Made by a program: the position numbers and the translations under genes. From [Clostridium] celerecrescens 18A (GTDB lineage Bacteria > Bacillota > Clostridia > Lachnospirales > Lachnospiraceae): a DNA stretch of 64,000 bases. Location of the stretch: positions 2,976,001 to 3,040,000 of the forward strand of contig NZ_PGET01000001.1 of NCBI RefSeq assembly GCF_002797975.1. The letters run 5' to 3'. Below the pieces are notes generated by a model. It was given only the letters and a program-made list of their open reading frames with translations, had not been told where the DNA came from and made no database searches. Below are positions 1-64,000 of the stretch, in pieces; position 1 is the first letter of the stretch; every line of letters begins with the position of its first letter.

Positions 1-435
1 CCCCCTGGCCTTTAACTGGGCCATGAGACTGTCAATATCTTTGATGTACTTTTCTGTGGCACCGATCTCATTAACCGTAGGTGCATCTGCCATTGCAAAG
101 GTAATCCGTCCGTCATCATTCTTCACATCAATGACAACCGTATTAATCTCAGTCCCCTGGATCTTGTCCAATATTGCCTGGAGCCCTTCCGAGCCGGCCA
201 TATAGCTGGAAATATAGATTCCCTTTACCTTTACCGGCTTCTTTCCCGGTATTGCGGAAACTTCAACAGGAAGCTTCCCAGCCTCTGCCTCTGTGCTCTG
301 CTCGGATTCCTCTGTACTCTGCTGAGATTCTTCTGTTTTGTTGTCTTTCTCTGTGGGTTCGGAAATTCCTTTGTATCTGCTGCATCCGGAGGTCACCAAC
401 GAGAATGCAATCACTGCCAAAAGCCATCTTTTCAT
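1..435 (-). CDS. Lipoprotein with putative glycosyl hydrolase (DUF4015) domain, 3' end cut by window
   Basis: Partial gene: the N-terminal 145 codons are visible and the frame runs off the left edge. The start at 435 gives a signal peptide ending at a lipobox-like V-T-S-G-C, so the mature protein is probably anchored to the outer face of the membrane through Cys18. A Ser/Thr/Glu/Gln-rich linker (about residues 25-50) follows. Then comes the start of a TIM-barrel-like domain with VKGIYISSY and TVVIDVKNDDG, which I recognise as the N-terminus of the DUF4015 putative glycosyl hydrolase family. The substrate is unknown; a cell-wall or exopolysaccharide role is inference. No operon partner is visible, since tag lies 200 bp upstream on the same strand. 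Confidence 0.75.
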   Translation of the reverse strand, partial: MKRWLLAVIAFSLVTSGCSRYKGISEPTEKDNKTEESQQSTEESEQSTEAEAGKLPVEVSAIPGKKPVKVKGIYISSYMAGSEGLQAILDKIQGTEINTVVIDVKNDDGRITFAMADAPTVNEIGATEKYIKDIDSLMAQLKARG

Positions 436-635
436 AATACTCCTGTTCACTTTCTTTATGGTTTCAGGTGTTGAATGTAATAAATATTTAACATTTTACC
501 ACAATTTGTAAAATTTTCCAATAAAAATTACATTTTCCGGATGCAGCCTTATTCTTTTAGCCTCTTATTTCATAAGCTATGTACTCTTTATCCAAATCAT
601 TCCCCACTTTTTCTTTGTATGATCTGCCTTTGTTT

Positions 636-1202
636 TCAGCCGTTCTGACTGCTCTCCCGGCAGAAACAGGAAAGCTCATGGTCATTGACCACGCCAACTG
701 CCTGAAGATAGGAATAGATGGTAACAGAACCTACAAAGGCCATTCCCCTCTTCTTTAAATCTTTTGAAACCCGGTCAGACAACTCCGTTTTTACTTGAAA
801 GTCATCATCCTGATTGATGATGACTTCCTTGTTTGTGAATCCCCATAGATACTCGGAAAAAGAACCGAACTCCCGCTGGATCTCCAGAAAGGCACCGGAA
901 TTTTTTACTGCAGCTTCTATTTTTTTCCTGTTCCTTATTATGCCCGTATTCTCCATTAAGCTATTTATTTTTTTCTCACCATAGCATGCCACCTTATCCA
1001 CATCAAAGCCATCAAAGGCTTCCCGGAAGGATTCTCTCTTTCTCAGTATGGTGATCCAGGAAAGCCCTGCCTGAAAGGTTTCCAAAAGGAACATCTCATA
1101 AAGCTTTTTATCATCATAAACTGGAACTCCCCACTCTTCGTCGTGATATTTCATATAAACCGGCGAGGATTCATCCACCCAAAAGCATCGTCTTTTCTCC
1201 AT
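636..1202 (-). CDS. tag: DNA-3-methyladenine glycosylase I
   Basis: Cytoplasmic base-excision repair enzyme that removes 3-methyladenine from alkylated DNA. The 188-residue length is normal for Tag. The N-terminus has RRCFWVDES and YHDEEWGVPV, and the C-terminus NDHELSCFC; together they give the Cys/His...His/Cys set that binds structural zinc in the family. The helix LLETFQAGLSWITIL carries the conserved Glu/Gln and Trp of the base pocket. The start codon at 1202 abuts the stop codon of the upstream map gene (1203), so the two are probably cotranscribed and translationally coupled. No DNA-damage operator is recognisable. Confidence 0.93.
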   Translation of the reverse strand: MEKRRCFWVDESSPVYMKYHDEEWGVPVYDDKKLYEMFLLETFQAGLSWITILRKRESFREAFDGFDVDKVACYGEKKINSLMENTGIIRNRKKIEAAVKNSGAFLEIQREFGSFSEYLWGFTNKEVIINQDDDFQVKTELSDRVSKDLKKRGMAFVGSVTIYSYLQAVGVVNDHELSCFCRESSQNG

Positions 1203-2081
1203 TTATCTTGCAAGCACCTCCGCTCCTTCTTCCGTAATCAAAACAGTATATTCCCACTGTGCAGACAGACTTCCATCCTTTGTATAAATGGTCCAGCCGT
1301 CATGGTCATCCTGTACTACATCAGCTTTTCCGGCATTCACCATTGGCTCAATGGTAAATATCATCCCTGGTACAAGAAGCATGTCGGTTCCTCTTGTGCC
1401 GATGTGGCTGACCCATGGCTCCTCATGGAAATCCACACCCACGCCGTGTCCGCCGATTTCCCGCACGACCGTAAAGCCATTGGCATAGATATGTTCCGAA
1501 ATAGCTGCTCCGATATCTCCCAGATGGCCCCATGCCCTGGTCTCCTTCACAGCCAGATCCACACTCTCCTTTGTGACACGGACAAGTCTCAAGGCCTCAT
1601 CGGATACGTTGCCGATGCAGAACATTCTGGAGGCATCGGCATAGAAACCGTCAACAATGGTAGTCACATCCACATTGACAATATCCCCATCCTTTAAGAT
1701 CCGGTTAGAATCCGGGATTCCGTGGCATACTACCTCATTGATGGATATGCACACACTTTTGGGATACCCCTCGAAATTAAGGGTTGCGGGGATTCCTCCC
1801 ATTCTGATAGTATTCTCGTGTACCAGTGTATTGATTTCTTCCGTACTGATGCCTGGCCTTATCATCTCATCCACCAGATCAAGAATCCTGTTGTTTACAA
1901 TTCCTGCACGGCGGACTCCTTCAATCTGAGCCGGCGTTTTTATCATATAGTGCTCTGGAACCTCATCTCCCATGACCGCATAGTTTTCAAGCTTCTGGTC
2001 AAAGGGAAGATGACAGTTTTTGTATTTTTTTCCGCTACCGCACCAGCATGCATCATTTCTTCCTATTTTAAACATTTTCAT
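1203..2081 (-). CDS. map: Methionine aminopeptidase type I with N-terminal SEC-C zinc motif
   Basis: Removes the initiator methionine from nascent proteins. At 292 residues it is about 40 longer than a minimal type I enzyme because of an N-terminal SEC-C motif (CWCGSGKKYKNCH, residues about 11-23), known from a subset of Firmicutes MetAPs and thought to help ribosome docking. The peptidase fold follows with all five metal ligands: two Asp in VNVDVTTIVDGFYADAS, His in GGHGVGVDFHEEP, Glu in FTIEPMVNAG and Glu in WEYTVLITEEG. It ends directly at the start codon of tag. Clostridia often carry a second, shorter map in the ribosomal protein region, so this may be the accessory copy; that is inference. 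Confidence 0.94.
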   Translation of the reverse strand: MKMFKIGRNDACWCGSGKKYKNCHLPFDQKLENYAVMGDEVPEHYMIKTPAQIEGVRRAGIVNNRILDLVDEMIRPGISTEEINTLVHENTIRMGGIPATLNFEGYPKSVCISINEVVCHGIPDSNRILKDGDIVNVDVTTIVDGFYADASRMFCIGNVSDEALRLVRVTKESVDLAVKETRAWGHLGDIGAAISEHIYANGFTVVREIGGHGVGVDFHEEPWVSHIGTRGTDMLLVPGMIFTIEPMVNAGKADVVQDDHDGWTIYTKDGSLSAQWEYTVLITEEGAEVLAR

Positions 2082-2231
2082 CCTCCTTCTTACTACAACG
2101 TTTTAACACGTTTGGGGCCGGTTGTAAAGGGTTTCAGGAAAAAGAAGGGGACAGTAAAAAATCCGTGGTAATTTCATAATTTATATGATACAATTTATAA
2201 GTACTATGGTCAAAAAGTTCGTGTATGCGTT

Positions 2232-2327
2232 ATGGTTCAACCATGCCATTCTTAATTTGGCGGATAAAACATATTTCCGAAAGGTATATGTATTTGCCGC
2301 CAAATTATTTATGTTGGGCGTCTGCCC
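2232..2327 (+). ncRNA. Hairpin-rich leader upstream of the DUF1846 gene, class unknown
   Basis: The 311-bp spacer between map and the DUF1846 gene holds no credible gene but has three consecutive inverted repeats. They are a 6-bp palindrome (2232-2244), a long hairpin with arms 2254-2274 and 2286-2306 (18 of 21 positions pair, apex CC-GAAA-GG, a GNRA tetraloop), and gggc/gccc with a 4-nt loop at 2316-2327. This looks like a folded 5' leader, but it matches no riboswitch class I can recall. It could instead be a bidirectional transcription barrier or a mobile REP-type hairpin. Confidence 0.4.
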
Positions 2328-2392
2328 TCTGGAAATAATTACACAATTGTTTCTGCATGACTGAACTGTAAGCACACATCATGGAGGGACAA

Positions 2393-3871
2393 ATGAAATT
2401 CGGATTTGATAACAATAAGTATTTAACCATGCAGTCAGAACACATCAGGGAACGGATCAGCCAGTTTGGCGACAAGCTTTATCTGGAATTCGGCGGCAAG
2501 CTGTTTGATGATTATCACGCTTCCAGGGTGCTCCCGGGGTTTGAACCTGACAGCAAGCTCCGCATGCTGATGCAGCTGTCAGACCAGGCAGAAATCGTGA
2601 TCGCTATCAACGCTGCGGATATTGAGAAAAATAAAATCCGCCATGATCTGGGCATCACTTATGATGTGGATGTCTTACGACTGATCCAGTCCTTTACGGA
2701 TAAAGGGCTTTATGTGGGAAGCGTTGTTATCACACAGTATTCTGGCCAGAAGGCCGCTGACTTATTTAAAAGTAAGTTGGAGAAAATGGGGATTAAAGTA
2801 TACCGTCACTATATCATTGACGGTTATCCAAGCAATGTTTCTCTGATTGTCAGCGACGAAGGATATGGCAGGAATGATTATATAGAAACAACAAAGCCCC
2901 TTGTTATTATTACTGCACCAGGACCTGGAAGCGGAAAGATGGCAACCTGCTTATCACAGCTTTACCACGAGAACAAGCGGGGGATCAAGGCTGGGTATGC
3001 GAAATTCGAGACATTCCCCATCTGGAATATCTCCTTAAAGCATCCGGTAAACTTAGCCTACGAGGCCGCTACCGCAGACTTAAACGATGTAAATATGATC
3101 GATCCTTTTCATCTGGAAGCCTATGGAAAGACCACCGTTAATTACAACCGTGATGTAGAGATCTTTCCGGTACTATGTGCTATCTTTGAAGGAATCTACG
3201 GAGAGTGCCCTTATAAATCCCCCACTGACATGGGCGTAAATATGGTCGGCTTCTGCATGGTGGATGATGAAGTGTGCAGGGAAGCTTCCATGCAGGAAAT
3301 CATAAGGCGTTATTACCAGGCCCTTTCCCGTTTGGCAAGGGATATAGGTTCCAAAGAAGAGGTCTATAAAATCGAGCTTCTTATGAAGCAGGCAAAAATA
3401 ACCGCTGACATGAGAAAGGTTGTGAATGCCGCTAACAAGCTGGCCGAAATAAAAGGCTCTCCGGCTGCTGCACTTGAATTAGAGGACGGAACCATTGTTA
3501 CAGGAAAGACTACCAACTTATTAGGTGCATCTGCCGCTCTCTTATTAAATACGGTCAAGGTTTTAGGAGATATACCTCATGACATCCATCTGATTTCTCC
3601 ATCTGCCATTGAACCGATTCAGAAATTAAAGATCAACTATCTGGGCAGCAAAAATCCCAGACTTCATACGGATGAGGTTTTAATTGCGTTGTCCGCCAGT
3701 GCTGCAACCGATCCCAATGCTCAGATTGCCCTGGAACAGCTTCCGAAATTAAAGGGGTGTGATGCCCATACTTCGGTACTGCTTTCCGACGTGGATGTTA
3801 AGGTATTTAAGAAATTGGGTGTAAATCTGACCTGCGAACCCATTTATGAAGAGAAGAAAATCTATCACTAA
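2393..3871 (+). CDS. DUF1846 (UPF0371) family protein
   Basis: A 492-residue cytosolic protein of the DUF1846/UPF0371 family, widespread in Firmicutes and without an established function. Recognisable blocks are the N-terminal FDNNKYLTMQSEHIRERI, the central ITAPGPGSGKMATCLSQLYHE (a Gly-rich loop suggesting nucleotide or phosphate binding) and INYLGSKNPRLHTDEVL near the C-terminus. I chose the ATG at 2393 because GGAGGG lies 5 nt upstream; an in-frame ATG at 2381 overlaps that ribosome site. A strong hairpin with T-run ends the transcript at about 3964. It appears to be a single-gene unit behind the hairpin-rich leader. Confidence 0.88.
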   Translation: MKFGFDNNKYLTMQSEHIRERISQFGDKLYLEFGGKLFDDYHASRVLPGFEPDSKLRMLMQLSDQAEIVIAINAADIEKNKIRHDLGITYDVDVLRLIQSFTDKGLYVGSVVITQYSGQKAADLFKSKLEKMGIKVYRHYIIDGYPSNVSLIVSDEGYGRNDYIETTKPLVIITAPGPGSGKMATCLSQLYHENKRGIKAGYAKFETFPIWNISLKHPVNLAYEAATADLNDVNMIDPFHLEAYGKTTVNYNRDVEIFPVLCAIFEGIYGECPYKSPTDMGVNMVGFCMVDDEVCREASMQEIIRRYYQALSRLARDIGSKEEVYKIELLMKQAKITADMRKVVNAANKLAEIKGSPAAALELEDGTIVTGKTTNLLGASAALLLNTVKVLGDIPHDIHLISPSAIEPIQKLKINYLGSKNPRLHTDEVLIALSASAATDPNAQIALEQLPKLKGCDAHTSVLLSDVDVKVFKKLGVNLTCEPIYEEKKIYH

Positions 3872-3933
3872 TTAGGCCTGTGCTCAAGGAGTTACTGCTC
3901 TATTTAACTTATGAGGCAAAATAACTGCGTACG

Positions 3934-3964
3934 AAAAAGCAAGGATTCTATTTCCTTGCTTTTT
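3934..3964 (+). terminator. Rho-independent terminator of the DUF1846 gene
   Basis: Near-perfect 12-bp stem (aaaaagcaagga / tccttgcttttt) with a short loop and a T-tract, 63 bp after the DUF1846 stop codon. Confidence 0.85.
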
Positions 3965-4024
3965 CTATGTAAGCTTAACTATTTTTATTGTTTATATTTT
4001 ATACTTTTTATATTGTTTAAAATT

Positions 4025-4240
4025 TCATTTTTTCTTATGCATAATAAACATACGTTCTATGGTTTCTTTTACTTCGTTAATTCCAAAATCCTGTACTTCT
4101 TTTGTGTCGCATTCAATCATTGGTGCTCTCTTTATATTAAATTTTAACCACTCAAGTCTTCCGAAATTACATTCATAAACAGTTTCCCAATCAATATTGG
4201 TATCTAATGTTGTATTCTTAATATACTTCCCTAGACTACT
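4025..4240 (-). pseudogene. Possible gene remnant, about 71 codons without start
   Basis: The 585-bp AT-rich spacer 3872-4456 contains, besides a terminator and a MerR-type promoter, an open minus-strand frame bounded by stops at both ends. It has protein-like content (for example DWETVYECNFGRLEWLKF and DFGINEVKETIERMF) but no start codon and no ribosome site near its 5' end. It reads like the C-terminal end of a lost gene. I do not recognise the family, and an AT-rich chance frame of this length is possible. Confidence 0.3.
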
Positions 4241-4321
4241 CTACCATAGCATGCAATCATGAATTTACTAATACATTTTACGATTATCTTTGCATTTTAC
4301 TGCATTTTCATCAAACAGCGA

Positions 4322-4352
4322 TTGACTTAAAGTTAACGTTAAGGTTTATAAT
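4322..4352 (+). promoter_or_regulatory. MerR-family-type promoter with 19-bp spacer
   Basis: A TTGACT -35 (4322-4327) and a perfect TATAAT -10 (4347-4352) are separated by 19 bp, the overlong spacing that MerR-family activators correct by DNA distortion. Between them lies an imperfect dyad, cttaaagttaacgttaag (4326-4343), of the kind bound by AdhR-like MerR regulators that respond to aldehydes. It drives the aldo/keto reductase and SDR genes. No merR gene is present within this window, so the regulator must be elsewhere. Confidence 0.7.
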
Positions 4353-4456
4353 TAACATAAGCATTGCCCATGAGCATATCAAAATACGTTAGGAGACAGA
4401 GCAGCCTGAATTTGGAGTTGCCTTATGACTCCCCATATCTGAAAGGAGGAATCTAT

Positions 4457-5425
4457 ATGCAATACAACAATTTGCCCGGAACAAGTATTAAAGTTGCCTC
4501 ACTAAGTCTAGGCACGATGATGTTTGGCGCTCAGACCAGCGAGGCTGACAGTCTCGCCATTATGGATTATGCCTGCGGTCAAGGGATAAACTTTTGGGAC
4601 ACTGCCAATGTGTACAATCAGGGCGAAAGCGAACGCATCGTCGGCAAGGCCTTAAAAGGACGGCGCGATAAAATTATTCTCGCCACGAAAGTAAATGGGC
4701 AGATGGGTGAAAACCCGAATGACAGGGGCCTTTCTCGCCGAAATATTGTCTCCGCTGTGGAGGCAAGCTTAAATCGCTTAAATACGGATTATGTTGACCT
4801 CTATTATATGCACGCTCCAGACTACGAAACAAAAATTGAGGAAACGCTTGAGACAATGTCCGGCCTTGTTAAGGCTGGAAAGGTCCGCTATATCGGTGTC
4901 AGTAATTTCGCCGCCTGGCAGATTGCAGATATGATGGCTATCTGTGATAAACGGGGATACATCGCACCGGTCATCACTCAAAATGTATATAACCTCATTA
5001 CGCGCGGCGTAGAGACGGAGCTCATTCCATTTTTGCAGGCCCATGAACTGGGAATGGCAGTATACAACCCTATCGCAGGCGGACTTCTGGCCGGAAAACA
5101 TAAGCCGGGCACCCCAGCAGAGAATACCCGTTTTTCAAACAGTGAAGCCTATTATAAACGCTACTGGTCTGAAGAGAATTTTGCTGCTATAGAAAAGCTG
5201 ACAGAAATTGCTTCAGAGAATGGTATGGGTATTCTTGAACTCTCTATGAAATGGTGCGCAAGCCGCGCCAAAGTCACCAGCGTGATCAGTGGTGTCAGTA
5301 AGCTTTCACAGTTGGAACAGAATATTGCTGCACTGGAAGGAGCAGCGCTTCATGATGACGTGCTGCAGGCTTGTGATGCGGTTTGGCATTCTCTGGCGGG
5401 TACACGTTTTGGATACAATCGATAA
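4457..5425 (+). CDS. Aldo/keto reductase
   Basis: A 322-residue NAD(P)H-dependent oxidoreductase of the AKR superfamily. The catalytic tetrad is visible: Asp and Tyr in FWDTANVYNQGESE, Lys in ILATKVNG and His in YYMHAPD. SNFAAWQIADM and the C-terminal VISGVSKLSQLEQN are typical of family members close to YajO/IolS. The start at 4457 follows GAAAGGAGG with good spacing; an upstream in-frame ATG lacks a ribosome site. The substrate is unknown, but the MerR-type promoter suggests induction by a reactive carbonyl. The SDR gene follows 68 bp downstream and is probably cotranscribed. Confidence 0.9.
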   Translation: MQYNNLPGTSIKVASLSLGTMMFGAQTSEADSLAIMDYACGQGINFWDTANVYNQGESERIVGKALKGRRDKIILATKVNGQMGENPNDRGLSRRNIVSAVEASLNRLNTDYVDLYYMHAPDYETKIEETLETMSGLVKAGKVRYIGVSNFAAWQIADMMAICDKRGYIAPVITQNVYNLITRGVETELIPFLQAHELGMAVYNPIAGGLLAGKHKPGTPAENTRFSNSEAYYKRYWSEENFAAIEKLTEIASENGMGILELSMKWCASRAKVTSVISGVSKLSQLEQNIAALEGAALHDDVLQACDAVWHSLAGTRFGYNR

Positions 5426-5493
5426 TAATTTTAGGGACCGAAAGATTAAAGCAAAGTAACATATTTTAATCATTTATAGAAAGAGGATTTTAT

Positions 5494-6345
5494 ATGAAAA
5501 AAATAGTAATAACCGGAACTGCGGGCCTTCTTGGCCCCTATGTAGTTAAGCACTTTTTAGAGCAGGGATATGAGGTTTTGAGTGTAGACAAAGTAAAGCC
5601 GGCCGAGTCTTTAACACGTCATATGACAGCAGACTTAACCAATCTGGGCGAATGTTATGGAATCTTAGAGGGCGCACATGCTGTGATCCATCTTGCCGCG
5701 ATCCCTACAGCATACATTTTCCCCAATGAGGTGACATTTCGAAATAATGTGATGGCTACTTATAATATTCTCGAAGCAGCGGCAGGATTAGGAATCACAA
5801 AAGCTGTTATTGCCTCCAGCGAATGTACTTATGGGATCTGCAACTCACGCCAGGGTCTGACACCTGTTTATGTTCCCGTAGATGAAGAACATCCTGCACT
5901 TCCTGAAGATAGCTATGGCCTCGGAAAAGTAGTCGGGGAAACAATTGCTGATGCAATTAACCGCCGCTGCGGAATGCAGATTGTCTCCTTCCGGATCGGC
6001 AATATTATAAGCAAAGAGAAATATATGAACTTCCCCGGTTTTATACATAATTCTGAGAAACGCAAACAACTTATGTGGAATTATATTGACGCTCGTGATA
6101 TCGCTGTGGCATGCCAGCTTGCTATCGAAAAAGATGGACTCGGTTCTATCGTAATGAATCTTGCCGCTGATGATAACTGTATGGACATCAAAAGCTGTGA
6201 TCTGATGAAAGCCGAATATCCAAACGTGACTGACATTCGTACTCCAATTGATGAATATCAGACTTTATACTCCAATGAAAAAGCCAAAAAAATCCTGGGT
6301 TGGAAGCCTGTTCATTTCTGGAGAGAAAATGTACCTCAAGAATAA
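5494..6345 (+). CDS. NAD-dependent epimerase/dehydratase (extended SDR)
   Basis: A 283-residue Rossmann-fold protein. The N-terminus KIVITGTAGLLGPYV has the TGxxGxxG dinucleotide motif, IHLAA follows beta-4, and the catalytic Ser and YxxxK lie in SSECTYG and SYGLGKVVGE. This is the sugar-nucleotide epimerase/dehydratase family; the substrate cannot be told. It sits behind the aldo/keto reductase under the same MerR-type promoter, so a shared role in carbonyl or sugar-aldehyde metabolism is plausible. A ribosome site (AGAGGA) precedes the start, and a strong hairpin follows at 6397-6437. Confidence 0.87.
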   Translation: MKKIVITGTAGLLGPYVVKHFLEQGYEVLSVDKVKPAESLTRHMTADLTNLGECYGILEGAHAVIHLAAIPTAYIFPNEVTFRNNVMATYNILEAAAGLGITKAVIASSECTYGICNSRQGLTPVYVPVDEEHPALPEDSYGLGKVVGETIADAINRRCGMQIVSFRIGNIISKEKYMNFPGFIHNSEKRKQLMWNYIDARDIAVACQLAIEKDGLGSIVMNLAADDNCMDIKSCDLMKAEYPNVTDIRTPIDEYQTLYSNEKAKKILGWKPVHFWRENVPQE

Positions 6346-6396
6346 TACGTAACAGATGACAAGGAATAGTATGATCGTATTATATTTTTATTAAAC

Positions 6397-6437
6397 AAAG
6401 CTTGCAAATACTAATCTCTATAGTATTTGCAAGCTTT
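6397..6437. terminator. Bidirectional hairpin after the AKR-SDR operon
   Basis: Perfect 17-bp inverted repeat aaagcttgcaaatacta / tagtatttgcaagcttt with a 7-nt loop, between the SDR gene and the convergent vanZ-like gene. T-rich flanks are weak, so it may act in both directions. Confidence 0.7.
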
Positions 6438-6506
6438 CAGACTCATAACCAATCATTCCAAGCTGTTAAGAAATTTGGAATTTGACAGCATCGTATTTTG
6501 CTTTAT

Positions 6507-7058
6507 TCAGAATCTCATTTTAATTACAAATAAAAAATAAAAGGTGACAGGTAATCCAATAATTGTAGATAATATTGTGATCGTAGTACGTACTTTTTTC
6601 TCATCTCTTAACAGGAGTAATATAAACTTATAGCCCAAAATGCCAATTCCTCCACCCAAACAATTTAAAATCACATCATCTATGTCTGATATCCCAATGC
6701 CAAAAAGCCCCTGAATGATCTCAACAAATACACTTACTAAAAATATAAACAGCAAATTGGTCATTACTCCTTTATCTTTTTTAAATAAAGGCAAATATAT
6801 ACCAAATGGAACAAAAATTGCTACATTACCAACCACATTACCAAAAGCGAATCTTTTTAGATTCTCGGAACCACCAGATATATATTCCATTATACTATGA
6901 AAAGGAATGAGATTGATTGACCTGCCTATAGTCCTTTGACCATTAAATAGCTCCAAAAGCGAAACTCTTGATAAGAACAGTATTTTAATTAGCAAAAGTA
7001 TATAACAAATGAAAACACCATATAAAAAGACTGTTTCAATTCGCTCTCGTTTATTCAT
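6507..7058 (-). CDS. VanZ family membrane protein
   Basis: A 183-residue integral membrane protein with about four hydrophobic segments. The VanZ hallmarks are present: NLIPFHSI after the first membrane span, NVVGNVAIFVPFGIYLP, and VEIIQGLFGIGISDIDDVILNCLGGGIG. VanZ gives low-level teicoplanin resistance in enterococci, but most Clostridia homologues stand alone and have no proven function. Codon use is AT-rich compared with the flanking metabolic genes. It converges on the SDR gene and no partner is evident. Confidence 0.88.
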   Translation of the reverse strand: MNKRERIETVFLYGVFICYILLLIKILFLSRVSLLELFNGQRTIGRSINLIPFHSIMEYISGGSENLKRFAFGNVVGNVAIFVPFGIYLPLFKKDKGVMTNLLFIFLVSVFVEIIQGLFGIGISDIDDVILNCLGGGIGILGYKFILLLLRDEKKVRTTITILSTIIGLPVTFYFLFVIKMRF

Positions 7059-7150
7059 AATACCTCCATTTTCATTTCATCCAACTCTGCTTACTCCCTT
7101 ACATGCTATTTATTGAGATCCGCAGTTTAAGTTACTATTGCGCTCATTAT

Positions 7151-8020
7151 CTATGTCGTTGCTTCCTGAATAAATTTGTCAATCAAATCATAAATCCACG
7201 ATTTTAACGGAGAAAAATCGAATTTCCATTCTGATGCGAGTCTGGTATTTAAGCTGTAATCCGGCGCTCCATTGTAAGGACCGTTATCCCCCGCTTTCGA
7301 TAAAACTGTCCGTCTGCCGGTCTTTTCTTCAACATATGCAATTATCTCTCGAAGAGATATTGTTCCCGTATTGCTGCCGTTGAATGCACCTGTACATTCT
7401 TGCTCTGCCAGGAAAGCCAGAAACCGGCCCGCTTCATCTGAACTGACAAATTCCATCTGTGCGTCAATATTGTCAATAAACATGGGAATTTCTTTAACAA
7501 CATGTTCGATATAGAAATACAATCGCTTTGTATAATCATCGGTACCAATGACAAAAGGAAACCTGACGGCTGCGCTGTTCTGTAAAGGATAAGCCTGAAA
7601 TAAAGCGCACTCTGCGAGTCGTTTCACCTCATCATATGGATAGTCCGCTCTATCGCACCATTTTAGTGGCTTCTCAAAAGGATTGAAGTCGCTTTCCATT
7701 GTGTTGACATGGAGATCATCATATACAGACATGGAGGAGGTCATTACATAGCGTTTGCATTTTATAGAGTCCAGCGCATATTTTACGTCATTGGAGCAAT
7801 AGGCAATATTATCGCATACCACATCATAAGTCATGTTGCTAAATACTTCGGCCATGCTTTTTGCAGAATTGCGCTCAACAACCAATCTGCGTACGCTGTT
7901 CCCATAAGTATCTTTTGTTATTCCTCTTGTTGCAATCGTGACATTATGTCCTTTTTTAATGAGTTCTTCAACCATATGTATGCCAAAGTATTTTGTCCCG
8001 CCCAAAACTAAAATTTCCAT
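7151..8020 (-). CDS. NAD-dependent epimerase/dehydratase family protein
   Basis: A 289-residue Rossmann protein starting MEILVLGGTKYFGIHMVEEL, an atypical SDR nucleotide motif (GGTxxxG) as in isoflavone-reductase or mRNA-binding-like atypical SDRs. YPYDEVKRLAE supplies the Tyr/Lys pair. The downstream NGSNTGTISLREIIAYVEE is typical of sugar epimerases of this subgroup. I set the start at 8020 because GGAGAG precedes it and the nucleotide motif should be N-terminal; the frame extends 23 codons further upstream. The promoter region carries a TATACC/GGTATA dyad over the -10. The substrate is unknown. Confidence 0.85.
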   Translation of the reverse strand: MEILVLGGTKYFGIHMVEELIKKGHNVTIATRGITKDTYGNSVRRLVVERNSAKSMAEVFSNMTYDVVCDNIAYCSNDVKYALDSIKCKRYVMTSSMSVYDDLHVNTMESDFNPFEKPLKWCDRADYPYDEVKRLAECALFQAYPLQNSAAVRFPFVIGTDDYTKRLYFYIEHVVKEIPMFIDNIDAQMEFVSSDEAGRFLAFLAEQECTGAFNGSNTGTISLREIIAYVEEKTGRRTVLSKAGDNGPYNGAPDYSLNTRLASEWKFDFSPLKSWIYDLIDKFIQEATT

Positions 8021-8078
8021 TCTGCTCTCCGATCCGCCATATTTTATAAATAGTCTGTACTTCAGATTCCGTTTTATA

Positions 8079-8100
8079 AAGTATACCATACATCGGTATA
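8079..8100 (-). promoter_or_regulatory. Promoter -10 overlapped by a TATACC-N7-GGTATA dyad
   Basis: On the minus strand TATACT (8079-8084) is a good -10 element for the epimerase gene, about 60 bp before its start codon. A 6-bp perfect inverted repeat with 7-bp spacing (8082-8087 and 8095-8100) overlaps it, which suggests a repressor site. The -35 is poor. Confidence 0.4.
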
Positions 8101-8129
8101 GAAATATAGCGGCGAATATTCTTGAGCAT

Positions 8130-8397
8130 TTATTCGTTGTTACGCTTGTAAATTGACTTGAACGCGGCCTGGTCTATCCTTTGGGCAATGTGGCTTTGCT
8201 TTTTATTGCGGTTAACCATGTTTACAGCATATCGGCTTTTGTAACAGCCTCCATGACCGTGAGGTCTTTCATATACATTTGACGTCCTCCGGCAACGCGA
8301 AGGTAACTATTTTCTGTTTCTGGCCGCTGATTGTGAACCGGCAGCTGACTAGGCTGGTCCCGTTATTGATCTGCTCTCCGTCATTCGTACATGGAAA
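8130..8397 (-). pseudogene. Degenerate short frames, possible mobile-element remnant
   Basis: Upstream of the mgtA promoter the minus strand carries short consecutive frames. One, at 8269-8397, includes SCRFTISGQKQKIVTFALP; another, at 8130-8219, reads MVNRNKKQSHIAQRIDQAAF and ends after 29 codons. A tiny frame starting MYMKDLTVMEAVTKADML lies between them. Composition and tight packing resemble the small accessory genes of integrative conjugative elements, but I cannot name a family, and no integrase or attachment site is seen. It may simply be noncoding. Confidence 0.25.
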
Positions 8398-8442
8398 TTA
8401 TATTGTTCTCAATTTGAATTTATAAGGATTACAAAGAAATGG

Positions 8443-8471
8443 TTGACAAATTGATACCAGGGACATATACT
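8443..8471 (+). promoter_or_regulatory. Sigma-A promoter of the mgtA leader
   Basis: TTGACA (8443-8448), 17-bp spacer, TATACT (8466-8471). The predicted transcription start is near 8478, just upstream of the M-box riboswitch. Confidence 0.85.
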
Positions 8472-8487
8472 AGAACAGGTTAATGAA

Positions 8488-8655
8488 TAATTAGACCGTT
8501 TCGGTAGGTGAGGCTACCGCAGGGATACGGGTTGCTGCCGCAAAATAGTGGAAACACTATGAGAAGGTGAACAGTCCATGTCGAAAACAAGGCATGGAAT
8601 AATGCAATTACATTGCCCTGCGAAGCTAAAGCTTGAACGATGGCGGGAAACGCTT
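8488..8655 (+). ncRNA. M-box (ykoK leader) magnesium riboswitch
   Basis: The aptamer core is recognisable from conserved blocks: GGTAGGTGAGGCTACC (8502-8517), GGGATACGGGTTGCTGCCGC just after it, and GCTAAAGC near the 3' end (8624-8631). These match the M-box consensus of Bacillus mgtE/ykoK leaders (AGGTGAGGCT, GAGATACGCTGCTGCC, GCTAAAGC). Magnesium binding should favour the downstream terminator hairpins and stop transcription before mgtA. The aptamer edges are approximate. Confidence 0.88.
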
Positions 8656-8680
8656 TACATAATACAGTCAAGCGTTTTTA
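8648..8680 (+). terminator. First terminator-like hairpin of the mgtA leader
   Basis: Stem aaacgctt / aagcgttt with a 14-nt loop followed by a short T-run, at the 3' edge of the M-box. It is a candidate expression-platform terminator, weaker than the next hairpin. Confidence 0.55.
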
Positions 8681-8690
8681 TAGGGATGTT

Positions 8691-8730
8691 ATCCCCTGTC
8701 GTCGTTTTACTATGACGGCAGGGGATTTTT
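8691..8730 (+). terminator. Second terminator hairpin of the mgtA leader
   Basis: 13-bp stem atcccctgtcgtc / gacggcaggggat with one wobble pair, 10-nt loop, then a T-run. This is the best candidate for magnesium-induced termination by the M-box. Confidence 0.8.
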
Positions 8731-8748
8731 ATATTTGGAGGTGAGGAC

Positions 8749-8868
8749 ATGGACGACGGAAGTAGTAAGCGTATAAACGATGGACAGAATGATACCGCTT
8801 GTGACATAAGTGCGCTTTTTTTGTTTGCTCATGCCCAAAACCGGTGCTTTAGGCAAAGGCTTTTATAG
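8749..8868 (+). CDS. Leader ORF 1 of the mgtA transcript, 39 aa
   Basis: Small ORF with a strong ribosome site (GGAGGTGAG, 8737-8745) and ATG at 8749, located between the M-box terminator and a further terminator. The peptide starts MDDGSSKRINDGQND, rich in Asp and Asn, and ends in a hydrophobic, then basic stretch (ALFLFAHAQNRCFRQRLL). I know no homologue. Codons 9-13 (8775-8786) are perfectly complementary to the 5' arm of the terminator at 8901-8938, so ribosome position on this ORF could decide termination. It could also be a noncoding spacer with a chance frame, but the ribosome site argues for translation. Confidence 0.6.
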   Translation: MDDGSSKRINDGQNDTACDISALFLFAHAQNRCFRQRLL

Positions 8869-8909
8869 GCCATAACTCCTATTGCCGCTTTGCGTGTTGT
8901 CCATCGTTT
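8775..8909 (+). promoter_or_regulatory. Antiterminator pairing inside leader ORF 1
   Basis: Bases 8775-8786 (aaacgatggaca) are an exact 12-nt complement of 8898-8909 (tgtccatcgttt), extendable by a G-U pair at each end. The second segment is the 5' arm of the terminator that follows. The two structures exclude each other, as in classical attenuators. The first segment also lies in the loop of a local hairpin (agcg-tat / ata-c-cgct, 8769-8799). Confidence 0.6.
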
Positions 8910-8938
8910 GGTTTTAAAAAACAGACGATGGTTTTTTT
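8901..8938 (+). terminator. Third terminator of the mgtA leader, between the two leader ORFs
   Basis: 10-bp stem ccatcgtttg / cagacgatgg (one G-U pair) with an A/T-rich loop and seven consecutive Ts. It lies 32 bp after the stop of leader ORF 1 and must be read through for mgtA expression. Confidence 0.85.
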
Positions 8939-9013
8939 ATGCCCTTTTTTAATAAAAAAACTCTCCCCATTGGGGTTTATATAAATACTACTAAAACAAG
9001 CGAGGTGAACGAA

Positions 9014-9106
9014 ATGGAAACCGGAAGTAAATACGGCCCTGATCCTGACGGGCGAAACCGAAGGCTTGAGCCGGAATGGAACCCTTTTTCCATTTCGGCG
9101 GCCTGA
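9014..9106 (+). CDS. Leader ORF 2 of mgtA, Pro/Asp/Glu-rich 30-aa peptide
   Basis: ATG at 9014 with GAGGTGA upstream (9003-9008) opens a 30-codon frame that stops 74 bp before mgtA. The peptide contains [18 protein letters not shown], an alternation of Pro with acidic residues followed by Arg. This resembles Salmonella MgtL (MEPDPTPLPRRR...), in which such residues destabilise translating ribosomes when magnesium is low and thereby switch on mgtA. The last third of the ORF forms a 10-bp hairpin (about 9070-9098) that a translating ribosome would open. The functional analogy is inference; the sequence and ribosome site are observed. Confidence 0.6.
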
Positions 9107-9180
9107 ATATAGACGAGGCTCATCAGTATATGGGCTGTGCTTCCTCACATCTTACAAAAATAAAATGGAGGTACAGACCA

Positions 9181-11898
9181 ATGCAAAAAGTAAAAAACAA
9201 TTTAGAAACCTTAAAAGTAACCCAGGACATGGTGCGCCGTGACGAGATCGCGACCAGGATAAAATCTGCCGCCGCTGCTAAAACGGATGCACTGTTTAAC
9301 AATCTGAACACGACGCCGGAAGGACTCAGTGAGGATCTTGTGGGGGCTTCCCGTGAACAGTACGGCGACAATAAAGTTACCCACGGAAAAAAAGTATCCC
9401 TGCCAAAACGCATCACCGAGGCATTCATCAATCCTTTTACCGCCATCCTAATCGGGCTGACGGCGGTGTCGGCGTTTACCGACATCATTCTCGCAGAACC
9501 GGGAGAAGCAGATCCGCTGACTGTTGTGATTATCATGACAATGGTGATGATTTCCGGAATTCTGCGCTTCGTGCAGGAAACAAGAAGCGGCAACGCCGCT
9601 GATAAGCTTTTAAAAATGATCAAGACGACCACAAACGTCCGGCGGATGGAAACTGGCAACGCGGAAATACCGCTGGAAGAAGTCGTTGTGGGCGATATTG
9701 TCCATCTGGCTGCGGGAGACATGATTCCCGCCGACATGCGGATTATCCAAGCCAAAGATTTGTTTGTCAGCCAGTCGGCACTGACTGGGGAAAGTGTGGC
9801 AGTAGAGAAAATTCCAGGGGCCGTGAGTGTGGAACACGATACATTGGCAGAGTACCCGAACCTGGCCTTTATGGGATCAAACGTCATCAGCGGCAGCGCG
9901 GCAGGCGTGGTTGTTGCGACGGGTGACGACACGATATTCGGAGATATGGCAAAGAACGTCAGTGATAAACCTGTGCAGACCAACTTTGAAAAAGGCGTTA
10001 ACTCTGTATCATGGCTGCTCATCCGGTTCATGATGGTCATGGTTCCCATCGTGCTGTTTATCAACGGATTCACCAAGGGCGATTGGATGGAGGCAACCCT
10101 GTTTGCCCTGTCAGTGGCGGTAGGCCTGACACCGGAAATGCTGCCGATGATCGTCACCACCTGCCTAGCCAAAGGCGCAGTGGCTATGTCTAAGGAAAAG
10201 ACAATCATCAAGAACTTAAATTCAATCCAGAATCTTGGTTCCATCGATATACTGTGTACTGACAAGACAGGAACCCTGACCCAGGATAAAGTGGCACTGC
10301 AATACCACTTGAATATCCACGGGGAGGAAGATACACGCGTATTGCGCCATGCCTTTTTAAACAGCTATTACCAGACAGGACTGAAAAATCTTATGGATGT
10401 CGCCGTCATTGAACGCACCCTGGAAGAGCAGAAAACGGTAGCGGAGCTTCGCGGCCTTACCGATCAGTTTACCAAGGTTGATGAAATCCCCTTTGACTTT
10501 GAGCGTCGCCGTATGAGCGTAGTGGTAAAAAATGGCAAGACACAGATGATCACCAAGGGAGCGGTGGAGGAAATGCTGTCGGTTTGCAGCTTTGCTGAGT
10601 ATGAAGGACAAGTGCTGCCGCTGACTGACGACATCAAGGCATATATTCTTAAAAAGGTAAATGATTTAAACGAGGATGGAATGCGGGTTATCGCCGTTGC
10701 GCAAAAGACCAATCCCTCTCCCGTAGGCACGTTTTCCGTGGCTGACGAATCGGATATGGTGCTGATGGGATATCTTGCTTTCCTTGATCCGCCAAAGGAA
10801 TCTACGGCTGAAGCACTTGCCGCCTTAAAAGAGCATGGCGTGGATGTGAAAATTCTGACTGGCGATAACGACAAGGTGACTCGCTGCGTTTGCCGGCAGG
10901 TAGGCCTCTCCGTTGACCGTATCTTATTGGGCTCTGATCTTGACAACATGTCCGATGAAGAACTTGGAAGCGCCGCCGAAAGAGTAAGCGTTTTTGCCAA
11001 GCTGTCTCCGCAGCAGAAGGCCCGTGTCATTACAATCTTACGGAATAACGGGCATAGCGTTGGCTATATGGGAGACGGTATCAACGACGCGGCAGCAATG
11101 AAGGCTTCCGACGTGGGCATTTCCGTTGACACAGCGGTAGACATCGCCAAAGAGTCCGCTGATGTCATTCTTCTGGAAAAAGACTTAATGGTATTGGAGA
11201 AGGGCATCATCGAGGGCCGCAAGACTTACGCCAACATGATCAAATATATCAAGATGACGGCAAGCTCCAACTTCGGCAATATGTTTTCAGTACTGGCAGC
11301 CAGTGCTTTCCTGCCCTTCATTCCCATGCTGCCCATCCATCTGATTCTGTTGAATCTGATTTACGATTTAAGCTGTACGGCAATTCCGTGGGATAATGTA
11401 GATAAAGAGTACCTTGCTGTACCGAGGAAATGGGACGCTTCTTCCATCGGAAAATTTATGATATGGATCGGACCGACCAGCTCGGTGTTTGACATCACCA
11501 CCTACCTGCTGATGTATTTCATCATCTGCCCTGCCATGACCGGCGGACTTATGTTCCACCAGCTTACTGACCCGGCTATGCAGGCATACTTTATCGCACT
11601 GTTCCAGGCAGGCTGGTTTGTAGAATCCATGTGGAGCCAGACTCTTGTCATTCATATGATTAGAACGCCTAAGATTCCTTTTATCCAGAGCCATGCTTCC
11701 CTGTCGGTGACACTGCTCACCTTCACAGGCATTGCAGCCCTGACCATCATTCCCTTTACCAAACTTGGAGCATCCATCGGCCTTGCCGCCCTGCCGCCTG
11801 TATATTTTGCATGGCTGGCGCTGACCATTTTCCTGTATATGGTGCTCGCTACGGTATTCAAGAAGATTTTTATCAGAAGGTATGGTGAGTTATTATAA
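9181..11898 (+). CDS. mgtA: Magnesium-translocating P-type ATPase
   Basis: P3B-type ATPase importing Mg2+ across the cytoplasmic membrane. It has 905 residues, close to the ~900 of MgtA/MgtB. Domains in order: N-terminal cytosolic tail, first membrane pair, actuator domain with [12 protein letters not shown], transport helices with [11 protein letters not shown], the phosphorylation site [10 protein letters not shown], the nucleotide domain with [11 protein letters not shown], the hinge [11 protein letters not shown] and [13 protein letters not shown], then six C-terminal membrane segments. The start at 9181 follows GGAGG with good spacing; the frame also extends 35 codons upstream into leader ORF 2. 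Expression should be controlled by the M-box and leader ORFs. A perfect hairpin follows the gene. Confidence 0.95.
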
Positions 11899-11920
11899 GA
11901 AGTTTTATTATGATCCATGC

Positions 11921-11970
11921 AAAAGCCTGCAGGTATTATCACACAATTGTGATAATACCTGCAGGCTTTT
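11921..11970. terminator. Terminator hairpin between mgtA and the EIIC-EAL gene
   Basis: 23-bp perfect inverted repeat (arms 11921-11943 and 11948-11970) with a 4-nt loop, beginning with AAAA and ending with TTTT, so it can terminate both mgtA and the convergent gene. Confidence 0.88.
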
Positions 11971-12021
11971 AAAATCGATTTCTAACACAGTGATTGGGAC
12001 TTTCATTCTATACAAGGCATT

Positions 12022-14202
12022 TCATTCTCCGGAGTTACGGCATTCTGTATCTTCCCAATGACTCACCTTCCCATCACTTTCTGGCCTTGACTTTTGTTTC
12101 TCCTCCTCCGCCGTACCATGCCGGCTCATATATTCCAGAAAACTATCATAATTTAAGGACCTGCTGTAATAAAAGCCCTGATAACACTCACAGCCAAGTT
12201 CATGAAGCATTTCGACCTGTTCCTTGGTTTCCACACCTTCCGCCACAGCCTTGACATGGAGCTGCTCGCAAAGAGAAAGAATTGATTTTATAATCTGCCG
12301 GCGCTGTTCGTCGCTGGTTATCAATCCTACCAGGGAAGCATCTAATTTTATGACATTAGCGTAAAAATCACATATGTAAAGAAGCGAACTGTGACCCATG
12401 CCGAAATCATCAATAGAAAGATTAAGTCCCATCGCCGTAATCTGCCCTAATTTATTGCATATAGCGTCAGTCGCATCTATTGTAGCGTTTTCGGTAAGTT
12501 CCAGCTCCATATACTGAGGCTCGATGCCTAACTGACTGATGCAATCCTGCACAGATCGAACCAAGGATCCATCCTCTTTCAGCTGCCGCGGACTTAGATT
12601 TACGGAAAGAGGTACTTTAAATCCCTGTTCATGCCAGCGTTTCATATCGCTGAATGAATGGTTCATAATCCATTGCCCCAGCTCATTCGTCAAATTAGCC
12701 TCATCGCAAATATTTAATATAACGATAGGGGAAACATAACCATATACGGGATGATTCCATCGCAGAAGAGCTTCTGCTCCCACGATCTGGCCTTTATAGT
12801 TTACTTTCGGCTGATATTCCATATGAAGAGTTTGTGTCTGGCTCTTAAAGCCTTCCCGGATCTCTGCCGCCAAAGCGCGGGCAAGAGAACCTGTTTCATC
12901 GTGACGGTTAAGTATGGTTTTAACCTGCCGTTCCTGAATATATTTAATTTCATTTGCCAGTCCCCTAAACACTTCGATGCGGGCGGACTGCTGGTGCTTT
13001 TCCTGCATTCTGACGAAAGGAATATAAATCAGCACAGCCAACACCAGATTAACGGCTTGCATCACGGCCCCGACAACGGATCCCGTACTGAGATAACCGG
13101 ACAGGAAAATGGGAGTGGTCCATTTTACCGCCTGCGTAACCGGAGGAACCCAGCCAACGCTTACGGATATCCAGGCGTTAAGGCACAAAAAAACAGGCGC
13201 TAACACAAATGGGGCCAAAAAATACGGATTGAATATAATGGGCAAACCAAATATCATGATTTCATTGATATTAAATAAACCGGGCAGTACCGAAATCTTT
13301 GCCAAACGGGTTTCGCCGCTGTTCTTCCCAACCAGCAAGAGGGCTATCAACAGTCCAAAGGTTGCTCCTGCACCTCCTAAATAAACATAGGTATCAAAAA
13401 ATTCTTTATTAAAAATAGCCTCACCCATTGCTGACGAAACTGACGAAGCAGCGACAGGCACGGCATCCATAATTACATTTCCTCCATGTATGCCAAAAAA
13501 CCATAAGATGTGAGTGATGAGAATAACAATTACTGCGGAAAAGAAATTTTCTCCCGACAGCCACATGTCATTGATCTTATGTAAAATCTGGTTATTGCCT
13601 AATCCTATTAAATTAAGCATCACTTTTCCCATACTAAAGGTAAAAACAGTGAGCAAAGCAGGAAATACCGACCGAAAGGCTTCCCGGGTCATGGTACTTC
13701 CATGATAATTAATAAGATTTTTAGACCGTATGCATACCTGCAGTTTATAGAAAAAGCAGTACAAATCGCATGCAAGAAATGATATGATAATAGCTTCAAA
13801 CATACCGGAAGAGCCAGCATTTGCTGTGCTTATAACAATACCATCTGAATTCTTCATCCATATAATGAAAGCGATCAGTGCTACTGCCTGTAAGACAGTT
13901 GTACTGACCTCCCCGGACTTAATGAACTCTTTTTCGCTCGCAATCGCTTGGCTGACGGTAATCACTGTAATAATCGCCATAATTTGAAGAGTACCTTCAT
14001 ATATAAGTAAACCAATTTCCCACCAGCCTTCTCCAAAAATATATGACATAAAAGACTGGTACGCCGGGATGGGCAGATTTAGCATCGCCAGCACAATGGA
14101 ACCGATTAGAACAAACGGCATTAGGTACAGCAATCCTCTGCGGAGTACGCGGATCATCTGCTTATTTGCCAGCTTAGATATAAGTATATCAAATTCCTGC
14201 AT
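12022..14202 (-). CDS. PTS EIIC (lactose/cellobiose type) fused to an EAL c-di-GMP phosphodiesterase
   Basis: A 726-residue membrane protein with two parts. Residues about 1-410 are a complete EIIC of the cellobiose/lactose class: ten or so hydrophobic segments, the conserved WFFGIHGGNVIMDAV, the YLGGAGATFGL loop and FNINEIMIFGLPIIFNP, the usual sugar-site loop. Residues about 440-700 are an EAL domain: the EALLRW signature, DDFGMGHSS, a Lys in KLDASLV and Glu in AVAEGVET, so catalysis should be intact. No EIIA, EIIB or sugar hydrolase gene lies nearby, which suggests that the EIIC part senses a sugar rather than transporting it. It is monocistronic, with a GGAGG about 12 nt before the start. 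Confidence 0.9.
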   Translation of the reverse strand: MQEFDILISKLANKQMIRVLRRGLLYLMPFVLIGSIVLAMLNLPIPAYQSFMSYIFGEGWWEIGLLIYEGTLQIMAIITVITVSQAIASEKEFIKSGEVSTTVLQAVALIAFIIWMKNSDGIVISTANAGSSGMFEAIIISFLACDLYCFFYKLQVCIRSKNLINYHGSTMTREAFRSVFPALLTVFTFSMGKVMLNLIGLGNNQILHKINDMWLSGENFFSAVIVILITHILWFFGIHGGNVIMDAVPVAASSVSSAMGEAIFNKEFFDTYVYLGGAGATFGLLIALLLVGKNSGETRLAKISVLPGLFNINEIMIFGLPIIFNPYFLAPFVLAPVFLCLNAWISVSVGWVPPVTQAVKWTTPIFLSGYLSTGSVVGAVMQAVNLVLAVLIYIPFVRMQEKHQQSARIEVFRGLANEIKYIQERQVKTILNRHDETGSLARALAAEIREGFKSQTQTLHMEYQPKVNYKGQIVGAEALLRWNHPVYGYVSPIVILNICDEANLTNELGQWIMNHSFSDMKRWHEQGFKVPLSVNLSPRQLKEDGSLVRSVQDCISQLGIEPQYMELELTENATIDATDAICNKLGQITAMGLNLSIDDFGMGHSSLLYICDFYANVIKLDASLVGLITSDEQRRQIIKSILSLCEQLHVKAVAEGVETKEQVEMLHELGCECYQGFYYSRSLNYDSFLEYMSRHGTAEEEKQKSRPESDGKVSHWEDTECRNSGE

Positions 14203-14309
14203 TATTGTTATGATTACCTCCTCTCGGTAAGTCCATGATTTTAATTATAAAATTTTTAATGAATTAATTGTTGCTAATTGTAATCAATTTATGAAATTTT
14301 GTTCTCAAT

Positions 14310-16157
14310 TTAATTTTCTCTGCCAACTAACGATTTTAATTTACGGGCATAAAAAGAAGAAATCCTGATCTCCACCTCTGTTCCCTTTCCCTGCAGGCTC
14401 TTATAGGTCAGGCCGTACCCGGGACCGTAAAGAATCTCCAGGCGTCGATGGGTATTGAATACGGCAATGTTTGTCCCAATTTTACTGGTTCCCTTGCCGG
14501 AGAGAATGCCGGAAAGCTTTCCGGTATCCATTCCCACCCCGTCATCAGAAATCAGTATAACGGCTGTGTTTTCTTCCATCCAGCCGGTAATGACAATGGT
14601 TCCTCCTTTTGGTACCTTTTCCAAAAGCCCATGAAGGATAGAATTTTCCACCACTGGCTGAAAGGTCAGCTTTGGAATTGGCAAGTCCATCATATGATCT
14701 GGTATATCCACCACAAAGTCAATGATCTGATGGTAACGCATATTTTGAAGCCGGACATAGGTTTTCACATGTTCCAGCTCATCGGCAATGGTGCTTAAGA
14801 TTCCCTTATGGCTCAAAGTCAGTTTGTAAAAACGGGAAAGGTCCACGACCGCCTCCGAAACCTCTTCTGTCCGGCCCTGCTGTGCCAGCCAGTTGATCAT
14901 GTCCATGGTGTTGTATAGAAAATGGGGGTTGATCTGGGCCTGAAGAGAATTAAACTCAGCGGCTCGTAAGTCCTCTGCCGCTTTTGCCTGTTCCCCGATG
15001 AGCCTGTTCATCATTCTGGTCATATAATTGTAGGTGTCGATCAAGCCCCCGATCTCATCATGGTAAAGAGATGCAGGCAGAGGGGTGGGAGGCTCTGTAC
15101 GCACCTTTGCCATTTGCCCAATGACAGAGGAAATCCGGTTGGTAATGGAATGGGACAACCGGTTTGCAATTAAAAATGAAGTCAATATGCAAAGTAAATA
15201 TATAAAGAAAAAGCCGATCATAAGGAGAAAGCTTTTTTGAATGATGGCTTTGGTTGGAATGACAGCCACCATAAACCAGTCCGCTTTCCTGATATAATAA
15301 AAACCGGCATAAACATCTTGATCCAGAATATTCTTTAGGATAAAATTATTGGACGACATAAAGAAATCCCGGACCTTGTCATAGCTGAAATGGTAGATTC
15401 CCGCCAGCCCGTCATCAGAGGTGGCAACGGTGCTGTCCCGGTCGTTGATGATATAGGCCACGCTGGTATCCTCTGTTAGATTGTTCTTTAAAAGTCTTGT
15501 AAACGGTGCTTTGGAGTAATAGATGGCCGTATAGCAGGTGTGGTACTCACTGTTATACAAAATGGTGGTTTTGGTAATATAGGCCATATCTCCTGATCCC
15601 CTTACCTCTATGGGGCTTAAATAGAATTCAGGACAAAAGAGAGAATTTAAAGACCGGTCTCCCTGGAAAATTCCGTGCCAGTAAGACCCTCTGGCCTCTC
15701 TCATAGGGCGGAAGATCCGGCCGGAAGATTCATTATGAAAGATTTCCTGAAATTCAGGAATATCAAGATAAATAAGAATATTTGTAATATATTCGCCGTC
15801 AATGATGGCTTCTGCTGTCTCGTAAAAATCTGCAGCCTCAGAGGAATCATCAATCCAGTTGGAAGGCTGGTATCCGTTCAGACGGAACAGCTTTTTATAA
15901 TAAGGATGGGCTTCCAGGCTCTTCTGTGCCTCCAGACACGTTTCGATCAGCTGATCAATCTGCGGCATAGTCATAGCAGAGGCGGTTTGTTCCGTCCGGA
16001 TAGTATCCGCCAAAACCATGTCATAAAGCTTTCCATGGAAAAAAAAGAACATGACCAGCATGGGTATGGTGGTGATGACCAGATGGGTGATGGTAAACTT
16101 TGTCTGAAGCATCATGTTGTTATAAAAGAACTTTACTCTTTGTATCAGATTTTTCAT
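14310..16157 (-). CDS. YesM-type sensor histidine kinase
   Basis: A 615-residue membrane kinase. A first membrane span at about residues 20-45 and a second at about 300-325 enclose a large extracytoplasmic sensor domain. A HAMP region (SHSITNRISSVIGQM) follows, then the His_kinase domain with the phospho-acceptor His in LQAQINPHFLYNTMDMINW, and a HATPase with VENSILHGLLEK (N box) and ISDDGVGMD (G1). This family pairs with YesN-type regulators to control carbohydrate uptake. Its start overlaps the regulator's stop by 4 bp (ATGA). It is divergent from the ABC transporter at 17910 and probably regulates it. Confidence 0.93.
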   Translation of the reverse strand: MKNLIQRVKFFYNNMMLQTKFTITHLVITTIPMLVMFFFFHGKLYDMVLADTIRTEQTASAMTMPQIDQLIETCLEAQKSLEAHPYYKKLFRLNGYQPSNWIDDSSEAADFYETAEAIIDGEYITNILIYLDIPEFQEIFHNESSGRIFRPMREARGSYWHGIFQGDRSLNSLFCPEFYLSPIEVRGSGDMAYITKTTILYNSEYHTCYTAIYYSKAPFTRLLKNNLTEDTSVAYIINDRDSTVATSDDGLAGIYHFSYDKVRDFFMSSNNFILKNILDQDVYAGFYYIRKADWFMVAVIPTKAIIQKSFLLMIGFFFIYLLCILTSFLIANRLSHSITNRISSVIGQMAKVRTEPPTPLPASLYHDEIGGLIDTYNYMTRMMNRLIGEQAKAAEDLRAAEFNSLQAQINPHFLYNTMDMINWLAQQGRTEEVSEAVVDLSRFYKLTLSHKGILSTIADELEHVKTYVRLQNMRYHQIIDFVVDIPDHMMDLPIPKLTFQPVVENSILHGLLEKVPKGGTIVITGWMEENTAVILISDDGVGMDTGKLSGILSGKGTSKIGTNIAVFNTHRRLEILYGPGYGLTYKSLQGKGTEVEIRISSFYARKLKSLVGREN

Positions 16158-17716
16158 TTCAACATTTTCTCCCGGTAATCAGACGGCGATAGGCCAGTCA
16201 TTTTTTTAAAGCTCTTGCTGAAATAATTTCCGTTGCTGTATCCTACCTTGTTTGAAATATCGGCAATCTGATAACGGGAATCAGCCAGAAGCTCTTTGGC
16301 TTTTTTCATCCGGAAATCCGTAAGGTATTGGTTAATGGTTTGTCCTGTTTCATTTTTAAAATACGTGCACACATAAGAAGCGGACAGGTAAACCTGGCCG
16401 CCGATATCCCGTACCGAAAGAGCTTCATTGTGATAATGATTATGGATATACTCTTTAATTAGGAAAATAGTGGTATCTTCCGACATATGTGACCGGGCTG
16501 CTTCAAAAAGCAGTTCGGTTTTTTGCGCCAGCTTTTGGTGCAGCTCCCGAAAGCTAAAGCAGCTTTCAAGAAGCTTCATGGCATTTTCCGGCTCCATGAC
16601 CGGTGCCAGCCTAAGTGTCTGACGGCAGTCCTCCAAAACCATAAAAAGCTTATAATAAAGATCCTTTGCTTCATGGGAAGAAACCTCTCTCCTCTGGTAA
16701 AAATCCTCATAAAGGTGCAGAAGCAGTTCCCTTCCTTTTTTTTGGTCCTTATTTAATACAGCCTCCGATAAAAGGGTGATATAAGCATCCTCGGCGGACT
16801 TATTTCTGCCCTGTTTATCCGTATGTACCGTCTGTTTCTCTTCAGGGGTAAATAATGTTCCCGGATCAAAGAAAAAGCTGCTCTGCATGAGAGATACCGC
16901 AGACGCATAGGAATCATAGGCCCTTGCAATGCCTGTATAAGTTTCTCCTCTGCTGATATAGAAGGTAAAGGCAGAATCAAAACAATTCTTTAAGAAAAAG
17001 CCGGTCCTTTTTAAGGCTCCATGGGAAGGCAGCTCAGGGGAGAGAATATGGAACACATGGTACTGGATATATTTTGACACATAGTAAACCTGCATATGGG
17101 AATGGGAAAGAAATACTTCCAGATCCGTCAGTACCTGATCCATAAGACTCTGGTCTGTCTGGCTCTGTTCCAGCTTGACAACAAAAGAGGTGAAGCCTGC
17201 ATGGGAGGTGAGCTTAAGGCCCAGCTCTTTTGCAAGGGCTGCGACGGTTTCCTTATTGTCCTTGTAAGGTTGGGTAAGGGCTGCGGCAAAGGAAGAGGCG
17301 GTTCCCCTGGAATAAAACAGCTCATTTTTTACAGTCCTCATATTCTGACGGACACAGTTGTAGGCTTCCTGGATTGAGTTTTTCACCTCTGCAGGATCCA
17401 GGGGCTTTTCCACATAGTTGATAGCCTTTAAGCGAATAGCCGCTTTTAAATATTCTTTATCCGAATAACCGCTCATAAAGATAAAGGCCGATTGAGGAAG
17501 CAGCTTTTCCAGCCGTTCCACCATCTCAATTCCATCCATTCTGGGCATCCTTACATCGCATAAAACGATTTCAGGCTTCACTTCCTTTGCTATGCGAAGC
17601 CCGCTTATGCCGTCCTCTGCCTGGAACAGCTGAAAGATGCCCAAAGACTCCCAGTCAATGGAATCAATCAACCCGGTACGTGTGAGCTCTTCATCATCAA
17701 CGATCAGCAATTTCAT
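16154..17716 (-). CDS. YesN-type response regulator with AraC DNA-binding domain
   Basis: A 520-residue regulator. The N-terminal receiver domain has the acidic pair in LLIVDDEEL, the phospho-acceptor Asp in IVLCDVRMPRMDG, Ser in FIFMSGYS and Lys in VEKPLD. A long central linker of about 270 residues follows, then two AraC helix-turn-helix motifs (LSVRDIGGQVYLSASYVCTYF and QIADISNKVGYSNGNYFSKSF). First gene of a two-gene operon with the kinase. The 193-bp gap to the divergent ABC transporter should hold its operator, but I could not define it. Confidence 0.93.
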   Translation of the reverse strand: MKLLIVDDEELTRTGLIDSIDWESLGIFQLFQAEDGISGLRIAKEVKPEIVLCDVRMPRMDGIEMVERLEKLLPQSAFIFMSGYSDKEYLKAAIRLKAINYVEKPLDPAEVKNSIQEAYNCVRQNMRTVKNELFYSRGTASSFAAALTQPYKDNKETVAALAKELGLKLTSHAGFTSFVVKLEQSQTDQSLMDQVLTDLEVFLSHSHMQVYYVSKYIQYHVFHILSPELPSHGALKRTGFFLKNCFDSAFTFYISRGETYTGIARAYDSYASAVSLMQSSFFFDPGTLFTPEEKQTVHTDKQGRNKSAEDAYITLLSEAVLNKDQKKGRELLLHLYEDFYQRREVSSHEAKDLYYKLFMVLEDCRQTLRLAPVMEPENAMKLLESCFSFRELHQKLAQKTELLFEAARSHMSEDTTIFLIKEYIHNHYHNEALSVRDIGGQVYLSASYVCTYFKNETGQTINQYLTDFRMKKAKELLADSRYQIADISNKVGYSNGNYFSKSFKKMTGLSPSDYREKMLK

Positions 17717-17909
17717 AACAATCTCCTTCCTGCATGTTATCCATTATTATTCTAGCAAAATAACCAAAAAACACAATACAAAAGCCCTGATATTGCCATT
17801 ATCAACGAAAAACTCAAAAATATATTACCCGTTATCAAAAGATTATGCTGTTTCTTCCATATCCCACTGATGGTAAAATGATCCCAGCTTAAGAAGGGAG
17901 GAAGCAGCC

Positions 17910-19403
17910 GTGTCCGAATATGTTCTGGAATTAAAGGGCGTTACAAAAATATTTCCCGGCGTAAAGGCCTTAGACCAGGTTCATTTCAGTCTGAAAAAGG
18001 GCGAGGTTCATGCACTGATGGGGGAAAACGGAGCGGGAAAATCCACATTTATCAAAGTGATAACAGGAGTTCACAGGGCAGACGAAGGAGAAATCTTTCT
18101 GGACGGGAATCATACAGAATTTAAAGGGCCAAAGGATGCCCAGACAGCAGGAATCGCTGCTGTTTACCAACATCCTACCTCCTACCCGGACCTTACGGTG
18201 ACGGAGAATATATTTATGGGCCATGAGATCGTAAAAAACCGTATGATCCAGTGGAAGCGGATGAATCAGGAGGCGGATAAGCTGTTAATGGAACTGAATG
18301 CAGATTTTAAAGCCTCCGCCGAAATGGGAAGCTTAAGTGTTGCCCAACAGCAGATGGTGGAAATCGCAAAGGCACTATCCACCCAGGCCAGAATCATCAT
18401 TCTTGATGAACCCACAGCTGCTCTTACAAAAAACGAATCCGAAGACTTGTACCGGATCGTGGATCAGTTAAAGGCCGCCGGTGTTTCTATTATCTTTATC
18501 TCCCACCGGTTTGAGGATATGTACCGGCTGGCGGATCGGGTAACCATTTTCCGGGATTCCCGGTACATCGGTACCTATGAATCGGGGGGAATCACCAATG
18601 GCGAGCTTATAAAGGCCATGGTAGGCCGCGAGATCAGGGACCTTTACCCAAAACCGGAGGTAAAGACCGGCCCGGAGGTTCTTAAGGTGGAAAACATGTC
18701 AAGGACCGGATACTTTAAAGACATAAGCTTTGCACTTCACCAAGGGGAGATTCTGGGACTTACGGGACTTGTAGGGGCAGGGAGAACAGAGGTGGCAGAA
18801 AGCATCTGCGGCATTACAATGCCGGATTCCGGAAATATTTATATTGAGGGAAGGCACGTCTCCATAAAACACCCGTCTGATGCCATGAAAGAAGGGCTTG
18901 TCCTTCTTCCGGAGGACCGACAGAGAGCAGGTCTTATCCTCACCTGGGGCCTGTGGCGCAATGTGACCCTGCCCATCATGGGAAAATATGCGAAATGCGG
19001 CATTACAAATGAAAAAATGGAATATGAAACCGCAAAACAGCTTTTGGAAGAAGTGGATACAAAGGCAGTTTCCATCTTTGATCCTGCCAGCTCCTTATCC
19101 GGAGGAAACCAGCAGAAAGTGGTGGTGGCAAAGGCTTTAAGCCAGGAGATGAAAGTCGTCATTATGGATGAACCCACCAAGGGCGTGGATGTAGGAGCAA
19201 AGGCCGAGATCTATCAGATTATGGGGGATCTAGCGAAGAAAGGATACGGAATCCTTCTCATATCCTCGGAAATGCCGGAAATTTTGGGTATGAGTGACCG
19301 CATCCTGGTCATGTGCAATGGCAGGCTGTCCGGTGAGCTAAACCGCGGGGAAGCGACTCAGGAGGCCATTCTCCAGCATGCCATGGAAAGGAGTTCCCAA
19401 TAA
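17910..19403 (+). CDS. Sugar ABC transporter ATP-binding protein (RbsA/MglA class)
   Basis: A 497-residue tandem ATPase of the CUT2 sugar importers. NBD1 has Walker A GENGAGKST, signature SVAQQQMVEIAKAL and Walker B IIILDEPTAAL. NBD2 has the usual degenerate Walker A (GLVGAGRTEV), a good LSGGNQQK signature and VIMDEPTKGVD. The start is GTG at 17910, with GGGAGG 8 nt upstream. The stop overlaps the start of the next permease gene by one base (TAATG). Order ATPase, two permeases, binding protein matches rhamnose (RhaTPQS) and AI-2 (LsrACDB) systems rather than ribose. Confidence 0.92.
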   Translation: MSEYVLELKGVTKIFPGVKALDQVHFSLKKGEVHALMGENGAGKSTFIKVITGVHRADEGEIFLDGNHTEFKGPKDAQTAGIAAVYQHPTSYPDLTVTENIFMGHEIVKNRMIQWKRMNQEADKLLMELNADFKASAEMGSLSVAQQQMVEIAKALSTQARIIILDEPTAALTKNESEDLYRIVDQLKAAGVSIIFISHRFEDMYRLADRVTIFRDSRYIGTYESGGITNGELIKAMVGREIRDLYPKPEVKTGPEVLKVENMSRTGYFKDISFALHQGEILGLTGLVGAGRTEVAESICGITMPDSGNIYIEGRHVSIKHPSDAMKEGLVLLPEDRQRAGLILTWGLWRNVTLPIMGKYAKCGITNEKMEYETAKQLLEEVDTKAVSIFDPASSLSGGNQQKVVVAKALSQEMKVVIMDEPTKGVDVGAKAEIYQIMGDLAKKGYGILLISSEMPEILGMSDRILVMCNGRLSGELNRGEATQEAILQHAMERSSQ

Positions 19404-20398
19404 TGGACAAAAAACTGCTTAAGAAAATCACTGGCTCCAGAGAAGCCAGCCTGCTCCTTGTTCTGGTGATCCTCTGCATGGTGATCCAGATGTTCAGCCC
19501 ATCATTTCTGACAGCAAAATCTATTCTGGATATGCTGAAAAACAATGCGGTCATCATGATTATGGCCCTGGGAATGCTTTGCGTCCTTCTGGTGGGAGGA
19601 ATCGACATTTCCATTACCTCCACCCTGGCTCTTTCCGGAATGACCGTAGGAATGCTTCTTAAATATAACATCATTCATAATACACTCCTTCTGTTTCTCA
19701 TCGCCATTTTAGTAGGCGCTTTATGCGGAGCCATCATTGGTTTTGTGGTCGCAAGAGGAAAGGTGCTTCCCATTATCGCCACCATGGGATTCATGTACAT
19801 ATACAGGGGACTTGCCTATTTGATTGCCAAAAGCCAGTGGGCCAGTGCAGAAAATCTGGGAGGCTTTAAGAATTTTGCGTTGGAAAAGGAACTGGGGCTT
19901 GGTATATTAAATAATGTTATTGTCATTGTCCTGGTGTGCTATATCATCTTCTTTGCTGTCATGAAATGGACCAGAACAGGGAGAAAGATTTATGCAGTGG
20001 GCAGCAACCCGGAAGCTGCTGCCGTATCCGGCATCAATACCAAGAGGATCAAGCTGTTCGTCTATACCCTTATGGGAATGCTGGCCGGTTTATGCGGTGC
20101 CCTTGCTGTTGCGGTCTATTCCTCCGCCCAGCCTAACATGCTTTACGGAAAGGAAATGGATGTGATCGCGGCCTGTGTCATCGGAGGTGTGAGCATGTCA
20201 GGAGGCCGGGGATCGGTGGCAGGCGCTTTGTTAGGCTCCCTGATTCTGGCAGTCATTGCCAAGGCCCTTCCTCTCGTAGGGATCGATTCCATCGTACAGA
20301 ATACGGTTAAGGGCTGTATTATTCTGGCTGTCATCATTTTCAACGTAGTAGCGCAGCGCATGATACAAAAGGAAAACTTAAAAGGAAGGGAGATGTAA
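19403..20398 (+). CDS. Sugar ABC transporter permease 1
   Basis: A 331-residue CUT2 permease of the BPD_transp_2 family with about nine hydrophobic segments. Typical blocks are LVGGIDISITSTLALSGM near the N-terminus, TGRKIYAVGSNPEAAAVSGIN for the cytoplasmic coupling loop, and ACVIGGVSMSGGRGSVAGALLG near the C-terminus. It overlaps the ATPase gene by one base and is followed 3 bp later by permease 2. The two permeases are paralogous and probably form a heterodimer. Confidence 0.92.
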   Translation: MDKKLLKKITGSREASLLLVLVILCMVIQMFSPSFLTAKSILDMLKNNAVIMIMALGMLCVLLVGGIDISITSTLALSGMTVGMLLKYNIIHNTLLLFLIAILVGALCGAIIGFVVARGKVLPIIATMGFMYIYRGLAYLIAKSQWASAENLGGFKNFALEKELGLGILNNVIVIVLVCYIIFFAVMKWTRTGRKIYAVGSNPEAAAVSGINTKRIKLFVYTLMGMLAGLCGALAVAVYSSAQPNMLYGKEMDVIAACVIGGVSMSGGRGSVAGALLGSLILAVIAKALPLVGIDSIVQNTVKGCIILAVIIFNVVAQRMIQKENLKGREM

Positions 20399-20401
20399 TT
20401 C

Positions 20402-21397
20402 ATGGCTGGAAAATCGGGAAGAACAATATCTGCACAAGCAGAGCAAAGCTGGAAAAAAAGCCTTCTCAGCTGGGAAGGGATGCTGGCATTTCTGTTTTTT
20501 GCTGTAAACCTGTTATGCATGATCATCTCTCCAAGCTATAAGCTTACCAATGTGCTGCGGGAAATGCCAAAATATTTGACTGAGGTGTTTCTACTGCTTC
20601 CCATGGTTTATGTTCTCATTTTAGGGGAGATCGACTTATCAGTGGGCGCCATAGTCTGCTTATCGGCAACCACCGCCTGCCTGGCGGGAAATGCAGGCAT
20701 TCCATTTCCGGTTGTCATTTTGACCGGCATTCTTGTTGGAACCGCCTGCGGGCTTTTTAACGGGATTGCAGTCACCCTGTTTACAGAGCTGCCATCCATG
20801 ATCGTCACACTGGCTACGATGATCATATTTCGTGGGATTGCTGAAATTGCGCTGGGAAGCGGAGGCTCCGTATCCTTAAAGCATAATGAAGGCTTTCGGG
20901 CACTGGCAGGGAAAATCGGGCCCATACCTTATATCTTTTTTGCAGTCCTGTTTGCGGCAGTTATTTTCATTTTTATTGTAAGCAGGACCTCTTTTGGGCG
21001 AAGGCTCTATGCCATTGGAAGCAACCGGACCACTTCATTTTATTCCGGCATCCATGTACAGAAAATACGTCTGGCAGTCTATTCTGTTACCGGAATGATG
21101 GCAGGCATCAGCGCCATGTTTCTGGTTTCGGTTCTCTACGGTGCAAATACCACTACGGGAACAGGCTTTGAACTGGATGCCATTGCCATGGCTGTGTTCG
21201 GAGGGATTTCCACGGCAGGCGGAAAGGGAAAATTAACCGGAGCCATGATATCAGCATTTATCATTATCTGTCTCCGGATCGGCTTAGGCCAGATAAACAT
21301 GAATCCCCAGGTCATTCTGGTGATTCTTGGTACCCTGTTAATTCTGGCAGTTATGATACCGGAACTATTAAAGAACGGAAAACAGAAGCATGCGTGA
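20402..21397 (+). CDS. Sugar ABC transporter permease 2
   Basis: A second 331-residue CUT2 permease. ILGEIDLSVGAIVCLSA, GRRLYAIGSNRTTSFYSGI and AVFGGISTAGGKGKLTGAMI mark the same landmarks as in permease 1, but the sequences diverge elsewhere. It has a hydrophilic N-terminal extension of about 25 residues before the first membrane span. The ribosome site (AGGGAG) lies within the end of the preceding gene. Paired, non-identical permeases are the rule in rhamnose and AI-2 importers, in contrast to ribose systems. Confidence 0.92.
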   Translation: MAGKSGRTISAQAEQSWKKSLLSWEGMLAFLFFAVNLLCMIISPSYKLTNVLREMPKYLTEVFLLLPMVYVLILGEIDLSVGAIVCLSATTACLAGNAGIPFPVVILTGILVGTACGLFNGIAVTLFTELPSMIVTLATMIIFRGIAEIALGSGGSVSLKHNEGFRALAGKIGPIPYIFFAVLFAAVIFIFIVSRTSFGRRLYAIGSNRTTSFYSGIHVQKIRLAVYSVTGMMAGISAMFLVSVLYGANTTTGTGFELDAIAMAVFGGISTAGGKGKLTGAMISAFIIICLRIGLGQINMNPQVILVILGTLLILAVMIPELLKNGKQKHA

Positions 21398-21460
21398 TAC
21401 GTAACACCAGAAGGTGTTCAGTATAAAAACTAAGAAATGGAAAAGGGAGGTAATTGTAAT

Positions 21461-22552
21461 ATGAGAAAACAATTGGTTTATGCAATCCTGTGTACCGCAG
21501 CGATTTCAGGAATCCTTGCAGGCTGCAGCAGTAAAAGCAGTACGACGGAAAGTACGGCGTCCCCACAGATAACTGAGGCTGCACCCAAGGATGGGACGGG
21601 AACCGGGGGAGCCTCCGGAAAAACCTTTGCCATCGTTACAAAGGCAGCAGGCAATCCGTATAATGAAAAAATGGCACAGGGCTTTCAGAAGGTCATCGAA
21701 GCGGAGGGTGGAACCTGTATTATCAAACATCCGGAATCCGCTACGGCAGACGCACAGGTATCCGTGATCCAGTCCCTGATCTCCCAGGGCGTAGATGCTC
21801 TCTGCATTGCGGGAAATGATGAAAATGCTCTGCAGGCAGCCCTGGAGGATGCCATGACAGCAGGAATCAAGGTTTCCTGTCTGGATTCCAAGGTGAACAA
21901 GGACAGCCGTCAAACCTTTGTCAATCAGGCCGGAACCGCGGAAATCGGCCAGGCCTTAATGGATGCCGTCTATGATATCTCAGGCGGTGAGGGGGACTGG
22001 GCCATTCTTTCTGCTACTTCCCAGGCTACCAACCAGAATGCCTGGATCGAAGCCATGAAAGAGGTCATGAAGGAAAACAAGTATTCAAAGCTAAATCTGG
22101 TTGAGGTTGCCTATGGAGATGACGAACCCCAGAAATCCACAGACCAGACTCAGGCACTTTTAACCAAATACCCTGATTTAAAGGTTATCTGCGCACCAAC
22201 TACCGTTGGAATCAATGCAGCAGCAAAGGTACTTCAGGATGAGAAATCCAAAGTCAAGCTGACAGGCCTTGGACTCCCTTCTGAAATGGCAGAATACATC
22301 GGCAATGATGACGCTCACTCCTGTCCTTATATGTACTTATGGAATCCTATTGACGTAGGTTCCTTAGGGGCTTATACTTCCATCGCCCTGGTAGACGGCT
22401 CTATCACAGGGAAAGCAGGCGACACGTTTGCTGCAGGGGAAATGGGTGATTACAAGGTGATCGGGGCATCGGATGGCGGAACGGAGATTATCCTTGGGCC
22501 TCCATTTAAATTCGACAGCTCCAATATTGACGAGTGGAAATCCGTTTATTAA
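21461..22552 (+). CDS. Sugar-binding lipoprotein of the ABC transporter (RhaS/LsrB-like)
   Basis: A 363-residue periplasmic-binding-protein-1 family protein. The start at 21461 follows GGGAGG; an upstream in-frame ATG overlaps the ribosome site. The signal peptide ends at ILAGC, a good lipobox, followed by a Ser/Thr-rich linker. The mature domain begins TFAIVTKAAGNPYNEKMAQG and includes GLGLPSEMAEYI and YLWNPIDVGSLGAY, features I associate with rhamnose-binding and AI-2-binding members. The ligand is probably rhamnose or a related deoxy sugar, but no catabolic gene is adjacent to confirm this. It is the last gene of the four-gene operon. Confidence 0.88.
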   Translation: MRKQLVYAILCTAAISGILAGCSSKSSTTESTASPQITEAAPKDGTGTGGASGKTFAIVTKAAGNPYNEKMAQGFQKVIEAEGGTCIIKHPESATADAQVSVIQSLISQGVDALCIAGNDENALQAALEDAMTAGIKVSCLDSKVNKDSRQTFVNQAGTAEIGQALMDAVYDISGGEGDWAILSATSQATNQNAWIEAMKEVMKENKYSKLNLVEVAYGDDEPQKSTDQTQALLTKYPDLKVICAPTTVGINAAAKVLQDEKSKVKLTGLGLPSEMAEYIGNDDAHSCPYMYLWNPIDVGSLGAYTSIALVDGSITGKAGDTFAAGEMGDYKVIGASDGGTEIILGPPFKFDSSNIDEWKSVY

Positions 22553-22617
22553 TAAAAAGGGGAAAGAAGTGGCTGCCGTACCACTCTGGTACTCTCATAT
22601 AAAATCTTCCGGCATGG

Positions 22618-22648
22618 AAAAGGCCGCAGTTTAAAACTGCGGCCTTTG
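22618..22648 (+). terminator. Terminator of the sugar ABC operon
   Basis: 14-bp perfect arms aaaggccgcagttt / aaactgcggccttt, 66 bp after the binding-protein stop. A related GC core recurs in the terminator at 27636-27664. Confidence 0.8.
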
Positions 22649-22693
22649 CTATGCTGACAGGCGCCTTTCCCCTAGATAAGGTTCCTCAAGGTT

Positions 22694-23590
22694 TTAAGCT
22701 GCTTTCTTTTGAATGCTTATGATAATCGTTGCAAAAACTACAAGTACACAACCTGCAGCTTGATACTTACTGATTGAATCTTTTAATATAGTGACAGAAA
22801 ACAATGTTGAACTAATTGGAATAATACCCGCAAATGCCGCAATGGTATAACCGTTACACCTTTTTGCTCCTGCAAACATAAACGCAAAGGCGACGATTGT
22901 AACAATACTGCCATACCATAAGAAGGCAATCCAGCCGCTGATCGGCAGAGCTGCGATTGCTGCCCAAGGCTGTTCCAGCAAGGCGGGTATAAGGCACAGT
23001 ACCATAGCACAAATACTTACAAATCCAGCGTGAACCAATGGGGGCAGTGTTTCATCACTTTTTGCTCCTACATGGATTTTCCGTGAAAACGTTGTAAATA
23101 GTGATTCACAAGCTGCCGCACATAATACATAGATTACTCCGATTGGCTGAAAGTTTTCAAGCGTTGTCTCAAATGGAAAACCTTGTACCAACAGTACACC
23201 GACAAACGTTATAAGAATACCTATTACCGTGCGTAAGCTTAAATACTCGTGCAGCATCAACCAGGTGAGCAATGCGGTGATTGCCGGCGTGGCCCCTGTA
23301 ATAATCCCTGCTTCTGCAGCCCCGATATATTGCAATCCGGTTGTCAAAAACACCCGGAAAAGGAAACTGCCAAACATCGCCTGCAACAAAATGACCGTCC
23401 AGATTTTTCTTGACAGGTACTTTGCTGTATCATACATGTTCTTACCGCTAAACAGTACCGCAGTTAAGGATGCGAATACCAGGCTTAAAAACGTGGTGGT
23501 AAAAGCCGGAAGATATGCGGATATAAAGCTGGCGGCAATCACCGAAGAACCAGCCAAAATAAATGCTATCGTTAAATACAATCTCCCCAT
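22694..23590 (-). CDS. DMT family (EamA) transporter
   Basis: About 298 residues with ten hydrophobic segments in two EamA repeats. GAAEAGIITGATPAITALLTW and FVGVLLVQG lie in the first repeat, and WYGSIVTIVAFAFMFAGAKR in the second. These are drug/metabolite exporters, often of amino acids. I set the start at 23590, where GAGG precedes ATG and only 7 bp separate it from the stop of the B3/B4 gene; an earlier in-frame ATG at 23608 overlaps that gene. Together with the B3/B4 gene it forms an operon divergent from the MocR regulator, which probably controls both. Confidence 0.9.
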   Translation of the reverse strand: MGRLYLTIAFILAGSSVIAASFISAYLPAFTTTFLSLVFASLTAVLFSGKNMYDTAKYLSRKIWTVILLQAMFGSFLFRVFLTTGLQYIGAAEAGIITGATPAITALLTWLMLHEYLSLRTVIGILITFVGVLLVQGFPFETTLENFQPIGVIYVLCAAACESLFTTFSRKIHVGAKSDETLPPLVHAGFVSICAMVLCLIPALLEQPWAAIAALPISGWIAFLWYGSIVTIVAFAFMFAGAKRCNGYTIAAFAGIIPISSTLFSVTILKDSISKYQAAGCVLVVFATIIISIQKKAA

Positions 23591-23597
23591 GCCGGCC

Positions 23598-24266
23598 TCA
23601 ATAAACATTTATGGATTGTACTTCCACACCTGGAATCGCTTGTGACAGATAAGAAGATATTGTCTTTAAGTGCGCATGGATTAACGATTCGGTTACACCT
23701 TCAACTCCGTATACAAAATAGAGCGCGTTTTGAGTAGCTTCTGTTATTCTTGTCCGGTAATCAGGTCCATTCATTATGCTTGAGAGTATCCCTTTTACAT
23801 CAGATAAATACAGATCGTTTTTTATAAGCTGCTGCTCTTTCCCGGATATGCCTTTATAATTCAATAGTTCTGAGGCGACATTAACTGTCAGATCACCTTC
23901 AATCAAATCTAAATCGTGTCCGGCTGTAAGCAGTAAATTTTTCACCTCGGCTAAAAACATGGCTTCTACGGGTATGCCGACAGGCGGGATACGTTTACCC
24001 TTTAGCAAAACCGACTCTAACTGGCTCAATACATGGTAGGTTTTATTATACCGCTTGTAGTAGGCCGCGTAATGACAAAGCGGTTCTTTTGTCAAGGCGG
24101 GTTTGCGCACGTAATTGGAGTTATTTAACTTCATATGCTCTATTTCTGTTGCTATTATGTTATCCATAACAGCACGTTCTATCGGTGAACATAAACCCTT
24201 AACAATCATCATGCCAAATTTCGTTTCTGGAAAAGTGTTTTTCACAGAGGGTGATATTTTTATCAT
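23598..24266 (-). CDS. B3/B4 tRNA-binding domain protein
   Basis: A 222-residue stand-alone protein of the B3/B4 family, related to the editing domain of the PheRS beta subunit. Typical blocks are NSNYVRKPALTKEPLCHYAAYYKRY, LLKGKRIPPVGIPVEAMFLAEVKN and GPDYRTRITEATQNALYFVYG. Free-standing members are thought to hydrolyse misacylated tRNAs or bind amino acids, without firm proof. It is the first gene after the divergent promoter shared with the MocR gene, and the DMT transporter follows. The set (regulator, editing-like protein, exporter) hints at handling of an unusual amino acid. Confidence 0.85.
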   Translation of the reverse strand: MIKISPSVKNTFPETKFGMMIVKGLCSPIERAVMDNIIATEIEHMKLNNSNYVRKPALTKEPLCHYAAYYKRYNKTYHVLSQLESVLLKGKRIPPVGIPVEAMFLAEVKNLLLTAGHDLDLIEGDLTVNVASELLNYKGISGKEQQLIKNDLYLSDVKGILSSIMNGPDYRTRITEATQNALYFVYGVEGVTESLIHAHLKTISSYLSQAIPGVEVQSINVY

Positions 24267-24321
24267 TTTCTTTCCGTCCTTTCCTTTTTGCAGTGGTATG
24301 TGCTATAATTCTACCATCTGT

Positions 24322-24371
24322 AAAGTGGTCTTAAAAGTTCCACTTTTCGATTGATTTTATAGAACCACTTT
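24322..24371. promoter_or_regulatory. MocR operator candidate: three AAGTGG / CCACTT boxes
   Basis: In the divergent spacer three related boxes occur: aaagtggtc (24322-24330), gttccacttt (24337-24346, inverted) and gaaccacttt (24362-24371, same orientation as the second). MocR/PdxR-type regulators are known to bind one inverted plus one direct repeat in such spacers. A TATAAT (24304-24309) lies just upstream on the plus strand. Confidence 0.6.
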
Positions 24372-24388
24372 TGAAAGGAATGATAGAA

Positions 24389-25786
24389 ATGTGGATTACA
24401 ATTGACCGCCAAAGCCAGCTTACACTTGCACGCCAAATTTATAAACAAATCTGTCAAATGATTTTAAACGGAACACTGGAATCCGGGCACCGGCTTCCTT
24501 CTACAAGAAAATTATCTTCTGATTTATCTGTCTCCAGAAATACTGTAATTGAAGCTTATAGCCAGCTTATTGCAGAGGGGTACTTAAATACTTATAAAGG
24601 TTCAGGTACAGTTGTTGCAGAAGGATTGCACGCTTTAGATTCTGGGGTATCTTTCAATCAAAATCCTGCACCTAAGCAGGATAAAATACAGCTTCCAAAG
24701 GAAATGATTGACTTCCGAACGGGAATACCGGCGCTCGAATACTTCCCACGCAAGGAATGGGGCAATCTTTATCGGGATATTTGCAACCAGATCCCTGCCT
24801 GTGCTTTCGGCTATTGCAGTACATCCGGAGTATGGGAGTTAAGGGTAACAATCGCCCAATACTTATATCGGACAAGGGGCCTGACATGCGACCCTGCCCA
24901 AGTCGTGATTACCTCCGGTTCAACACAAGGCTTATCGCTTATTTCCCATGTACTGCAGGACAAGCAAAAAGTGGTCTTAACAGAAGATCCTTCCCATGCA
25001 GGGCTGCGGAAGGTAATTACAACGGCAGGATGCTTTATCGAAGGCATTTCCGTAGATGATAAGGGTCTGCGCACAGAATTGCTGGATATCCCAAGGCAGG
25101 TCTCATTTATTTATACCACGCCATCACACCAGTACCCCATGGGAAGTATTCTGCCTATAAAAAGGCGGCTGGACTTAGTCCGGTATGCCGAACAAAATAA
25201 CTGCTATATTGTAGAAGATGATTATGACAGTGAATTCCGATACGAAGGACCGCCTGTAAGCTCTCTTTACGAATTAAATCCAAAGCGGGTGATTTATCTC
25301 GGCTCGTTCAGCAAAATACTGGCCCCCGCATTCCGGTTAGGATTTATGATTTTGCCTAAAGAGCTGGTCTCTCCTTGTAAAAAGCTGAAAATGTATTTTG
25401 ATGTCCATACGGATGCATTGGGGCAATACACATTGGCAAAATTTATACAGAACGGCGAGTTTGAAAAGCACATATGGAAAATGAAAAAGCATTATGCCAG
25501 AAACCGCAGTTTGCTCCTTGCTGAACTATCAAAACATTTCCCAGACCAGTTTGAAGTCTTAGGACACGCTACGGGCTTACACCTTGTTGTACAATTCCAT
25601 AACAAAATGTTTACTGATAAAATGATTCATGCAATAGCCGATAATGGCGTACGTATCTACCGAGCAGGGAGTTTTTATCAGAAAGAAAATCAAGAGCGCA
25701 ACAATGAAATCATTTTGGGTTATTCCCATTTGTCCTCTGAAAAGATCGCAGAGGGGGTTAAAATTATCAGTGACATAATTTCATAG
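24389..25786 (+). CDS. MocR-family regulator: GntR domain fused to a fold-I aminotransferase
   Basis: 465 residues: a GntR winged helix (residues about 5-75, SGHRLPSTRKLSSDLSVSRNTVIEAY) joined to a PLP-dependent aminotransferase domain. The PLP Lys lies in YLGSFSKILAPAFRLG, and VEDDYDSEFRYEG carries the Asp that binds the pyridine nitrogen. Such proteins usually sense PLP or an amino-acid derivative instead of catalysing. The start at 24389 follows AAAGGA; a TTG 18 bp upstream is less likely. Divergent from the B3/B4 and DMT genes, its likely targets, with the operator boxes between. Confidence 0.93.
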   Translation: MWITIDRQSQLTLARQIYKQICQMILNGTLESGHRLPSTRKLSSDLSVSRNTVIEAYSQLIAEGYLNTYKGSGTVVAEGLHALDSGVSFNQNPAPKQDKIQLPKEMIDFRTGIPALEYFPRKEWGNLYRDICNQIPACAFGYCSTSGVWELRVTIAQYLYRTRGLTCDPAQVVITSGSTQGLSLISHVLQDKQKVVLTEDPSHAGLRKVITTAGCFIEGISVDDKGLRTELLDIPRQVSFIYTTPSHQYPMGSILPIKRRLDLVRYAEQNNCYIVEDDYDSEFRYEGPPVSSLYELNPKRVIYLGSFSKILAPAFRLGFMILPKELVSPCKKLKMYFDVHTDALGQYTLAKFIQNGEFEKHIWKMKKHYARNRSLLLAELSKHFPDQFEVLGHATGLHLVVQFHNKMFTDKMIHAIADNGVRIYRAGSFYQKENQERNNEIILGYSHLSSEKIAEGVKIISDIIS

Positions 25787-25863
25787 ACGGCAAAGAATAA
25801 AAAGAGGACGGACCGAAAAGCAGCCCTTTTATCTTCACGCGTTTCAGGTTCAGATCACCCATA

Positions 25864-27258
25864 TTATAATGACATTGCCGAATACTCATCTACTGGTGTA
25901 TTATACAAATTCACATCAAGCTCTGAAGTCAGCCTTGCTGTTACGAGGCCGGCCAGCATAGCATCATTCACATTCAAAGCGGTCCGTCCCATGTCAATTA
26001 AAGGTTCCACTGATATTAACAGTCCAGCCAGACCAACAGGCAGATTCATGGCGGATAAAACCATCAACGCGGCAAATGTCGCACCTCCGCCAACCCCGGC
26101 AATGCCAAAGGAGCTGATTGCAACGATAATAGACAGTTTTGCAATGAAACCAATGCTCATAGGATTAAAACCAACCGCAGGGGCGATCATGACAGCAAGC
26201 ATAGCGGGATAAACGCCTGCGCAGCCATTCTGGCCAATTGTTGTTCCGAAAGATGCGGCAAAGTTGGCAATACTATCAGGAATGCCAAGTTTCTTAGTCT
26301 GTGTCTCAATCGTTAAAGGCAGTGTACCCGCACTGGATCTTGATGTAAATGCAATGGTAAGCGTTGGGAAGACTTTCTTGATGTATGTTGCTGGATTCAA
26401 TTTCATCAACAGGATAATTAAAAAATGTATGGCAAACATGACAATCAATGCGACATAGTTTGCAATAACAAACTTAGACAGGGCAATAATGCCTGCTATG
26501 TTTGTTGTCGCAATTGTCTTTGTCATAAGCCCCAGAATGCCATACGGCGTTAATCTTAGTATAAAAGTTACCATCCGCATAACTACTGCATAGAGGGAAT
26601 TAATGATTTTCTGGAAAGTTTCAGCTTCTTCCGGTTTTTTCTTTTGTATTCCCAATGCGGATATGCCAAGGAATGCGGAAAAGATAACCACTGCAATGGT
26701 AGAGGTAGCCCTGTCTCCGGTCATATCCTGGAAAGGATTTTGGGGGATAAAGCTCAAAATCTGCTGTGGTATCGTCTGATCCTGGACGGTTGAAACTTTT
26801 CCTTCAAGATACTCGGCCCGGTCAGTCTCCGCCTGGCCCACGGTTATTTCTTCCGCTGTCAGATGAAAGGTATTTGCCGTTGCAATACCCACCAAAGCGG
26901 AAATGAACACAGTCAGCAGTAAGGTTGCCAGCACATATGTACTGATTTTCCCCAGGCTTGTATGGGACTTCAGATTAACAATGGCCGATATAATGGAGAC
27001 CATAATGAGGGGAATAACAATCATTTTCAAAAGATTCACATAACCAGTACCGATAATGGATATCCAATCCAACGAAGTTTTAAGTACCGGACTGTCAGAT
27101 GCAAAAGCAAGCTGCATGATACTGCCTATAACAATTCCCATAAGCAGAGCAGAGAATACTCTCTTTGCAAACGATATATGCTTCTTCTGCATATAGTAAA
27201 GAATTCCGACAAGTACAAGAATCACGGCGATTATAACCAAAGTCCATAACAAATCCAT
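25864..27258 (-). CDS. Cation:amino acid/dicarboxylate symporter, L-cystine type (TcyP-like)
   Basis: A 464-residue DAACS-family transporter. An unusually hydrophilic extracytoplasmic loop (about residues 130-175) is typical of TcyP cystine symporters. Other landmarks are LLKMIVIPLIMVSIISAI, AFTSRSSAGTLPLTIETQ for the first re-entrant hairpin (SSAGTLP instead of SSAATLP), GTTIGQNGCAGVYPAMLAV, and ALNVNDAMLAGLVTARL with the conserved Asn/Asp. GGAGG precedes the start. It lies about 265 bp downstream of a TTGACA promoter, leaving a long untranslated leader with no recognised T-box or S-box. Confidence 0.87.
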   Translation of the reverse strand: MDLLWTLVIIAVILVLVGILYYMQKKHISFAKRVFSALLMGIVIGSIMQLAFASDSPVLKTSLDWISIIGTGYVNLLKMIVIPLIMVSIISAIVNLKSHTSLGKISTYVLATLLLTVFISALVGIATANTFHLTAEEITVGQAETDRAEYLEGKVSTVQDQTIPQQILSFIPQNPFQDMTGDRATSTIAVVIFSAFLGISALGIQKKKPEEAETFQKIINSLYAVVMRMVTFILRLTPYGILGLMTKTIATTNIAGIIALSKFVIANYVALIVMFAIHFLIILLMKLNPATYIKKVFPTLTIAFTSRSSAGTLPLTIETQTKKLGIPDSIANFAASFGTTIGQNGCAGVYPAMLAVMIAPAVGFNPMSIGFIAKLSIIVAISSFGIAGVGGGATFAALMVLSAMNLPVGLAGLLISVEPLIDMGRTALNVNDAMLAGLVTARLTSELDVNLYNTPVDEYSAMSL

Positions 27259-27369
27259 ACATTTTCCTCCTTAAAAACCACACATATTGAACACTGCAGT
27301 ATCAGACATTTGTTTGCATAGTGACGGGGAGTGATTGTGAAGCTACTGAAATATTTCATGGTACGATGA

Positions 27370-27476
27370 TTCTGCGGCGGCTTTGGAACTGTTACGGCCT
27401 TAAATATTCCTGATCCAAACGCCCCCGGATTGATAAAGTATATTCACAAGGAACAACCTTAATGATACGGTTTATT
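27370..27476 (+). pseudogene. Possible remnant of two adjacent genes
   Basis: Inside the 631-bp spacer 27259-27889 the plus strand has an open frame ending at 27462 with GFGTVTALNIPDPNAPGL, bounded upstream by an in-frame TGA and overlapping (TAATG) a second frame starting MIRFIDDINRLY. The arrangement resembles a decayed gene end plus a following gene start. No family recognised; chance remains possible. The same spacer also holds the symporter promoter (27521-27549), a terminator and another fragment at 27687. Confidence 0.25.
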
Positions 27477-27520
27477 GATGATATCAACCGGCTCTATCCT
27501 ATATAACATATATGTTTAGT

Positions 27521-27549
27521 ATGTTAACATTATGTGGAAAATTTGTCAA
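27521..27549 (-). promoter_or_regulatory. Promoter of the cystine-type symporter
   Basis: Minus-strand TTGACA (27544-27549), 17-bp spacer, TAACAT (27521-27526). A palindrome aacatatatgtt (27506-27517) lies immediately downstream and could be an operator. The leader to the start codon is about 250 nt. Confidence 0.6.
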
Positions 27550-27635
27550 TTTCACTCTTCCCTGTATTTTAATCTGTCCTTAACCTGCCTTTTTTTGTTC
27601 CTAATTTTATTAACATCTGTATCAGCGGACATGAT

Positions 27636-27664
27636 AAAAACCGCAGCTTAGGACTGCGGCCTTT
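27636..27664 (-). terminator. Minus-strand terminator downstream of the nitroreductase gene
   Basis: Stem ccgcag / ctgcgg with flanking A/T pairs, followed on the minus strand by TTTTTATC. It would also end transcripts reading from the fragment at 27687-27845. Confidence 0.7.
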
Positions 27665-27686
27665 CCTTCGATGCTTTATTCCATAA

Positions 27687-27845
27687 TCACAAATCGGGTA
27701 ACTCTAAAAATTCATCTGTCTTTATAACATGTGCAAAAAGATCATCCAATGAGGCCATAAAAACATTATGAACAGTTTCAGCAGGAATCGTGTGCCGATT
27801 GTATATCAGGTCTTTCGTAGCACATGCATCTTTACTAATATTATT
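27687..27845 (-). pseudogene. Possible C-terminal gene fragment, 52 codons
   Basis: An open frame between two stops, with no start codon or ribosome site, encodes a protein-like sequence including YNRHTIPAETVHNVF and ends LELPDL. It sits just downstream of the nitroreductase stop on the same strand, followed by a terminator. It may be the tail of a gene of which the rest is lost. Family not recognised. Confidence 0.3.
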
Positions 27846-27889
27846 TTAGTTTTCCATGTTATATCTGGATTATTTAGATACCTGCCATC

Positions 27890-28450
27890 TTACTTCCAAA
27901 ACAAAATTGAGGGGTCATCCTTTTGCACATAGCCGCTTTTCTCGGCGGGATAGCCAAAAATTATCGGTGCTATGATTGTATAGTTCTGTGGTACTCCTAG
28001 ACGTTCTTTTATTATTGGCACATTAAGAAACATTTGGGCGAATCCGATCCAGCATGTTCCTAACCCCATGGAATGCGCCATCAGCATTACATTTTGTGCA
28101 ACAAGGGTACAATCTCCTGCAGGGTTTGGGCCCTCCGGTTTTGCGTAAATGGTCAGCAAGGCAGGCGCATTATAAAAAATATTAAACTCAGGATCATGAA
28201 ACGTGGCTCGATAGCTTTCCAAATAAGGCCGTGATTCCAATGTATCCAGCAAATACTCCTTTGCCTCATCGGATAACTGCTGCAGCAAAATCCTATCCTG
28301 AATAACGGAAAATGCCCAAGGCTGTGTATTCATGGCACTTGGTGCGTTTGTACCGGCGTAAATTAATTCGTTAATGATCTCATCACTAACGAATTCAGAT
28401 TTATAATTACGGGTAGAGCGACGTGTATAGATTGCTTCTTTTAATTCCAT
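27890..28450 (-). CDS. Nitroreductase family protein
   Basis: A 186-residue FMN-dependent oxidoreductase. RRSTRNYKSEFVSDE and APSAMNTQPWAF form the FMN phosphate site, VAQNVMLMAHSMGLGTCWIG the central helix and loop, and FGYPAEK the C-terminal motif. Family members reduce nitroaromatics, quinones or flavins with NAD(P)H. Physiological role unknown. GAGAGGAG precedes the start; the gene is monocistronic with a terminator about 230 bp downstream. Confidence 0.92.
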   Translation of the reverse strand: MELKEAIYTRRSTRNYKSEFVSDEIINELIYAGTNAPSAMNTQPWAFSVIQDRILLQQLSDEAKEYLLDTLESRPYLESYRATFHDPEFNIFYNAPALLTIYAKPEGPNPAGDCTLVAQNVMLMAHSMGLGTCWIGFAQMFLNVPIIKERLGVPQNYTIIAPIIFGYPAEKSGYVQKDDPSILFWK

Positions 28451-28469
28451 TGGTATACTCCTCTCTTTT

Positions 28470-28620
28470 ATGGTATCAATATATATATTACCGTATCCAG
28501 CGATAATCAGTCTTTTATTGTAACGAATAGATTGTTCCTTGTATCTAATTTACAACCGGAAGATGAGGAATATTATATCGCTGTTATTCATTTACCAATT
28601 GATGATTTGGCTTGCAGTTA
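28470..28620 (+). pseudogene. Possible coding fragment between nitroreductase and bactofilin genes
   Basis: The plus strand is open up to a TAA at about 28620, with the content IVTNRLFLVSNLQPEDEEYY and HLPIDDLACS. It has no convincing start or ribosome site and overlaps the nitroreductase promoter region. Together with the other fragments of this zone it suggests past gene loss. The family is not recognised and the call is weak. Confidence 0.2.
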
Positions 28621-28692
28621 ATTATTAAGTTTTGGAGACAAATGTATCCTTTTGGTTTCCAGTGATCGTTACTTCTCCGCTCACATGGCAGC

Positions 28693-28938
28693 TTACCAAA
28701 CCATACCGGCAATAATAAATCCCTTCACATCGCTCTCGCCGTCTGTTACAATTCCTCTGCATGTTATGTCTCCAGTGACACGGGAGCAAAATAGCTGCAC
28801 CTGATTGGCCCGGATATTACCAGTAACGTTACCATTACAGTAAACTGCCCCTCTGCAAAAAACATCACCGTTTAAATCACCTCGAATAAGCAGATCATCA
28901 CTGCTTTCAAGATATCCCCATATTTCATTATTTTGCAT
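28693..28938 (-). CDS. Small bactofilin-like (polymer-forming) protein
   Basis: 81 residues with the repeating short beta strands of the bactofilin right-handed beta helix: LLIRGDLNGDVFCRGAVYCN, GNVTGNIRANQVQ and VTGDITCRGIVTDGESDVKG. At this length it comprises only the helical core with neither N- nor C-terminal tail; typical bactofilins have 110-180 residues. Four Cys residues are unusual. A weak ribosome site precedes the start. The role could be a membrane-associated scaffold, but this is inference. Confidence 0.75.
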   Translation of the reverse strand: MQNNEIWGYLESSDDLLIRGDLNGDVFCRGAVYCNGNVTGNIRANQVQLFCSRVTGDITCRGIVTDGESDVKGFIIAGMVW

Positions 28939-29216
28939 CCGATTAAATTTTTCTCTAAAATTAAAGAACTAGTGTAATTTATTTCAAATTATATAGTTTT
29001 ATATTTTAACAAAGCAAATATTGTTCCCAACGGGCCTTATGTCGTATCAAATGATGACTGGTCCAGTAACTCCAATATCTGGATAATTCAGTACATAATT
29101 CTGGCAATTTGGAACAAACAGGCTTGTTAGCCTTTTTAAAAAGTATTATATTTAGAACATATTAATATTCAACTATCAAGCGGCGTTCCCGCCCTTTCCC
29201 CTACCCCGCTTACAAA
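28939..29216. other. AT-rich spacer before the ibrA-like gene, with a small hairpin
   Basis: Holds no credible gene. A 5-bp stem aggct / agcct with a TGTT loop and T-run (29120-29137) on the plus strand could be an attenuator or the end of an upstream transcript. A -10-like TATATT and AT-rich DNA follow it. Confidence 0.4.
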
Positions 29217-30536
29217 ATGGAGGTGTTCTTTATTCCCAAGATCTATACATCAGAAGACGTTTTAACTGCAGCAATAGAACGAATTAACATTGCATTTTCA
29301 CATTTCTCCCATCTATATCTCTGCGTATCCGGCGGAAAGGATTCCTCCGTTATGCTTCAACTCTGCGCGAATATTGCCCGGCAGCGAGGCAGGAAATTCA
29401 GCGTCCAATACATTGACCTGGAAGCACAATATCAGGCTACGATTCAGCATATTGAAGAACTGCGCCGGATGACGGCAGATGTGGTAGACAGGTTTTACTG
29501 GTGCTGCCTGCCTTTGTCACTTCGTAATGCAGTATCCGTGATCCAGCCTAAATGGATTTGCTGGGACCGTAATGACCGGAATAAATGGGTACGTGATATG
29601 CCCGATTACGGTTGCGTTATAAACATGAACAACCTGCCGAAGGATTGGACATGGTTTTACAAGGGCATGGAGTTTGAAGAATTTACATATCAGTTCAGTC
29701 AATGGTTCCAAAAAATCCACGGTGATTCTGTGGGTGTAGGCATTGCCATCCGGAGCAATGAGAGTCTTAACCGTTTTAATACCATTATCAGTAAAAGGAA
29801 GGAAATGTTTAAGGACTATGGCTGGACTACAAAGCTTCGTGTTCCTGAACCCGATTGCGAGATCTATCACTTCTATCCGCTATACGATTGGCGAACAGAA
29901 GATATCTGGGGCGCCGTAAGCAAGCTGGACCTTGCCTTTAATGAAATTTATGAGCTGATGTACAAGAACGGGCTGAGCATCCATCAGCAGCGGCTCTGCC
30001 AGCCTTATGGAGATGACCAGCGCAACGGACTGAACCAGTTCCGCGCACTGGAACCAGAGACCTGGGAGCGGGTGGTCAATCGAGTACATGGCGTAAATTT
30101 TGGAAATATATATGCCAGATCGTCACTGTTAGGAAACATAAAATCCGAAAAGCCCTCAGAAATGACCTGGCAGCAATATACCGTATTATTGCTTGAAAGC
30201 CTCGGACTATATTCGCCTGAGCTGCGGGATCACTACTATCGTAAAATCAATATTTATTTGCAGTGGTGGGCCTCTCACGGATTCCAGTTAGAAAAAATTC
30301 CAGACGAAGCAGACCGGAAACTGGAGACCCAAAAAAAGGTACCGTCCTGGCGGCGGATCGCCAGAGCGATTGAAAAAAATGATTTCTGGCTGCGCCGGCT
30401 CAGCTTTGCGCCATCTAAGTCAGACGTAAAACTTTTGATGCAGCTTAGAGAAAAATATCAGAATTTTATACATTTGGAGGATGCCCCGGACAAGCAGATG
30501 CGTAAGATCATCATGGAGGAGGAAGGCAGTGGATAA
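29217..30536 (+). CDS. PAPS reductase-like protein with DUF3440 domain (IbrA-like)
   Basis: About 435 residues. The N-terminal half is a PP-loop ATPase of the PAPS-reductase family (LCVSGGKDSSVMLQL), and the C-terminal half is the DUF3440 domain with the hallmark RLCQPYGDDQRNGLNQFRALEPETW. IbrA and its partner IbrB activate prophage-borne eib genes in E. coli; the biochemistry is unknown, but DndC-like relatives modify DNA with sulfur. The annotated ATG (29217) overlaps a GGAGGTG ribosome site, so initiation may really be at ATT 29232; this is uncertain. It overlaps the acetyltransferase start by 8 bp. Confidence 0.88.
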   Translation: MEVFFIPKIYTSEDVLTAAIERINIAFSHFSHLYLCVSGGKDSSVMLQLCANIARQRGRKFSVQYIDLEAQYQATIQHIEELRRMTADVVDRFYWCCLPLSLRNAVSVIQPKWICWDRNDRNKWVRDMPDYGCVINMNNLPKDWTWFYKGMEFEEFTYQFSQWFQKIHGDSVGVGIAIRSNESLNRFNTIISKRKEMFKDYGWTTKLRVPEPDCEIYHFYPLYDWRTEDIWGAVSKLDLAFNEIYELMYKNGLSIHQQRLCQPYGDDQRNGLNQFRALEPETWERVVNRVHGVNFGNIYARSSLLGNIKSEKPSEMTWQQYTVLLLESLGLYSPELRDHYYRKINIYLQWWASHGFQLEKIPDEADRKLETQKKVPSWRRIARAIEKNDFWLRRLSFAPSKSDVKLLMQLREKYQNFIHLEDAPDKQMRKIIMEEEGSG

Positions 30537-30996
30537 GATACAATGCTTCGAAGGGAAGTATGATAAAGCCCTTTTTTATTCAAAGATGGGGCTATTTTTC
30601 GCAGAGGAGCGATACATCCGTCAAATGCCCTACCTGCGCAACGAGCCTGACCGGATCTGGTTCCTGATTGAAAAAGAAGGGCAGGTCGCCGCTTTTTCGT
30701 CTCTGATGATTAAGAATGAATACATTTTATTTTCTACGGAATATGTGGAGATCAGATACCGCAGACAAGGCCTGTTTAAAGCCTTAACAGATGCCCGGTT
30801 CCTATATTGTCACGAAATGAAAATGCCTGTGCACACCTCGACCAATATCGAATTTATCAAGGATTACTATATGCGGCAAGGCTTTGTAATATATAGAAAA
30901 ACAAAAAATTATTGGTTTTTATCCGGAAAGATTCAGGAGGTAGCTTATGGAATCCACAAAAGAGAAAAAAGCAGAAACCTGCTATTCGGAGCTTAA
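30529..30996 (+). CDS. GNAT family N-acetyltransferase inserted between ibrA and ibrB
   Basis: 155 residues from a GTG start at 30529, chosen because GGAGGAGG lies directly upstream and the stop of the ibrA-like gene overlaps it by 8 bp. The GNAT acetyl-CoA motif is in VEIRYRRQGLFKALTDARFL, and the C-terminal DYYMRQGFVIYRKTKNYWFL is the typical last strand. The substrate is unknown. Its tail overlaps the ibrB-like start by 50 bp, so the three genes are translated as one coupled unit. Its tight packing implies a shared function with the flanking pair. Confidence 0.83.
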   Translation: MDKIQCFEGKYDKALFYSKMGLFFAEERYIRQMPYLRNEPDRIWFLIEKEGQVAAFSSLMIKNEYILFSTEYVEIRYRRQGLFKALTDARFLYCHEMKMPVHTSTNIEFIKDYYMRQGFVIYRKTKNYWFLSGKIQEVAYGIHKREKSRNLLFGA

Positions 30997-31618
30997 TGCT
31001 TGTATTGAAAAAATCATTCGGCTCCTTAAAACAATGAAATTGCTTGAAAAGGTACAGGCACTGAACAAAATTCGCCGGGCGTTAAGCGAATGTTCTCCGT
31101 TTCACGATCCCGTAGATCTTGTGGAATGGATTCCCGCCCAAAAAGTGAAGGCAAATGATTATAATCCAAATAAGGTTGCACCAGATGAAATGGAACTGCT
31201 TTACACATCAATCCGTTTGGATGATTTTACTCAGCCAATCGTATCCTATTGTATCGACAAAGATCATTATGAGATTACTGACGGGTTTCACCGTAACAAA
31301 ATTGGCAGATATCCCGAAATTGCGAGAAAACGTCACGGCTACTTGCCCTTAACCATTATAGATAAACCTTTGGACGAACGTATCGGTTCTACGATCCGCC
31401 ACAACAGGGCAAGAGGAACCCATCAGATCCGTTCGATGAGTGAGATTGTGGCTAATTTGGCAACAATGGGATGGTCAGATGATAAAATAGGAAAAAATCT
31501 GGGCATGGAATTAGATGAAATCATTCGGCTGAAGCAAGTCAGCGGATTGAAAGGAGCCTTCCAAAACCATGAATTTTCTAAATCGTGGAAAGAGTTTGAG
31601 TATAATTATTATAAATAA
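30947..31618 (+). CDS. ParB/Srx-fold protein (IbrB-like)
   Basis: 223 residues. A helical N-terminal segment (about 1-55) precedes a ParB-like domain: VEWIPAQKVKANDYNPNKV, YEITDGFHRNKIGRY (the ParB nucleotide-binding loop, usually DGxHR) and STIRHNRARGTHQI. The C-terminal MGWSDDKIGKNLGMELDEIIRL is a helix-turn-helix. In enteric bacteria IbrB works with IbrA. The ATG at 30947 lies inside the acetyltransferase gene and follows AGGAGG. No plasmid-partition parA is present, so a segregation role is unlikely. Confidence 0.87.
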   Translation: MESTKEKKAETCYSELNACIEKIIRLLKTMKLLEKVQALNKIRRALSECSPFHDPVDLVEWIPAQKVKANDYNPNKVAPDEMELLYTSIRLDDFTQPIVSYCIDKDHYEITDGFHRNKIGRYPEIARKRHGYLPLTIIDKPLDERIGSTIRHNRARGTHQIRSMSEIVANLATMGWSDDKIGKNLGMELDEIIRLKQVSGLKGAFQNHEFSKSWKEFEYNYYK

Positions 31619-31625
31619 TAAGAAA

Positions 31626-31657
31626 AGGCAGCCTCTACTTCAGTGGAACCGCTGCCT
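31626..31657. terminator. Hairpin after the ibrA-GNAT-ibrB operon
   Basis: Stem aggcagc / gctgcct around an 18-nt loop, 8 bp after the ibrB-like stop. The T-run is on the minus strand only, so termination of the operon by it is uncertain. Confidence 0.45.
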
Positions 31658-31709
31658 CTCTATACGGTTTCGGCTGCCCTAAAACGGGGATTTTTAGGTA
31701 TGCAGACCT

Positions 31710-31836
31710 TTATTTTAAATATCCTCTTTTCAGTGTCTGGTTCCATGAACCCGCTTCCTCTAATCTTGGTGATATGAACCTCTTTTCCCCAACGGCATTG
31801 AGACAATCGGACCGGCTGTCTTCAAATGGAAATTAT
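31710..31836 (-). pseudogene. Possible C-terminal gene fragment in the 460-bp spacer
   Basis: The spacer 31619-32076 contains no full gene. Its minus strand has a stop-bounded frame with protein-like content (SDCLNAVGEKRFISPRLEEA, then WNQTLKRGYLK before the stop). No start is visible. The upstream part (31840-31990) is AT-rich. The family is not recognised. Confidence 0.25.
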
Positions 31837-32010
31837 ACTTTTCCACTTTATATTAATATTATATTTTCTCAAATAGGCATGTTAAAATGTTCCGAAACAC
31901 ATTTAAAAGTTCCAAAACAAACGTTATTCTCCTGAAAGTTGAATGAAAAACGAAAGCCAAAATTATATTCCGTTGAATGAAAAGTACCGAACTGGATTAT
32001 GTATAAACAT

Positions 32011-32059
32011 AAAACAGCCTCCCTGCCGGTTTCCAGGAATCCGGCAGGGAGGCTGTTTT
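32011..32059. terminator. Strong bidirectional terminator before the LURP-one gene
   Basis: 19-bp perfect arms aaaacagcctccctgccgg / ccggcagggaggctgtttt with an 11-nt loop. T-runs on both strands; it ends the leftward nth-LURP transcript. Confidence 0.92.
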
Positions 32060-32076
32060 ATTTTATTATTTTATGC

Positions 32077-32553
32077 TCAGCCTTTGTTTTGGCTGCATTT
32101 GACCGCATCAATGGCAAGGACAACCATAAGTGCTAAAAGACTGTCCTGTCCATCGGTCACATCGATCAAGTAAGTATCTGTAAAATGAAAAAGCTGCTTT
32201 TCAATCCGGGCCACAACGCTGCCGGTCTGGGAAAGAATGCTGTAATCCCATTCCATAAAGCTGCCTTCCACATGCCAGCCATTGCAGTCAACGGAAAAAG
32301 AGGGTTTAAAAAATGTAAACTCCTTGGTGATGGTTCCCACCGTTTGTCCGCCGATCTGTATGGCAAACCGGGGCAGGAAGGTCAGCACCTGCTCCCTTAA
32401 GGTGGCCAGATGATTGCCGTTGTTGTCATAGATTTCCAGTTTGTGTCCCCAGGCGGGCCTGCCGCAGACTGTATATACGGCAGTTCCATTTTCATCATAA
32501 ATGTCGTAACTGTCAAACCAGGAAAAAAAACGCTGTTTAAACATTAGCTTCAT
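32077..32553 (-). CDS. LURP-one-related (tubby C-terminal-like) protein
   Basis: 158 residues of the LURP-one-related family, a beta-barrel wrapped round a central helix as in tubby and phospholipid scramblases. Landmarks are FKQRFFSWFDSYDIYDENG at the N-terminus, KLEIYDNNGNHLATLRE, and FTDTYLIDVTDGQDSLLALMVVLAIDA at the C-terminal helix. The function is unknown in bacteria. The start overlaps the stop of nth by 4 bp, so both are cotranscribed. Confidence 0.85.
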   Translation of the reverse strand: MKLMFKQRFFSWFDSYDIYDENGTAVYTVCGRPAWGHKLEIYDNNGNHLATLREQVLTFLPRFAIQIGGQTVGTITKEFTFFKPSFSVDCNGWHVEGSFMEWDYSILSQTGSVVARIEKQLFHFTDTYLIDVTDGQDSLLALMVVLAIDAVKCSQNKG

Positions 32554-33206
32554 GATATCTTTCTATCTCCTTTTTCGTCTTTATCCATTATCTGCCCGCA
32601 CCATTCCTTTAGCATGCATTCCCCGCACTTTGCCTTTCTTGCTGTGCAGATTGCCCTGCCATGATAAATCAGTTGAAAATTGATCCGGTTCCAGTGATCC
32701 TTTGGGAGTACTCTTTGCAGCTCCACTTCCACCTCTGCCGGGTTTTTCCCGAATGCCCAACCCAGCCGCCTGGCGATGCGGAACACGTGGGTATCCACCG
32801 TGACCCCTGGTATGCCATAAGCATCTGCCAGAAACAAGGTGGCGGTCTTTCTGCCAACTCCGGCCAACGTCAGGACCCCGTCCATATCCTTTGGCACCTC
32901 GCCTCCATATTTCTCTGCGATCTGACTGCAGCACTTTTTCAAATTCTTTGCCTTATTCTTATAAAGTCCGATGGAGCGTATGGAATCCTCGATTTCCTCC
33001 AATGGGGCTTCTGCCATCTGCTCTGCGGTCTGAAAACGCTGAAACAGCTGGGGAAGCACTTCTTCTACCTGTTTATCCGTGCTTTGGGCGCTGAGCATAA
33101 TTGCCGCCAGAAGCTGCCAGGGCTGATGATGATAAAACCCTTCTTTTGTCACACCGTAAACCTGGTCCAATTTATCAAGGATATTACTTACATTTATCTT
33201 TCTCAT
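32550..33206 (-). CDS. nth: Endonuclease III
   Basis: 218-residue DNA glycosylase/AP lyase that removes oxidised pyrimidines. The helix-hairpin-helix with catalytic Lys is in LAGVGRKTATLFL, the catalytic Asp in VTVDTHVFRIARRLG, and the 4Fe-4S ligands near the C-terminus follow the C-x6-C-x2-C-x5-C pattern (ICTARKAKCGECMLKEWC). The size is normal. It lies 29 bp downstream of an EndoQ-like nuclease gene and upstream of a LURP-one gene; the first pairing suggests a small base-repair operon. Confidence 0.95.
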   Translation of the reverse strand: MRKINVSNILDKLDQVYGVTKEGFYHHQPWQLLAAIMLSAQSTDKQVEEVLPQLFQRFQTAEQMAEAPLEEIEDSIRSIGLYKNKAKNLKKCCSQIAEKYGGEVPKDMDGVLTLAGVGRKTATLFLADAYGIPGVTVDTHVFRIARRLGWAFGKNPAEVEVELQRVLPKDHWNRINFQLIYHGRAICTARKAKCGECMLKEWCGQIMDKDEKGDRKIS

Positions 33207-33235
33207 TCGTTATTTCCCAACCTTCCGCCGCTATA

Positions 33236-34483
33236 TTAATTCGCTGTCAATTCCTCCGGCTCAAACAGCCTTATAGTACCGTATTCCCCGTCATATCCGG
33301 GAGTGCAATGAACCTTTCCCTCTCTTAACCGCCTGATCCCCTCTGAAATCATATGGCAGGAAGCATGCCTGATATCCTCCAAAGGCAGCTCCCGAAGGAT
33401 ATGGAATTCAGGTCCTAAATCCCTTAACATGGATTCATACTGGTTCTGGACCTTCTTGCTTGCGATAGTATATCCAATAGAAGCCGCGATTACTTCAATA
33501 AGGGGAACCAGATTCTCAAATGGCTTTCCTCCGGGAAGAACATAGCCCTGGCTGCGGTCAGCCAGCTGTTCGATCCGGTGGGACACGCCTGTGGTCAGCT
33601 TTCGGCCGCATACCGGGCACTTGCCGGAATACAGCTTCGCTTCTGTCGGAGAGAGGCAGAGATTGCATTTCCGGTGGCCATCATAGTGATATTTTCCCTC
33701 TTCCGGAAAAAACTCTACGGTCCCCTCTAACCCCTCTCCCTTTTGTATGGCATTCCAAAGCCCGGGATAGGACAAGTCAATCTTCAGAAGATTGGCTTCC
33801 CTGCCAAGCTTTGAGGGGGAATGGGCATCAGAATTGGAAATAAGCTGAAAACGGTCAAGAGCCGACAAACGCCATATCATAGGAGGATCAGAAGAAAGCC
33901 CTGTCTCCAACGCATGCACATGGGGAGTTAAATCCTCAAAGCATTCCTCAATCGTATCAAAACCGGAAAATGCCCCAAACAACGAAAAATGCGGCGTCCA
34001 GATATGTGCCGGAATATAGATGGCCCTGGGGCATAATTCCAGCGTGATTTCTAGAAGGTCATGACAATCCAGTCCCAATATGGGCCTGCCGTCTGAATGA
34101 AGGTTTCCAATGGTCTCCAGTTTCTTAGACAGCAGCTCTGCCTCCTCAATGCCCGGAAGCAGAATGACGCTGTGAACCTTTCTCACTTTCCCATTTTTCT
34201 TATAGATGGAGCTGATCTCTCCGGAGATTACAAACCGGGGAATACTGGTTTCCGGCCCGGCTCCCTTGTCCATACGGTATTCTTCTTTTAATATGTAAAG
34301 CCCTTCCTCTGAGGGAATCAGCTTTTCCTTTAATTCCTCTCGCCATGCCGGGTGGGTAAAATCACCTGTCCCCAGGATGCCGATCCCTTTGCGCCTCGCC
34401 CATAAGTCCAAATATTCCAGCGAACAATCCTTACTGGTCGCTCTGGAATAATGGGAGTGGATGTGTAAATCTGCTATATACAT
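33236..34483 (-). CDS. EndoQ-like PHP-domain endonuclease
   Basis: 415 residues. The PHP metal motif ADLHIHSHYSRATSKDC opens the protein, with further ligands in LGTGDFTHP, SGEISSIY, GLDCHDLLE, PAHIWTPHFS and SNSDAHSPSKLGREAN. A four-Cys zinc site (CNLC...CPVCGRKL, about residues 275-300) and a helical C-terminal part follow. This architecture matches endonuclease Q, which cuts DNA 5' of deaminated bases in Thermococcales and some bacteria. I chose ATG 34483 with AGGTG upstream over a GTG three codons earlier. It is followed by nth. Confidence 0.83.
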   Translation of the reverse strand: MYIADLHIHSHYSRATSKDCSLEYLDLWARRKGIGILGTGDFTHPAWREELKEKLIPSEEGLYILKEEYRMDKGAGPETSIPRFVISGEISSIYKKNGKVRKVHSVILLPGIEEAELLSKKLETIGNLHSDGRPILGLDCHDLLEITLELCPRAIYIPAHIWTPHFSLFGAFSGFDTIEECFEDLTPHVHALETGLSSDPPMIWRLSALDRFQLISNSDAHSPSKLGREANLLKIDLSYPGLWNAIQKGEGLEGTVEFFPEEGKYHYDGHRKCNLCLSPTEAKLYSGKCPVCGRKLTTGVSHRIEQLADRSQGYVLPGGKPFENLVPLIEVIAASIGYTIASKKVQNQYESMLRDLGPEFHILRELPLEDIRHASCHMISEGIRRLREGKVHCTPGYDGEYGTIRLFEPEELTAN

Positions 34484-34506
34484 AAATTTCACCTGCTTTT
34501 GTCAAT

Positions 34507-35469
34507 TTATGCTTTATTATAGCTTTGTTTTCTATGGGTTGCAAGAAGAGGGTCCTTCCTTTTACCGGTATATTTTTCATAAATTCCCATGGCAAGCTCT
34601 GCCATATCCCTTCTGAATTCCGCCGGTTCCGTCAATTCAATCTGATCTCCCATGCTCAACAACCAGCCAAACAGATTCTCCTTGCTGGAAAAATCAAACT
34701 CAAACAATAGCTTTCCATCCTCCCGTTCCTTAAAACTGTTCATTCCATATTCCTCGATCAGATGCCATTTTATCTCCGGCTCACAAACGGCAGTGATATG
34801 AAATTGATTGGGATACGGATTTTCCGGAAAGTACTCAATGGGAGGTAAGGGAAGCTTTTCATAATGGTCCCCTGTGTCTGAAAGCTCCTGGATCCGGTTT
34901 AGCTTGAACATGCGGAAATCTTTCCTGTCCCTGCAGTATCCCCACACATACCAGGAGGACCACTGGAATACCAAAAGATAAGGGTCAATGGTTCTCACTG
35001 TTTCGCCACTTGGAGCATAATAGCAGAATGTTACCGAATGGCCTGCTTCAATGGTTTTCTGGATCAGATCGATCTTGGGTGACAGGGAGGATTTATACCA
35101 GGAGGAAAGGTTGATCATAATGTGGCTTTCCGGAGCCTTCACCGATGCCTGGTCTGATGACAGCTTTTTCATGAGCTGCTGGTACCGGTTCGTACCTGCT
35201 ACGCTGTCTAAGCTTCTAAGCCCGGTCAGTATGGACTGCATTTCAAAGGAGGTCAGCACGGTCCGGTCGATCCGGTAGGCCGGCATGATCGATATTCCCC
35301 CGTTCTGTCCCTGTGAAGTGGTAAGGGGAATCCCTGCCCTTAACAGGGCCTCCACATCCCTGTTTATAGTCCGTCTTGAAACCTCAAAGATTTCTGCAAG
35401 ATAAGAGGCCGTTACCTTTTCCTCTTGAAGCAGGATGGATAAAATCCCAATAAGTCTGTCAATCTTCAT
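34507..35469 (-). CDS. WYL-domain transcriptional regulator
   Basis: 320 residues: an N-terminal HTH_11/DeoR-like winged helix (MKIDRLIGILSILLQEEKVT, then LAEIFEVSRRTINRDVEALL) and a WYL domain with VTFCYYAPSGETVRTIDPYLLVFQWSSWYVWGYC, where the WYL-like core reads SSWYVWGY. A C-terminal WCX extension follows. WYL proteins sense nucleic-acid or nucleotide ligands. The start at 35469 follows AAAGGAA; a longer frame of 25 extra codons lacks support. Divergent from a small gene at 35611 that it may control. Confidence 0.9.
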   Translation of the reverse strand: MKIDRLIGILSILLQEEKVTASYLAEIFEVSRRTINRDVEALLRAGIPLTTSQGQNGGISIMPAYRIDRTVLTSFEMQSILTGLRSLDSVAGTNRYQQLMKKLSSDQASVKAPESHIMINLSSWYKSSLSPKIDLIQKTIEAGHSVTFCYYAPSGETVRTIDPYLLVFQWSSWYVWGYCRDRKDFRMFKLNRIQELSDTGDHYEKLPLPPIEYFPENPYPNQFHITAVCEPEIKWHLIEEYGMNSFKEREDGKLLFEFDFSSKENLFGWLLSMGDQIELTEPAEFRRDMAELAMGIYEKYTGKRKDPLLATHRKQSYNKA

Positions 35470-35547
35470 AGGCGTTCCTTTCTTTGTTGTCCTTATTATA
35501 TCACGGCAAAAGGTCTCAGAAAAGGCCGTTCTTTCCATTGTCACTCA

Positions 35548-35576
35548 TTGACTCCCTTTTCCATTTATGCTAGGAT
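35548..35576 (+). promoter_or_regulatory. Promoter of the 75-aa protein gene
   Basis: TTGACT (35548-35553), 17-bp spacer, TAGGAT (35571-35576), 34 bp before the start codon of the small gene. Confidence 0.6.
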
Positions 35577-35610
35577 ATGCCTAATAACCAAGATAGAAAG
35601 GACCTGTTAA

Positions 35611-35838
35611 ATGAACTTAATGAACCTGATGCAGTTAAAGGAATCCTGGGCTGTTTTTAAAAATAACCACCCAAAATTTCCCCTGTTTCTGAAAGCAGCC
35701 TTAAACAGCTCTCTGAAAGAAGGAAGCGTGGTGGAAATCCATATTACGCCGCCGGAAGGAAAAACCCTTACTACTAATTTAAAGCTCAAGGCTTCTGATC
35801 TGGAGCTGTTTGAACAATGGAAAGACTCCTTAAAATAA
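35611..35838 (+). CDS. Small conserved-looking protein, 75 aa, function unknown
   Basis: 75 residues with no membrane segment. It starts MNLMNLMQLKESWAVFKNNH and has a predicted alpha-beta-alpha pattern (FLKAALNSSLKEGSVVEIHI, then LKASDLELFEQWKDSL). AAAGGA precedes the ATG and a promoter lies upstream. The position, divergent from a WYL regulator, is typical of small target genes of such regulators. I recognise no Pfam family. Confidence 0.65.
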   Translation: MNLMNLMQLKESWAVFKNNHPKFPLFLKAALNSSLKEGSVVEIHITPPEGKTLTTNLKLKASDLELFEQWKDSLK

Positions 35839-35906
35839 ATTGGTACTTTTACCGGACATGCTGAGGACAGTACCTTGATGGCCTATGTGGTTCAAGGGCA
35901 TATAAT

Positions 35907-35934
35907 AAAGGAATTAGCTTATGCTAATTCCTTT
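35907..35934. terminator. Hairpin after the 75-aa gene
   Basis: 12-bp perfect arms aaaggaattagc / gctaattccttt with a TTAT loop, between convergent genes. Confidence 0.75.
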
Positions 35935-35986
35935 ATTAATTATTCTTAAGCTAACTATTTTTGCATTGCACAGATCTGGGTTTTAC

Positions 35987-36721
35987 TTAAGTCAGCGGCA
36001 GGTACCAATCCAGCAAATAGGGATTGTTATCCCTTGTTTTAATATCTTCATAGATTTCCCGCCGGGCATCTCCGCTTTCATAAGACCAATATTCATACCC
36101 TCTTAAGTAACTGTCCATCATTTCATCCCATGATGAAAACCTTTTTTGAATCGTCTGCGCTATTTCCAGTGACTTATCCAATGCTTCCTGTTCCGTATAA
36201 TATCCGGCAATATAATACCAGCCGCACAAGGATACTGCACGACAGTAATCCCAGCCGTCAATGGCCCCTGCTCCGTAATTTAAGTAGTTGTCATACGCGT
36301 TTATGAGATAATAAGCTTCCTCTTCGTCACCCGCAATTTCACTAAGATATTTAGCCAGTTCCTCCCGTTCAAGTCCCGAAGCATCGTCCTCTTCCATCAC
36401 CTGCATCAGCGAAGCATAGTCGCTCCGGTGCCCTGTGTCAAGCAGCCAGTTTAAGGTTTCGTCCGCGCTGGCTCTGTCCGTCACATCCCACCATTCCTCC
36501 AATGACGCAAGCTCAAGCTGTTTATTGAATTCATTCGCTTTCATACCTCCCAGGAGCGTATAATCTCCACCGTTAAGCTCTGTTAAAACAGCATAAGTAC
36601 CATTCACCCAAAGAATTTCCGGTTGTACTTTTTTCTGCCGCACACAGCCGGCACTTCCACATAAGATAAGCCCTATGATGCAAAGAAGAATCATATATTT
36701 AATAGATTTTTGTTTATTCAT
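35987..36721 (-). CDS. DUF1266 lipoprotein
   Basis: 244 residues. The signal peptide ends at GSAGC (lipobox) so the protein is probably membrane-anchored outside. The mature part is a DUF1266 domain: NGTYAVLTELNGGDYTLLGG at its start, ESLEEWWDVTDR-like (ASLEEWWDVTDRASADETLNW) and the core AIDGWDYCRAVSLCGWYYIAGYYTEQEA. The domain occurs in YbeR/YbeU-type proteins without known function. The DUF5684 gene lies 26 bp upstream on the same strand, so the two probably form an operon of envelope proteins. Confidence 0.83.
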   Translation of the reverse strand: MNKQKSIKYMILLCIIGLILCGSAGCVRQKKVQPEILWVNGTYAVLTELNGGDYTLLGGMKANEFNKQLELASLEEWWDVTDRASADETLNWLLDTGHRSDYASLMQVMEEDDASGLEREELAKYLSEIAGDEEEAYYLINAYDNYLNYGAGAIDGWDYCRAVSLCGWYYIAGYYTEQEALDKSLEIAQTIQKRFSSWDEMMDSYLRGYEYWSYESGDARREIYEDIKTRDNNPYLLDWYLPLT

Positions 36722-36747
36722 ATTTTGTTTTGTCTCGAACTTTCCTT

Positions 36748-37176
36748 CTATTGAGGTCCTACGTACTCAGCACTGCCAAGTCCCAGTATTGGGAAAAATA
36801 TCAATGGCATCAGCACTAAGCCAACTGCAAAACCGCCGCTTCTTCCAAATGCTTTAGAAAGCTTAACGCAATAAATGATATATATAACAAATGAAGCCAA
36901 TCCTGCAAGGCTGCTTAAAATGCTGATATCTAAGAATCCCCCAAGAAAAGAAACTACCCATGCTAACAGAACCGCAATAAAATAGTTTATATTTCCAAAT
37001 GCGATATCAGACATTATATAAATATTATAAAATGGTATCAATGACGCCCAGCCCGGCTTACCGGCTTTCGAAAAAATCTTCCAATTAGAAACTATAAGTA
37101 AAATACAAACAACTAAAAGAAATATAAAAAGAAAAATACCAAATCCAGCTAAAACAGCAAATAAATCATTATTCAT
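36748..37176 (-). CDS. DUF5684 multi-span membrane protein
   Basis: 142 residues with three or four membrane segments. The signature WKIFSKAGKPGWASLIPFYNIYIM follows the first span and identifies the DUF5684 family, seen in many Clostridia, sometimes fused to signal peptidase-like proteins. The start at 37176 follows GGAGG; the frame extends 27 codons upstream without support. Function unknown. Likely cotranscribed with the DUF1266 lipoprotein downstream. Confidence 0.82.
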   Translation of the reverse strand: MNNDLFAVLAGFGIFLFIFLLVVCILLIVSNWKIFSKAGKPGWASLIPFYNIYIMSDIAFGNINYFIAVLLAWVVSFLGGFLDISILSSLAGLASFVIYIIYCVKLSKAFGRSGGFAVGLVLMPLIFFPILGLGSAEYVGPQ

Positions 37177-37525
37177 GCTCAATTCCTCCAAATGTTTTTT
37201 AATTAATAGTACCAATTTTACCTGCCCATTCTTTGCGGATTTAATCTGACGCCGCAAAAAGGGGGGTGTTCTCTAAATTACTTATAAACTCGTACATTCT
37301 GCTTTTCTCCTTTTCTCTTGTTTCTTCCATATTTTAACACATTGACAAATAATCATCAATGTCGTTCGGAACAAGAAATTCATCGTTGGGAACATAAGGC
37401 AGCATTTTCTTGTTGTATTTACCAAATTATGGTACAATGAACGAATAAGTGCAATAACCCGGAAGCTTTGTCCAAGCCTCTCTCACCAAAAGGCGAATAT
37501 AACAAGCAGGAGGAATAAAAACAGC
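37177..37525. other. Divergent spacer with a promoter for the secreted-protein gene
   Basis: 349 bp without a gene. On the plus strand TTGTTG (37410-37415), 17-bp spacer and TACAAT (37433-37438) form a plausible promoter. An acattga / tcaatgt dyad with 10-bp spacing (37339-37362) could be a regulator site. Nothing else is seen. Confidence 0.45.
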
Positions 37526-38536
37526 ATGAATAAGATGATAAAATTATTTGCAGCCGCATCCCTACTATCCATATCCATAGCATCAACCGCCCATGCAGGA
37601 GCCTGGAAGCAGGACACCCAGGGCTGGTGGTGGCAGGACGGAGATAAGTCCTATCCCTCTTCCGCCTGGAAATGGATCGACTCTGATGGGGATGGAATGG
37701 CAGAATGCTACTATTTTGATGAAAATGGTTATATACTGACCGGGACCACTGCCCCTGACGGCAGTACGGTCAATGAATCCGGCGCATGGACTGATCAGGG
37801 CATTGTCCGCCAAAAGGCCGCCAATCCTGCCGCCGCGCGGATCATAAACCAGAAGGGGATGGAGCTTTACCAGAAAGCAGACCAGAAGAGTTCCGGGCTG
37901 CCAGGCCTGGATATCACCGCAGACATCCAGATGAATCTTACTTATGATTGGCTGGATATCCCGGTTTCCATGAATATGCAGCTTAAATATCATGACTTAA
38001 ACACTCCAAACATGGAATTTCTTTACCTGACCACGATGGATATGTTGGGAATCCGTAAGTCAGAGACTTCCTTCTACACCAAGGGCTGCTATTATCTGGA
38101 TGCGGGGATGTATGATAAATACAAAATGAACATCGGATATGAAGACATGACAAGAAATATCACTTTAGGAGGGCTGACCGGGCAGTTTGGGTCATTCCTG
38201 GATAATGTACAAATTGCAGACGGTGATGCCGGTAATAAAATCCTTATGTATTCCAGTAGAGCGGAAGGCCTTGAAACATATCTCACCAATTTCTACGATG
38301 AGATTTGGCCGACTCTTTCTGACTCCAATTATAAGATCGACCGGATTGACGGAAAAGCGGTCATAAGCCCGGAAGGCTATTTTTCCAGGGAGGCCATATC
38401 TATTTACATGACCATCACCGAAGAGGAAGAGTCCTTGGGCATGCTCATGAATATGAATCTGGATTATAACAATCCTGGGAAAGCCGTTACCATTGAATTC
38501 CCTTCCACAGAAGGATATGAAGAAATCATTTACTAA
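37526..38536 (+). CDS. Secreted protein with a cell-wall-binding-like repeat and a lipoprotein-type beta domain
   Basis: 336 residues. A classical signal peptide ends at STAHA. Next comes one choline-binding/glucan-binding-like unit: GAWKQDTQGWWWQDGDKSYPSSAWKW and CYYFDENGYILTGTT, with the Trp-rich pattern used for wall attachment. The remaining ~220 residues resemble DUF6612/LolA-like beta sheets (NLTYDWLDIPVSMNMQLKYH, then YYLDAGMYDKYKMNIGYEDM). Function unknown; surface location is likely. GGAGG precedes the ATG. Monocistronic with a strong terminator. Confidence 0.78.
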   Translation: MNKMIKLFAAASLLSISIASTAHAGAWKQDTQGWWWQDGDKSYPSSAWKWIDSDGDGMAECYYFDENGYILTGTTAPDGSTVNESGAWTDQGIVRQKAANPAAARIINQKGMELYQKADQKSSGLPGLDITADIQMNLTYDWLDIPVSMNMQLKYHDLNTPNMEFLYLTTMDMLGIRKSETSFYTKGCYYLDAGMYDKYKMNIGYEDMTRNITLGGLTGQFGSFLDNVQIADGDAGNKILMYSSRAEGLETYLTNFYDEIWPTLSDSNYKIDRIDGKAVISPEGYFSREAISIYMTITEEEESLGMLMNMNLDYNNPGKAVTIEFPSTEGYEEIIY

Positions 38537-38545
38537 TAAAACAAT

Positions 38546-38590
38546 AGGAGGGAAAACCGTTGACGGCTCCCTCCTTCTCTTTTTTTTAAT
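38546..38590 (+). terminator. Terminator of the secreted-protein gene
   Basis: Stem aggaggga / tccctcct with an inner ccg/cgg pair and a T-run (38581-38588). Confidence 0.85.
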
Positions 38591-39044
38591 CCTTTAAACC
38601 GATATAAATATGGATCAGTGCATCTTCCATGTCCCCATTCTGATACTCTTCAAAATCGCATACAAAAGTTCTTGGCAGATCTATCTTCCAAAGCTCCTGC
38701 CAGAATTTTGCAACCGCCTCTATCATATTTCCCCTTACTACAAATTTGGCATACGTTCCTGCCGGAATGTTCCTTGCCACCGTACCTTCCGGGAGCTCAT
38801 CCGCTGCTTCTACTTCACATGCCACTATGACATTGTAATCATCTAATTCATTTTCTACATAATCCGTATAGATCCCCAGGGCCTTATCATTGCTCTTATT
38901 TTTTATAGCGGTATAAACTCCCTTCCCGTAAAAGCTCTCCCAAAGACCCCCGATCACATTTCCTATATCCGGTGACGCGTTGTTTGTCCGGGCCAACAGC
39001 CCCACTACCTTTTTTTCCTTAAGCTCAACTCTCTCAAAGTCCAT
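38586..39044 (-). CDS. GyrI-like/effector-binding domain protein
   Basis: 152 residues of the GyrI-like (AraC effector-binding, SOUL-type) fold without a DNA-binding domain. DFERVELKEKKVVGLLARTNN starts the sheet, GIYTDYVENELDDYNVIVACEV and ARNIPAGTYAKFVVRG follow, and the C-terminus has DFEEYQ and IHIYIGLKD. Stand-alone members bind hydrophobic drugs or toxins or act as small-molecule hydrolases. The start at 39044 follows GAGGTAAGGA; the longer frame is unsupported. Confidence 0.87.
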   Translation of the reverse strand: MDFERVELKEKKVVGLLARTNNASPDIGNVIGGLWESFYGKGVYTAIKNKSNDKALGIYTDYVENELDDYNVIVACEVEAADELPEGTVARNIPAGTYAKFVVRGNMIEAVAKFWQELWKIDLPRTFVCDFEEYQNGDMEDALIHIYIGLKD

Positions 39045-39150
39045 TTTCCTTACCTCTTTTCCTCTTTCTTGCCTGATTTGCAGCATCATAGGATATCTGC
39101 CAGACATTTCTTTCTACGGTAAGTGGATGATAGCATACCGAACATGACAT

Positions 39151-40377
39151 CTATATGTCGTAATTCATTTGTTCCTGATTATTTTTCATGAAACCATCTG
39201 TTTTTCTGTCTGCTCTGTAAAAGTGGATCAGGGTGAAGACCAGAATAACGGGGAACAGGACTGCCCCCAATATTCCGATTTTTAAGTTGTTTCCAAAATA
39301 TCCGGAAACAACGCCTACAAAGGTTGGCCCACCGGAACAGCCCAGGTCCCCCGCCAGAGCCAGAAATGCAAACATTGCGGTCCCTCCACCTCGTATGGAG
39401 GCAGAGGCCATGCTAAAGGAACCGGGCCACATGATTCCCACAGACAGACCGCACAATCCGCAGCCCAAAAGGCCCAGCGCAGGAAAAGGAGAAAGAGCGA
39501 TCAGAAAATAAGAACCTATGCACAGGATTCCGCTTGCAATCATCATCTTTTTTAAATTCACCTTTTCTCCGTACTTTCCATAAAGAGCCCTGGAGATTCC
39601 CATCATTGTGGCAAAAAGCATGGGACCTGCAAGGTCTCCTATGGCCTTGCTCACTCCAAGTCCCTTCTCTGCAAAAGCGGATGCCCACTGGCTTACCGCC
39701 TGTTCGCTGGCTCCGGCACATACCATGAGAAGCATGAATCCCCAGAATATCCGTTTTCTAATGAGTCCCTTTAAGGAAAGGCCATCCGCCTCTTCCACAA
39801 GCGGAGCAATGGGTACCTTAAAAAATAAAAACATGTTGACAAAAGGAATCAGCGCCCAGAAAAGCGCCAGCAGCCTCCAGTTTTTAACCCCGGCAATGCT
39901 GAAAAATATGGTGGACACCAGGACTACTCCCACATGCCCCCAGCAATAAAAGGAATGAAGCATGCTCATGGCCTTTTCCTTATTATCCGTTGGACAGGCT
40001 TCTACAATAGGGCTGACCAGGACCTCCAAAAGGCCGCCTCCCGCTGCGTAGATGACCACTGCTGCAAAAAGACCGATCCATGCCTGGGAAAACAATCCAG
40101 GCAGAATGGTCAGGGATACCAGACCAACCGCTGACAGTATATGGGCCGTTATCATGGAAGCCCGGTAACCGACCCGGTCGACGATGCCCGCAGAAAGCAA
40201 ATCCACGATCAGCTGAATTCCAAAATTAAAAGTCACAAGCATGGTAATTCTGGATAAGGAAATGCCATACTCTGACTGAAACGTCAGAAATAAAAGAGGT
40301 ACAAAATTGTTAATGATCGCCTGCACGATATAGCTCATGAAACAGGCACGGACGGTTTTGGTATAATCTTTATTCAT
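39151..40377 (-). CDS. Major facilitator superfamily transporter
   Basis: 408 residues with twelve predicted membrane segments. The MFS motif A-like loop is DRVGYRASMI between helices 2 and 3, and a second one is YGKYGEKVNLKKMM in the C-terminal half. AYAAGGGLLEVLVSPIVEACP-like residues (YAAGGGLLEVLVSPIVEACP) in helix 4-5 resemble fucose/sugar or nucleoside-type MFS members. The substrate is unknown. It is divergent from an AraC regulator (40501), which probably controls it through the 123-bp gap. Confidence 0.87.
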   Translation of the reverse strand: MNKDYTKTVRACFMSYIVQAIINNFVPLLFLTFQSEYGISLSRITMLVTFNFGIQLIVDLLSAGIVDRVGYRASMITAHILSAVGLVSLTILPGLFSQAWIGLFAAVVIYAAGGGLLEVLVSPIVEACPTDNKEKAMSMLHSFYCWGHVGVVLVSTIFFSIAGVKNWRLLALFWALIPFVNMFLFFKVPIAPLVEEADGLSLKGLIRKRIFWGFMLLMVCAGASEQAVSQWASAFAEKGLGVSKAIGDLAGPMLFATMMGISRALYGKYGEKVNLKKMMIASGILCIGSYFLIALSPFPALGLLGCGLCGLSVGIMWPGSFSMASASIRGGGTAMFAFLALAGDLGCSGGPTFVGVVSGYFGNNLKIGILGAVLFPVILVFTLIHFYRADRKTDGFMKNNQEQMNYDI

Positions 40378-40500
40378 TGAGAATCACCTGCTATTCATTT
40401 TTTTGTATTATACCGCATTTTTTATTTGAAATGTAGTAATTTATCGCCAGTTTATGATACAATCTAGCCAATCAACAAAAAAGCCATAGGAGGACGCTCT

Positions 40501-41409
40501 ATGCAAAGTACGAAAATACTCACCGATGAATCCATGATGGAGCTTGTCTCCCACGGCTCCACTACCTTTCCATTTCAATATTATTATGAAGATGTAGGAA
40601 AATTCGATCATAATTGCATTGACTGGCACTGGCACAGGGAATTTGAACTTGTGTCTGTAACAGAAGGAATCCTTCAGTGTTCCATCAGCAATATCAATTA
40701 CATACTGGAGGCTGGGGATGGGATTTTCATCAATTCCGGAGTCATTCACCGCTTTCTTTCAGCCGGGACTGCAGTTATCCCAAACGTTTTGTTTGCATCG
40801 GATTTCATTGCTCCTGAAAACAGTTCTATTTATGATAAATACATGCTTCCTTTTCTCACATCAGGTATTTCCCATTTTGTCCTAAAAAGAAGCATTTCCT
40901 GGCAAAAAGACGTTCTTTCTTCTCTTTCAAGACTGTATGGCATATGCGAAAATCCAGGTCCAGCCTGGGAGCTGGAGGCCCATATCATCATCTGCATGGT
41001 TTGGACCAGCTTGTTTGAACACAGACTGGAATTTGCGACCATGGAAAATACAGGGGTAAGCAGGATTTCCCAGGCCCGTTTTAAAGGCATGACCTGTTTT
41101 ATTGAAGAAAACTACTGGAAGAAGATAACGTTAAAAGATATCGCCGCATCCGTGGGGGTAAGCAAGCGGGAAGCCCTCCGCTGCTTTCAATGCTCCGTTC
41201 CTTTATCACCAATAGAATACGTGAATAAATACCGGCTCCATAAGGCATGGAAGCTGCTCCTACAAACGGACCGCTCCATAACAGACATTGCGGAGCATAC
41301 CGGATTTGAGAGCACCAGCTATTTTGACCGTTTGTTTAAAAGAGAATTTCATATAACACCCAGGAAGCACCGGGATAGCGGAGAAAAAAAGGCACCAGCA
41401 GAAGAATAA
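40501..41409 (+). CDS. AraC family regulator with cupin sensor domain
   Basis: 302 residues. The N-terminal half is a cupin (CIDWHWHREFELVSVTEG, GDGIFINSGVIHRF), typical of sugar-responsive AraC proteins. The C-terminal half has the two helix-turn-helix motifs ITLKDIAASVGVSKREALRCF and SITDIAEHTGFESTSYFDRLF. AGGAGG lies upstream of the ATG. Divergent from the MFS gene, its presumed target. The effector is unknown. Confidence 0.92.
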   Translation: MQSTKILTDESMMELVSHGSTTFPFQYYYEDVGKFDHNCIDWHWHREFELVSVTEGILQCSISNINYILEAGDGIFINSGVIHRFLSAGTAVIPNVLFASDFIAPENSSIYDKYMLPFLTSGISHFVLKRSISWQKDVLSSLSRLYGICENPGPAWELEAHIIICMVWTSLFEHRLEFATMENTGVSRISQARFKGMTCFIEENYWKKITLKDIAASVGVSKREALRCFQCSVPLSPIEYVNKYRLHKAWKLLLQTDRSITDIAEHTGFESTSYFDRLFKREFHITPRKHRDSGEKKAPAEE

Positions 41410-41433
41410 TTTCTTCTTTTACTGGTGCTTTTC
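41386..41433. terminator. Bidirectional terminator between the AraC and kinase genes
   Basis: Arms aaaaggcaccag / ctggtgctttt with an inner gaagaa / ttcttc pairing; A and T runs at the two ends serve both convergent transcripts. Confidence 0.8.
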
Positions 41434-41444
41434 GTTCCATTCTT

Positions 41445-42302
41445 TTATTCGTATATTTTACCGTATCCAAATGCGCCGCTGATTCCGCAGATGTTTGCTG
41501 CAAAGCCTGCTGCCTCATGCAGGCTTTCTGTAATGGCATCTGCATCTGCCTCACCTCTTTTAAGATGAGCAACATAACCAACCATGAAGGAGGTGATTAA
41601 GGAGTCTCCGGCACCCATGGTATCCACAACGGTTTCGACAGGTGCAGCCTTTTGCATATAAAAGCTTTTTCCATCGTAAAGAATACAGCCGTCAGCACCT
41701 CTTGACGCCACTGCCAGCTTCGGGCCGTAGGAGGCCACCTTTTTCAGATGCTCTTTTGCTTCCTCATTGGTTCCGTCAAAGGAGCAGAATGCAAAATCAA
41801 CATCTGGAGCCACCTTTTTGTAATATTCCTCCGTGGAGTCATCGGAAAAATCGAAGGATACAAGGATCCCTGCCTCACGAATCTTATGAAGTTCTTGTTC
41901 CATAAAGCAGTAATTTCCTGAATGAACCAAATCAAACTGTTTTATATACTCCAAATCAAAGCGGTCCAGAATAAAAGGAGTTTTTCCCCGGATACCGCCT
42001 TCATTAGAGCCAAGAAATATACGGTCCCCATCAATGATAGTTGCTTTTGCACAGCCGTTCTCACCTTTCAGCTGCTCACATTTGATCATTTCAATTCCAA
42101 TTTCTTCTAAAGCGGCAATTACATGCTCAGCTTCTGCATCATCTCCGAAGTATCCCATATAAGCGCTTCTTTTTGCTCCGAACATATCTGCATATACTGC
42201 AAAATTCACACAGTTTCCGCCTGGATACATTGTCTTGATATGCACATATTTATCTACCACATTATCGCCAAACCCAAGTACACTTACATCATATTTGTCC
42301 AT
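41445..42302 (-). CDS. PfkB-family sugar kinase, fructoselysine/fructosamine 6-kinase type
   Basis: 285 residues, cytosolic. PfkB hallmarks: VLGFGDNVVDKYVH and YPGGNCVNFAVYADMFGA at the substrate site, and the C-terminal DTMGAGDSLITSFMVGY with the catalytic Asp and anion hole. The short length and N-terminus resemble FrlD (fructoselysine 6-kinase) and FraD. The start at 42302 follows GAGGTG; a GTG three codons earlier overlaps this site. It is the last gene of the operon, after the SIS deglycase, so it should phosphorylate an Amadori compound at C6. Confidence 0.87.
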   Translation of the reverse strand: MDKYDVSVLGFGDNVVDKYVHIKTMYPGGNCVNFAVYADMFGAKRSAYMGYFGDDAEAEHVIAALEEIGIEMIKCEQLKGENGCAKATIIDGDRIFLGSNEGGIRGKTPFILDRFDLEYIKQFDLVHSGNYCFMEQELHKIREAGILVSFDFSDDSTEEYYKKVAPDVDFAFCSFDGTNEEAKEHLKKVASYGPKLAVASRGADGCILYDGKSFYMQKAAPVETVVDTMGAGDSLITSFMVGYVAHLKRGEADADAITESLHEAAGFAANICGISGAFGYGKIYE

Positions 42303-42329
42303 GATCCACACCTCGCCATCTTATTTATT

Positions 42330-43298
42330 TTAGTACTCTACAACCCCCATGTAACGTCTCATATCTGTTGGATGGCATCTTTTATCCTGAAGTGCATTTC
42401 TGTAAGCAACGCTCATTGCGTAGAATACCATCGGGTTGAAATATTCAACACAGCTGTCATCGATCATTTCCAGACCTAATTCATCCGCATCAATTACTTC
42501 ATATTTTTTTCCATATTTTTCAAGGAAGGCAAGACATCTTTCATCCATGATACGGTTGTTTCCTCTGCTCATTAGCAGGATGTACAGATGCTCCTCATCG
42601 GTTACCTCGAATGGCCCGTGGAAATATTCAGCCGAATTTAAGTAACAGCAATCCATCCATTGCATTTCCTGAAGGGAGCAGATTGCAAAACCGTAAGCTG
42701 CTGCATAGGAAGCACCGGAGCCCATAATATATAGAAAATCTTCCTTATAATATTTTTCTGCAAAAAGCCATGTACGGTTTTTTACCTTTGCCATAGCTGC
42801 ACGGACGATTTTGTCTGCTTTTTCCAGACCGTCTTTTACTGCATCGTATTTTGTATAATCCGGCTCCTGAGCTTTCATCAGTTCATTTAATATACGGAGA
42901 ATAATTCCCTGAGGTTTTTCTTTTTCATTCACATGATCTGACCAGTCATAAATGACCGGCATCATAGAATCATCGTTACAAGCAGAATCAGGATTATGCG
43001 TCATTGTGATTACTGCGGCCCCCAAATCTCTTGCCATATGAGCAGCCTCAACGGTTTCTTTTGTATTACCTCCATGGGAGCAGATAAATACAAGACTGGT
43101 TTTTCCAAGGTGGGTTGGAGGAGTTACCACAAATTCCTTGCTTGTAATCCAGTCAGCATGCATCGTTTTAGATTCACTGCGTACAAAGTAATATCCTGGA
43201 TACAGATCCACTAAGGAACCGCCGCATGCCACAAAATAAACATCCTCTATTTTTTCTCTGCCAGATAAAATTGCTTTTGTCATTTCTTTTTCGTTCAT
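42330..43298 (-). CDS. SIS-domain deglycase (FrlB/FraB-like)
   Basis: 322 residues, two SIS domains. The first has DVYFVACGGSLVDLYPGYYF and FICSHGGNTKETVEAA; the second has YIMGSGASYAAAYGFAIC and AEYFHGPFEV (Glu and His of the active-site loop). In FrlB and FraB this fold splits 6-phospho-fructosamines into glucose 6-phosphate and a free amine or amino acid. The gene is directly followed by the PfkB kinase and preceded by a transporter, as expected for an Amadori pathway. The exact amine is not evident. Confidence 0.86.
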   Translation of the reverse strand: MNEKEMTKAILSGREKIEDVYFVACGGSLVDLYPGYYFVRSESKTMHADWITSKEFVVTPPTHLGKTSLVFICSHGGNTKETVEAAHMARDLGAAVITMTHNPDSACNDDSMMPVIYDWSDHVNEKEKPQGIILRILNELMKAQEPDYTKYDAVKDGLEKADKIVRAAMAKVKNRTWLFAEKYYKEDFLYIMGSGASYAAAYGFAICSLQEMQWMDCCYLNSAEYFHGPFEVTDEEHLYILLMSRGNNRIMDERCLAFLEKYGKKYEVIDADELGLEMIDDSCVEYFNPMVFYAMSVAYRNALQDKRCHPTDMRRYMGVVEY

Positions 43299-43367
43299 GA
43301 TTTTTCTTTCACCCTTTTTTATTTATTTCTAATGATTGCTTAGTGGTTTTTCTGCAGGTATATCTTC

Positions 43368-44783
43368 TTATAAGATTGCTGATACCGCGCAAAATACCAA
43401 AGCTAATACGGTTACTGCCATAAAAAATTTCCAGATTGTCTTCCACCACTGTCCGAAGGAAATCCTGCACACTGCTAGCCCTGCTACGGTCATACCTGCG
43501 GTTGGACTGATCATATTGGTCAACTGGTTCGCAAACTGCAATACGGTTACGCTTGCCTCCGGATTCACTCCCTGCAGATCACAAAGAGGTGCCATAATCG
43601 GCATGGTCAATGATGCCAGCGCAGAAGAAGAAGGTACCAGGAAGGACAGAAGTGACTGAACCACATACATCACAGTGGTAAATGCCACACTGTTAAAGCT
43701 TGCAAGGCTGCTCGACAGTGTATTTAAGATAGTATCAATGATCATACCGTTCTCTGCAACAACCAGAATACCGCGGCAAACACCTACTACAACCGCCGCA
43801 AATGCCAGGTCTTTTACACCAATTACGAATTCTTCTGCGATTTCTTTTTCCTTCATTCCACCCACGATTCCCATAAGAATACCCATAACCAGGAAGATTG
43901 CAGAAATTTCATCCATGTACCAGCCATATTTTAAAATTCCAAAGATGATCGTTGCCATTCCAAGGCCAAATACAGCAAGCACCAGTTTGTCACGGAGCGT
44001 AAAGGATGTATCGCCTTCATCCATTGCAAATTCCTGCTTTTTCAGAACATCATCATTATAAGTAATAGAAACCGAAGGATTATTGTGTATTCTGGCGGCA
44101 TAGCGCATTACAAAAGCAACAGATACAGCCATCATGATGATCCACCATGCAAAACGGTAGATGAGTTGTGGATTCCCCTGAATTCCCGCTACCCCCTGAG
44201 CAATTAAGACATTAAAGGGGTTGGTTGTAGACGCAGCATAACCGATCTGCGGACCTAAGAATACAACCATGAATGTCGTCATGGAATCATATCCCATAGC
44301 AAAGAAGATTGGCATCAGCATGATGTAAAAGGGAATGACTTCTTCCGACATACCGAACGTAGTTCCTCCGATTCCCAAAAGAATCATCATAATAGGTATC
44401 AGCAGCCTCTCTTTCCCCTGAAGCTTGAGAATGACCTTTCGTATTCCCCTGTTCATGGCATTTGTTTTTGTGAGAATCTGGAATGTACCGCCAATTAAGA
44501 GGATAAATGCCACAACGTCCGCGGCTGCCTGTATACCTCTTGTAGGCGCCATCAGTATTTCCAGAATACCCTGGCGCAGATCCCCGCCGTCTGCCACTTT
44601 GTCAACCACCTGATAAGTACCTGAAATTGCCACCTCACGTTCACCTGCCGGTGTATCAATCAGCTGTCTTTCAAATTGTCCGCTTGGCACTACCCATGTC
44701 AAAACGGCAAATACAATAATCAGAATAAATGCAAGAGTATAAACGTGCGGCAGCTGTAGTTTAAATTTCTTTTTTTCGTTCAT
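43368..44783 (-). CDS. YfcC/DcuC-family transporter
   Basis: 471 residues with about twelve membrane segments. The N-terminal HVYTLAFILIIVFAVLTWVVPSG, the central GIGGTTFGMSEEVIPFYIM and YAASTTNPFNVLIAQ, and the C-terminal FLVPSSSALASLTMPIMAPL are typical of YfcC proteins. FraA of the Salmonella fructose-asparagine pathway belongs to the wider DcuC group, so uptake of a glycated amino acid is a reasonable guess. The start at 44783 lies inside the end of the amidohydrolase gene (23-bp overlap) after GGGGGA; translation is probably coupled. Confidence 0.84.
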   Translation of the reverse strand: MNEKKKFKLQLPHVYTLAFILIIVFAVLTWVVPSGQFERQLIDTPAGEREVAISGTYQVVDKVADGGDLRQGILEILMAPTRGIQAAADVVAFILLIGGTFQILTKTNAMNRGIRKVILKLQGKERLLIPIMMILLGIGGTTFGMSEEVIPFYIMLMPIFFAMGYDSMTTFMVVFLGPQIGYAASTTNPFNVLIAQGVAGIQGNPQLIYRFAWWIIMMAVSVAFVMRYAARIHNNPSVSITYNDDVLKKQEFAMDEGDTSFTLRDKLVLAVFGLGMATIIFGILKYGWYMDEISAIFLVMGILMGIVGGMKEKEIAEEFVIGVKDLAFAAVVVGVCRGILVVAENGMIIDTILNTLSSSLASFNSVAFTTVMYVVQSLLSFLVPSSSALASLTMPIMAPLCDLQGVNPEASVTVLQFANQLTNMISPTAGMTVAGLAVCRISFGQWWKTIWKFFMAVTVLALVFCAVSAIL

Positions 44784-46350
44784 GTTCTGTTCCCCCATTA
44801 TTCTCGTATACAACTTCTCCGTTAACCATTGTCAAAGAAACCTTTACGTCTCTCATCTCCTCCATTGGTACTTTAAATACATTGCGTTCCAAAACCGCGA
44901 TATCTGCAAGCTTACCTTCTTCCAAGGTACCGAGTTTCTCCTCCATGCTTAAATTCACCGCACCGCCGTAGGTCCATGCTTTCAGCATTTCTGAAACCGT
45001 AATCGTGTTCTGCTTATTAAAAGGCTCTCCACCTTCCGGGAAGTAACCGCCGCATCCGTGATAAATCGCTTCGGGAATATTGGTAATCATAAGCGGTAAG
45101 TCTGTGGCTCCAGAAAGTACTGCACCACTATCCAGCATTTTTCTCCGGTTCCAGTAGTATTTTCCGCGCTTCATACCAATGGTCTTCCCGATGCTTTCCT
45201 TAACCGCCTCTCCGGGATCAAGAGACATAATCTGAAAATAAATCTCTCCTGTCACACCGATATTACCCATTTCTTCCAAATCAGCCGGATTGGAAAATTC
45301 CAGATCAGTGACCGCATGCCGGTTCACCAGTTTACCATTCTCTTTCTTACATTTTCCGAAAATCTCCATCACTTTATGCACCGCTCCGTCTCCCTGCGCA
45401 TGGAGGGAATAACGAAATCCATGTTCATCCGCCAAATGTACTTCCTTTTCGATCAGCTCATAATCAATGTCGATTCCGCAGCAATAATCCTGCCCTTCAT
45501 ATGGTTCTAACAGATCCCCTTTATGGCTTGCCACTGTGCCGTCTGTCATACGGTTGTAACCGGAAAATCTTACAAAATCCCCTGTAAATTTCTCCCGCAT
45601 ACGAATGCCGTGTTCGATGTTGATTTGCTCTCCTACCGGCTGGGACATGAAGAATATCCGCATGGTCAGTTCTTTATTTTCCTCTTCTTCCTTGAGAAAA
45701 TGATCAAAGCCATAATAATCATCGAAGCCCATTTCCTTCACGGTTGTTACACCCCTGCTATTCATCAGCTTCATATAATCTGAAAATTCTCTATGGATGA
45801 AGTCTCTGTCATTGAGATACTCCCGCATGATTTTGTGGTAAGCCTCCGGATAGCATTTCTCCGGTGTAAATCCATAGGTGTTCCTGGCATGCTCATTCAT
45901 GAGGCAGGTGCTTCTGTCCGCCGCAAAGATAATAACGCTTCTATCTGGATAAGCCTCGTTTAAATGCCGTTCCACTTCTTCTGCTGGAAATCCCTCGGGC
46001 TTCCAGCCATGTCCGAAAAGCGTATCCTTTACTCCCTTTTGCCCGGCGTAGATCTTTAAGCGTTTCATACACTCCTCCGTTGTCTCTGCATCAGTCATAT
46101 CCATACCGATATGAAAAATAGCGTATCCAGTGAAGAAGGTATGAACATCAATAAATCCAGGTGCTACCAGTTGTTCCTTCAAATCCAACAGTTTCGTCTT
46201 TTCTCCAACCAGGGTTTGATAATCATTGTTGGTGCTAACTTTCAGTATCTGATTGCCTCCAATAGCTACATAGCCCTTTATCAGCTCATCCGTGAGTCCG
46301 GTAAATATGTTGTCAGAGAATAAAAGAAAGTCTGCTGTTGTATTGGTCAT
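44761..46350 (-). CDS. Amidohydrolase (YtcJ-like) with altered metal motif
   Basis: 529 residues of the amidohydrolase-3 group. The N-terminal beta sandwich leads to VAPGFIDVHTFFTGY, where the usual H-x-H is H-x-F: the second His is replaced by Phe. Other family blocks are present: GHGWKPEGFPAEEV, YSLHAQGDGAVHKVMEIF, a His in NRHAVTDLEFS and the Asp of GATDLPLMITNIPEA. The enzyme may use a single metal, or may not need the missing ligand. As the first gene of the operon it probably hydrolyses an amide or acyl bond of the imported compound. GGAGGG precedes the start. Confidence 0.82.
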   Translation of the reverse strand: MTNTTADFLLFSDNIFTGLTDELIKGYVAIGGNQILKVSTNNDYQTLVGEKTKLLDLKEQLVAPGFIDVHTFFTGYAIFHIGMDMTDAETTEECMKRLKIYAGQKGVKDTLFGHGWKPEGFPAEEVERHLNEAYPDRSVIIFAADRSTCLMNEHARNTYGFTPEKCYPEAYHKIMREYLNDRDFIHREFSDYMKLMNSRGVTTVKEMGFDDYYGFDHFLKEEEENKELTMRIFFMSQPVGEQINIEHGIRMREKFTGDFVRFSGYNRMTDGTVASHKGDLLEPYEGQDYCCGIDIDYELIEKEVHLADEHGFRYSLHAQGDGAVHKVMEIFGKCKKENGKLVNRHAVTDLEFSNPADLEEMGNIGVTGEIYFQIMSLDPGEAVKESIGKTIGMKRGKYYWNRRKMLDSGAVLSGATDLPLMITNIPEAIYHGCGGYFPEGGEPFNKQNTITVSEMLKAWTYGGAVNLSMEEKLGTLEEGKLADIAVLERNVFKVPMEEMRDVKVSLTMVNGEVVYENNGGTEHERKKEI

Positions 46351-46386
46351 TTCTTATCCCTCCTTTGTCATTATTTGTTATCTATG

Positions 46387-46416
46387 TTATAACATATTAT
46401 GACGTTATATTCAATG
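46387..46416 (-). promoter_or_regulatory. Promoter of the amidohydrolase operon
   Basis: Minus-strand TTGAAT (46411-46416), 17-bp spacer and TATAAC (about 46388-46393). The right part of the inverted-repeat operator covers the -35 and the left arm lies between -35 and -10, which suits repression. Confidence 0.5.
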
Positions 46417-46435
46417 GTCATATAACGTCATAATA
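46395..46435. promoter_or_regulatory. Perfect 16-bp inverted repeat, probable GntR operator
   Basis: Arms tattatgacgttatat (46395-46410) and its exact complement (46420-46435) are separated by 9 bp. It lies in the 270-bp spacer between the operon and the GntR gene. HutC-type GntR dimers bind such A/T-rich palindromes; each arm contains a near-palindrome tatgacgttata, so two dimers could bind. Confidence 0.75.
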
Positions 46436-46555
46436 TCTTTTCTACATTTTATCCAATTTTTTGATCTGTTTTTTATTGATTTTTACTATATCATAAGAAC
46501 GTTCTATCTTTACTTTTATGAAAGACAGGATAATAAAGTCATTTTAATAAAGGCT

Positions 46556-46585
46556 TTGACCCTCATAGCACAACTATAGTATAAT
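46556..46585 (+). promoter_or_regulatory. Promoter of the GntR regulator gene
   Basis: TTGACC (46556-46561), 18-bp spacer, TATAAT (46580-46585), 35 bp before the start codon. Confidence 0.75.
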
Positions 46586-46620
46586 TGAAACAACGAGTAT
46601 GAATTAAAGGAGTATGTATA

Positions 46621-47355
46621 ATGAAATTAGACGTAGGTAATGAAATTCCGCTTTACCGGCAACTAAAAGAAGAACTAAAGACCGCCATCAAGGATGGCAC
46701 TTTTCCATATGGACAGAAAATTCCTACTGAAACAGAGTTAAGCAAGCTTTTCAATGTAAGCCGTATCACCGTGCGGCGTGCGGTGGAGGAACTATGCCAG
46801 GAAGACTTTTTATCAAAAAAGCAAGGGAAGGGAACCTTTGTTAAGCATGCAAAGGTAAAACGAAAAATTGAACATCTTTTAAGTTTTGGACAGGCATGTG
46901 AAGCCAACGGCATGGTGTCTTCGCGTCTGGTTACCAAGAGGGAAGTAATCTCTCTGTCTTCAGAGGATGCCACCACCATGGGCGTTTCTGCGGGCAGTCC
47001 GGCAATCTTTATTCAGCGTGTGAATATGGCGGATGGGTTTCCTATCATGTGTGAAAACAACTTATATCCTTACAACCGGTTTTCTTTTTTGCTGGAGGAA
47101 TCTCTTGACAGCTCTCTTTACAAGCTCCTTGCAAATAAATACCAGATTAAGGTCACATATTCCACTGATTCTTACCTGGATATTGTACGAGCCGGAGGTG
47201 ACGTAGCCAAACTTCTTCAGGTATCCAACGGGGAACCTCTGTTTTTCCTGTACTGCCAGATTTACGACCAGAACCATGAGCTGATTCACATAGGGAAACA
47301 GTACATTAATGGTGACCAGTACCGTTTCTATCTGGAAGACTATAAGGTTCTGTAA
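46621..47355 (+). CDS. GntR family regulator, HutC/FrlR type
   Basis: 244 residues. The winged helix (residues about 5-70) contains GQKIPTETELSKLFNVSRITVRRAVEEL and KKQGKGTFV. The C-terminal UTRA ligand domain has GSPAIFIQRVNMADGFPIMCENNLYP and GEPLFFLYCQIYD. FrlR and FraR, regulators of Amadori-compound operons, belong to this class and bind the phosphorylated sugar-amine. Divergent from the amidohydrolase operon, with the 16-bp inverted repeat between. Confidence 0.92.
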   Translation: MKLDVGNEIPLYRQLKEELKTAIKDGTFPYGQKIPTETELSKLFNVSRITVRRAVEELCQEDFLSKKQGKGTFVKHAKVKRKIEHLLSFGQACEANGMVSSRLVTKREVISLSSEDATTMGVSAGSPAIFIQRVNMADGFPIMCENNLYPYNRFSFLLEESLDSSLYKLLANKYQIKVTYSTDSYLDIVRAGGDVAKLLQVSNGEPLFFLYCQIYDQNHELIHIGKQYINGDQYRFYLEDYKVL

Positions 47356-47375
47356 AAGAAACGGGCAGGAAATTT

Positions 47376-47588
47376 TTAGCCTGAAGCCAGGCCCAGCCCC
47401 ATAAACCAGAAAAGAAAGAACACCAAAAAGTACACGAGTACCGCCAAAAGGCAGACTTCACCCGCCAATCGGTATTTTATTAACCGAAAGCCTTTCATCC
47501 ATTGATAGAAATAATAAAAAATCAAAACAATTCCCAAAGCTCCAATTAAAATTGGCAGCCAGGCCATTAAAAGAAAGATAAGATTCAT
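47376..47588 (-). CDS. Small membrane protein, 70 aa
   Basis: 70 residues with two long hydrophobic segments (about residues 4-27 and 44-66) separated by a short basic loop (WMKGFRLIKYR). GGGAG precedes the ATG. No family recognised. Converges on the gntR gene. A holin-like or regulatory micro-membrane protein is possible but unproven. Confidence 0.5.
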   Translation of the reverse strand: MNLIFLLMAWLPILIGALGIVLIFYYFYQWMKGFRLIKYRLAGEVCLLAVLVYFLVFFLFWFMGLGLASG

Positions 47589-47756
47589 CGCATTACTCCC
47601 AAAAACCGTCCTGTCCTTATCTTCCCCTCTTTCTTCCCTCTTATAAGCAAAGGTATGGCAGGAATTACATTTTTACAGCACCGAATGATGCTAGTGTAAA
47701 GGAATCCAAAGAGCTAAAATCATCTGCCCGTGTATAAAACTTAGGGATGAATGGAA

Positions 47757-47864
47757 CTACACTCCAGTGATGAAGCGGTTTTCGCCTCTTTTTATCACAA
47801 TAATCTCCCCCATGCTGACCAGCACAAACAATAGAATTGCTAAAATTAAGATTTCTACTTCCAC
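47757..47864 (-). CDS. Putative 35-aa single-span membrane peptide
   Basis: GTG start at 47864, with AAGGTG about 10 nt upstream, opens a 35-codon frame: MEVEILILAILLFVLVSMGE, then a basic tail IIVIKRGENRFITGV. One membrane span followed by a charged tail is the layout of type I toxins and of small regulatory membrane peptides. It lies just downstream of the gapN terminator on the same strand, in a 397-bp spacer (47589-47985) that otherwise shows nothing. No antisense RNA promoter was identified. Confidence 0.35.
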   Translation of the reverse strand: MEVEILILAILLFVLVSMGEIIVIKRGENRFITGV

Positions 47865-47915
47865 AAAAAAATAGCACCTTGGGGTTTATCCAATGGTGTC
47901 ACACCGATAGCATTT

Positions 47916-47946
47916 AAAAACCCGCCCCATACAAGAGGGCGGGTTT
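47916..47946 (-). terminator. Terminator of gapN
   Basis: Stem aaacccgccc / gggcgggttt with a 9-nt loop and a T-run on the minus strand, 40 bp after the gapN stop. Confidence 0.88.
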
Positions 47947-47985
47947 CACACTGTTTCAGCTGCCTGACGGACAGCCTGATCCCAG

Positions 47986-49440
47986 TTATTCTGTTAAATT
48001 AATCGTGATCGCTTTTGGCCTTGTCATTGCTTCTATGGAATACTTTACTCCCTGGGTACCCATACCAGAAGCCTTTACTCCCAGAAATGGGAAGTGATCC
48101 GGACCTCTTTCTGTTTTGTTGTTAATCTGTACGGTTCCAACTTCTAACTTTTCAGCAATACGGAACGCTTTATTGATATCTTTGGTAAATACGGAAGACT
48201 GTAAGCCATATTCTGAGCGGTTTGCTATCTCTACCGCTTCATCCATATCTTTTACCCTGATAACAGGAAGTATGGGTGAAAACGGTTCTTTCCATGCAAT
48301 CTCCATATCCACGGTTACTTTATCCAATAAAGTAGGATAAACTAAGTTCCCTTCTCTCTTATTTCCAACGATAAGTTCTGCACCTTTGTCAATGGCATCC
48401 TGAGTTAAGAATTCTGCAAAATCAGCAGATTTCTGATCGATCAGTGGGGTGACCACCACATTATCCCTGGGATCTCCCACCGAAAGTTTTTCTATTCCTG
48501 CTTTCAGCATTTCTACCAGCTGATCCGCTACCTTATCTGTGGTAATAATACGCTTCACCGCAGTACAACGCTGGCCGGAATAAGAAAAAGCTCCTTCTAC
48601 AATATTACTTGCCGCATATTTTAAATCGGCATCTTCCAGTACAAGAGCCGCATCCTTGCCGCCAAGTTCCAGTAACAGAGGCGTCATGCAGGATATCTTG
48701 GATAAATGCCTGCCTACCTCCGTACTTCCTGTAAAATTAATAAAATTAATGTTTTCATGGGTTACGATATAGTCACCGATCTCACTGCCTTTTCCTGTAA
48801 CTGTCTGCAGTACTCCCCCCGGCAGTCCGGCATCCTGCAAGGCTTTTACAAGGTGAAGGGCGCTGATGGCCCCCTGGGTCGCTGGTTTTAATATTACCGT
48901 GTTGCCCCCCATCAGCGCAGGAGCAATCTTGGAGGCGGATAAGTTAATGGGGTAATTAAAGGGTGATATGGCAAGTACGGTACCTAGGGGAACCCTTCTT
49001 ACATACGATATCTTATTGCGGGAACCACCAGGGAAATTCTCCCCGCTTACTGCGATTCCTTCCAGACTTTTTCCTGCATCTCCCGTAAACCGGAGAAAAT
49101 CTGCGGTTCGCTTCACTTCTGATACGGAAGATTTCCTGTCTTTTGCAATCTCCATCATCAGAATATCCGCTATCTCTTCCGCCCTTTCCTCCAAAAGCTC
49201 TGCAGCATTGTACAGGATCCGTGCCTTTTCAAATATTGGAACACCGGCCCACAAAGAAAGACCCTCTTTGGAATAACGGATGACCTCATCCACCTCTTCT
49301 TTGCTGACTGCCTGTATCTCTCCGATAAAAGAACCGTCTACAGGGGATGTTATGGTAATGACATTCCCTGATGCGGACTCCGACCACCTGCCATTGATTA
49401 AATTTCCATAAGTATGCTTTTCATTACATAATTCAGACAT
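47986..49440 (-). CDS. gapN: NADP-dependent (non-phosphorylating) glyceraldehyde-3-phosphate dehydrogenase
   Basis: 484-residue aldehyde dehydrogenase oxidising glyceraldehyde 3-phosphate to 3-phosphoglycerate with NADPH formation. The ALDH landmarks are ISPFNYPINLSASKIAPAL, Glu in LLELGGKDAALV and the catalytic Cys in SYSGQRCTAVKR. GapN-type residues follow: the Arg/Thr-rich GQRCTAVKR and the C-terminal NKTERGPDHFPFLGVKASGMG. The start at 49440 follows AAAGGAGA; the frame extends 23 codons upstream without support. Single-gene unit. Another sugar-aldehyde substrate cannot be excluded. Confidence 0.88.
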   Translation of the reverse strand: MSELCNEKHTYGNLINGRWSESASGNVITITSPVDGSFIGEIQAVSKEEVDEVIRYSKEGLSLWAGVPIFEKARILYNAAELLEERAEEIADILMMEIAKDRKSSVSEVKRTADFLRFTGDAGKSLEGIAVSGENFPGGSRNKISYVRRVPLGTVLAISPFNYPINLSASKIAPALMGGNTVILKPATQGAISALHLVKALQDAGLPGGVLQTVTGKGSEIGDYIVTHENINFINFTGSTEVGRHLSKISCMTPLLLELGGKDAALVLEDADLKYAASNIVEGAFSYSGQRCTAVKRIITTDKVADQLVEMLKAGIEKLSVGDPRDNVVVTPLIDQKSADFAEFLTQDAIDKGAELIVGNKREGNLVYPTLLDKVTVDMEIAWKEPFSPILPVIRVKDMDEAVEIANRSEYGLQSSVFTKDINKAFRIAEKLEVGTVQINNKTERGPDHFPFLGVKASGMGTQGVKYSIEAMTRPKAITINLTE

Positions 49441-49529
49441 GTTATCTTCTCCTTTCCATACCTTTACAATTTCTATTTGTATGTAATATATCATGGAGAC
49501 AAGAATCAAATGTCAATAACATTGGCTGC

Positions 49530-50435
49530 TTATCTGCTAAATAAAAACTTCATATAGCGAATGAATACATAAACCACCAGGCAGACTGCAATAACGGTTT
49601 CAGCAAGCACTATAACAGGTAAAACTCCTACGGCATATCCCATTTTTGCCAGAAACGCTGTTGACATCTTCATTGCAATGGCGCTGATCACCACCGGGAA
49701 TGTAAAGGCTGCATAGCTTGGATAGAAAGGCAGGGCAAGGAACCTTGGCAGATAAACCAGCACAGTTATATATAATATTCCTGCCAATACCATGAGAAAG
49801 AGAACCATTGCCATGGATTTAGCTTCTGCAGACTGAAGGTATCCAGCCAGACATAAGCTCACCGGAGCCGTATAGATGCAAAACAGCGGTCTTGCAGGTT
49901 CTGCAATTTCTTTGTATTTTACATACCGGGCCGTCACAAGAACCAGTAAAATGAGACACCAGATCAGGCCAAACCAGAAAATGCCGGTTCCCAGTCTTGT
50001 GCGCCCAAATGCCGGAGCCGTCACACTGGCTGTCACAATTCCCACATACACGATGTAATAGCTGGCAAATACGGTTTTCATATTCAGCCTGTACAGAAAA
50101 CGTTCTGTAAAATATAACATTAGAAGAATGTGCAATGCAATTCCGAAATACCAGATATAGACTGCACCGCTTCCAATAAAGGGCTTTGCATAAGCAGATA
50201 ACAGAATTACTGCCATGGAAAAGGTCCCTGATACGCTAGCCATTACCGGATTTTTCATATCCTCTTTTACCATATCAAAATGAAAGATGCATTTACACAA
50301 AAACATAATCGCCAATACAGCGGATATGGCACCGCAAACCAAGCGGATGGATTCTGAATAGCTTTGAAGGAGATTTCCCAGGGCCGCAAACCCAAGAGAA
50401 AGCCCTGCCACGGGAATGGGAATCTTTTTAATCAT
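49530..50435 (-). CDS. TDT/SLAC1-family anion transporter
   Basis: 301 residues with ten predicted membrane segments. IPVAGLSLGFAALGNLL opens the protein, as in TehA-like channels, followed by GTFSMAVILLSAY and FPVVISAIAMKMS in later helices. The family moves small anions such as tellurite, sulfite, malate or chloride. The start at 50435 follows GGAGG and overlaps the end of the C_GCAxxG_C_C gene by 8 bp, so both are translated together. The anion is not evident. Confidence 0.85.
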   Translation of the reverse strand: MIKKIPIPVAGLSLGFAALGNLLQSYSESIRLVCGAISAVLAIMFLCKCIFHFDMVKEDMKNPVMASVSGTFSMAVILLSAYAKPFIGSGAVYIWYFGIALHILLMLYFTERFLYRLNMKTVFASYYIVYVGIVTASVTAPAFGRTRLGTGIFWFGLIWCLILLVLVTARYVKYKEIAEPARPLFCIYTAPVSLCLAGYLQSAEAKSMAMVLFLMVLAGILYITVLVYLPRFLALPFYPSYAAFTFPVVISAIAMKMSTAFLAKMGYAVGVLPVIVLAETVIAVCLVVYVFIRYMKFLFSR

Positions 50436-50928
50436 GACATTCCTCCGCAGACTCTGTCTCATCGGTATTCGTAAGGCCGTATTCCCGCACCACGATCTCA
50501 GCTACTTTTTTAGCCACCATTCCTGTGAAACGGATGCACTGTTCCTTGTGCTCTCCTTGTCCCATATCAAACTCTTTGGTCAGGATCCGGCAGCATAGTG
50601 CATTTTTCCCATTGCTTTCCTTAAACCAGTCGTGAAGCTCTTTTGACACTTCCAAGTTCTTTTCCACCTTGGAATCTCCCTGTTTTGTCCGTCCAAAGAA
50701 TATGCCAAGAGCCATCACTCCGCCGGAAACCGCCCCGCACAAACACTTGGAGCGTCCGATTCCAACAGGAAAGCCGGATGCCATGGCTATGATTTCCTCC
50801 GGTAAATCCAGCTCAAAGTTTGATCTCATGGAACTTACAACCGCCTCTGAGCAAAAAAATCCTCCCCGAAACAGAGCTTCCGCATCATCCCCGATCTTTT
50901 TAACACTAACCGCCTGCTTCACATTCAT
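50428..50928 (-). CDS. C_GCAxxG_C_C family redox protein
   Basis: 166 residues of the C_GCAxxG_C_C (Cys-rich, DUF1440-like redox) family. The motif Cys are seen in GGFFCSEAVV, KCLCGAVSGGVMALG (GAxxGG core) and NALCCRILT / EQCIRFTG. Members are predicted to bind an iron-sulfur cluster or heme-like centre and often lie beside transporters or reductases. Here the stop overlaps the TDT transporter start by 8 bp, suggesting a functional pair. A role in sulfur-oxyanion or selenium handling is inference. Confidence 0.85.
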   Translation of the reverse strand: MNVKQAVSVKKIGDDAEALFRGGFFCSEAVVSSMRSNFELDLPEEIIAMASGFPVGIGRSKCLCGAVSGGVMALGIFFGRTKQGDSKVEKNLEVSKELHDWFKESNGKNALCCRILTKEFDMGQGEHKEQCIRFTGMVAKKVAEIVVREYGLTNTDETESAEECHD

Positions 50929-51029
50929 CTCTTGTATCCTCCTGTATGTTTATTGATACTTATATTCTATTAAGATTTAAGGCTTACGTCCAATTCATAA
51001 ACTCTATAAATAAACCGTACTTATAGAAA

Positions 51030-51959
51030 TTATCTATCAACATACTCGAAGCTTACATGGTCACTTGTCAAATCAAATATCTGCTCCTCCTCTTTATACA
51101 GCAAAAACCTTGCCAGCAATAAATGCTCTTCTTTAATAAAGCGCACCATCTTTCCCAGATCCGGAGCCAAAAGTCTGTGGGAAAACCCTGGTTTCTTCGT
51201 CCTGTTCCGGTTTGTTAAAAATATTTTAAATGTATATTGGCCCTGCTTTAATATGACCGCAGTTTCCCTTTTGCATACCACCTTAACTCCCAGATAGGTG
51301 GCAAAGCGGTATTCCTGTCCTTTATACTGGATGACACAGATACAGCCCTGAAAGCTGTAACCGATAAAAGGAATATGGGCTATGGAAACCATGATGGATG
51401 CCTCCTGCGAAAACCGGTTGCATTGAAGCCATAAATAATCCCTGGGAAAGGATCTGCCCCTGTCTCCCTCTATATATCCCTTTTCCCCGTCAAAATCCAA
51501 AACCTTTCCATTGACTGTAAGACTCCCCCTAAGGGAGTGGGACATGCTGATGATCTCATGCCTGCATTCCATAAAGGGGACCCATTGATAGGGGCCCATG
51601 ATGGTATATTCGATGGGACTTAAGGAGCCGTAACGGATCATTCCCTGAATGGAAATATCCTTGGACTGGATATTCACCTTAACTCCGGTCAGGGAAAAGA
51701 TATTATCTCCAAGAATGATCCTTTTTCTCTTTCTGTCAACCAGATAATCCTCCTCTTCATAGTCCAGAGAATAAGAGTTTTCATTCCATATGATCTGCAA
51801 AAACGGGCGCTTCACTCCCTGTTCGTCTACACTATGGCCGGGAATAAAGGCTAAAACCGTATCTTCATTCTGATGTTTAAAATACCAGCCCTCAAAGAAC
51901 CCATGTCTTAACTTGGCCATTCTTGTTTTTATGATATTATTAAGGTCTTTCATCTCCAT
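51030..51959 (-). CDS. Tocopherol cyclase-like protein
   Basis: About 309 residues of the tocopherol cyclase family, a two-half lipocalin-like barrel. RHGFFEGWYFKHQN is the family N-terminal signature, followed by QWVPFMECRHEIISMSHSL and GEKGYIEGDRGRSFPRDYLWLQCN. True tocopherol cyclases occur in phototrophs; anaerobic Firmicutes homologues must act on another lipid, possibly an isoprenoid or carotenoid-like compound. I set the start at 51959 (GGGA upstream); an in-frame ATG at 52004 is an alternative. Monocistronic. Confidence 0.85.
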   Translation of the reverse strand: MEMKDLNNIIKTRMAKLRHGFFEGWYFKHQNEDTVLAFIPGHSVDEQGVKRPFLQIIWNENSYSLDYEEEDYLVDRKRKRIILGDNIFSLTGVKVNIQSKDISIQGMIRYGSLSPIEYTIMGPYQWVPFMECRHEIISMSHSLRGSLTVNGKVLDFDGEKGYIEGDRGRSFPRDYLWLQCNRFSQEASIMVSIAHIPFIGYSFQGCICVIQYKGQEYRFATYLGVKVVCKRETAVILKQGQYTFKIFLTNRNRTKKPGFSHRLLAPDLGKMVRFIKEEHLLLARFLLYKEEEQIFDLTSDHVSFEYVDR

Positions 51960-52066
51960 GATGGATCTCGTCCCTTTCTTTTCATCATTGCTGATTCTAA
52001 ACATAGGGTTTCCAAATATCAGGAAACATAGTCAGAAAAGCATGTTTATATTTTATGGAGCTAAAC

Positions 52067-52100
52067 CAAAAAAGGCCCGTCCCTTTCCGGAACGTGCCTT
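52067..52100 (-). terminator. Terminator of the GGDEF/HD-GYP gene
   Basis: Imperfect stem aaggc-cgt / acgtgcctt with a minus-strand T-run (52068-52073), 19 bp after the stop. Confidence 0.7.
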
Positions 52101-52118
52101 CTTAAAATCCTCCTTATT

Positions 52119-53798
52119 CTAAACACTGACTGCATTGTCATAAACGACCTTATCTATAAATACATGGACATATTCCCTGCAAAACTGCGTACCGGCTCCC
52201 TTAACCAGCTCACTGATGGCATATTCCTTGGGCAATGCCTGGCGGTAGCTTCTTTCACTGATCATGGCATCGTATGCATCTGCAATGGCAATGATCCTGG
52301 ACTGGACCGGTATTTCATTACCTTTAAGCCCTTTTGGATAGCCATTTCCATCCCATCGTTCATGGTGTGCCAGTACGTAATCCGCCATCTCTGACAGCTC
52401 ATTGACCGAGCTTAAAATGCGATACCCTATTTCCGGGTGCTTTTTAATTTCTGCCCATTCCTGCTCCACCAATTTTCCTTTTTTATTCAATATCCCTTCT
52501 TCAATAGCCACCTTGCCGATATCATGGAGCAATCCAACGGTCTTTAACTCTTTAACTTCATCTTCCTGCAGTCCAAGGGCTGTTCCCATCTTTTCGCACA
52601 GCTCTGACACGCGGAGGGAATGCTGTTCTTCCCTTGGATTTTTCTCATGAAGGGCCGCCATAACCGTATATATGGTCTTTCCCCTTATCCCCGCACTTAC
52701 CAACAGCTTTTTCTTATACATATAATCCTCAGCTTTTCTGAGCACATCTAATATGGATTCTTCCGCCCTGCATTTTACACTGTATCCAAAGGAAACGGAA
52801 AGAGTGATCTTATGAACGGCTTCATGCTTTGTCCGTTCATTGATCCTGCCGATCAATTCCTTAATTTCCGCTGCATCGGTATTGGGAGACAGTATGATGA
52901 ATTCATCGCCTCCCAGACGGCTTATAATGTCTTTTTCCCTGAAGCCCTCTCTTAATACTTCGGCCACCTTTTGAATATAGATATCACCCGCTGCGTGTCC
53001 AAAGGAATCGTTCATGAGCTTTAACCCATTGATATCAGCCATGGTAATAAATAACGGATAATAGTTCGGGGAATTCAGCTGCAGTAGTTGATCTTCAAAA
53101 AATCTTCTGTTGTATAATCCCGTCAGCTGGTCATGATAGCTTAAATAATGCAGCCGTTCTTCCGCCTGCTTGCTTTTGGTAATGTCATTTAAGATAATGG
53201 CCAGCTGGTTTTCCTTAGGCCGGGACGCCAGGACCTCATAGTAAAAATCTGTATTTTTCTGAAACCGCTCGTAGCTGGTTGATTCTCCTGTTTTAATGGT
53301 CCGGATCAGTTTTTCCAGGTTTTCCGGTACCACATCTTCATGTATTTCGAAAAAATATTTTCCTATTATCTCTTCTTTCTTTAATCCGGTCAGGATTTCA
53401 TAGCTGTGATTAGAGTCCACCAGCCTGTACTTAAATATATCTTCGCCAGAGGCCCCCTCATACAATGCCATGCCAAACTGCATCTGGTTTATAACAGCCT
53501 TATATTTCTCTTCGCTTACCCTTAACTTTTGGTCTGCCTGCTCCACCTTTCTTAAAAGATTGGAAATTAAATAGTAGAGAACCGAGGCGGTAAATAAAAC
53601 ATACACCATTCCCTTATAGGTATGAATCAACATTCTTACAGAAGGGTTGTAAACGAACCGGTTCACGATTCTGTCGGAAAAATAAACCCAGACAAAACCA
53701 AAAATCAAATACATAAAGCAGATTTTAATTCTATCCAGTTTAAAAGGATCTCCTTTTCGCTTAAAATCATCCAATTTATCCCTTAACCATTTAATCAT
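52119..53798 (-). CDS. Membrane PAS-GGDEF-HD-GYP c-di-GMP enzyme
   Basis: 559 residues. Two membrane segments (about residues 25-45 and 57-78) are followed by a PAS domain (about 90-205), a GGDEF domain (SRLGGDEFIIL, with an inhibitory-site RxxD in REKD just before) and an HD-GYP domain (LLHDIGKVAIEEG, KKHPEIGYRIL, HHERWDGNGYPKGLKG). All catalytic motifs are intact, so it may both make and degrade c-di-GMP, switched by the PAS sensor. Short extracellular loops suggest a small ligand or membrane signal. Single-gene unit. Confidence 0.93.
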   Translation of the reverse strand: MIKWLRDKLDDFKRKGDPFKLDRIKICFMYLIFGFVWVYFSDRIVNRFVYNPSVRMLIHTYKGMVYVLFTASVLYYLISNLLRKVEQADQKLRVSEEKYKAVINQMQFGMALYEGASGEDIFKYRLVDSNHSYEILTGLKKEEIIGKYFFEIHEDVVPENLEKLIRTIKTGESTSYERFQKNTDFYYEVLASRPKENQLAIILNDITKSKQAEERLHYLSYHDQLTGLYNRRFFEDQLLQLNSPNYYPLFITMADINGLKLMNDSFGHAAGDIYIQKVAEVLREGFREKDIISRLGGDEFIILSPNTDAAEIKELIGRINERTKHEAVHKITLSVSFGYSVKCRAEESILDVLRKAEDYMYKKKLLVSAGIRGKTIYTVMAALHEKNPREEQHSLRVSELCEKMGTALGLQEDEVKELKTVGLLHDIGKVAIEEGILNKKGKLVEQEWAEIKKHPEIGYRILSSVNELSEMADYVLAHHERWDGNGYPKGLKGNEIPVQSRIIAIADAYDAMISERSYRQALPKEYAISELVKGAGTQFCREYVHVFIDKVVYDNAVSV

Positions 53799-53889
53799 AC
53801 TACTCCCCCTTTAAATGATATTATACACTATTTTAATTCCATAAGAAACATTTTACCAATTTTTTCATCTTAATAATGACCATGCACAA

Positions 53890-53924
53890 CAAAAAAAAGA
53901 AGGGGAAACGGCCCCCTCCTTTTT
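53890..53924 (-). terminator. Terminator of the flavin reductase gene
   Basis: Stem aaggaggggg / ccccttctt followed on the minus strand by nine Ts. Confidence 0.8.
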
Positions 53925-53958
53925 ATGGCTTTAACAGTATTTTATTTACCCAAGCGGA

Positions 53959-54465
53959 TTATTCATCTGCCTTTAATACTTTTACAATTTCTCCTATGAT
54001 CGTATCATGGTAATCCTTATTCGGATAATTTTGCTTATCGATGGCCGGATCAAAAAAGCCCTTGGGATCGATCCTCTGCTTATAAAGCTTGCGGCAGATA
54101 AACACCAGTCTTGCTTCTGAAAAATAAGGCGCCTCTGCGTCAAAGACAGGGGTAAGTCCAGTCTCTTTCTCCTTATCCACATCACGTCCGGAATGGGCAC
54201 CGCAGTAATTTAAAGCGGATCTGCAATTATCACCGAAAAAGCTTAAGGCGTAATACTCGCTCTGGTCAATAAATTCCAGGGTATATCTCTGGGGACGGAG
54301 CACAATGGTAGATACGCTCTTATTCCACATGATTCCAAGCCCTCCCCAGCTGGCTGTCATCATATTGTACGTTTCGTCACTGCCGGCGGAAACCAGCATC
54401 CACTCTTTTCCTATCATTGTGAATGGATCCATGGATATCTGTTTTAAATCAACTGGTTTTAACAT
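53959..54465 (-). CDS. Flavin reductase family protein
   Basis: 168 residues of the flavin-reductase-like FMN-binding split barrel. Landmarks are MIGKEWMLVSAG, NMMTASWGGLGIMWNKSVSTIVLRP-like residues at the FMN site, and YALSFFGDNCRSALNYCG. Members reduce FMN or FAD with NADH, or serve as flavoproteins in anaerobic metabolism. Substrate unknown. It lies just downstream of the molybdenum gene run on the same strand but is separated by 70 bp and may have its own promoter. Confidence 0.88.
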   Translation of the reverse strand: MLKPVDLKQISMDPFTMIGKEWMLVSAGSDETYNMMTASWGGLGIMWNKSVSTIVLRPQRYTLEFIDQSEYYALSFFGDNCRSALNYCGAHSGRDVDKEKETGLTPVFDAEAPYFSEARLVFICRKLYKQRIDPKGFFDPAIDKQNYPNKDYHDTIIGEIVKVLKADE

Positions 54466-54535
54466 GTAATACCTCCATACTTTTAATATTTATTTATTAT
54501 ATATTCTCATATTATATAACAAATTTATCTGAAGA

Positions 54536-55111
54536 TCAGGATTCGGAATTTTTCCGCACATCAATATCCACCAGTTCCAGGCCATCCGGCACCTCGTGAA
54601 GGTACAAATCTTCAATATGTCTCCGGATAACCCGCTTTCCTCCCACATCTCCCTCTAATTTCAGAAGCTCCTTTAAGTAGCTTCTGGAAAAGATGGCCGG
54701 GTTTCCCAAAGCGCCCATGTTGCACAGACAGCCAATTCCCTTTCCGCTGTTTTTCCAGCCATTTACCAGATCTCTTATGGTAGCTGCCTTTAAATATGGC
54801 TGGTCACAGACCGCAAAGCAATAATCCGTTTCTTCATTTTTCAGCACTTCCAACGCCAGATGAATGGAATGGGAGATACCAAGGCTGCTTTCCTCATTTA
54901 CCACTACCTCATAGCCATAATTGTTCATGCAGTCCATGATTTCCTGGTACTGGGTAACAACCACTTTCCTGTCAAAGATGCCATCCGGAAGCTTTTCCAC
55001 TTCCTCTAAAATGTATTGGTACATGGGTTTCCCCTTGAATTCATGAAGCAGCTTATTGCCGTTAAATCTACGGCTGTCACCTGCTGCCAGAAGGATAAGT
55101 GCCAGTTTCAT
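54536..55111 (-). CDS. MocA/MobA-like nucleotidyltransferase of the molybdenum cofactor
   Basis: 191 residues. The nucleotide-binding loop LILLAAGDSRRFNGNKLLHEF and FAVCDQPYLK (metal-binding Asp) identify the MobA/MocA family. In this setting, with yqeB and mogA upstream, the likely job is cytidylylation of molybdopterin for a hydroxylase (MocA role) rather than guanylylation, but the sequence does not settle this. Last gene of the leftward molybdenum run, 22 bp after yqeB. Confidence 0.85.
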   Translation of the reverse strand: MKLALILLAAGDSRRFNGNKLLHEFKGKPMYQYILEEVEKLPDGIFDRKVVVTQYQEIMDCMNNYGYEVVVNEESSLGISHSIHLALEVLKNEETDYCFAVCDQPYLKAATIRDLVNGWKNSGKGIGCLCNMGALGNPAIFSRSYLKELLKLEGDVGGKRVIRRHIEDLYLHEVPDGLELVDIDVRKNSES

Positions 55112-55133
55112 GCCATCAAACCTCCTCTTTTCA

Positions 55134-55946
55134 TTACTTTTCTGCTTTTTCCGCCGCCCCTTTTTTCTTTTCCATGCTTAAAATCGCCTCAAGGACGCCT
55201 CCTCCTATGGAGGACGCCTTGTCTGAGATTGTATAGCAGTTTTCAACGTTTCCCCTGGGGTCAACATCTCCTGACTTCATTCCCATTTTCACTGTTACAC
55301 CATCCTGAAGCAGCCCTCTGACAACGCCTCCCACCTGGGCATATATGGGTGCATCTCCAGAATAACCCACCAAATCGCCTTTTTCAACCAGATCGCCGAT
55401 CATGACCTGACCTTTAAAGGTTCCGTCAGACGTTGCACGGATAATCCGTTCTTTATCATAACCGCCGATCATGCCTGGTACTCCAGTGTTGGGAAATGCG
55501 CTACCCTCCCAGATACAGCGGCCCAGGTTATGGCCTCTTTTTGTCTCCACCACCACATGGCAGTCAAGCCCTGCCGTAAACCCGGGGCCAATACCTACTA
55601 CAACATCTGCGTCCGTTATCCTGGTTCCCAGATTCTTTTTAGCAATAATGGCATCTACCACCACATCCGGCTTCCAGGTTTCCCGGATCTTGCATTCCTC
55701 ATCGACCACAACTGCAACCTGATCCCCTGCTATGGCCTCTTGGATTTCCTCCAGACTGCGGCATAAAACTCCTGTGACGTCCTCCACCTTTGCCTGTCCC
55801 TCATAGACTGCCCTTGAAAAGGCCACCGTCCGCCGCACTGTGGTGGGAACGGCGATATCTGTCATGACCAGGTCAAAGCCGCAGCGATGCAGCCGGCAGC
55901 CAATGCCTGTTGCCAGATCACCGGCTCCTTTTATTAGTACCTTCAT
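55134..55946 (-). CDS. yqeB: Selenium-dependent molybdenum hydroxylase accessory protein YqeB
   Basis: 270 residues of the EF2563/YqeB family, found only beside selenium-dependent molybdenum hydroxylases. A Rossmann-like start (VLIKGAGDLATGIGCRLHRCG) resembles XdhC, and VVGIGPGFTAGLDCHVVVETKRGHNLG and GAPIYAQVGG-like residues follow (SGDAPIYAQVGGVVRG). It presumably helps insert the selenium or sulfur ligand into the cofactor. The C-terminal tail is Lys/Glu-rich. Placed between mogA and the MocA-like gene. Confidence 0.9.
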   Translation of the reverse strand: MKVLIKGAGDLATGIGCRLHRCGFDLVMTDIAVPTTVRRTVAFSRAVYEGQAKVEDVTGVLCRSLEEIQEAIAGDQVAVVVDEECKIRETWKPDVVVDAIIAKKNLGTRITDADVVVGIGPGFTAGLDCHVVVETKRGHNLGRCIWEGSAFPNTGVPGMIGGYDKERIIRATSDGTFKGQVMIGDLVEKGDLVGYSGDAPIYAQVGGVVRGLLQDGVTVKMGMKSGDVDPRGNVENCYTISDKASSIGGGVLEAILSMEKKKGAAEKAEK

Positions 55947-55968
55947 TATAATCTCCTGAACTTTTTGT

Positions 55969-56460
55969 TTATTTTCTGGCGCATTCTCCGCCTCTACCTG
56001 ACAGGATTTCCAGACCGTGGAAAAGAATATCCAGAATATATTCCAGACTCTCTCTCACCGCCTTAGGACTTCCCGGAAGGTTGATGATAAGGGTCGATCC
56101 CCGGATGACACTGGCGCCCCTGCTTAACATGGCCCGCTTGGTTACAGTCATGCTGTAAGCCCGTATGGCCTCGGCAATTCCCGGTGCATTGCGGTCCGCA
56201 ACAGCCAAAGTGGCCTCCGGGGTCACATCCCTGGGAGAAAAGCCGGTTCCGCCGGTGGTCAGAACCAGATCGCATTCCACCTCATCGCTTAAGCGCATGA
56301 GCTCCTCTTTTAAGTCCTCTCCTTCATCGGCAAGGAGCTTATAGCTGACCACTTCAAAGCCTGTCTTCTCCAATATCTCTCTTATGACCGCGCCGCTTAC
56401 GTCTTCCCGTTCTCCGGCGGCTCCTTTATCACTTAAGGTTACGATTCCTGCTCGGTACAT
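55969..56460 (-). CDS. mogA: MogA/MoaB family molybdopterin adenylyltransferase
   Basis: 163 residues. TLSDKGAAGEREDVSG, LVLTTGGTGFSPRDVTPEATLAV and INLPGSPKAVRESLEYIL are the MPT-binding motifs (GGTG and the PGSP loop). It adenylylates molybdopterin before molybdate insertion by a MoeA-like protein. It starts inside the MOSC gene (22-bp overlap), so the two are coupled. MogA or MoaB naming is not decisive from sequence. Confidence 0.9.
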   Translation of the reverse strand: MYRAGIVTLSDKGAAGEREDVSGAVIREILEKTGFEVVSYKLLADEGEDLKEELMRLSDEVECDLVLTTGGTGFSPRDVTPEATLAVADRNAPGIAEAIRAYSMTVTKRAMLSRGASVIRGSTLIINLPGSPKAVRESLEYILDILFHGLEILSGRGGECARK

Positions 56461-56882
56461 ACCGTAATTTCATCCCCTTCCTTCATGAGTCCTCCATGAA
56501 GAACCCTTGTAAAGATTCCGTTTGTAGGCATGATGCATTCTCCCATTTTCTTGTATATCTCGCAGTGGCTGTGACATTCCTTTCCTATCTGTGTCACCTC
56601 CAAAAGGATATCCCCGCACGATAACCTGGTGCCGACAGGAAGATGAATCAAATCAATTCCCTGGACAATGACATTTTCCCCAAAGGCACCGTTTCCGATC
56701 TCCGCACCTCTGGCCTTAAAGTCCTCTATGGTATCAAAGGATAACAGGCTTACCTGCCGGTGCCATTTGCCTGCATGTGCATCCCCTTCTATTCCGAATT
56801 CTTCTATAAAATGCCCTTCATCCACTCTGGATTTCTGGGTTCCTTTTTTTTCGCTGATACAGACAGCCATTACCTTTCCCAT
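56439..56882 (-). CDS. MOSC domain protein
   Basis: 147 residues, a stand-alone MOSC domain (as in molybdenum cofactor sulfurase C-termini). HFIEEFGIEGDAHAGKWHRQVSL, GNGAFGENVIVQG and the conserved Cys in IGKECHSHCEIYK are visible. MOSC proteins carry or deliver sulfur to the cofactor; in this selenium-linked cluster it might handle the cyanolysable ligand. AGGAGG precedes the start, 4 bp after moaA. Overlaps mogA by 22 bp. Confidence 0.9.
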   Translation of the reverse strand: MGKVMAVCISEKKGTQKSRVDEGHFIEEFGIEGDAHAGKWHRQVSLLSFDTIEDFKARGAEIGNGAFGENVIVQGIDLIHLPVGTRLSCGDILLEVTQIGKECHSHCEIYKKMGECIMPTNGIFTRVLHGGLMKEGDEITVCTEQES

Positions 56883-56886
56883 CTGC

Positions 56887-57855
56887 TTATCCTCCTATCT
56901 GGTTCATGTTTGGGCCTGTTTTTCCCTGGTCATCTTCAAAATGATGGCTCTCCGGTTTGTTCCGGATGCTCTGATTCATCAGATTAAAAAGACAGTCATC
57001 AGAAATTCCTTCCCGCAAAGGCCCTTTTAAATCCACTCCTGCGGGACTGTCCAGACAAAGCTTTAAAAATCCGTCAGATGTCAGCCTTACCCGGTTGCAG
57101 TTATGGCAGAATTTGTGACTGACGGCGCTGATAAAGCCGATAAAACCAGTTCCATCTCCCCATGTATAATAAACGGCAGGACCGTTGCCTTTCACCTCGC
57201 GGCTTTCTTTAAGCTCACCAAAGGCTTCTGACAGGATCCCTGCCAGATCATCATTTTCCAGTACTTTGTAGTTTTTTCCCTGACCAATGGGCATCATTTC
57301 GATAAAACGGACCGGGATCCTGCGTTCCATGGAAAAACGGGCAAAGGCCAGTACCTCTTCTTTTGTTAAGTCCTCCATGACCGCACAGTTTATTTTTACC
57401 TTGAGCCCCGCTGCCAATGCACTGCGGATTCCTTCCATAACGGATTCAAAGCAGTCTCTTCTTGTGATTCTGGCAAACCGCCGGGGATCCAGAGTATCCA
57501 GGCTTACATTGACGCTTGATAAACCCGCAGCTTTTAGCGCCGCTGACTTCTCCTTTAACAGGCAGCCATTGGTGGTCATGGTCACATCTTCAATTCCCGG
57601 GATCTCCCCTAATTCTTTGATCAGGATCTCAATGCCCTTTCTCACCAAAGGCTCCCCGCCGGTTACCTTGACCTTACGGATCCCAAGGCGGGCGCCGGCC
57701 TCACAGATTCTCACGATTTCCTGATAGGTGAGGATGTCCTCATGGCGCAGGGGGGCTATTCCCTCCTCCGGCATGCAGTAGAGACATCTTAAATTGCACC
57801 GGTCGGTAACGGATACCCGGATATAATCAATGGTTCTGTTGCAGCTGTCTTTCAT
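56887..57855 (-). CDS. moaA: GTP 3',8-cyclase
   Basis: 322-residue radical SAM enzyme, first step of molybdopterin synthesis. The N-terminal cluster Cys are in [20 protein letters not shown]; the C-terminal 4Fe-4S site has [29 protein letters not shown] is the SAM-binding motif. The protein ends in the Gly-Gly tail (NQIGG) required in MoaA. Overlaps moaC by 4 bp and precedes the MOSC gene by 4 bp. Confidence 0.95.
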
Positions 57856-58352
57856 ATTCCGCTCCCCCTGCCGCCTGAGTCCTTTTCATAAAGTCCGCTT
57901 TTCCCGCCATCCTTTTTCAAGAGGCAGATATCTCTGATCATCATCCCCCGGTCCATGGCTTTACACATGTCATATATGGTCAGCAGTGCTATATTCACCC
58001 CTGTCAGAGCTTCCATCTCCACGCCTGTCTTTCCCTGGGTTTTCACCGTACAAACCGCCTCTACAGAAAGCCGTTCCTCATGAAGTACAAAATCTACCGC
58101 GCATTTTGTAAGCATCAGTCCATGACATAAAGGGATCAGTTCAGAAGTTCTTTTCGCTCCCATAATACCTGCCACTCTGGCAACTCCCAGAACATCTCCT
58201 TTTTTCGCGGTGCCAAGGGAAATGGCTTCAAAAACCTCATGATTGACCGTAATAAACCCATGGGCAACGGCAATCCGGTCTGTCTCCGCCTTTTCTCCAA
58301 CATCTACCATGCGGGCATTTCCCTGTTCATCAAAATGTGTCAGTCCATTCAT
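57852..58352 (-). CDS. moaC: Cyclic pyranopterin monophosphate synthase
   Basis: 166 residues, second step of molybdopterin synthesis. [18 protein letters not shown] opens the protein, the active-site [16 protein letters not shown] and Lys/Asp in [20 protein letters not shown] and [16 protein letters not shown] follow. The start at 58352 after GAAAGG matches the family N-terminus; the frame extends 38 codons into the spacer without support. Four-base overlap with moaA. Confidence 0.95.
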
Positions 58353-58383
58353 ATTTTCGTTCAACCTTTCCTTCTGTAGTGCC

Positions 58384-59418
58384 TTACCAGCCCTTTCCGA
58401 AGCCGCAGTTTGGATAATAGCATACGTCGCAGGAGAGGCAGAGCCCTCCCTTTCCCAGCTTTTCAAGGTCTTCCTTTGTCACCGGATCATCCGCCATGAG
58501 TCTTGGGAGCACCAAATCAAATACTGTCCTCTTGGAATACATGACACATCCGGGAAGTCCGGCTATAGGAATATTTTTCCCATCCTGCCTGTAGTAGGAA
58601 AGTAAGAACATGGCTCCCGGAAGCACCGGAGCGCCGTAGGATATCACCTCTGCACCGGTATTACGGATAGCAAGAGGAGTCTTGTCATCCGGATCAACGC
58701 TCATGCCACCGCTGACAAGCACCATGTCAGCCCCCTGACGGATAAGGTCAAGAATCGCATCCGTGGTATTCTCCGGCCTATCATCTGTGACTGTCTGGCC
58801 AAGAATCTGGCCGCCCAGTTCTTCCACCTTTGCTTTTAATACAGGTCCAAAGGCATCCTTTATTCTTCCATGGAATACTTCGCTTCCCGTAGTTACGATT
58901 CCCACCTTTTTATCCAGGTAGGGCAGCACGGCAAAGATCTTCTTACCTGCGCAAACTTCTCTGGCCTCTTCCATCTTTTCCTTTTCAATGACAAGGGGAA
59001 TAATTCTTGTCCCGCACAGCTTGTCTCCAGGCTCCACGGGAGTATTGGGGTGTCTGGAAGCGATCATCATATTCCCTAAGCTGTTTATTATATCTAGAAG
59101 TCCGGTATCTATCTTTAATAAGCCCCGGACGGTTGATTTCAATTCAATTTTACCTTCCTTTACCTCGCTGCGCTCCATATGGTCACCCAGGCATAGGCTG
59201 CACAGGATTTCTGCAGCTTCATTTTCATGGTATAGGGACTCATCCTTTTCCCAAACATAAATGTGTTCTTTTCCCATGGACAGCAGCACCGGAATATCCT
59301 CCTCTGTCACTACATGTCCTTTTCTGAATCTTGCATCCTTTATGACTCCCGGTATGATCTGAGTCATATCATGGCAGAGAACCTGTCCTACCGCATCTAC
59401 TGTCTTGATCTCCTTCAT
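58384..59418 (-). CDS. Molybdopterin-binding protein, MoeA-like, with Cys-rich tail
   Basis: 344 residues. A MoeA-like N-terminal region ([34 protein letters not shown]) leads to the MPT-binding domain with [19 protein letters not shown] and [12 protein letters not shown]. The C-terminal [20 protein letters not shown] is a Cys-rich tail characteristic of the molybdopterin-binding proteins of selenium-hydroxylase clusters. It likely inserts molybdate into adenylylated MPT. It is 31 bp ahead of moaC and starts a transcript after a 135-bp gap. Confidence 0.88.
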
Positions 59419-59552
59419 TTTCCCTCTCCTTTCGTTCTTGGCATAATTTACTTATTAACGCAGGCGCAGCGCGGCTGAGTTTAATAAAATAATGTTATTC
59501 TCAAGTAAGAATATCCATCTTTGCAGAAATTTTTTCATATCCCTTTATTATA

Positions 59553-59912
59553 TCATTCGGGAAAATATTTGTAAAATAATTCTACCACTGCTGCTTCTGC
59601 TTCCTCTGAAAAAGCCAGATACTGGTTTAGAAATTTTTCACCCTCTTCGGTTAAAACAGTGGTTCCCCCATTTTCCCCACCTCTTCTTCCTTCCATCAAT
59701 GAAAGTCCCAGATCCGCTTCTGCCTTGTTAATAATCTTCCACGCTTTCGAATATGCCATATGCAGTTCCTGGCAGGCAGCCGAGAGGGAGCCCCTCTCCC
59801 TTACAAGCTTCATTAAAGCTGCTACTCCAGGACCAAAGTTGCGCTCTTCATAGTAAACGCGGAGTCTTAAATGATACTTAAGCGCTCGTTCCTCTTTTTT
59901 TATTTCTTTCAT
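59553..59912 (-). CDS. ModE-type winged-helix protein lacking the molybdate-binding domains
   Basis: 119 residues containing only the LysR/ModE-like winged helix: GPGVAALMKLVRERGSLSAACQELHMAYSKAWKII and GRRGGENGGTTVLTEEG. Full ModE is about 260 residues with two C-terminal TOBE/Mop domains; these are absent, as in many stand-alone clostridial members. It probably regulates the molybdenum run in response to another signal. It lies 12 bp after yqeC, with a palindrome-like attct/agaat element in the gap to the MoeA-like gene. Confidence 0.87.
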   Translation of the reverse strand: MKEIKKEERALKYHLRLRVYYEERNFGPGVAALMKLVRERGSLSAACQELHMAYSKAWKIINKAEADLGLSLMEGRRGGENGGTTVLTEEGEKFLNQYLAFSEEAEAAVVELFYKYFPE

Positions 59913-59924
59913 TTTGATCCTTTT

Positions 59925-60722
59925 CTACGATGCAAAGAAGCTGGTCATCACACAGCGCCCGGCCCATTCTTCTCCCAGGCACTCCATGACACGGATCCCA
60001 TCGGACAGCCTGTTTTCATTATCAGCTTTATTTAACAAAATCCGGTAATCCATAGATTCTGCTCCTTTTCTGGTTCCCTGGGCGCTTACAAGAATTCGGG
60101 CTGCCTGGTCCGGGGTTATAAGCTCTTTTTCCGTCTTCCAGCCAAATACGGCCTCAGCAAGCTCCCACCGGAAGCACGTTTCTTCCCATAGGCTTCCAAT
60201 GGCATCCAGGCCGGCGCAGCCAATCACCCCATGGGTTCCTTTTAAAAGAACAGGCTCCCCTTCCCTTGGGATCTTCAGAGGCAGACGTTTTGCTCCGTCT
60301 GCCTCTACAAGAAGCACATCGGAAAAGCATGAAAGCTGATCCATTTCCTGGGGCGCCATGCCTTTTAATTTCCCATGAAGTGCTGTCTGCCCTGTTACCA
60401 GGATCTGACCTGTACGGCCTGAATACCATTCTTTCCTGTCCTTTAAGTAATCTTTTACGGTTTCAGCCCGGTCGGCCAGCACTACTTCCCGGTTCTCAGG
60501 ATAGAAGATATGGGTACTGGTGGTGACTATCACCCGCTTCCCCATGGCCGCAAGTTCATCGGCCAGGGAAAACATGGTGGTAGTCTTACCGCCTCCGCCG
60601 GTAAAGCAAATGACCATATGATCCTTAAGTGGTAAACCCAGGGCTTCCCACAGGGAACCTCTCCTTGCAACAGCCGGCTTTTCTCCACAGGCATTTAAGG
60701 TATAGACTTTTTTTAATCCCAT
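59925..60722 (-). CDS. yqeC: Selenium cofactor biosynthesis protein YqeC
   Basis: 265 residues with a P-loop: MVICFTGGGGKTTTMFSLADEL, then VIVTTSTHIFYPE and LLVEADGAKRLPLKIP. The YqeC family co-occurs with selenium-dependent molybdenum hydroxylases and is thought to supply or insert the labile selenium. One-base overlap with the hydA stop/start (60722) shows tight coupling. Followed by the ModE-like gene. Confidence 0.92.
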   Translation of the reverse strand: MGLKKVYTLNACGEKPAVARRGSLWEALGLPLKDHMVICFTGGGGKTTTMFSLADELAAMGKRVIVTTSTHIFYPENREVVLADRAETVKDYLKDRKEWYSGRTGQILVTGQTALHGKLKGMAPQEMDQLSCFSDVLLVEADGAKRLPLKIPREGEPVLLKGTHGVIGCAGLDAIGSLWEETCFRWELAEAVFGWKTEKELITPDQAARILVSAQGTRKGAESMDYRILLNKADNENRLSDGIRVMECLGEEWAGRCVMTSFFAS

Positions 60723-62098
60723 TAATACAGCTCCATACGCCTCTTTCTGGGAACATAAGAACCAGTTTTCTCCAATACGACCTGACCGTCTTTTGCAGCC
60801 AGGCGGCCATTTAAGAATACAAGCTCAGCTTTTCCCTTGACAGAGGTTCCTTCAAAAGGACAATAATCCACATTTGCCACCTGGTTTTCTACAGACATCG
60901 TCCACTGGATATCCGGATCCCACACCACGATATCCCCATCGCTTCCGGGAGCAATGGCCCCTTTCTGGGGATAAACACCGTAAAGCTTTGCCGGATTCTC
61001 TGACAGCACACGGCACATCTGCTCCAGCTTTAAGTTATGCTCCAGCACACCGAAGCTGTATATGAGGACAGGACGGGATTCCACTCCTGGCATTCCGTTC
61101 GGAATCTTAGTAAAATCATCTTTTCCCGCCGCCTTCTGGCTGGTGGTAAAGCTGCAATGATCTGTAGCTATGGTCTGGATATGATTCTTTAGAAGGGCAT
61201 TCCACAGTCTGGTGCTGTCCTTTTCTTTCTTAATGGTAGGAGAAATCACATACTTGCTGCCCTCAAAGCCGGGAAGGTCATAAACACTTTCATCAAGAAG
61301 CAGGTACTGGGGACAAGTCTCCAGATAAATCTCCTGGCCCCGTTCCCGTGCATATTTTACCTCCTGATAACCCTCACCGGAACTTAGATGGACGATGATT
61401 ACCGGAGCATCCGCAAGGCCTGCAATTTTTAACAACCTGCCGATAGCTTCCGCCTCTACTGCAGCCGGTCTGGTTTTTTTATGGGTGCTGACGGACAAAT
61501 TGCCTTTTGCTTTCTCTTCTTCCACCAGCGCTTCTATGAGTCCCATATTTTCACAATGGATACCGGCAATTCCGCCGACTTCCTTCAGCCGCTTCAGTAC
61601 CTGATAGATTTTCTTATCATTTAAGTACATCTCATCATAAGTCATGTATAGCTTAAAGGAGGTTACGCCGCCTGCAACAATTTCTTCCAGCTCCTTGCTG
61701 ATAGAAGGGTTCCAGTCGGAGATCGCCAGGTGAAAACCATAATCACAGGATGCGTTTCCATCTGCTTTTTTATGCCAGTTTTCCAGCGCTTTTTCCAGGG
61801 TCTCTCCCGGATACTGGGTGGCAAAATCAATGATCATCGTAGTTCCGCCAGACAAAGCGGCTTTTGTTCCCGTTTCAAAATTATCTGCCGTAACGGTACC
61901 TGCCACATGAAGATCAAAATGCGTATGTGCATCGATGAAGCCCGGGAACAGAAGCTTTCCCGTTACATCAATAACCTCCGCTTCTTCTGCCTGGATCCCT
62001 GCTTCCACTGCCTGGATCTTTCCCTCATCCATAAGGACATCCGCCTGGATTATGCCGCTTCCTGATACTACAGTTCCACCCTTTAATAGCATCTTCAT
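60722..62098 (-). CDS. hydA: Dihydropyrimidinase/hydantoinase-type amidohydrolase
   Basis: 458-residue zinc amidohydrolase. Metal motif GFIDAHTHFDLHV (HxH), the carboxylated Lys in VTSFKLYMTYDEM, His in VHLSSGEGY and GIHCENMG, and Asp in TDHCSFTTSQK are present. It hydrolyses cyclic ureides such as dihydropyrimidines or hydantoins. HydA next to ygfK and yqeC is the typical arrangement of the selenium-dependent purine or ureide degradation cluster. GAAAGGA precedes the start. Confidence 0.92.
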   Translation of the reverse strand: MKMLLKGGTVVSGSGIIQADVLMDEGKIQAVEAGIQAEEAEVIDVTGKLLFPGFIDAHTHFDLHVAGTVTADNFETGTKAALSGGTTMIIDFATQYPGETLEKALENWHKKADGNASCDYGFHLAISDWNPSISKELEEIVAGGVTSFKLYMTYDEMYLNDKKIYQVLKRLKEVGGIAGIHCENMGLIEALVEEEKAKGNLSVSTHKKTRPAAVEAEAIGRLLKIAGLADAPVIIVHLSSGEGYQEVKYARERGQEIYLETCPQYLLLDESVYDLPGFEGSKYVISPTIKKEKDSTRLWNALLKNHIQTIATDHCSFTTSQKAAGKDDFTKIPNGMPGVESRPVLIYSFGVLEHNLKLEQMCRVLSENPAKLYGVYPQKGAIAPGSDGDIVVWDPDIQWTMSVENQVANVDYCPFEGTSVKGKAELVFLNGRLAAKDGQVVLEKTGSYVPRKRRMELY

Positions 62099-62159
62099 AA
62101 AATATCTACATCCTTTCTTTCAGCTGTATCAGCCGGTTTTTCGGCCTGCTTTTCATTTT

Positions 62160-62246
62160 TTGTATTGGCTGTAGTCATTTTCAAAGCTTGAAAGGCGCAG
62201 GGAGAAACTCATTCTCCGACTGCGCCGATTCATTACCAATACAACT
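62160..62246 (-). other. Nested hairpins in the ygfK-hydA spacer
   Basis: A hairpin ggcgcag...gagaa / ttctc...ctgcgcc (62194-62226) is enclosed by a second pairing gtattgg / ccaatac (about 62162-62168 and 62237-62243). It lies 52 bp after the ygfK stop. The lack of a T-run directly after the stem suggests a processing or stability element, or a weak terminator that separates ygfK from hydA. Confidence 0.45.
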
Positions 62247-62277
62247 ACTTATTCTTTTTGCTTCTTTCGGGACCTTT

Positions 62278-64000
62278 TTATCCTAAGATATAGTCATAGT
62301 CACTGCAGACAGTTTCCATAACTTTTCTAAGTCCTTCCGGAATCACGCTGTCCTTTTCACCGGCTTTCCAATTGAGAATATTGCCAAGGTAACGTACTTT
62401 GCAGGCTGCTGCTTCTTTATCTAATACAACAAAGCCCTCATTTTTGCTGTTTTCCATGTCAGCCTCGTTGGCGAACAAAGTAAACTTATCCAGATAAGGA
62501 GCGCTGTCATATGGACAGAAGCTCTTACAGTTACCGCACTCGTTGCACATATAGTCCACGTGTACGATCTGGTGCATGGATAAGCCTGGAATATTCAGTG
62601 CAAGGTTCGCACGGTTTGGACAGACCTCAGCACAGTTTTCGCAGACATTGGAGCAGCCAAGACATCTTACATCTTCTACCTTATAATCCCTTGTTCCTTC
62701 AAGGATACCGCGCTTATCATAAATCTTATCTAAGTGATCCACTGTATCATCAAAGTCCACAGCAGCCTTCTTGCCTAAAATTGCTTCAGCAGCCACACGG
62801 GCATCTCTCATAGCCTCTACTACTGTAGCCGGTCCATAGAGTCCGTCACCTACTACATAAACTCCTGCAGCGCTGGTTTCTAATGTTTCCTCGTTTACAA
62901 GGACTTTGCCGCGGTTGCTTACGTTAATGCCGTTTGCTTCATAGAATTCTGTAGGAACCTGCTCGCCTACTGCAGCGATCACTGTATCTGCAGGAATCTC
63001 CACGGTTTCTTCTGTTTCTACAATACCTCTTCTGCCGGTAGCATCGGTATCACCAAGCTTCATCACTTTGCAAAGGAGTTTACCGTTTTTAAGCTCTACT
63101 GGAGACAGCAGTTCCTTGAATTCCACGCCGTCTTCCAATGCCATCTCTAATTCTTCCTCATCTGCAGGCATATAGCGCTTGGTCCTACGGTAAACCAGGT
63201 AGGAGTGTTCCACGCCTTCTGTTCTCTTTACCGCTCTGGCTGTATCCATGGCAGTATTGCCGCCGCCGATAACCACTACATTTTTACCGATGTTTAATTT
63301 TCCGTCGGTCTCCTTAAATTGAGCCAGGAAATCTAAAGCATTTATGGTTTCTCCTGCTTCAAGCTTTAATACGCCTGGTTTTGACGCGCCTGTCGCAAGG
63401 ATAATATAATCAAATCCTTCCTTCTTTAAGGCTTCTAAATCTGTCACTTCTGCATTTAATCTTAACTCAGCTCCATAGGCCAGAGACAGGGCAGCATCCT
63501 TGTCGATTGCCTCATCCGGAATACGGAATCCAGGGATCACATGTTTTACCACGCCGCCCAGGCTGCCGCTCTTTTCAAAAATGGTTGCAGGCATTCCGTT
63601 CTTTGTCAGGAAATAAGCTGCTGCAAGACCAGCCGGGCCGCCGCCTACTACTGCTGTCTTTTTGCCCTTCAGTTCTCCTGCTTTGATTTCCTTCATGAAC
63701 GCATCATAGCCGCCTTCTGCACAGACAAGCTTAACTCCGCGGATATTTACCGGATCTTCATAATAGTTCCGGTTACACTTGCTCATACAGTTATGAGCAC
63801 AGATAGTTCCGGTTATGAATGGAAGCGGATTCTTTTCTGCGATTACCTTCATCGCATCCTCGTATTTGCCTGCACCGGAAAGCTGTAAATAGGTGGTGAT
63901 ATCCTGATGAATGGGGCAGCCTTCCTTACATGGAGCCACATAGCAGTCAATTAGGGGCACACTCTTAGGCATCTTCCTGATAGGAAGTGGTTTTACTGCC
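62278..64000 (-). CDS. ygfK: Putative selenate reductase-like FAD/Fe-S oxidoreductase YgfK, N-terminal part beyond window
   Basis: Partial: 574 codons are visible and the frame stays open to the right edge, so the Met at 63972 is not the start. Visible parts: Cys-rich segment (PCKEGCPIHQD, ICAHNCMSKCNRNYYEDP), an NAD(P)/FAD glutamate-synthase-small-subunit-like domain (AVVGGGPAGLAAAYFL, VVIGGGNTAMDTARA), and a C-terminal 2x[4Fe-4S] ferredoxin-like module (CLGCSNVCENCAEVCPNRAN, CNECGNCKSFCPYDSAP). YgfK (about 1000 residues in E. coli) is a marker of selenium-dependent molybdenum hydroxylase clusters; its true electron acceptor is unknown. First visible gene of the leftward molybdenum run. Confidence 0.88.
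   Translation of the reverse strand, partial: AVKPLPIRKMPKSVPLIDCYVAPCKEGCPIHQDITTYLQLSGAGKYEDAMKVIAEKNPLPFITGTICAHNCMSKCNRNYYEDPVNIRGVKLVCAEGGYDAFMKEIKAGELKGKKTAVVGGGPAGLAAAYFLTKNGMPATIFEKSGSLGGVVKHVIPGFRIPDEAIDKDAALSLAYGAELRLNAEVTDLEALKKEGFDYIILATGASKPGVLKLEAGETINALDFLAQFKETDGKLNIGKNVVVIGGGNTAMDTARAVKRTEGVEHSYLVYRRTKRYMPADEEELEMALEDGVEFKELLSPVELKNGKLLCKVMKLGDTDATGRRGIVETEETVEIPADTVIAAVGEQVPTEFYEANGINVSNRGKVLVNEETLETSAAGVYVVGDGLYGPATVVEAMRDARVAAEAILGKKAAVDFDDTVDHLDKIYDKRGILEGTRDYKVEDVRCLGCSNVCENCAEVCPNRANLALNIPGLSMHQIVHVDYMCNECGNCKSFCPYDSAPYLDKFTLFANEADMENSKNEGFVVLDKEAAACKVRYLGNILNWKAGEKDSVIPEGLRKVMETVCSDYDYILG

Follow-up and report, generated by a model that had tools for sequence, protein, structure and literature searches.

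A conserved leader open reading frame and a candidate RNA switch upstream of mgtA in [Clostridium] celerecrescens 18A

Organisation of the mgtA leader

The window (the whole stretch of 64,000 nucleotides analysed here) belongs to a single-contig genome of 5.27 Mb, and all of the features described below lie on its forward strand. The closest named locus is that of Lacrimispora celerecrescens (Lachnospiraceae; locus L016), whose MgtA is 96% identical and which carries both of the leader open reading frames, ORF-A and ORF-B. From left to right, the region consists of a promoter-like match, an M-box, a terminator (T1), ORF-A, a second terminator (T2), ORF-B and mgtA. The promoter-like sequence 5′ of the M-box (TTGACA-17-TATACT, 8443–8471) agreed with the consensus at 11 of 12 positions in a consensus scan, but the region contained three such matches versus 2.4 in its shuffled versions, and the sequence is thus described as a consensus match only. 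The M-box (ykoK) Mg2+ riboswitch aptamer at 8493–8656 matched RF00380 with 106.4 bits, above the gathering score of 44, and is followed by its intrinsic terminator T1 (8691–8730), which has a 15-bp stem and a T-run. Apart from the M-box, nothing in a scan of 8400–9300 against Rfam 15 rose above the gathering score, and eight other matches (E up to 10) were far below the scores of their own families. Matches to three records in a plasmid collection were confined to roughly the first 160 bases searched, which correspond to the M-box part. The transporter gene, mgtA (9181–11898), encodes a magnesium-translocating P-type ATPase (TIGR01524, 1155 bits, cut-off 611).

ORF-B (9014–9106) had been reported in an earlier note on this DNA as a 30-codon ORF with a ribosome site, located 74 bp before mgtA. 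Its coordinates, its translation and the ribosome site GAGGTGA (9002–9008) were all confirmed, with 74 nt between the end of ORF-B and the mgtA ATG at 9181. The other leader ORF, ORF-A (8749–8868), has 39 codons, starts with MDDGSSKRINDGQ... and is preceded by the ribosome site GGAGGTGA. Both ORFs share the start pattern GAGGTGA..ATGGA..GGAAGTA, and a search of the 5.27-Mb genome with the pattern GAGGTGAN{2,8}ATGGANNN{0,6}GGNAGTA returned two matches, ORF-B and ORF-A, whereas the backwards control returned none. Between the two ORFs lies the intrinsic terminator T2 (8901–8938), with arms at 8901–8907 and 8925–8931 and a T-run at 8932–8938. Its hairpin (−13.4 kcal/mol) has an 11-nt loop and was outside the consensus scan, in which the loop limit was 8. 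ORF-A, T2 and the strand at 9123–9144 discussed below were absent from the earlier note.

Conservation of the leader reading frame and its genomic setting

A peptide search of 25 genomes of the genus returned three close copies of ORF-B and weaker matches, and a search of 299 genomes of the family gave six weak matches outside its own genome (E 0.03–0.08). No Pfam or NCBIfam family matched the ORF-A or ORF-B peptide at E up to 1. Since the peptide is not conserved past its N-terminus, the comparison was moved to mgtA loci and to the DNA pattern. Eighty mgtA loci were fetched, of which 41 had an ORF-B-like leader that was analysed; these were chosen by eye from lists of 8–90-codon ORFs and, together with the window, gave 42 regions. 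Four more loci (L065, L067, L070 and L071) carry the type of leader found in L064. These four are among the other 39 loci, which had no such ORF listed, repeated the L064 type, had only the ORF-A type, or held too little upstream DNA (L024 and L039). A further 22 leaders came from other genomes by a pattern search that required no open frame, and 21 of these were added to the 42 regions, making 63 leaders in all; L121 was omitted, as its frame runs into mgtE. The names of many metagenome bins (archaeon, Proteobacteria and others) were not trusted, and no taxonomic range is therefore claimed from those loci.

Over codons 2–14 of the 63 leaders, the pN/pS-like ratio, calculated by pairwise codon comparison among related leaders and thus from non-independent counts, was 0.47 in frame (bootstrap 0.42–0.58), and the two shifted frames gave 0.97 and 1.01, which argues that the frame is under selection. 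The ratio over codons 15–22 was 1.00, i.e., no selection, indicating that the first 14 residues are selected while the next eight are not. The open frame of the first 42 leaders was partly a product of how they were selected, and only the 22 pattern-found leaders were used for the open-frame statistic. All 22 were open for at least 25 codons, the shortest observed length and a threshold set after the fact, versus 7.8 expected after shuffling of the downstream DNA and a maximum of 17 in 20,000 simulations. The start codon was ATG in 59 of the 63 leaders, GTG in three and TTG in one. Codon 2 specified Asp or Glu in 61 of 63 (GAA 23, GAC 21, GAT 9, GAG 8), a count that depends on the search, in which the start was itself in part a criterion: ATGGA and GGNAGTA are fixed in the pattern, and one ORF selection required TGG[AG]. 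With its open frame and frame-specific purifying selection, ORF-B has the characteristics of a translated upstream ORF, and these comparisons indicate that it is very probably translated. The earlier note had proposed an alignment of mgtA leaders as a check on the frame, the start and a Pro/Asp/Glu (P/D/E) pattern in the peptide. Frame and start were conserved across the 63 leaders, with synonymous-biased change, but the P/D/E residues were not, as just 10 of the 63 leaders, and none of the 16 that precede mgtE, contain P[DE]P[DE].

The start pattern was run over 788 genome draws, 397 from the family and 391 from the class, with some genomes in both. It gave 36 distinct matches, compared to three for the backwards control. 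Twenty-four of the 36 precede mgtA (seven, two of which are in this genome) or mgtE (17), with the leader start 136–470 nt before the first aligned residue of the transporter. The remaining 12 look like chance matches: they are starts of long genes or ORFs of less than 20 codons, with no forward mgtA or mgtE match within a locus of up to ≈3 kb. The mgtE query protein matched TIGR00400 with 398 bits; one mgtE match, in L106, was weak (27% identity). These 24 matches tie leaders of this type to Mg2+ transporters. MgtA and MgtE are unrelated proteins, and the presence of the leader before both therefore means that it follows function. In L121, the leader start MDSDGSKGNN... lies in one 475-codon open frame with mgtE, and a fusion of leader and transporter is possible at this locus.

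The M-box that the earlier note had placed upstream of ORF-B was found in the window as the RF00380 match, and the fetched upstream DNA contained one in 28 of the 40 mgtA loci scanned (≈1 kb away in L095) and in five of five further mgtA loci. Among the mgtE loci with a leader, an M-box was found in one of 15 and in none of the other 14, indicating that the leader does not depend on the M-box. Two mgtA loci carry a NiCo riboswitch (RF02683) upstream of the ORF-B/mgtA module, at 1133–1233 of L037 (66.7 bits) and 108–207 of L066 (77.4 bits), and neither has an M-box at or above the gathering score.

Competing helices around the mgtA ribosome site

Five RNA strands, denoted a–e, can be delineated in and after ORF-B. 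Strand a (9002–9025), which contains the Shine-Dalgarno (SD) sequence and start region of ORF-B, pairs with strand c (9085–9106), its complement at the 3′ end of ORF-B, with −25.8 kcal/mol in the window. Strand b (9022–9048) corresponds to ORF-B codons 4–12, encodes GSKYGPDPD and constitutes a putative anti-anti-SD that pairs with strand d (9123–9144) with −24.8 kcal/mol in the window. Strand d is the anti-SD, with its core GGGCTGTGCTTCC at 9132–9144, and also forms a duplex of −18.3 kcal/mol with strand e (9167–9179, GGAGGTACAGACC), the SD sequence of mgtA. The d:e and b:d helices thus compete, and one of them hides the ribosome site of the transporter, as in an mgtQ-type attenuator.

Strands that are truly paired should fit their own partner better than the partner from another species, which is the logic of the swap test used here. 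The ribosome-site strand was assigned in 37 of the 42 regions (none for L063, L069, L076, L090 and L093). From these 37 loci, seven were excluded in the first b:d test, six in the first a:c test and six in the main swap test, for want of a clear strand d, as near-duplicates or because of an odd long insert. The 31 loci of the main test were merged into 29 representatives with less than 85% identity. Own partners scored better than swapped partners for a:c (19.4 versus 13.8), b:d (21.5 versus 17.4) and d:e (18.4 versus 13.5), each with p = 1e-4 by permutation, whereas the control pairing b:e was not significant (p = 0.06); these p-values are rough, because the permutation ignores relatedness. 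The a:c helix also passed in the 16 mgtE leaders (18.5 versus 13.2 swapped, p = 1e-4). When the lower six b:d pairs were taken alone they reached only p = 0.04, and support for b:d therefore rests on the upper seven pairs.

Pairs of the types CG, AT, TA and GC are found at several positions of a:c and b:d. At a:c position −4, for example, CG occurs in 11 representatives, AT in five, TA in four and GC in two, with other combinations in seven of the 29. The ungapped 13-bp core of a:c had a z above 2.5 relative to shuffles in only 34 of the 63 leaders. Taken together, the sequence comparisons support the conservation of three helices, a:c, b:d and d:e, which would form an RNA switch around the mgtA ribosome site. 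We treated a:c and b:d as probably competing, because the spacer from c to d looks too short in L057 (≈11 nt, by eye); a full pseudoknot of a:c with b:d was set aside on account of the same spacer. Within 9070–9098 of the window, strand c also pairs with a local mimic of strand a (GCCGGAATGGAA, 9070–9081), and this hairpin is present in both the minimum-energy and centroid folds, which means that the b:d form can be fully nested there.

Some variations on this arrangement were seen. By eye, the copy of the start sequence is also present in L016, L021, L022, L023 and L041. L043 has both leaders, and in this locus a:c is absent (z 0.2) while b:d is kept (−19.4 kcal/mol). A candidate short-range hairpin in b (AGCCC...GGGC) resembles regions 1:2 of mgtQ.

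Ribosome position, alternative readings and related systems

The RNA was folded with a masked ribosome at successive positions in 28 of the 37 loci. Without a ribosome, the RNA is predicted to be mostly closed, with a d:e pairing of 0.65. The d:e pairing rose to 0.86 with the mask at codon 12 and fell to 0.47 with the mask five codons before the stop. The b:d pairing was 0.00 with the mask at codons 9–13 and 0.00–0.09 at codons 7–19; it was maximal (0.76) with the mask at codon 1, yet d:e was still 0.66 at that position. The d:e pairing is thus highest when strand b is blocked, and a ribosome sitting over b is therefore predicted to close mgtA most firmly. On average, the mgtA site was least open with masks at codons 9 and 16 (mean fraction unpaired, 0.10) and most open when the mask lay six codons before the stop (0.31); without a ribosome the value was 0.21. 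Because these differences are modest, and because the site in the window itself was only 0.00–0.12 open at the reported mask positions, the folding does not decide the sign of the response.

We consider it rather likely that ORF-B is a translated regulatory leader ORF in a switch for mgtA translation, and that loss of the ribosome at low Mg2+ turns the switch on. Sequence comparison supports the translated frame, the selection on codons 2–14, the three helices and the tie to Mg2+ transporters; ribosome position as the input, Mg2+ acting on the ribosome and the sign of the response are what we infer. In the OFF state, a:c and d:e would form, and neither the start of ORF-B nor the ribosome site of mgtA would be accessible. 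In the ON state, b:d would form, so that the codons of ORF-B take up the anti-SD strand and the mgtA ribosome site is free. The ribosome on ORF-B would select the fold: when it is at about codons 7–19, strand b would be blocked and d:e would form. At low Mg2+, the ribosome would most likely be lost early, on the acidic, Gly/Ser-rich N-terminus, whereupon b would be freed to capture d and mgtA would be translated. The logic of mgtL and mgtQ would in this way be attained through an unrelated sequence. Ribosome loss at low Mg2+ has been reported for MgtL (PMC11282234), and opening of mgtA by such a loss is proposed by analogy with that system and with what has been argued for mgtQ (PMC8092293).

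The same switch could also operate with the opposite sign: full translation of ORF-B would cover c and leave a:c open, so that b takes d and mgtA is ON, while early loss of the ribosome would turn it OFF. The placement of the stop codon of ORF-B speaks for this reading. In 28 of 34 loci the stop lies 6–32 nt past the c core, and in 26 of 32 it lies 6–33 nt ahead of the 13-nt anti-SD core (in two it lies beyond d, and in four at 59–139 nt), so that a ribosome terminating there would in many cases lie over c without reaching d. Masks over the final third of ORF-B (codon 25, codon 28 and six codons before the stop) also left the mgtA site most open (0.26–0.31), at least as open as without a ribosome, and mutation of the mgtQ start codon lowers mgtB translation in Salmonella (PMC8092293). 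With this sign, however, the pump would depend on good translation, the reverse of the MgtL response, and the selection on the peptide stops at codon 14, which suggests that the critical event occurs early. We regard the opposite sign as unlikely, though far from negligible. It is somewhat less likely still that the leader responds to a different signal (for example ribosome stress, the supply of amino acids or another metal) and simply happens to be frequent before Mg2+ transporters. The NiCo riboswitches in place of an M-box above the gathering score in L037 and L066 would fit such a signal, but all 24 leader matches precede transporters of two Mg2+ families.

The earlier note had proposed that the P/D/E motif itself acts as a Mg2+-sensing nascent peptide, like the EPDP of MgtL. 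ORF-B does have PDPD followed by Gly-Arg, the 10 loci with the motif use six spellings, set apart by synonymous or Asp/Glu changes, and codons 7–14 are under purifying selection (0.49). Two-acidic-residue motifs are the known ribosome-destabilising signal. Nevertheless, the frequency of the motif given above rules out PDPD as a universal sensor, and with it an EPDP-type acidic/proline motif conserved across the leader family, which would have placed it with MgtL. Acidic pairs in the first 15 residues were near the shuffled level (32 of 63 leaders versus 27 ± 3 after shuffling of the residues), which also weighs against our preferred reading. Moreover, the PDPD segment is encoded inside strand b and changes in step with d; loci with a different d also have a different b and peptide (SGTKPKG, SGAKLKG, NGENPGG). 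We therefore find it improbable that the motif is the sensor. Residue 2 is acidic in 61 of the 63 leaders, a count qualified by the use of the start in the search, even though the middle base of codon 2 is unpaired with c in eight of the 34 loci whose a:c helix is clear. With PDPD being rare, this points to M-[DE]-x-[GDE]-[SG]-S rather than P/D/E as the general signal, and only the acidic residue 2 and a Gly/Ser-rich N-terminus appear to be general among the leader sequences. Conversely, the RNA alone might be the Mg2+-sensing switch and the ORF incidental, given that three helices pass the partner-swap tests and that a:c and b:d could form a pseudoknot. Such a switch would not explain the frame-specific selection on codons 2–14, the conserved open frame, or why the non-ATG starts (four of 63) are GTG or TTG only. 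High Mg2+ is also expected to favour the more compact RNA fold, which is the wrong direction for an importer, and we regard an RNA-only switch as very improbable.

On our preferred reading, in which the ribosome on the leader ORF is the input, ORF-A probably acts like ORF-B one step earlier, on T2, as a transcriptional version of the same device. The ORF-A strand AAACGATGGACA (8775–8786) is a candidate antiterminator: it is a perfect 12-nt complement (−16.9 kcal/mol) of TGTCCATCGTTT at 8898–8909, which contains the 5′ arm of T2, CCATCGT. Translation of ORF-A would block the AAACGATGGACA strand, and T2 would form. ORF-A-like ORFs are found in L016, L018, L021, L030, L043, L087 and others, and the module was compared in 16 loci including the window. 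L016 has the same antiterminator/terminator arrangement after ORF-A, and comparable terminators occur in L030, L032 and L043. An a:c helix at ORF-A is strong in L027, L055 and L087 (z −4.6, −3.2 and −4.6, respectively) but not in the window (z +1.0), and for this reason only the antiterminator is claimed for ORF-A.

MgtL and mgtQ are enterobacterial leader ORFs that act on Mg2+ transporter genes. In translational attenuators of the ermC type, translation of a leader ORF switches helices that hide a downstream ribosome site; these are induced by drug-stalled ribosomes, and their genes and architecture differ from those of ORF-B. Salmonella mgtQ, which precedes mgtB, is likewise a short ORF with an acidic residue 2; its RNA can form alternative stem-loops, the ribosome site of a Mg2+ transporter gene is hidden in one of them, and control is at the level of translation (PMC8092293). 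However, mgtQ has eight codons and lies between mgtC and mgtB within an operon (PMC8092293), whereas the ORFs described here have 24–65 codons, lie in a leader, differ in sequence and use the five-strand a/b/c/d/e design. They are found in Clostridia and Lactococcus, before both mgtA and mgtE, and usually with an M-box upstream when the gene is mgtA. MgtL, upstream of mgtA in E. coli and Salmonella, shares early acidic residues, the transporter family and alternative folds, but works at the level of transcription, by way of a Rho-dependent terminator, and its EPDP starts at residue 2 (PMC11282234 and PMC6460261). ORF-B, by contrast, faces an SD site; an anti-SD helix and intrinsic terminators are seen, and the family has no conserved EPDP. 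In Mycobacterium tuberculosis, an M-box is followed by a conserved small ORF that precedes pe20, upstream of a Mg2+-related operon; the M-box governs this ORF by means of a translational platform and Rho, and the abstract of PMC12810186 describes no anti-anti-SD inside it.

Control of Mg2+ transporters by leader ORFs has thus been described before, but neither this family nor its five-strand design nor its use before mgtE seems to have been. A full-text literature search turned up no such leader that we recognised in Bacillota, which is weak evidence, as most subscription papers are outside the reach of that search. No matching motif was found in the available parts of two surveys of bacterial RNA motifs (PMC8632094 and PMC11109978), and the mgtE motif in the latter is confined to Thioalkalivibrio, as far as that part goes. 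More tentatively, the leaders with M-[DE]-x-[GDE]-[SG]-S may constitute a family of Mg2+ sensors that work through the ribosome, are found in Clostridia and some Lactococcus, and depend on neither the M-box nor MgtL. In such a family the ribosome would serve as the Mg2+ gauge, anti-SD and terminator outputs would be interchangeable, and two unrelated transporter families would be controlled. If so, one transcript in this genome would pass three gates in series, M-box/T1, ORF-A/T2 and ORF-B/ribosome site, which raises the question of why a transcript already controlled by an M-box should have one or two further gates. If a covarying system unrelated in sequence does precede mgtA as well as mgtE in Clostridia, leader-ORF control of Mg2+ transport would have arisen more than once, and dozens of natural variants would be at hand for separating RNA pairing from peptide sequence.

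A further short leader ORF (MDSGPLP... or VDPVPLP...) was seen by eye ≈110 nt before mgtE in L110, L115, L116 and L117. Its DPVPLP resembles the EPDPTPLP of MgtL, and its ribosome-site region, GGTAGT(T), looks complementary to the downstream sequence CATAACTAC.
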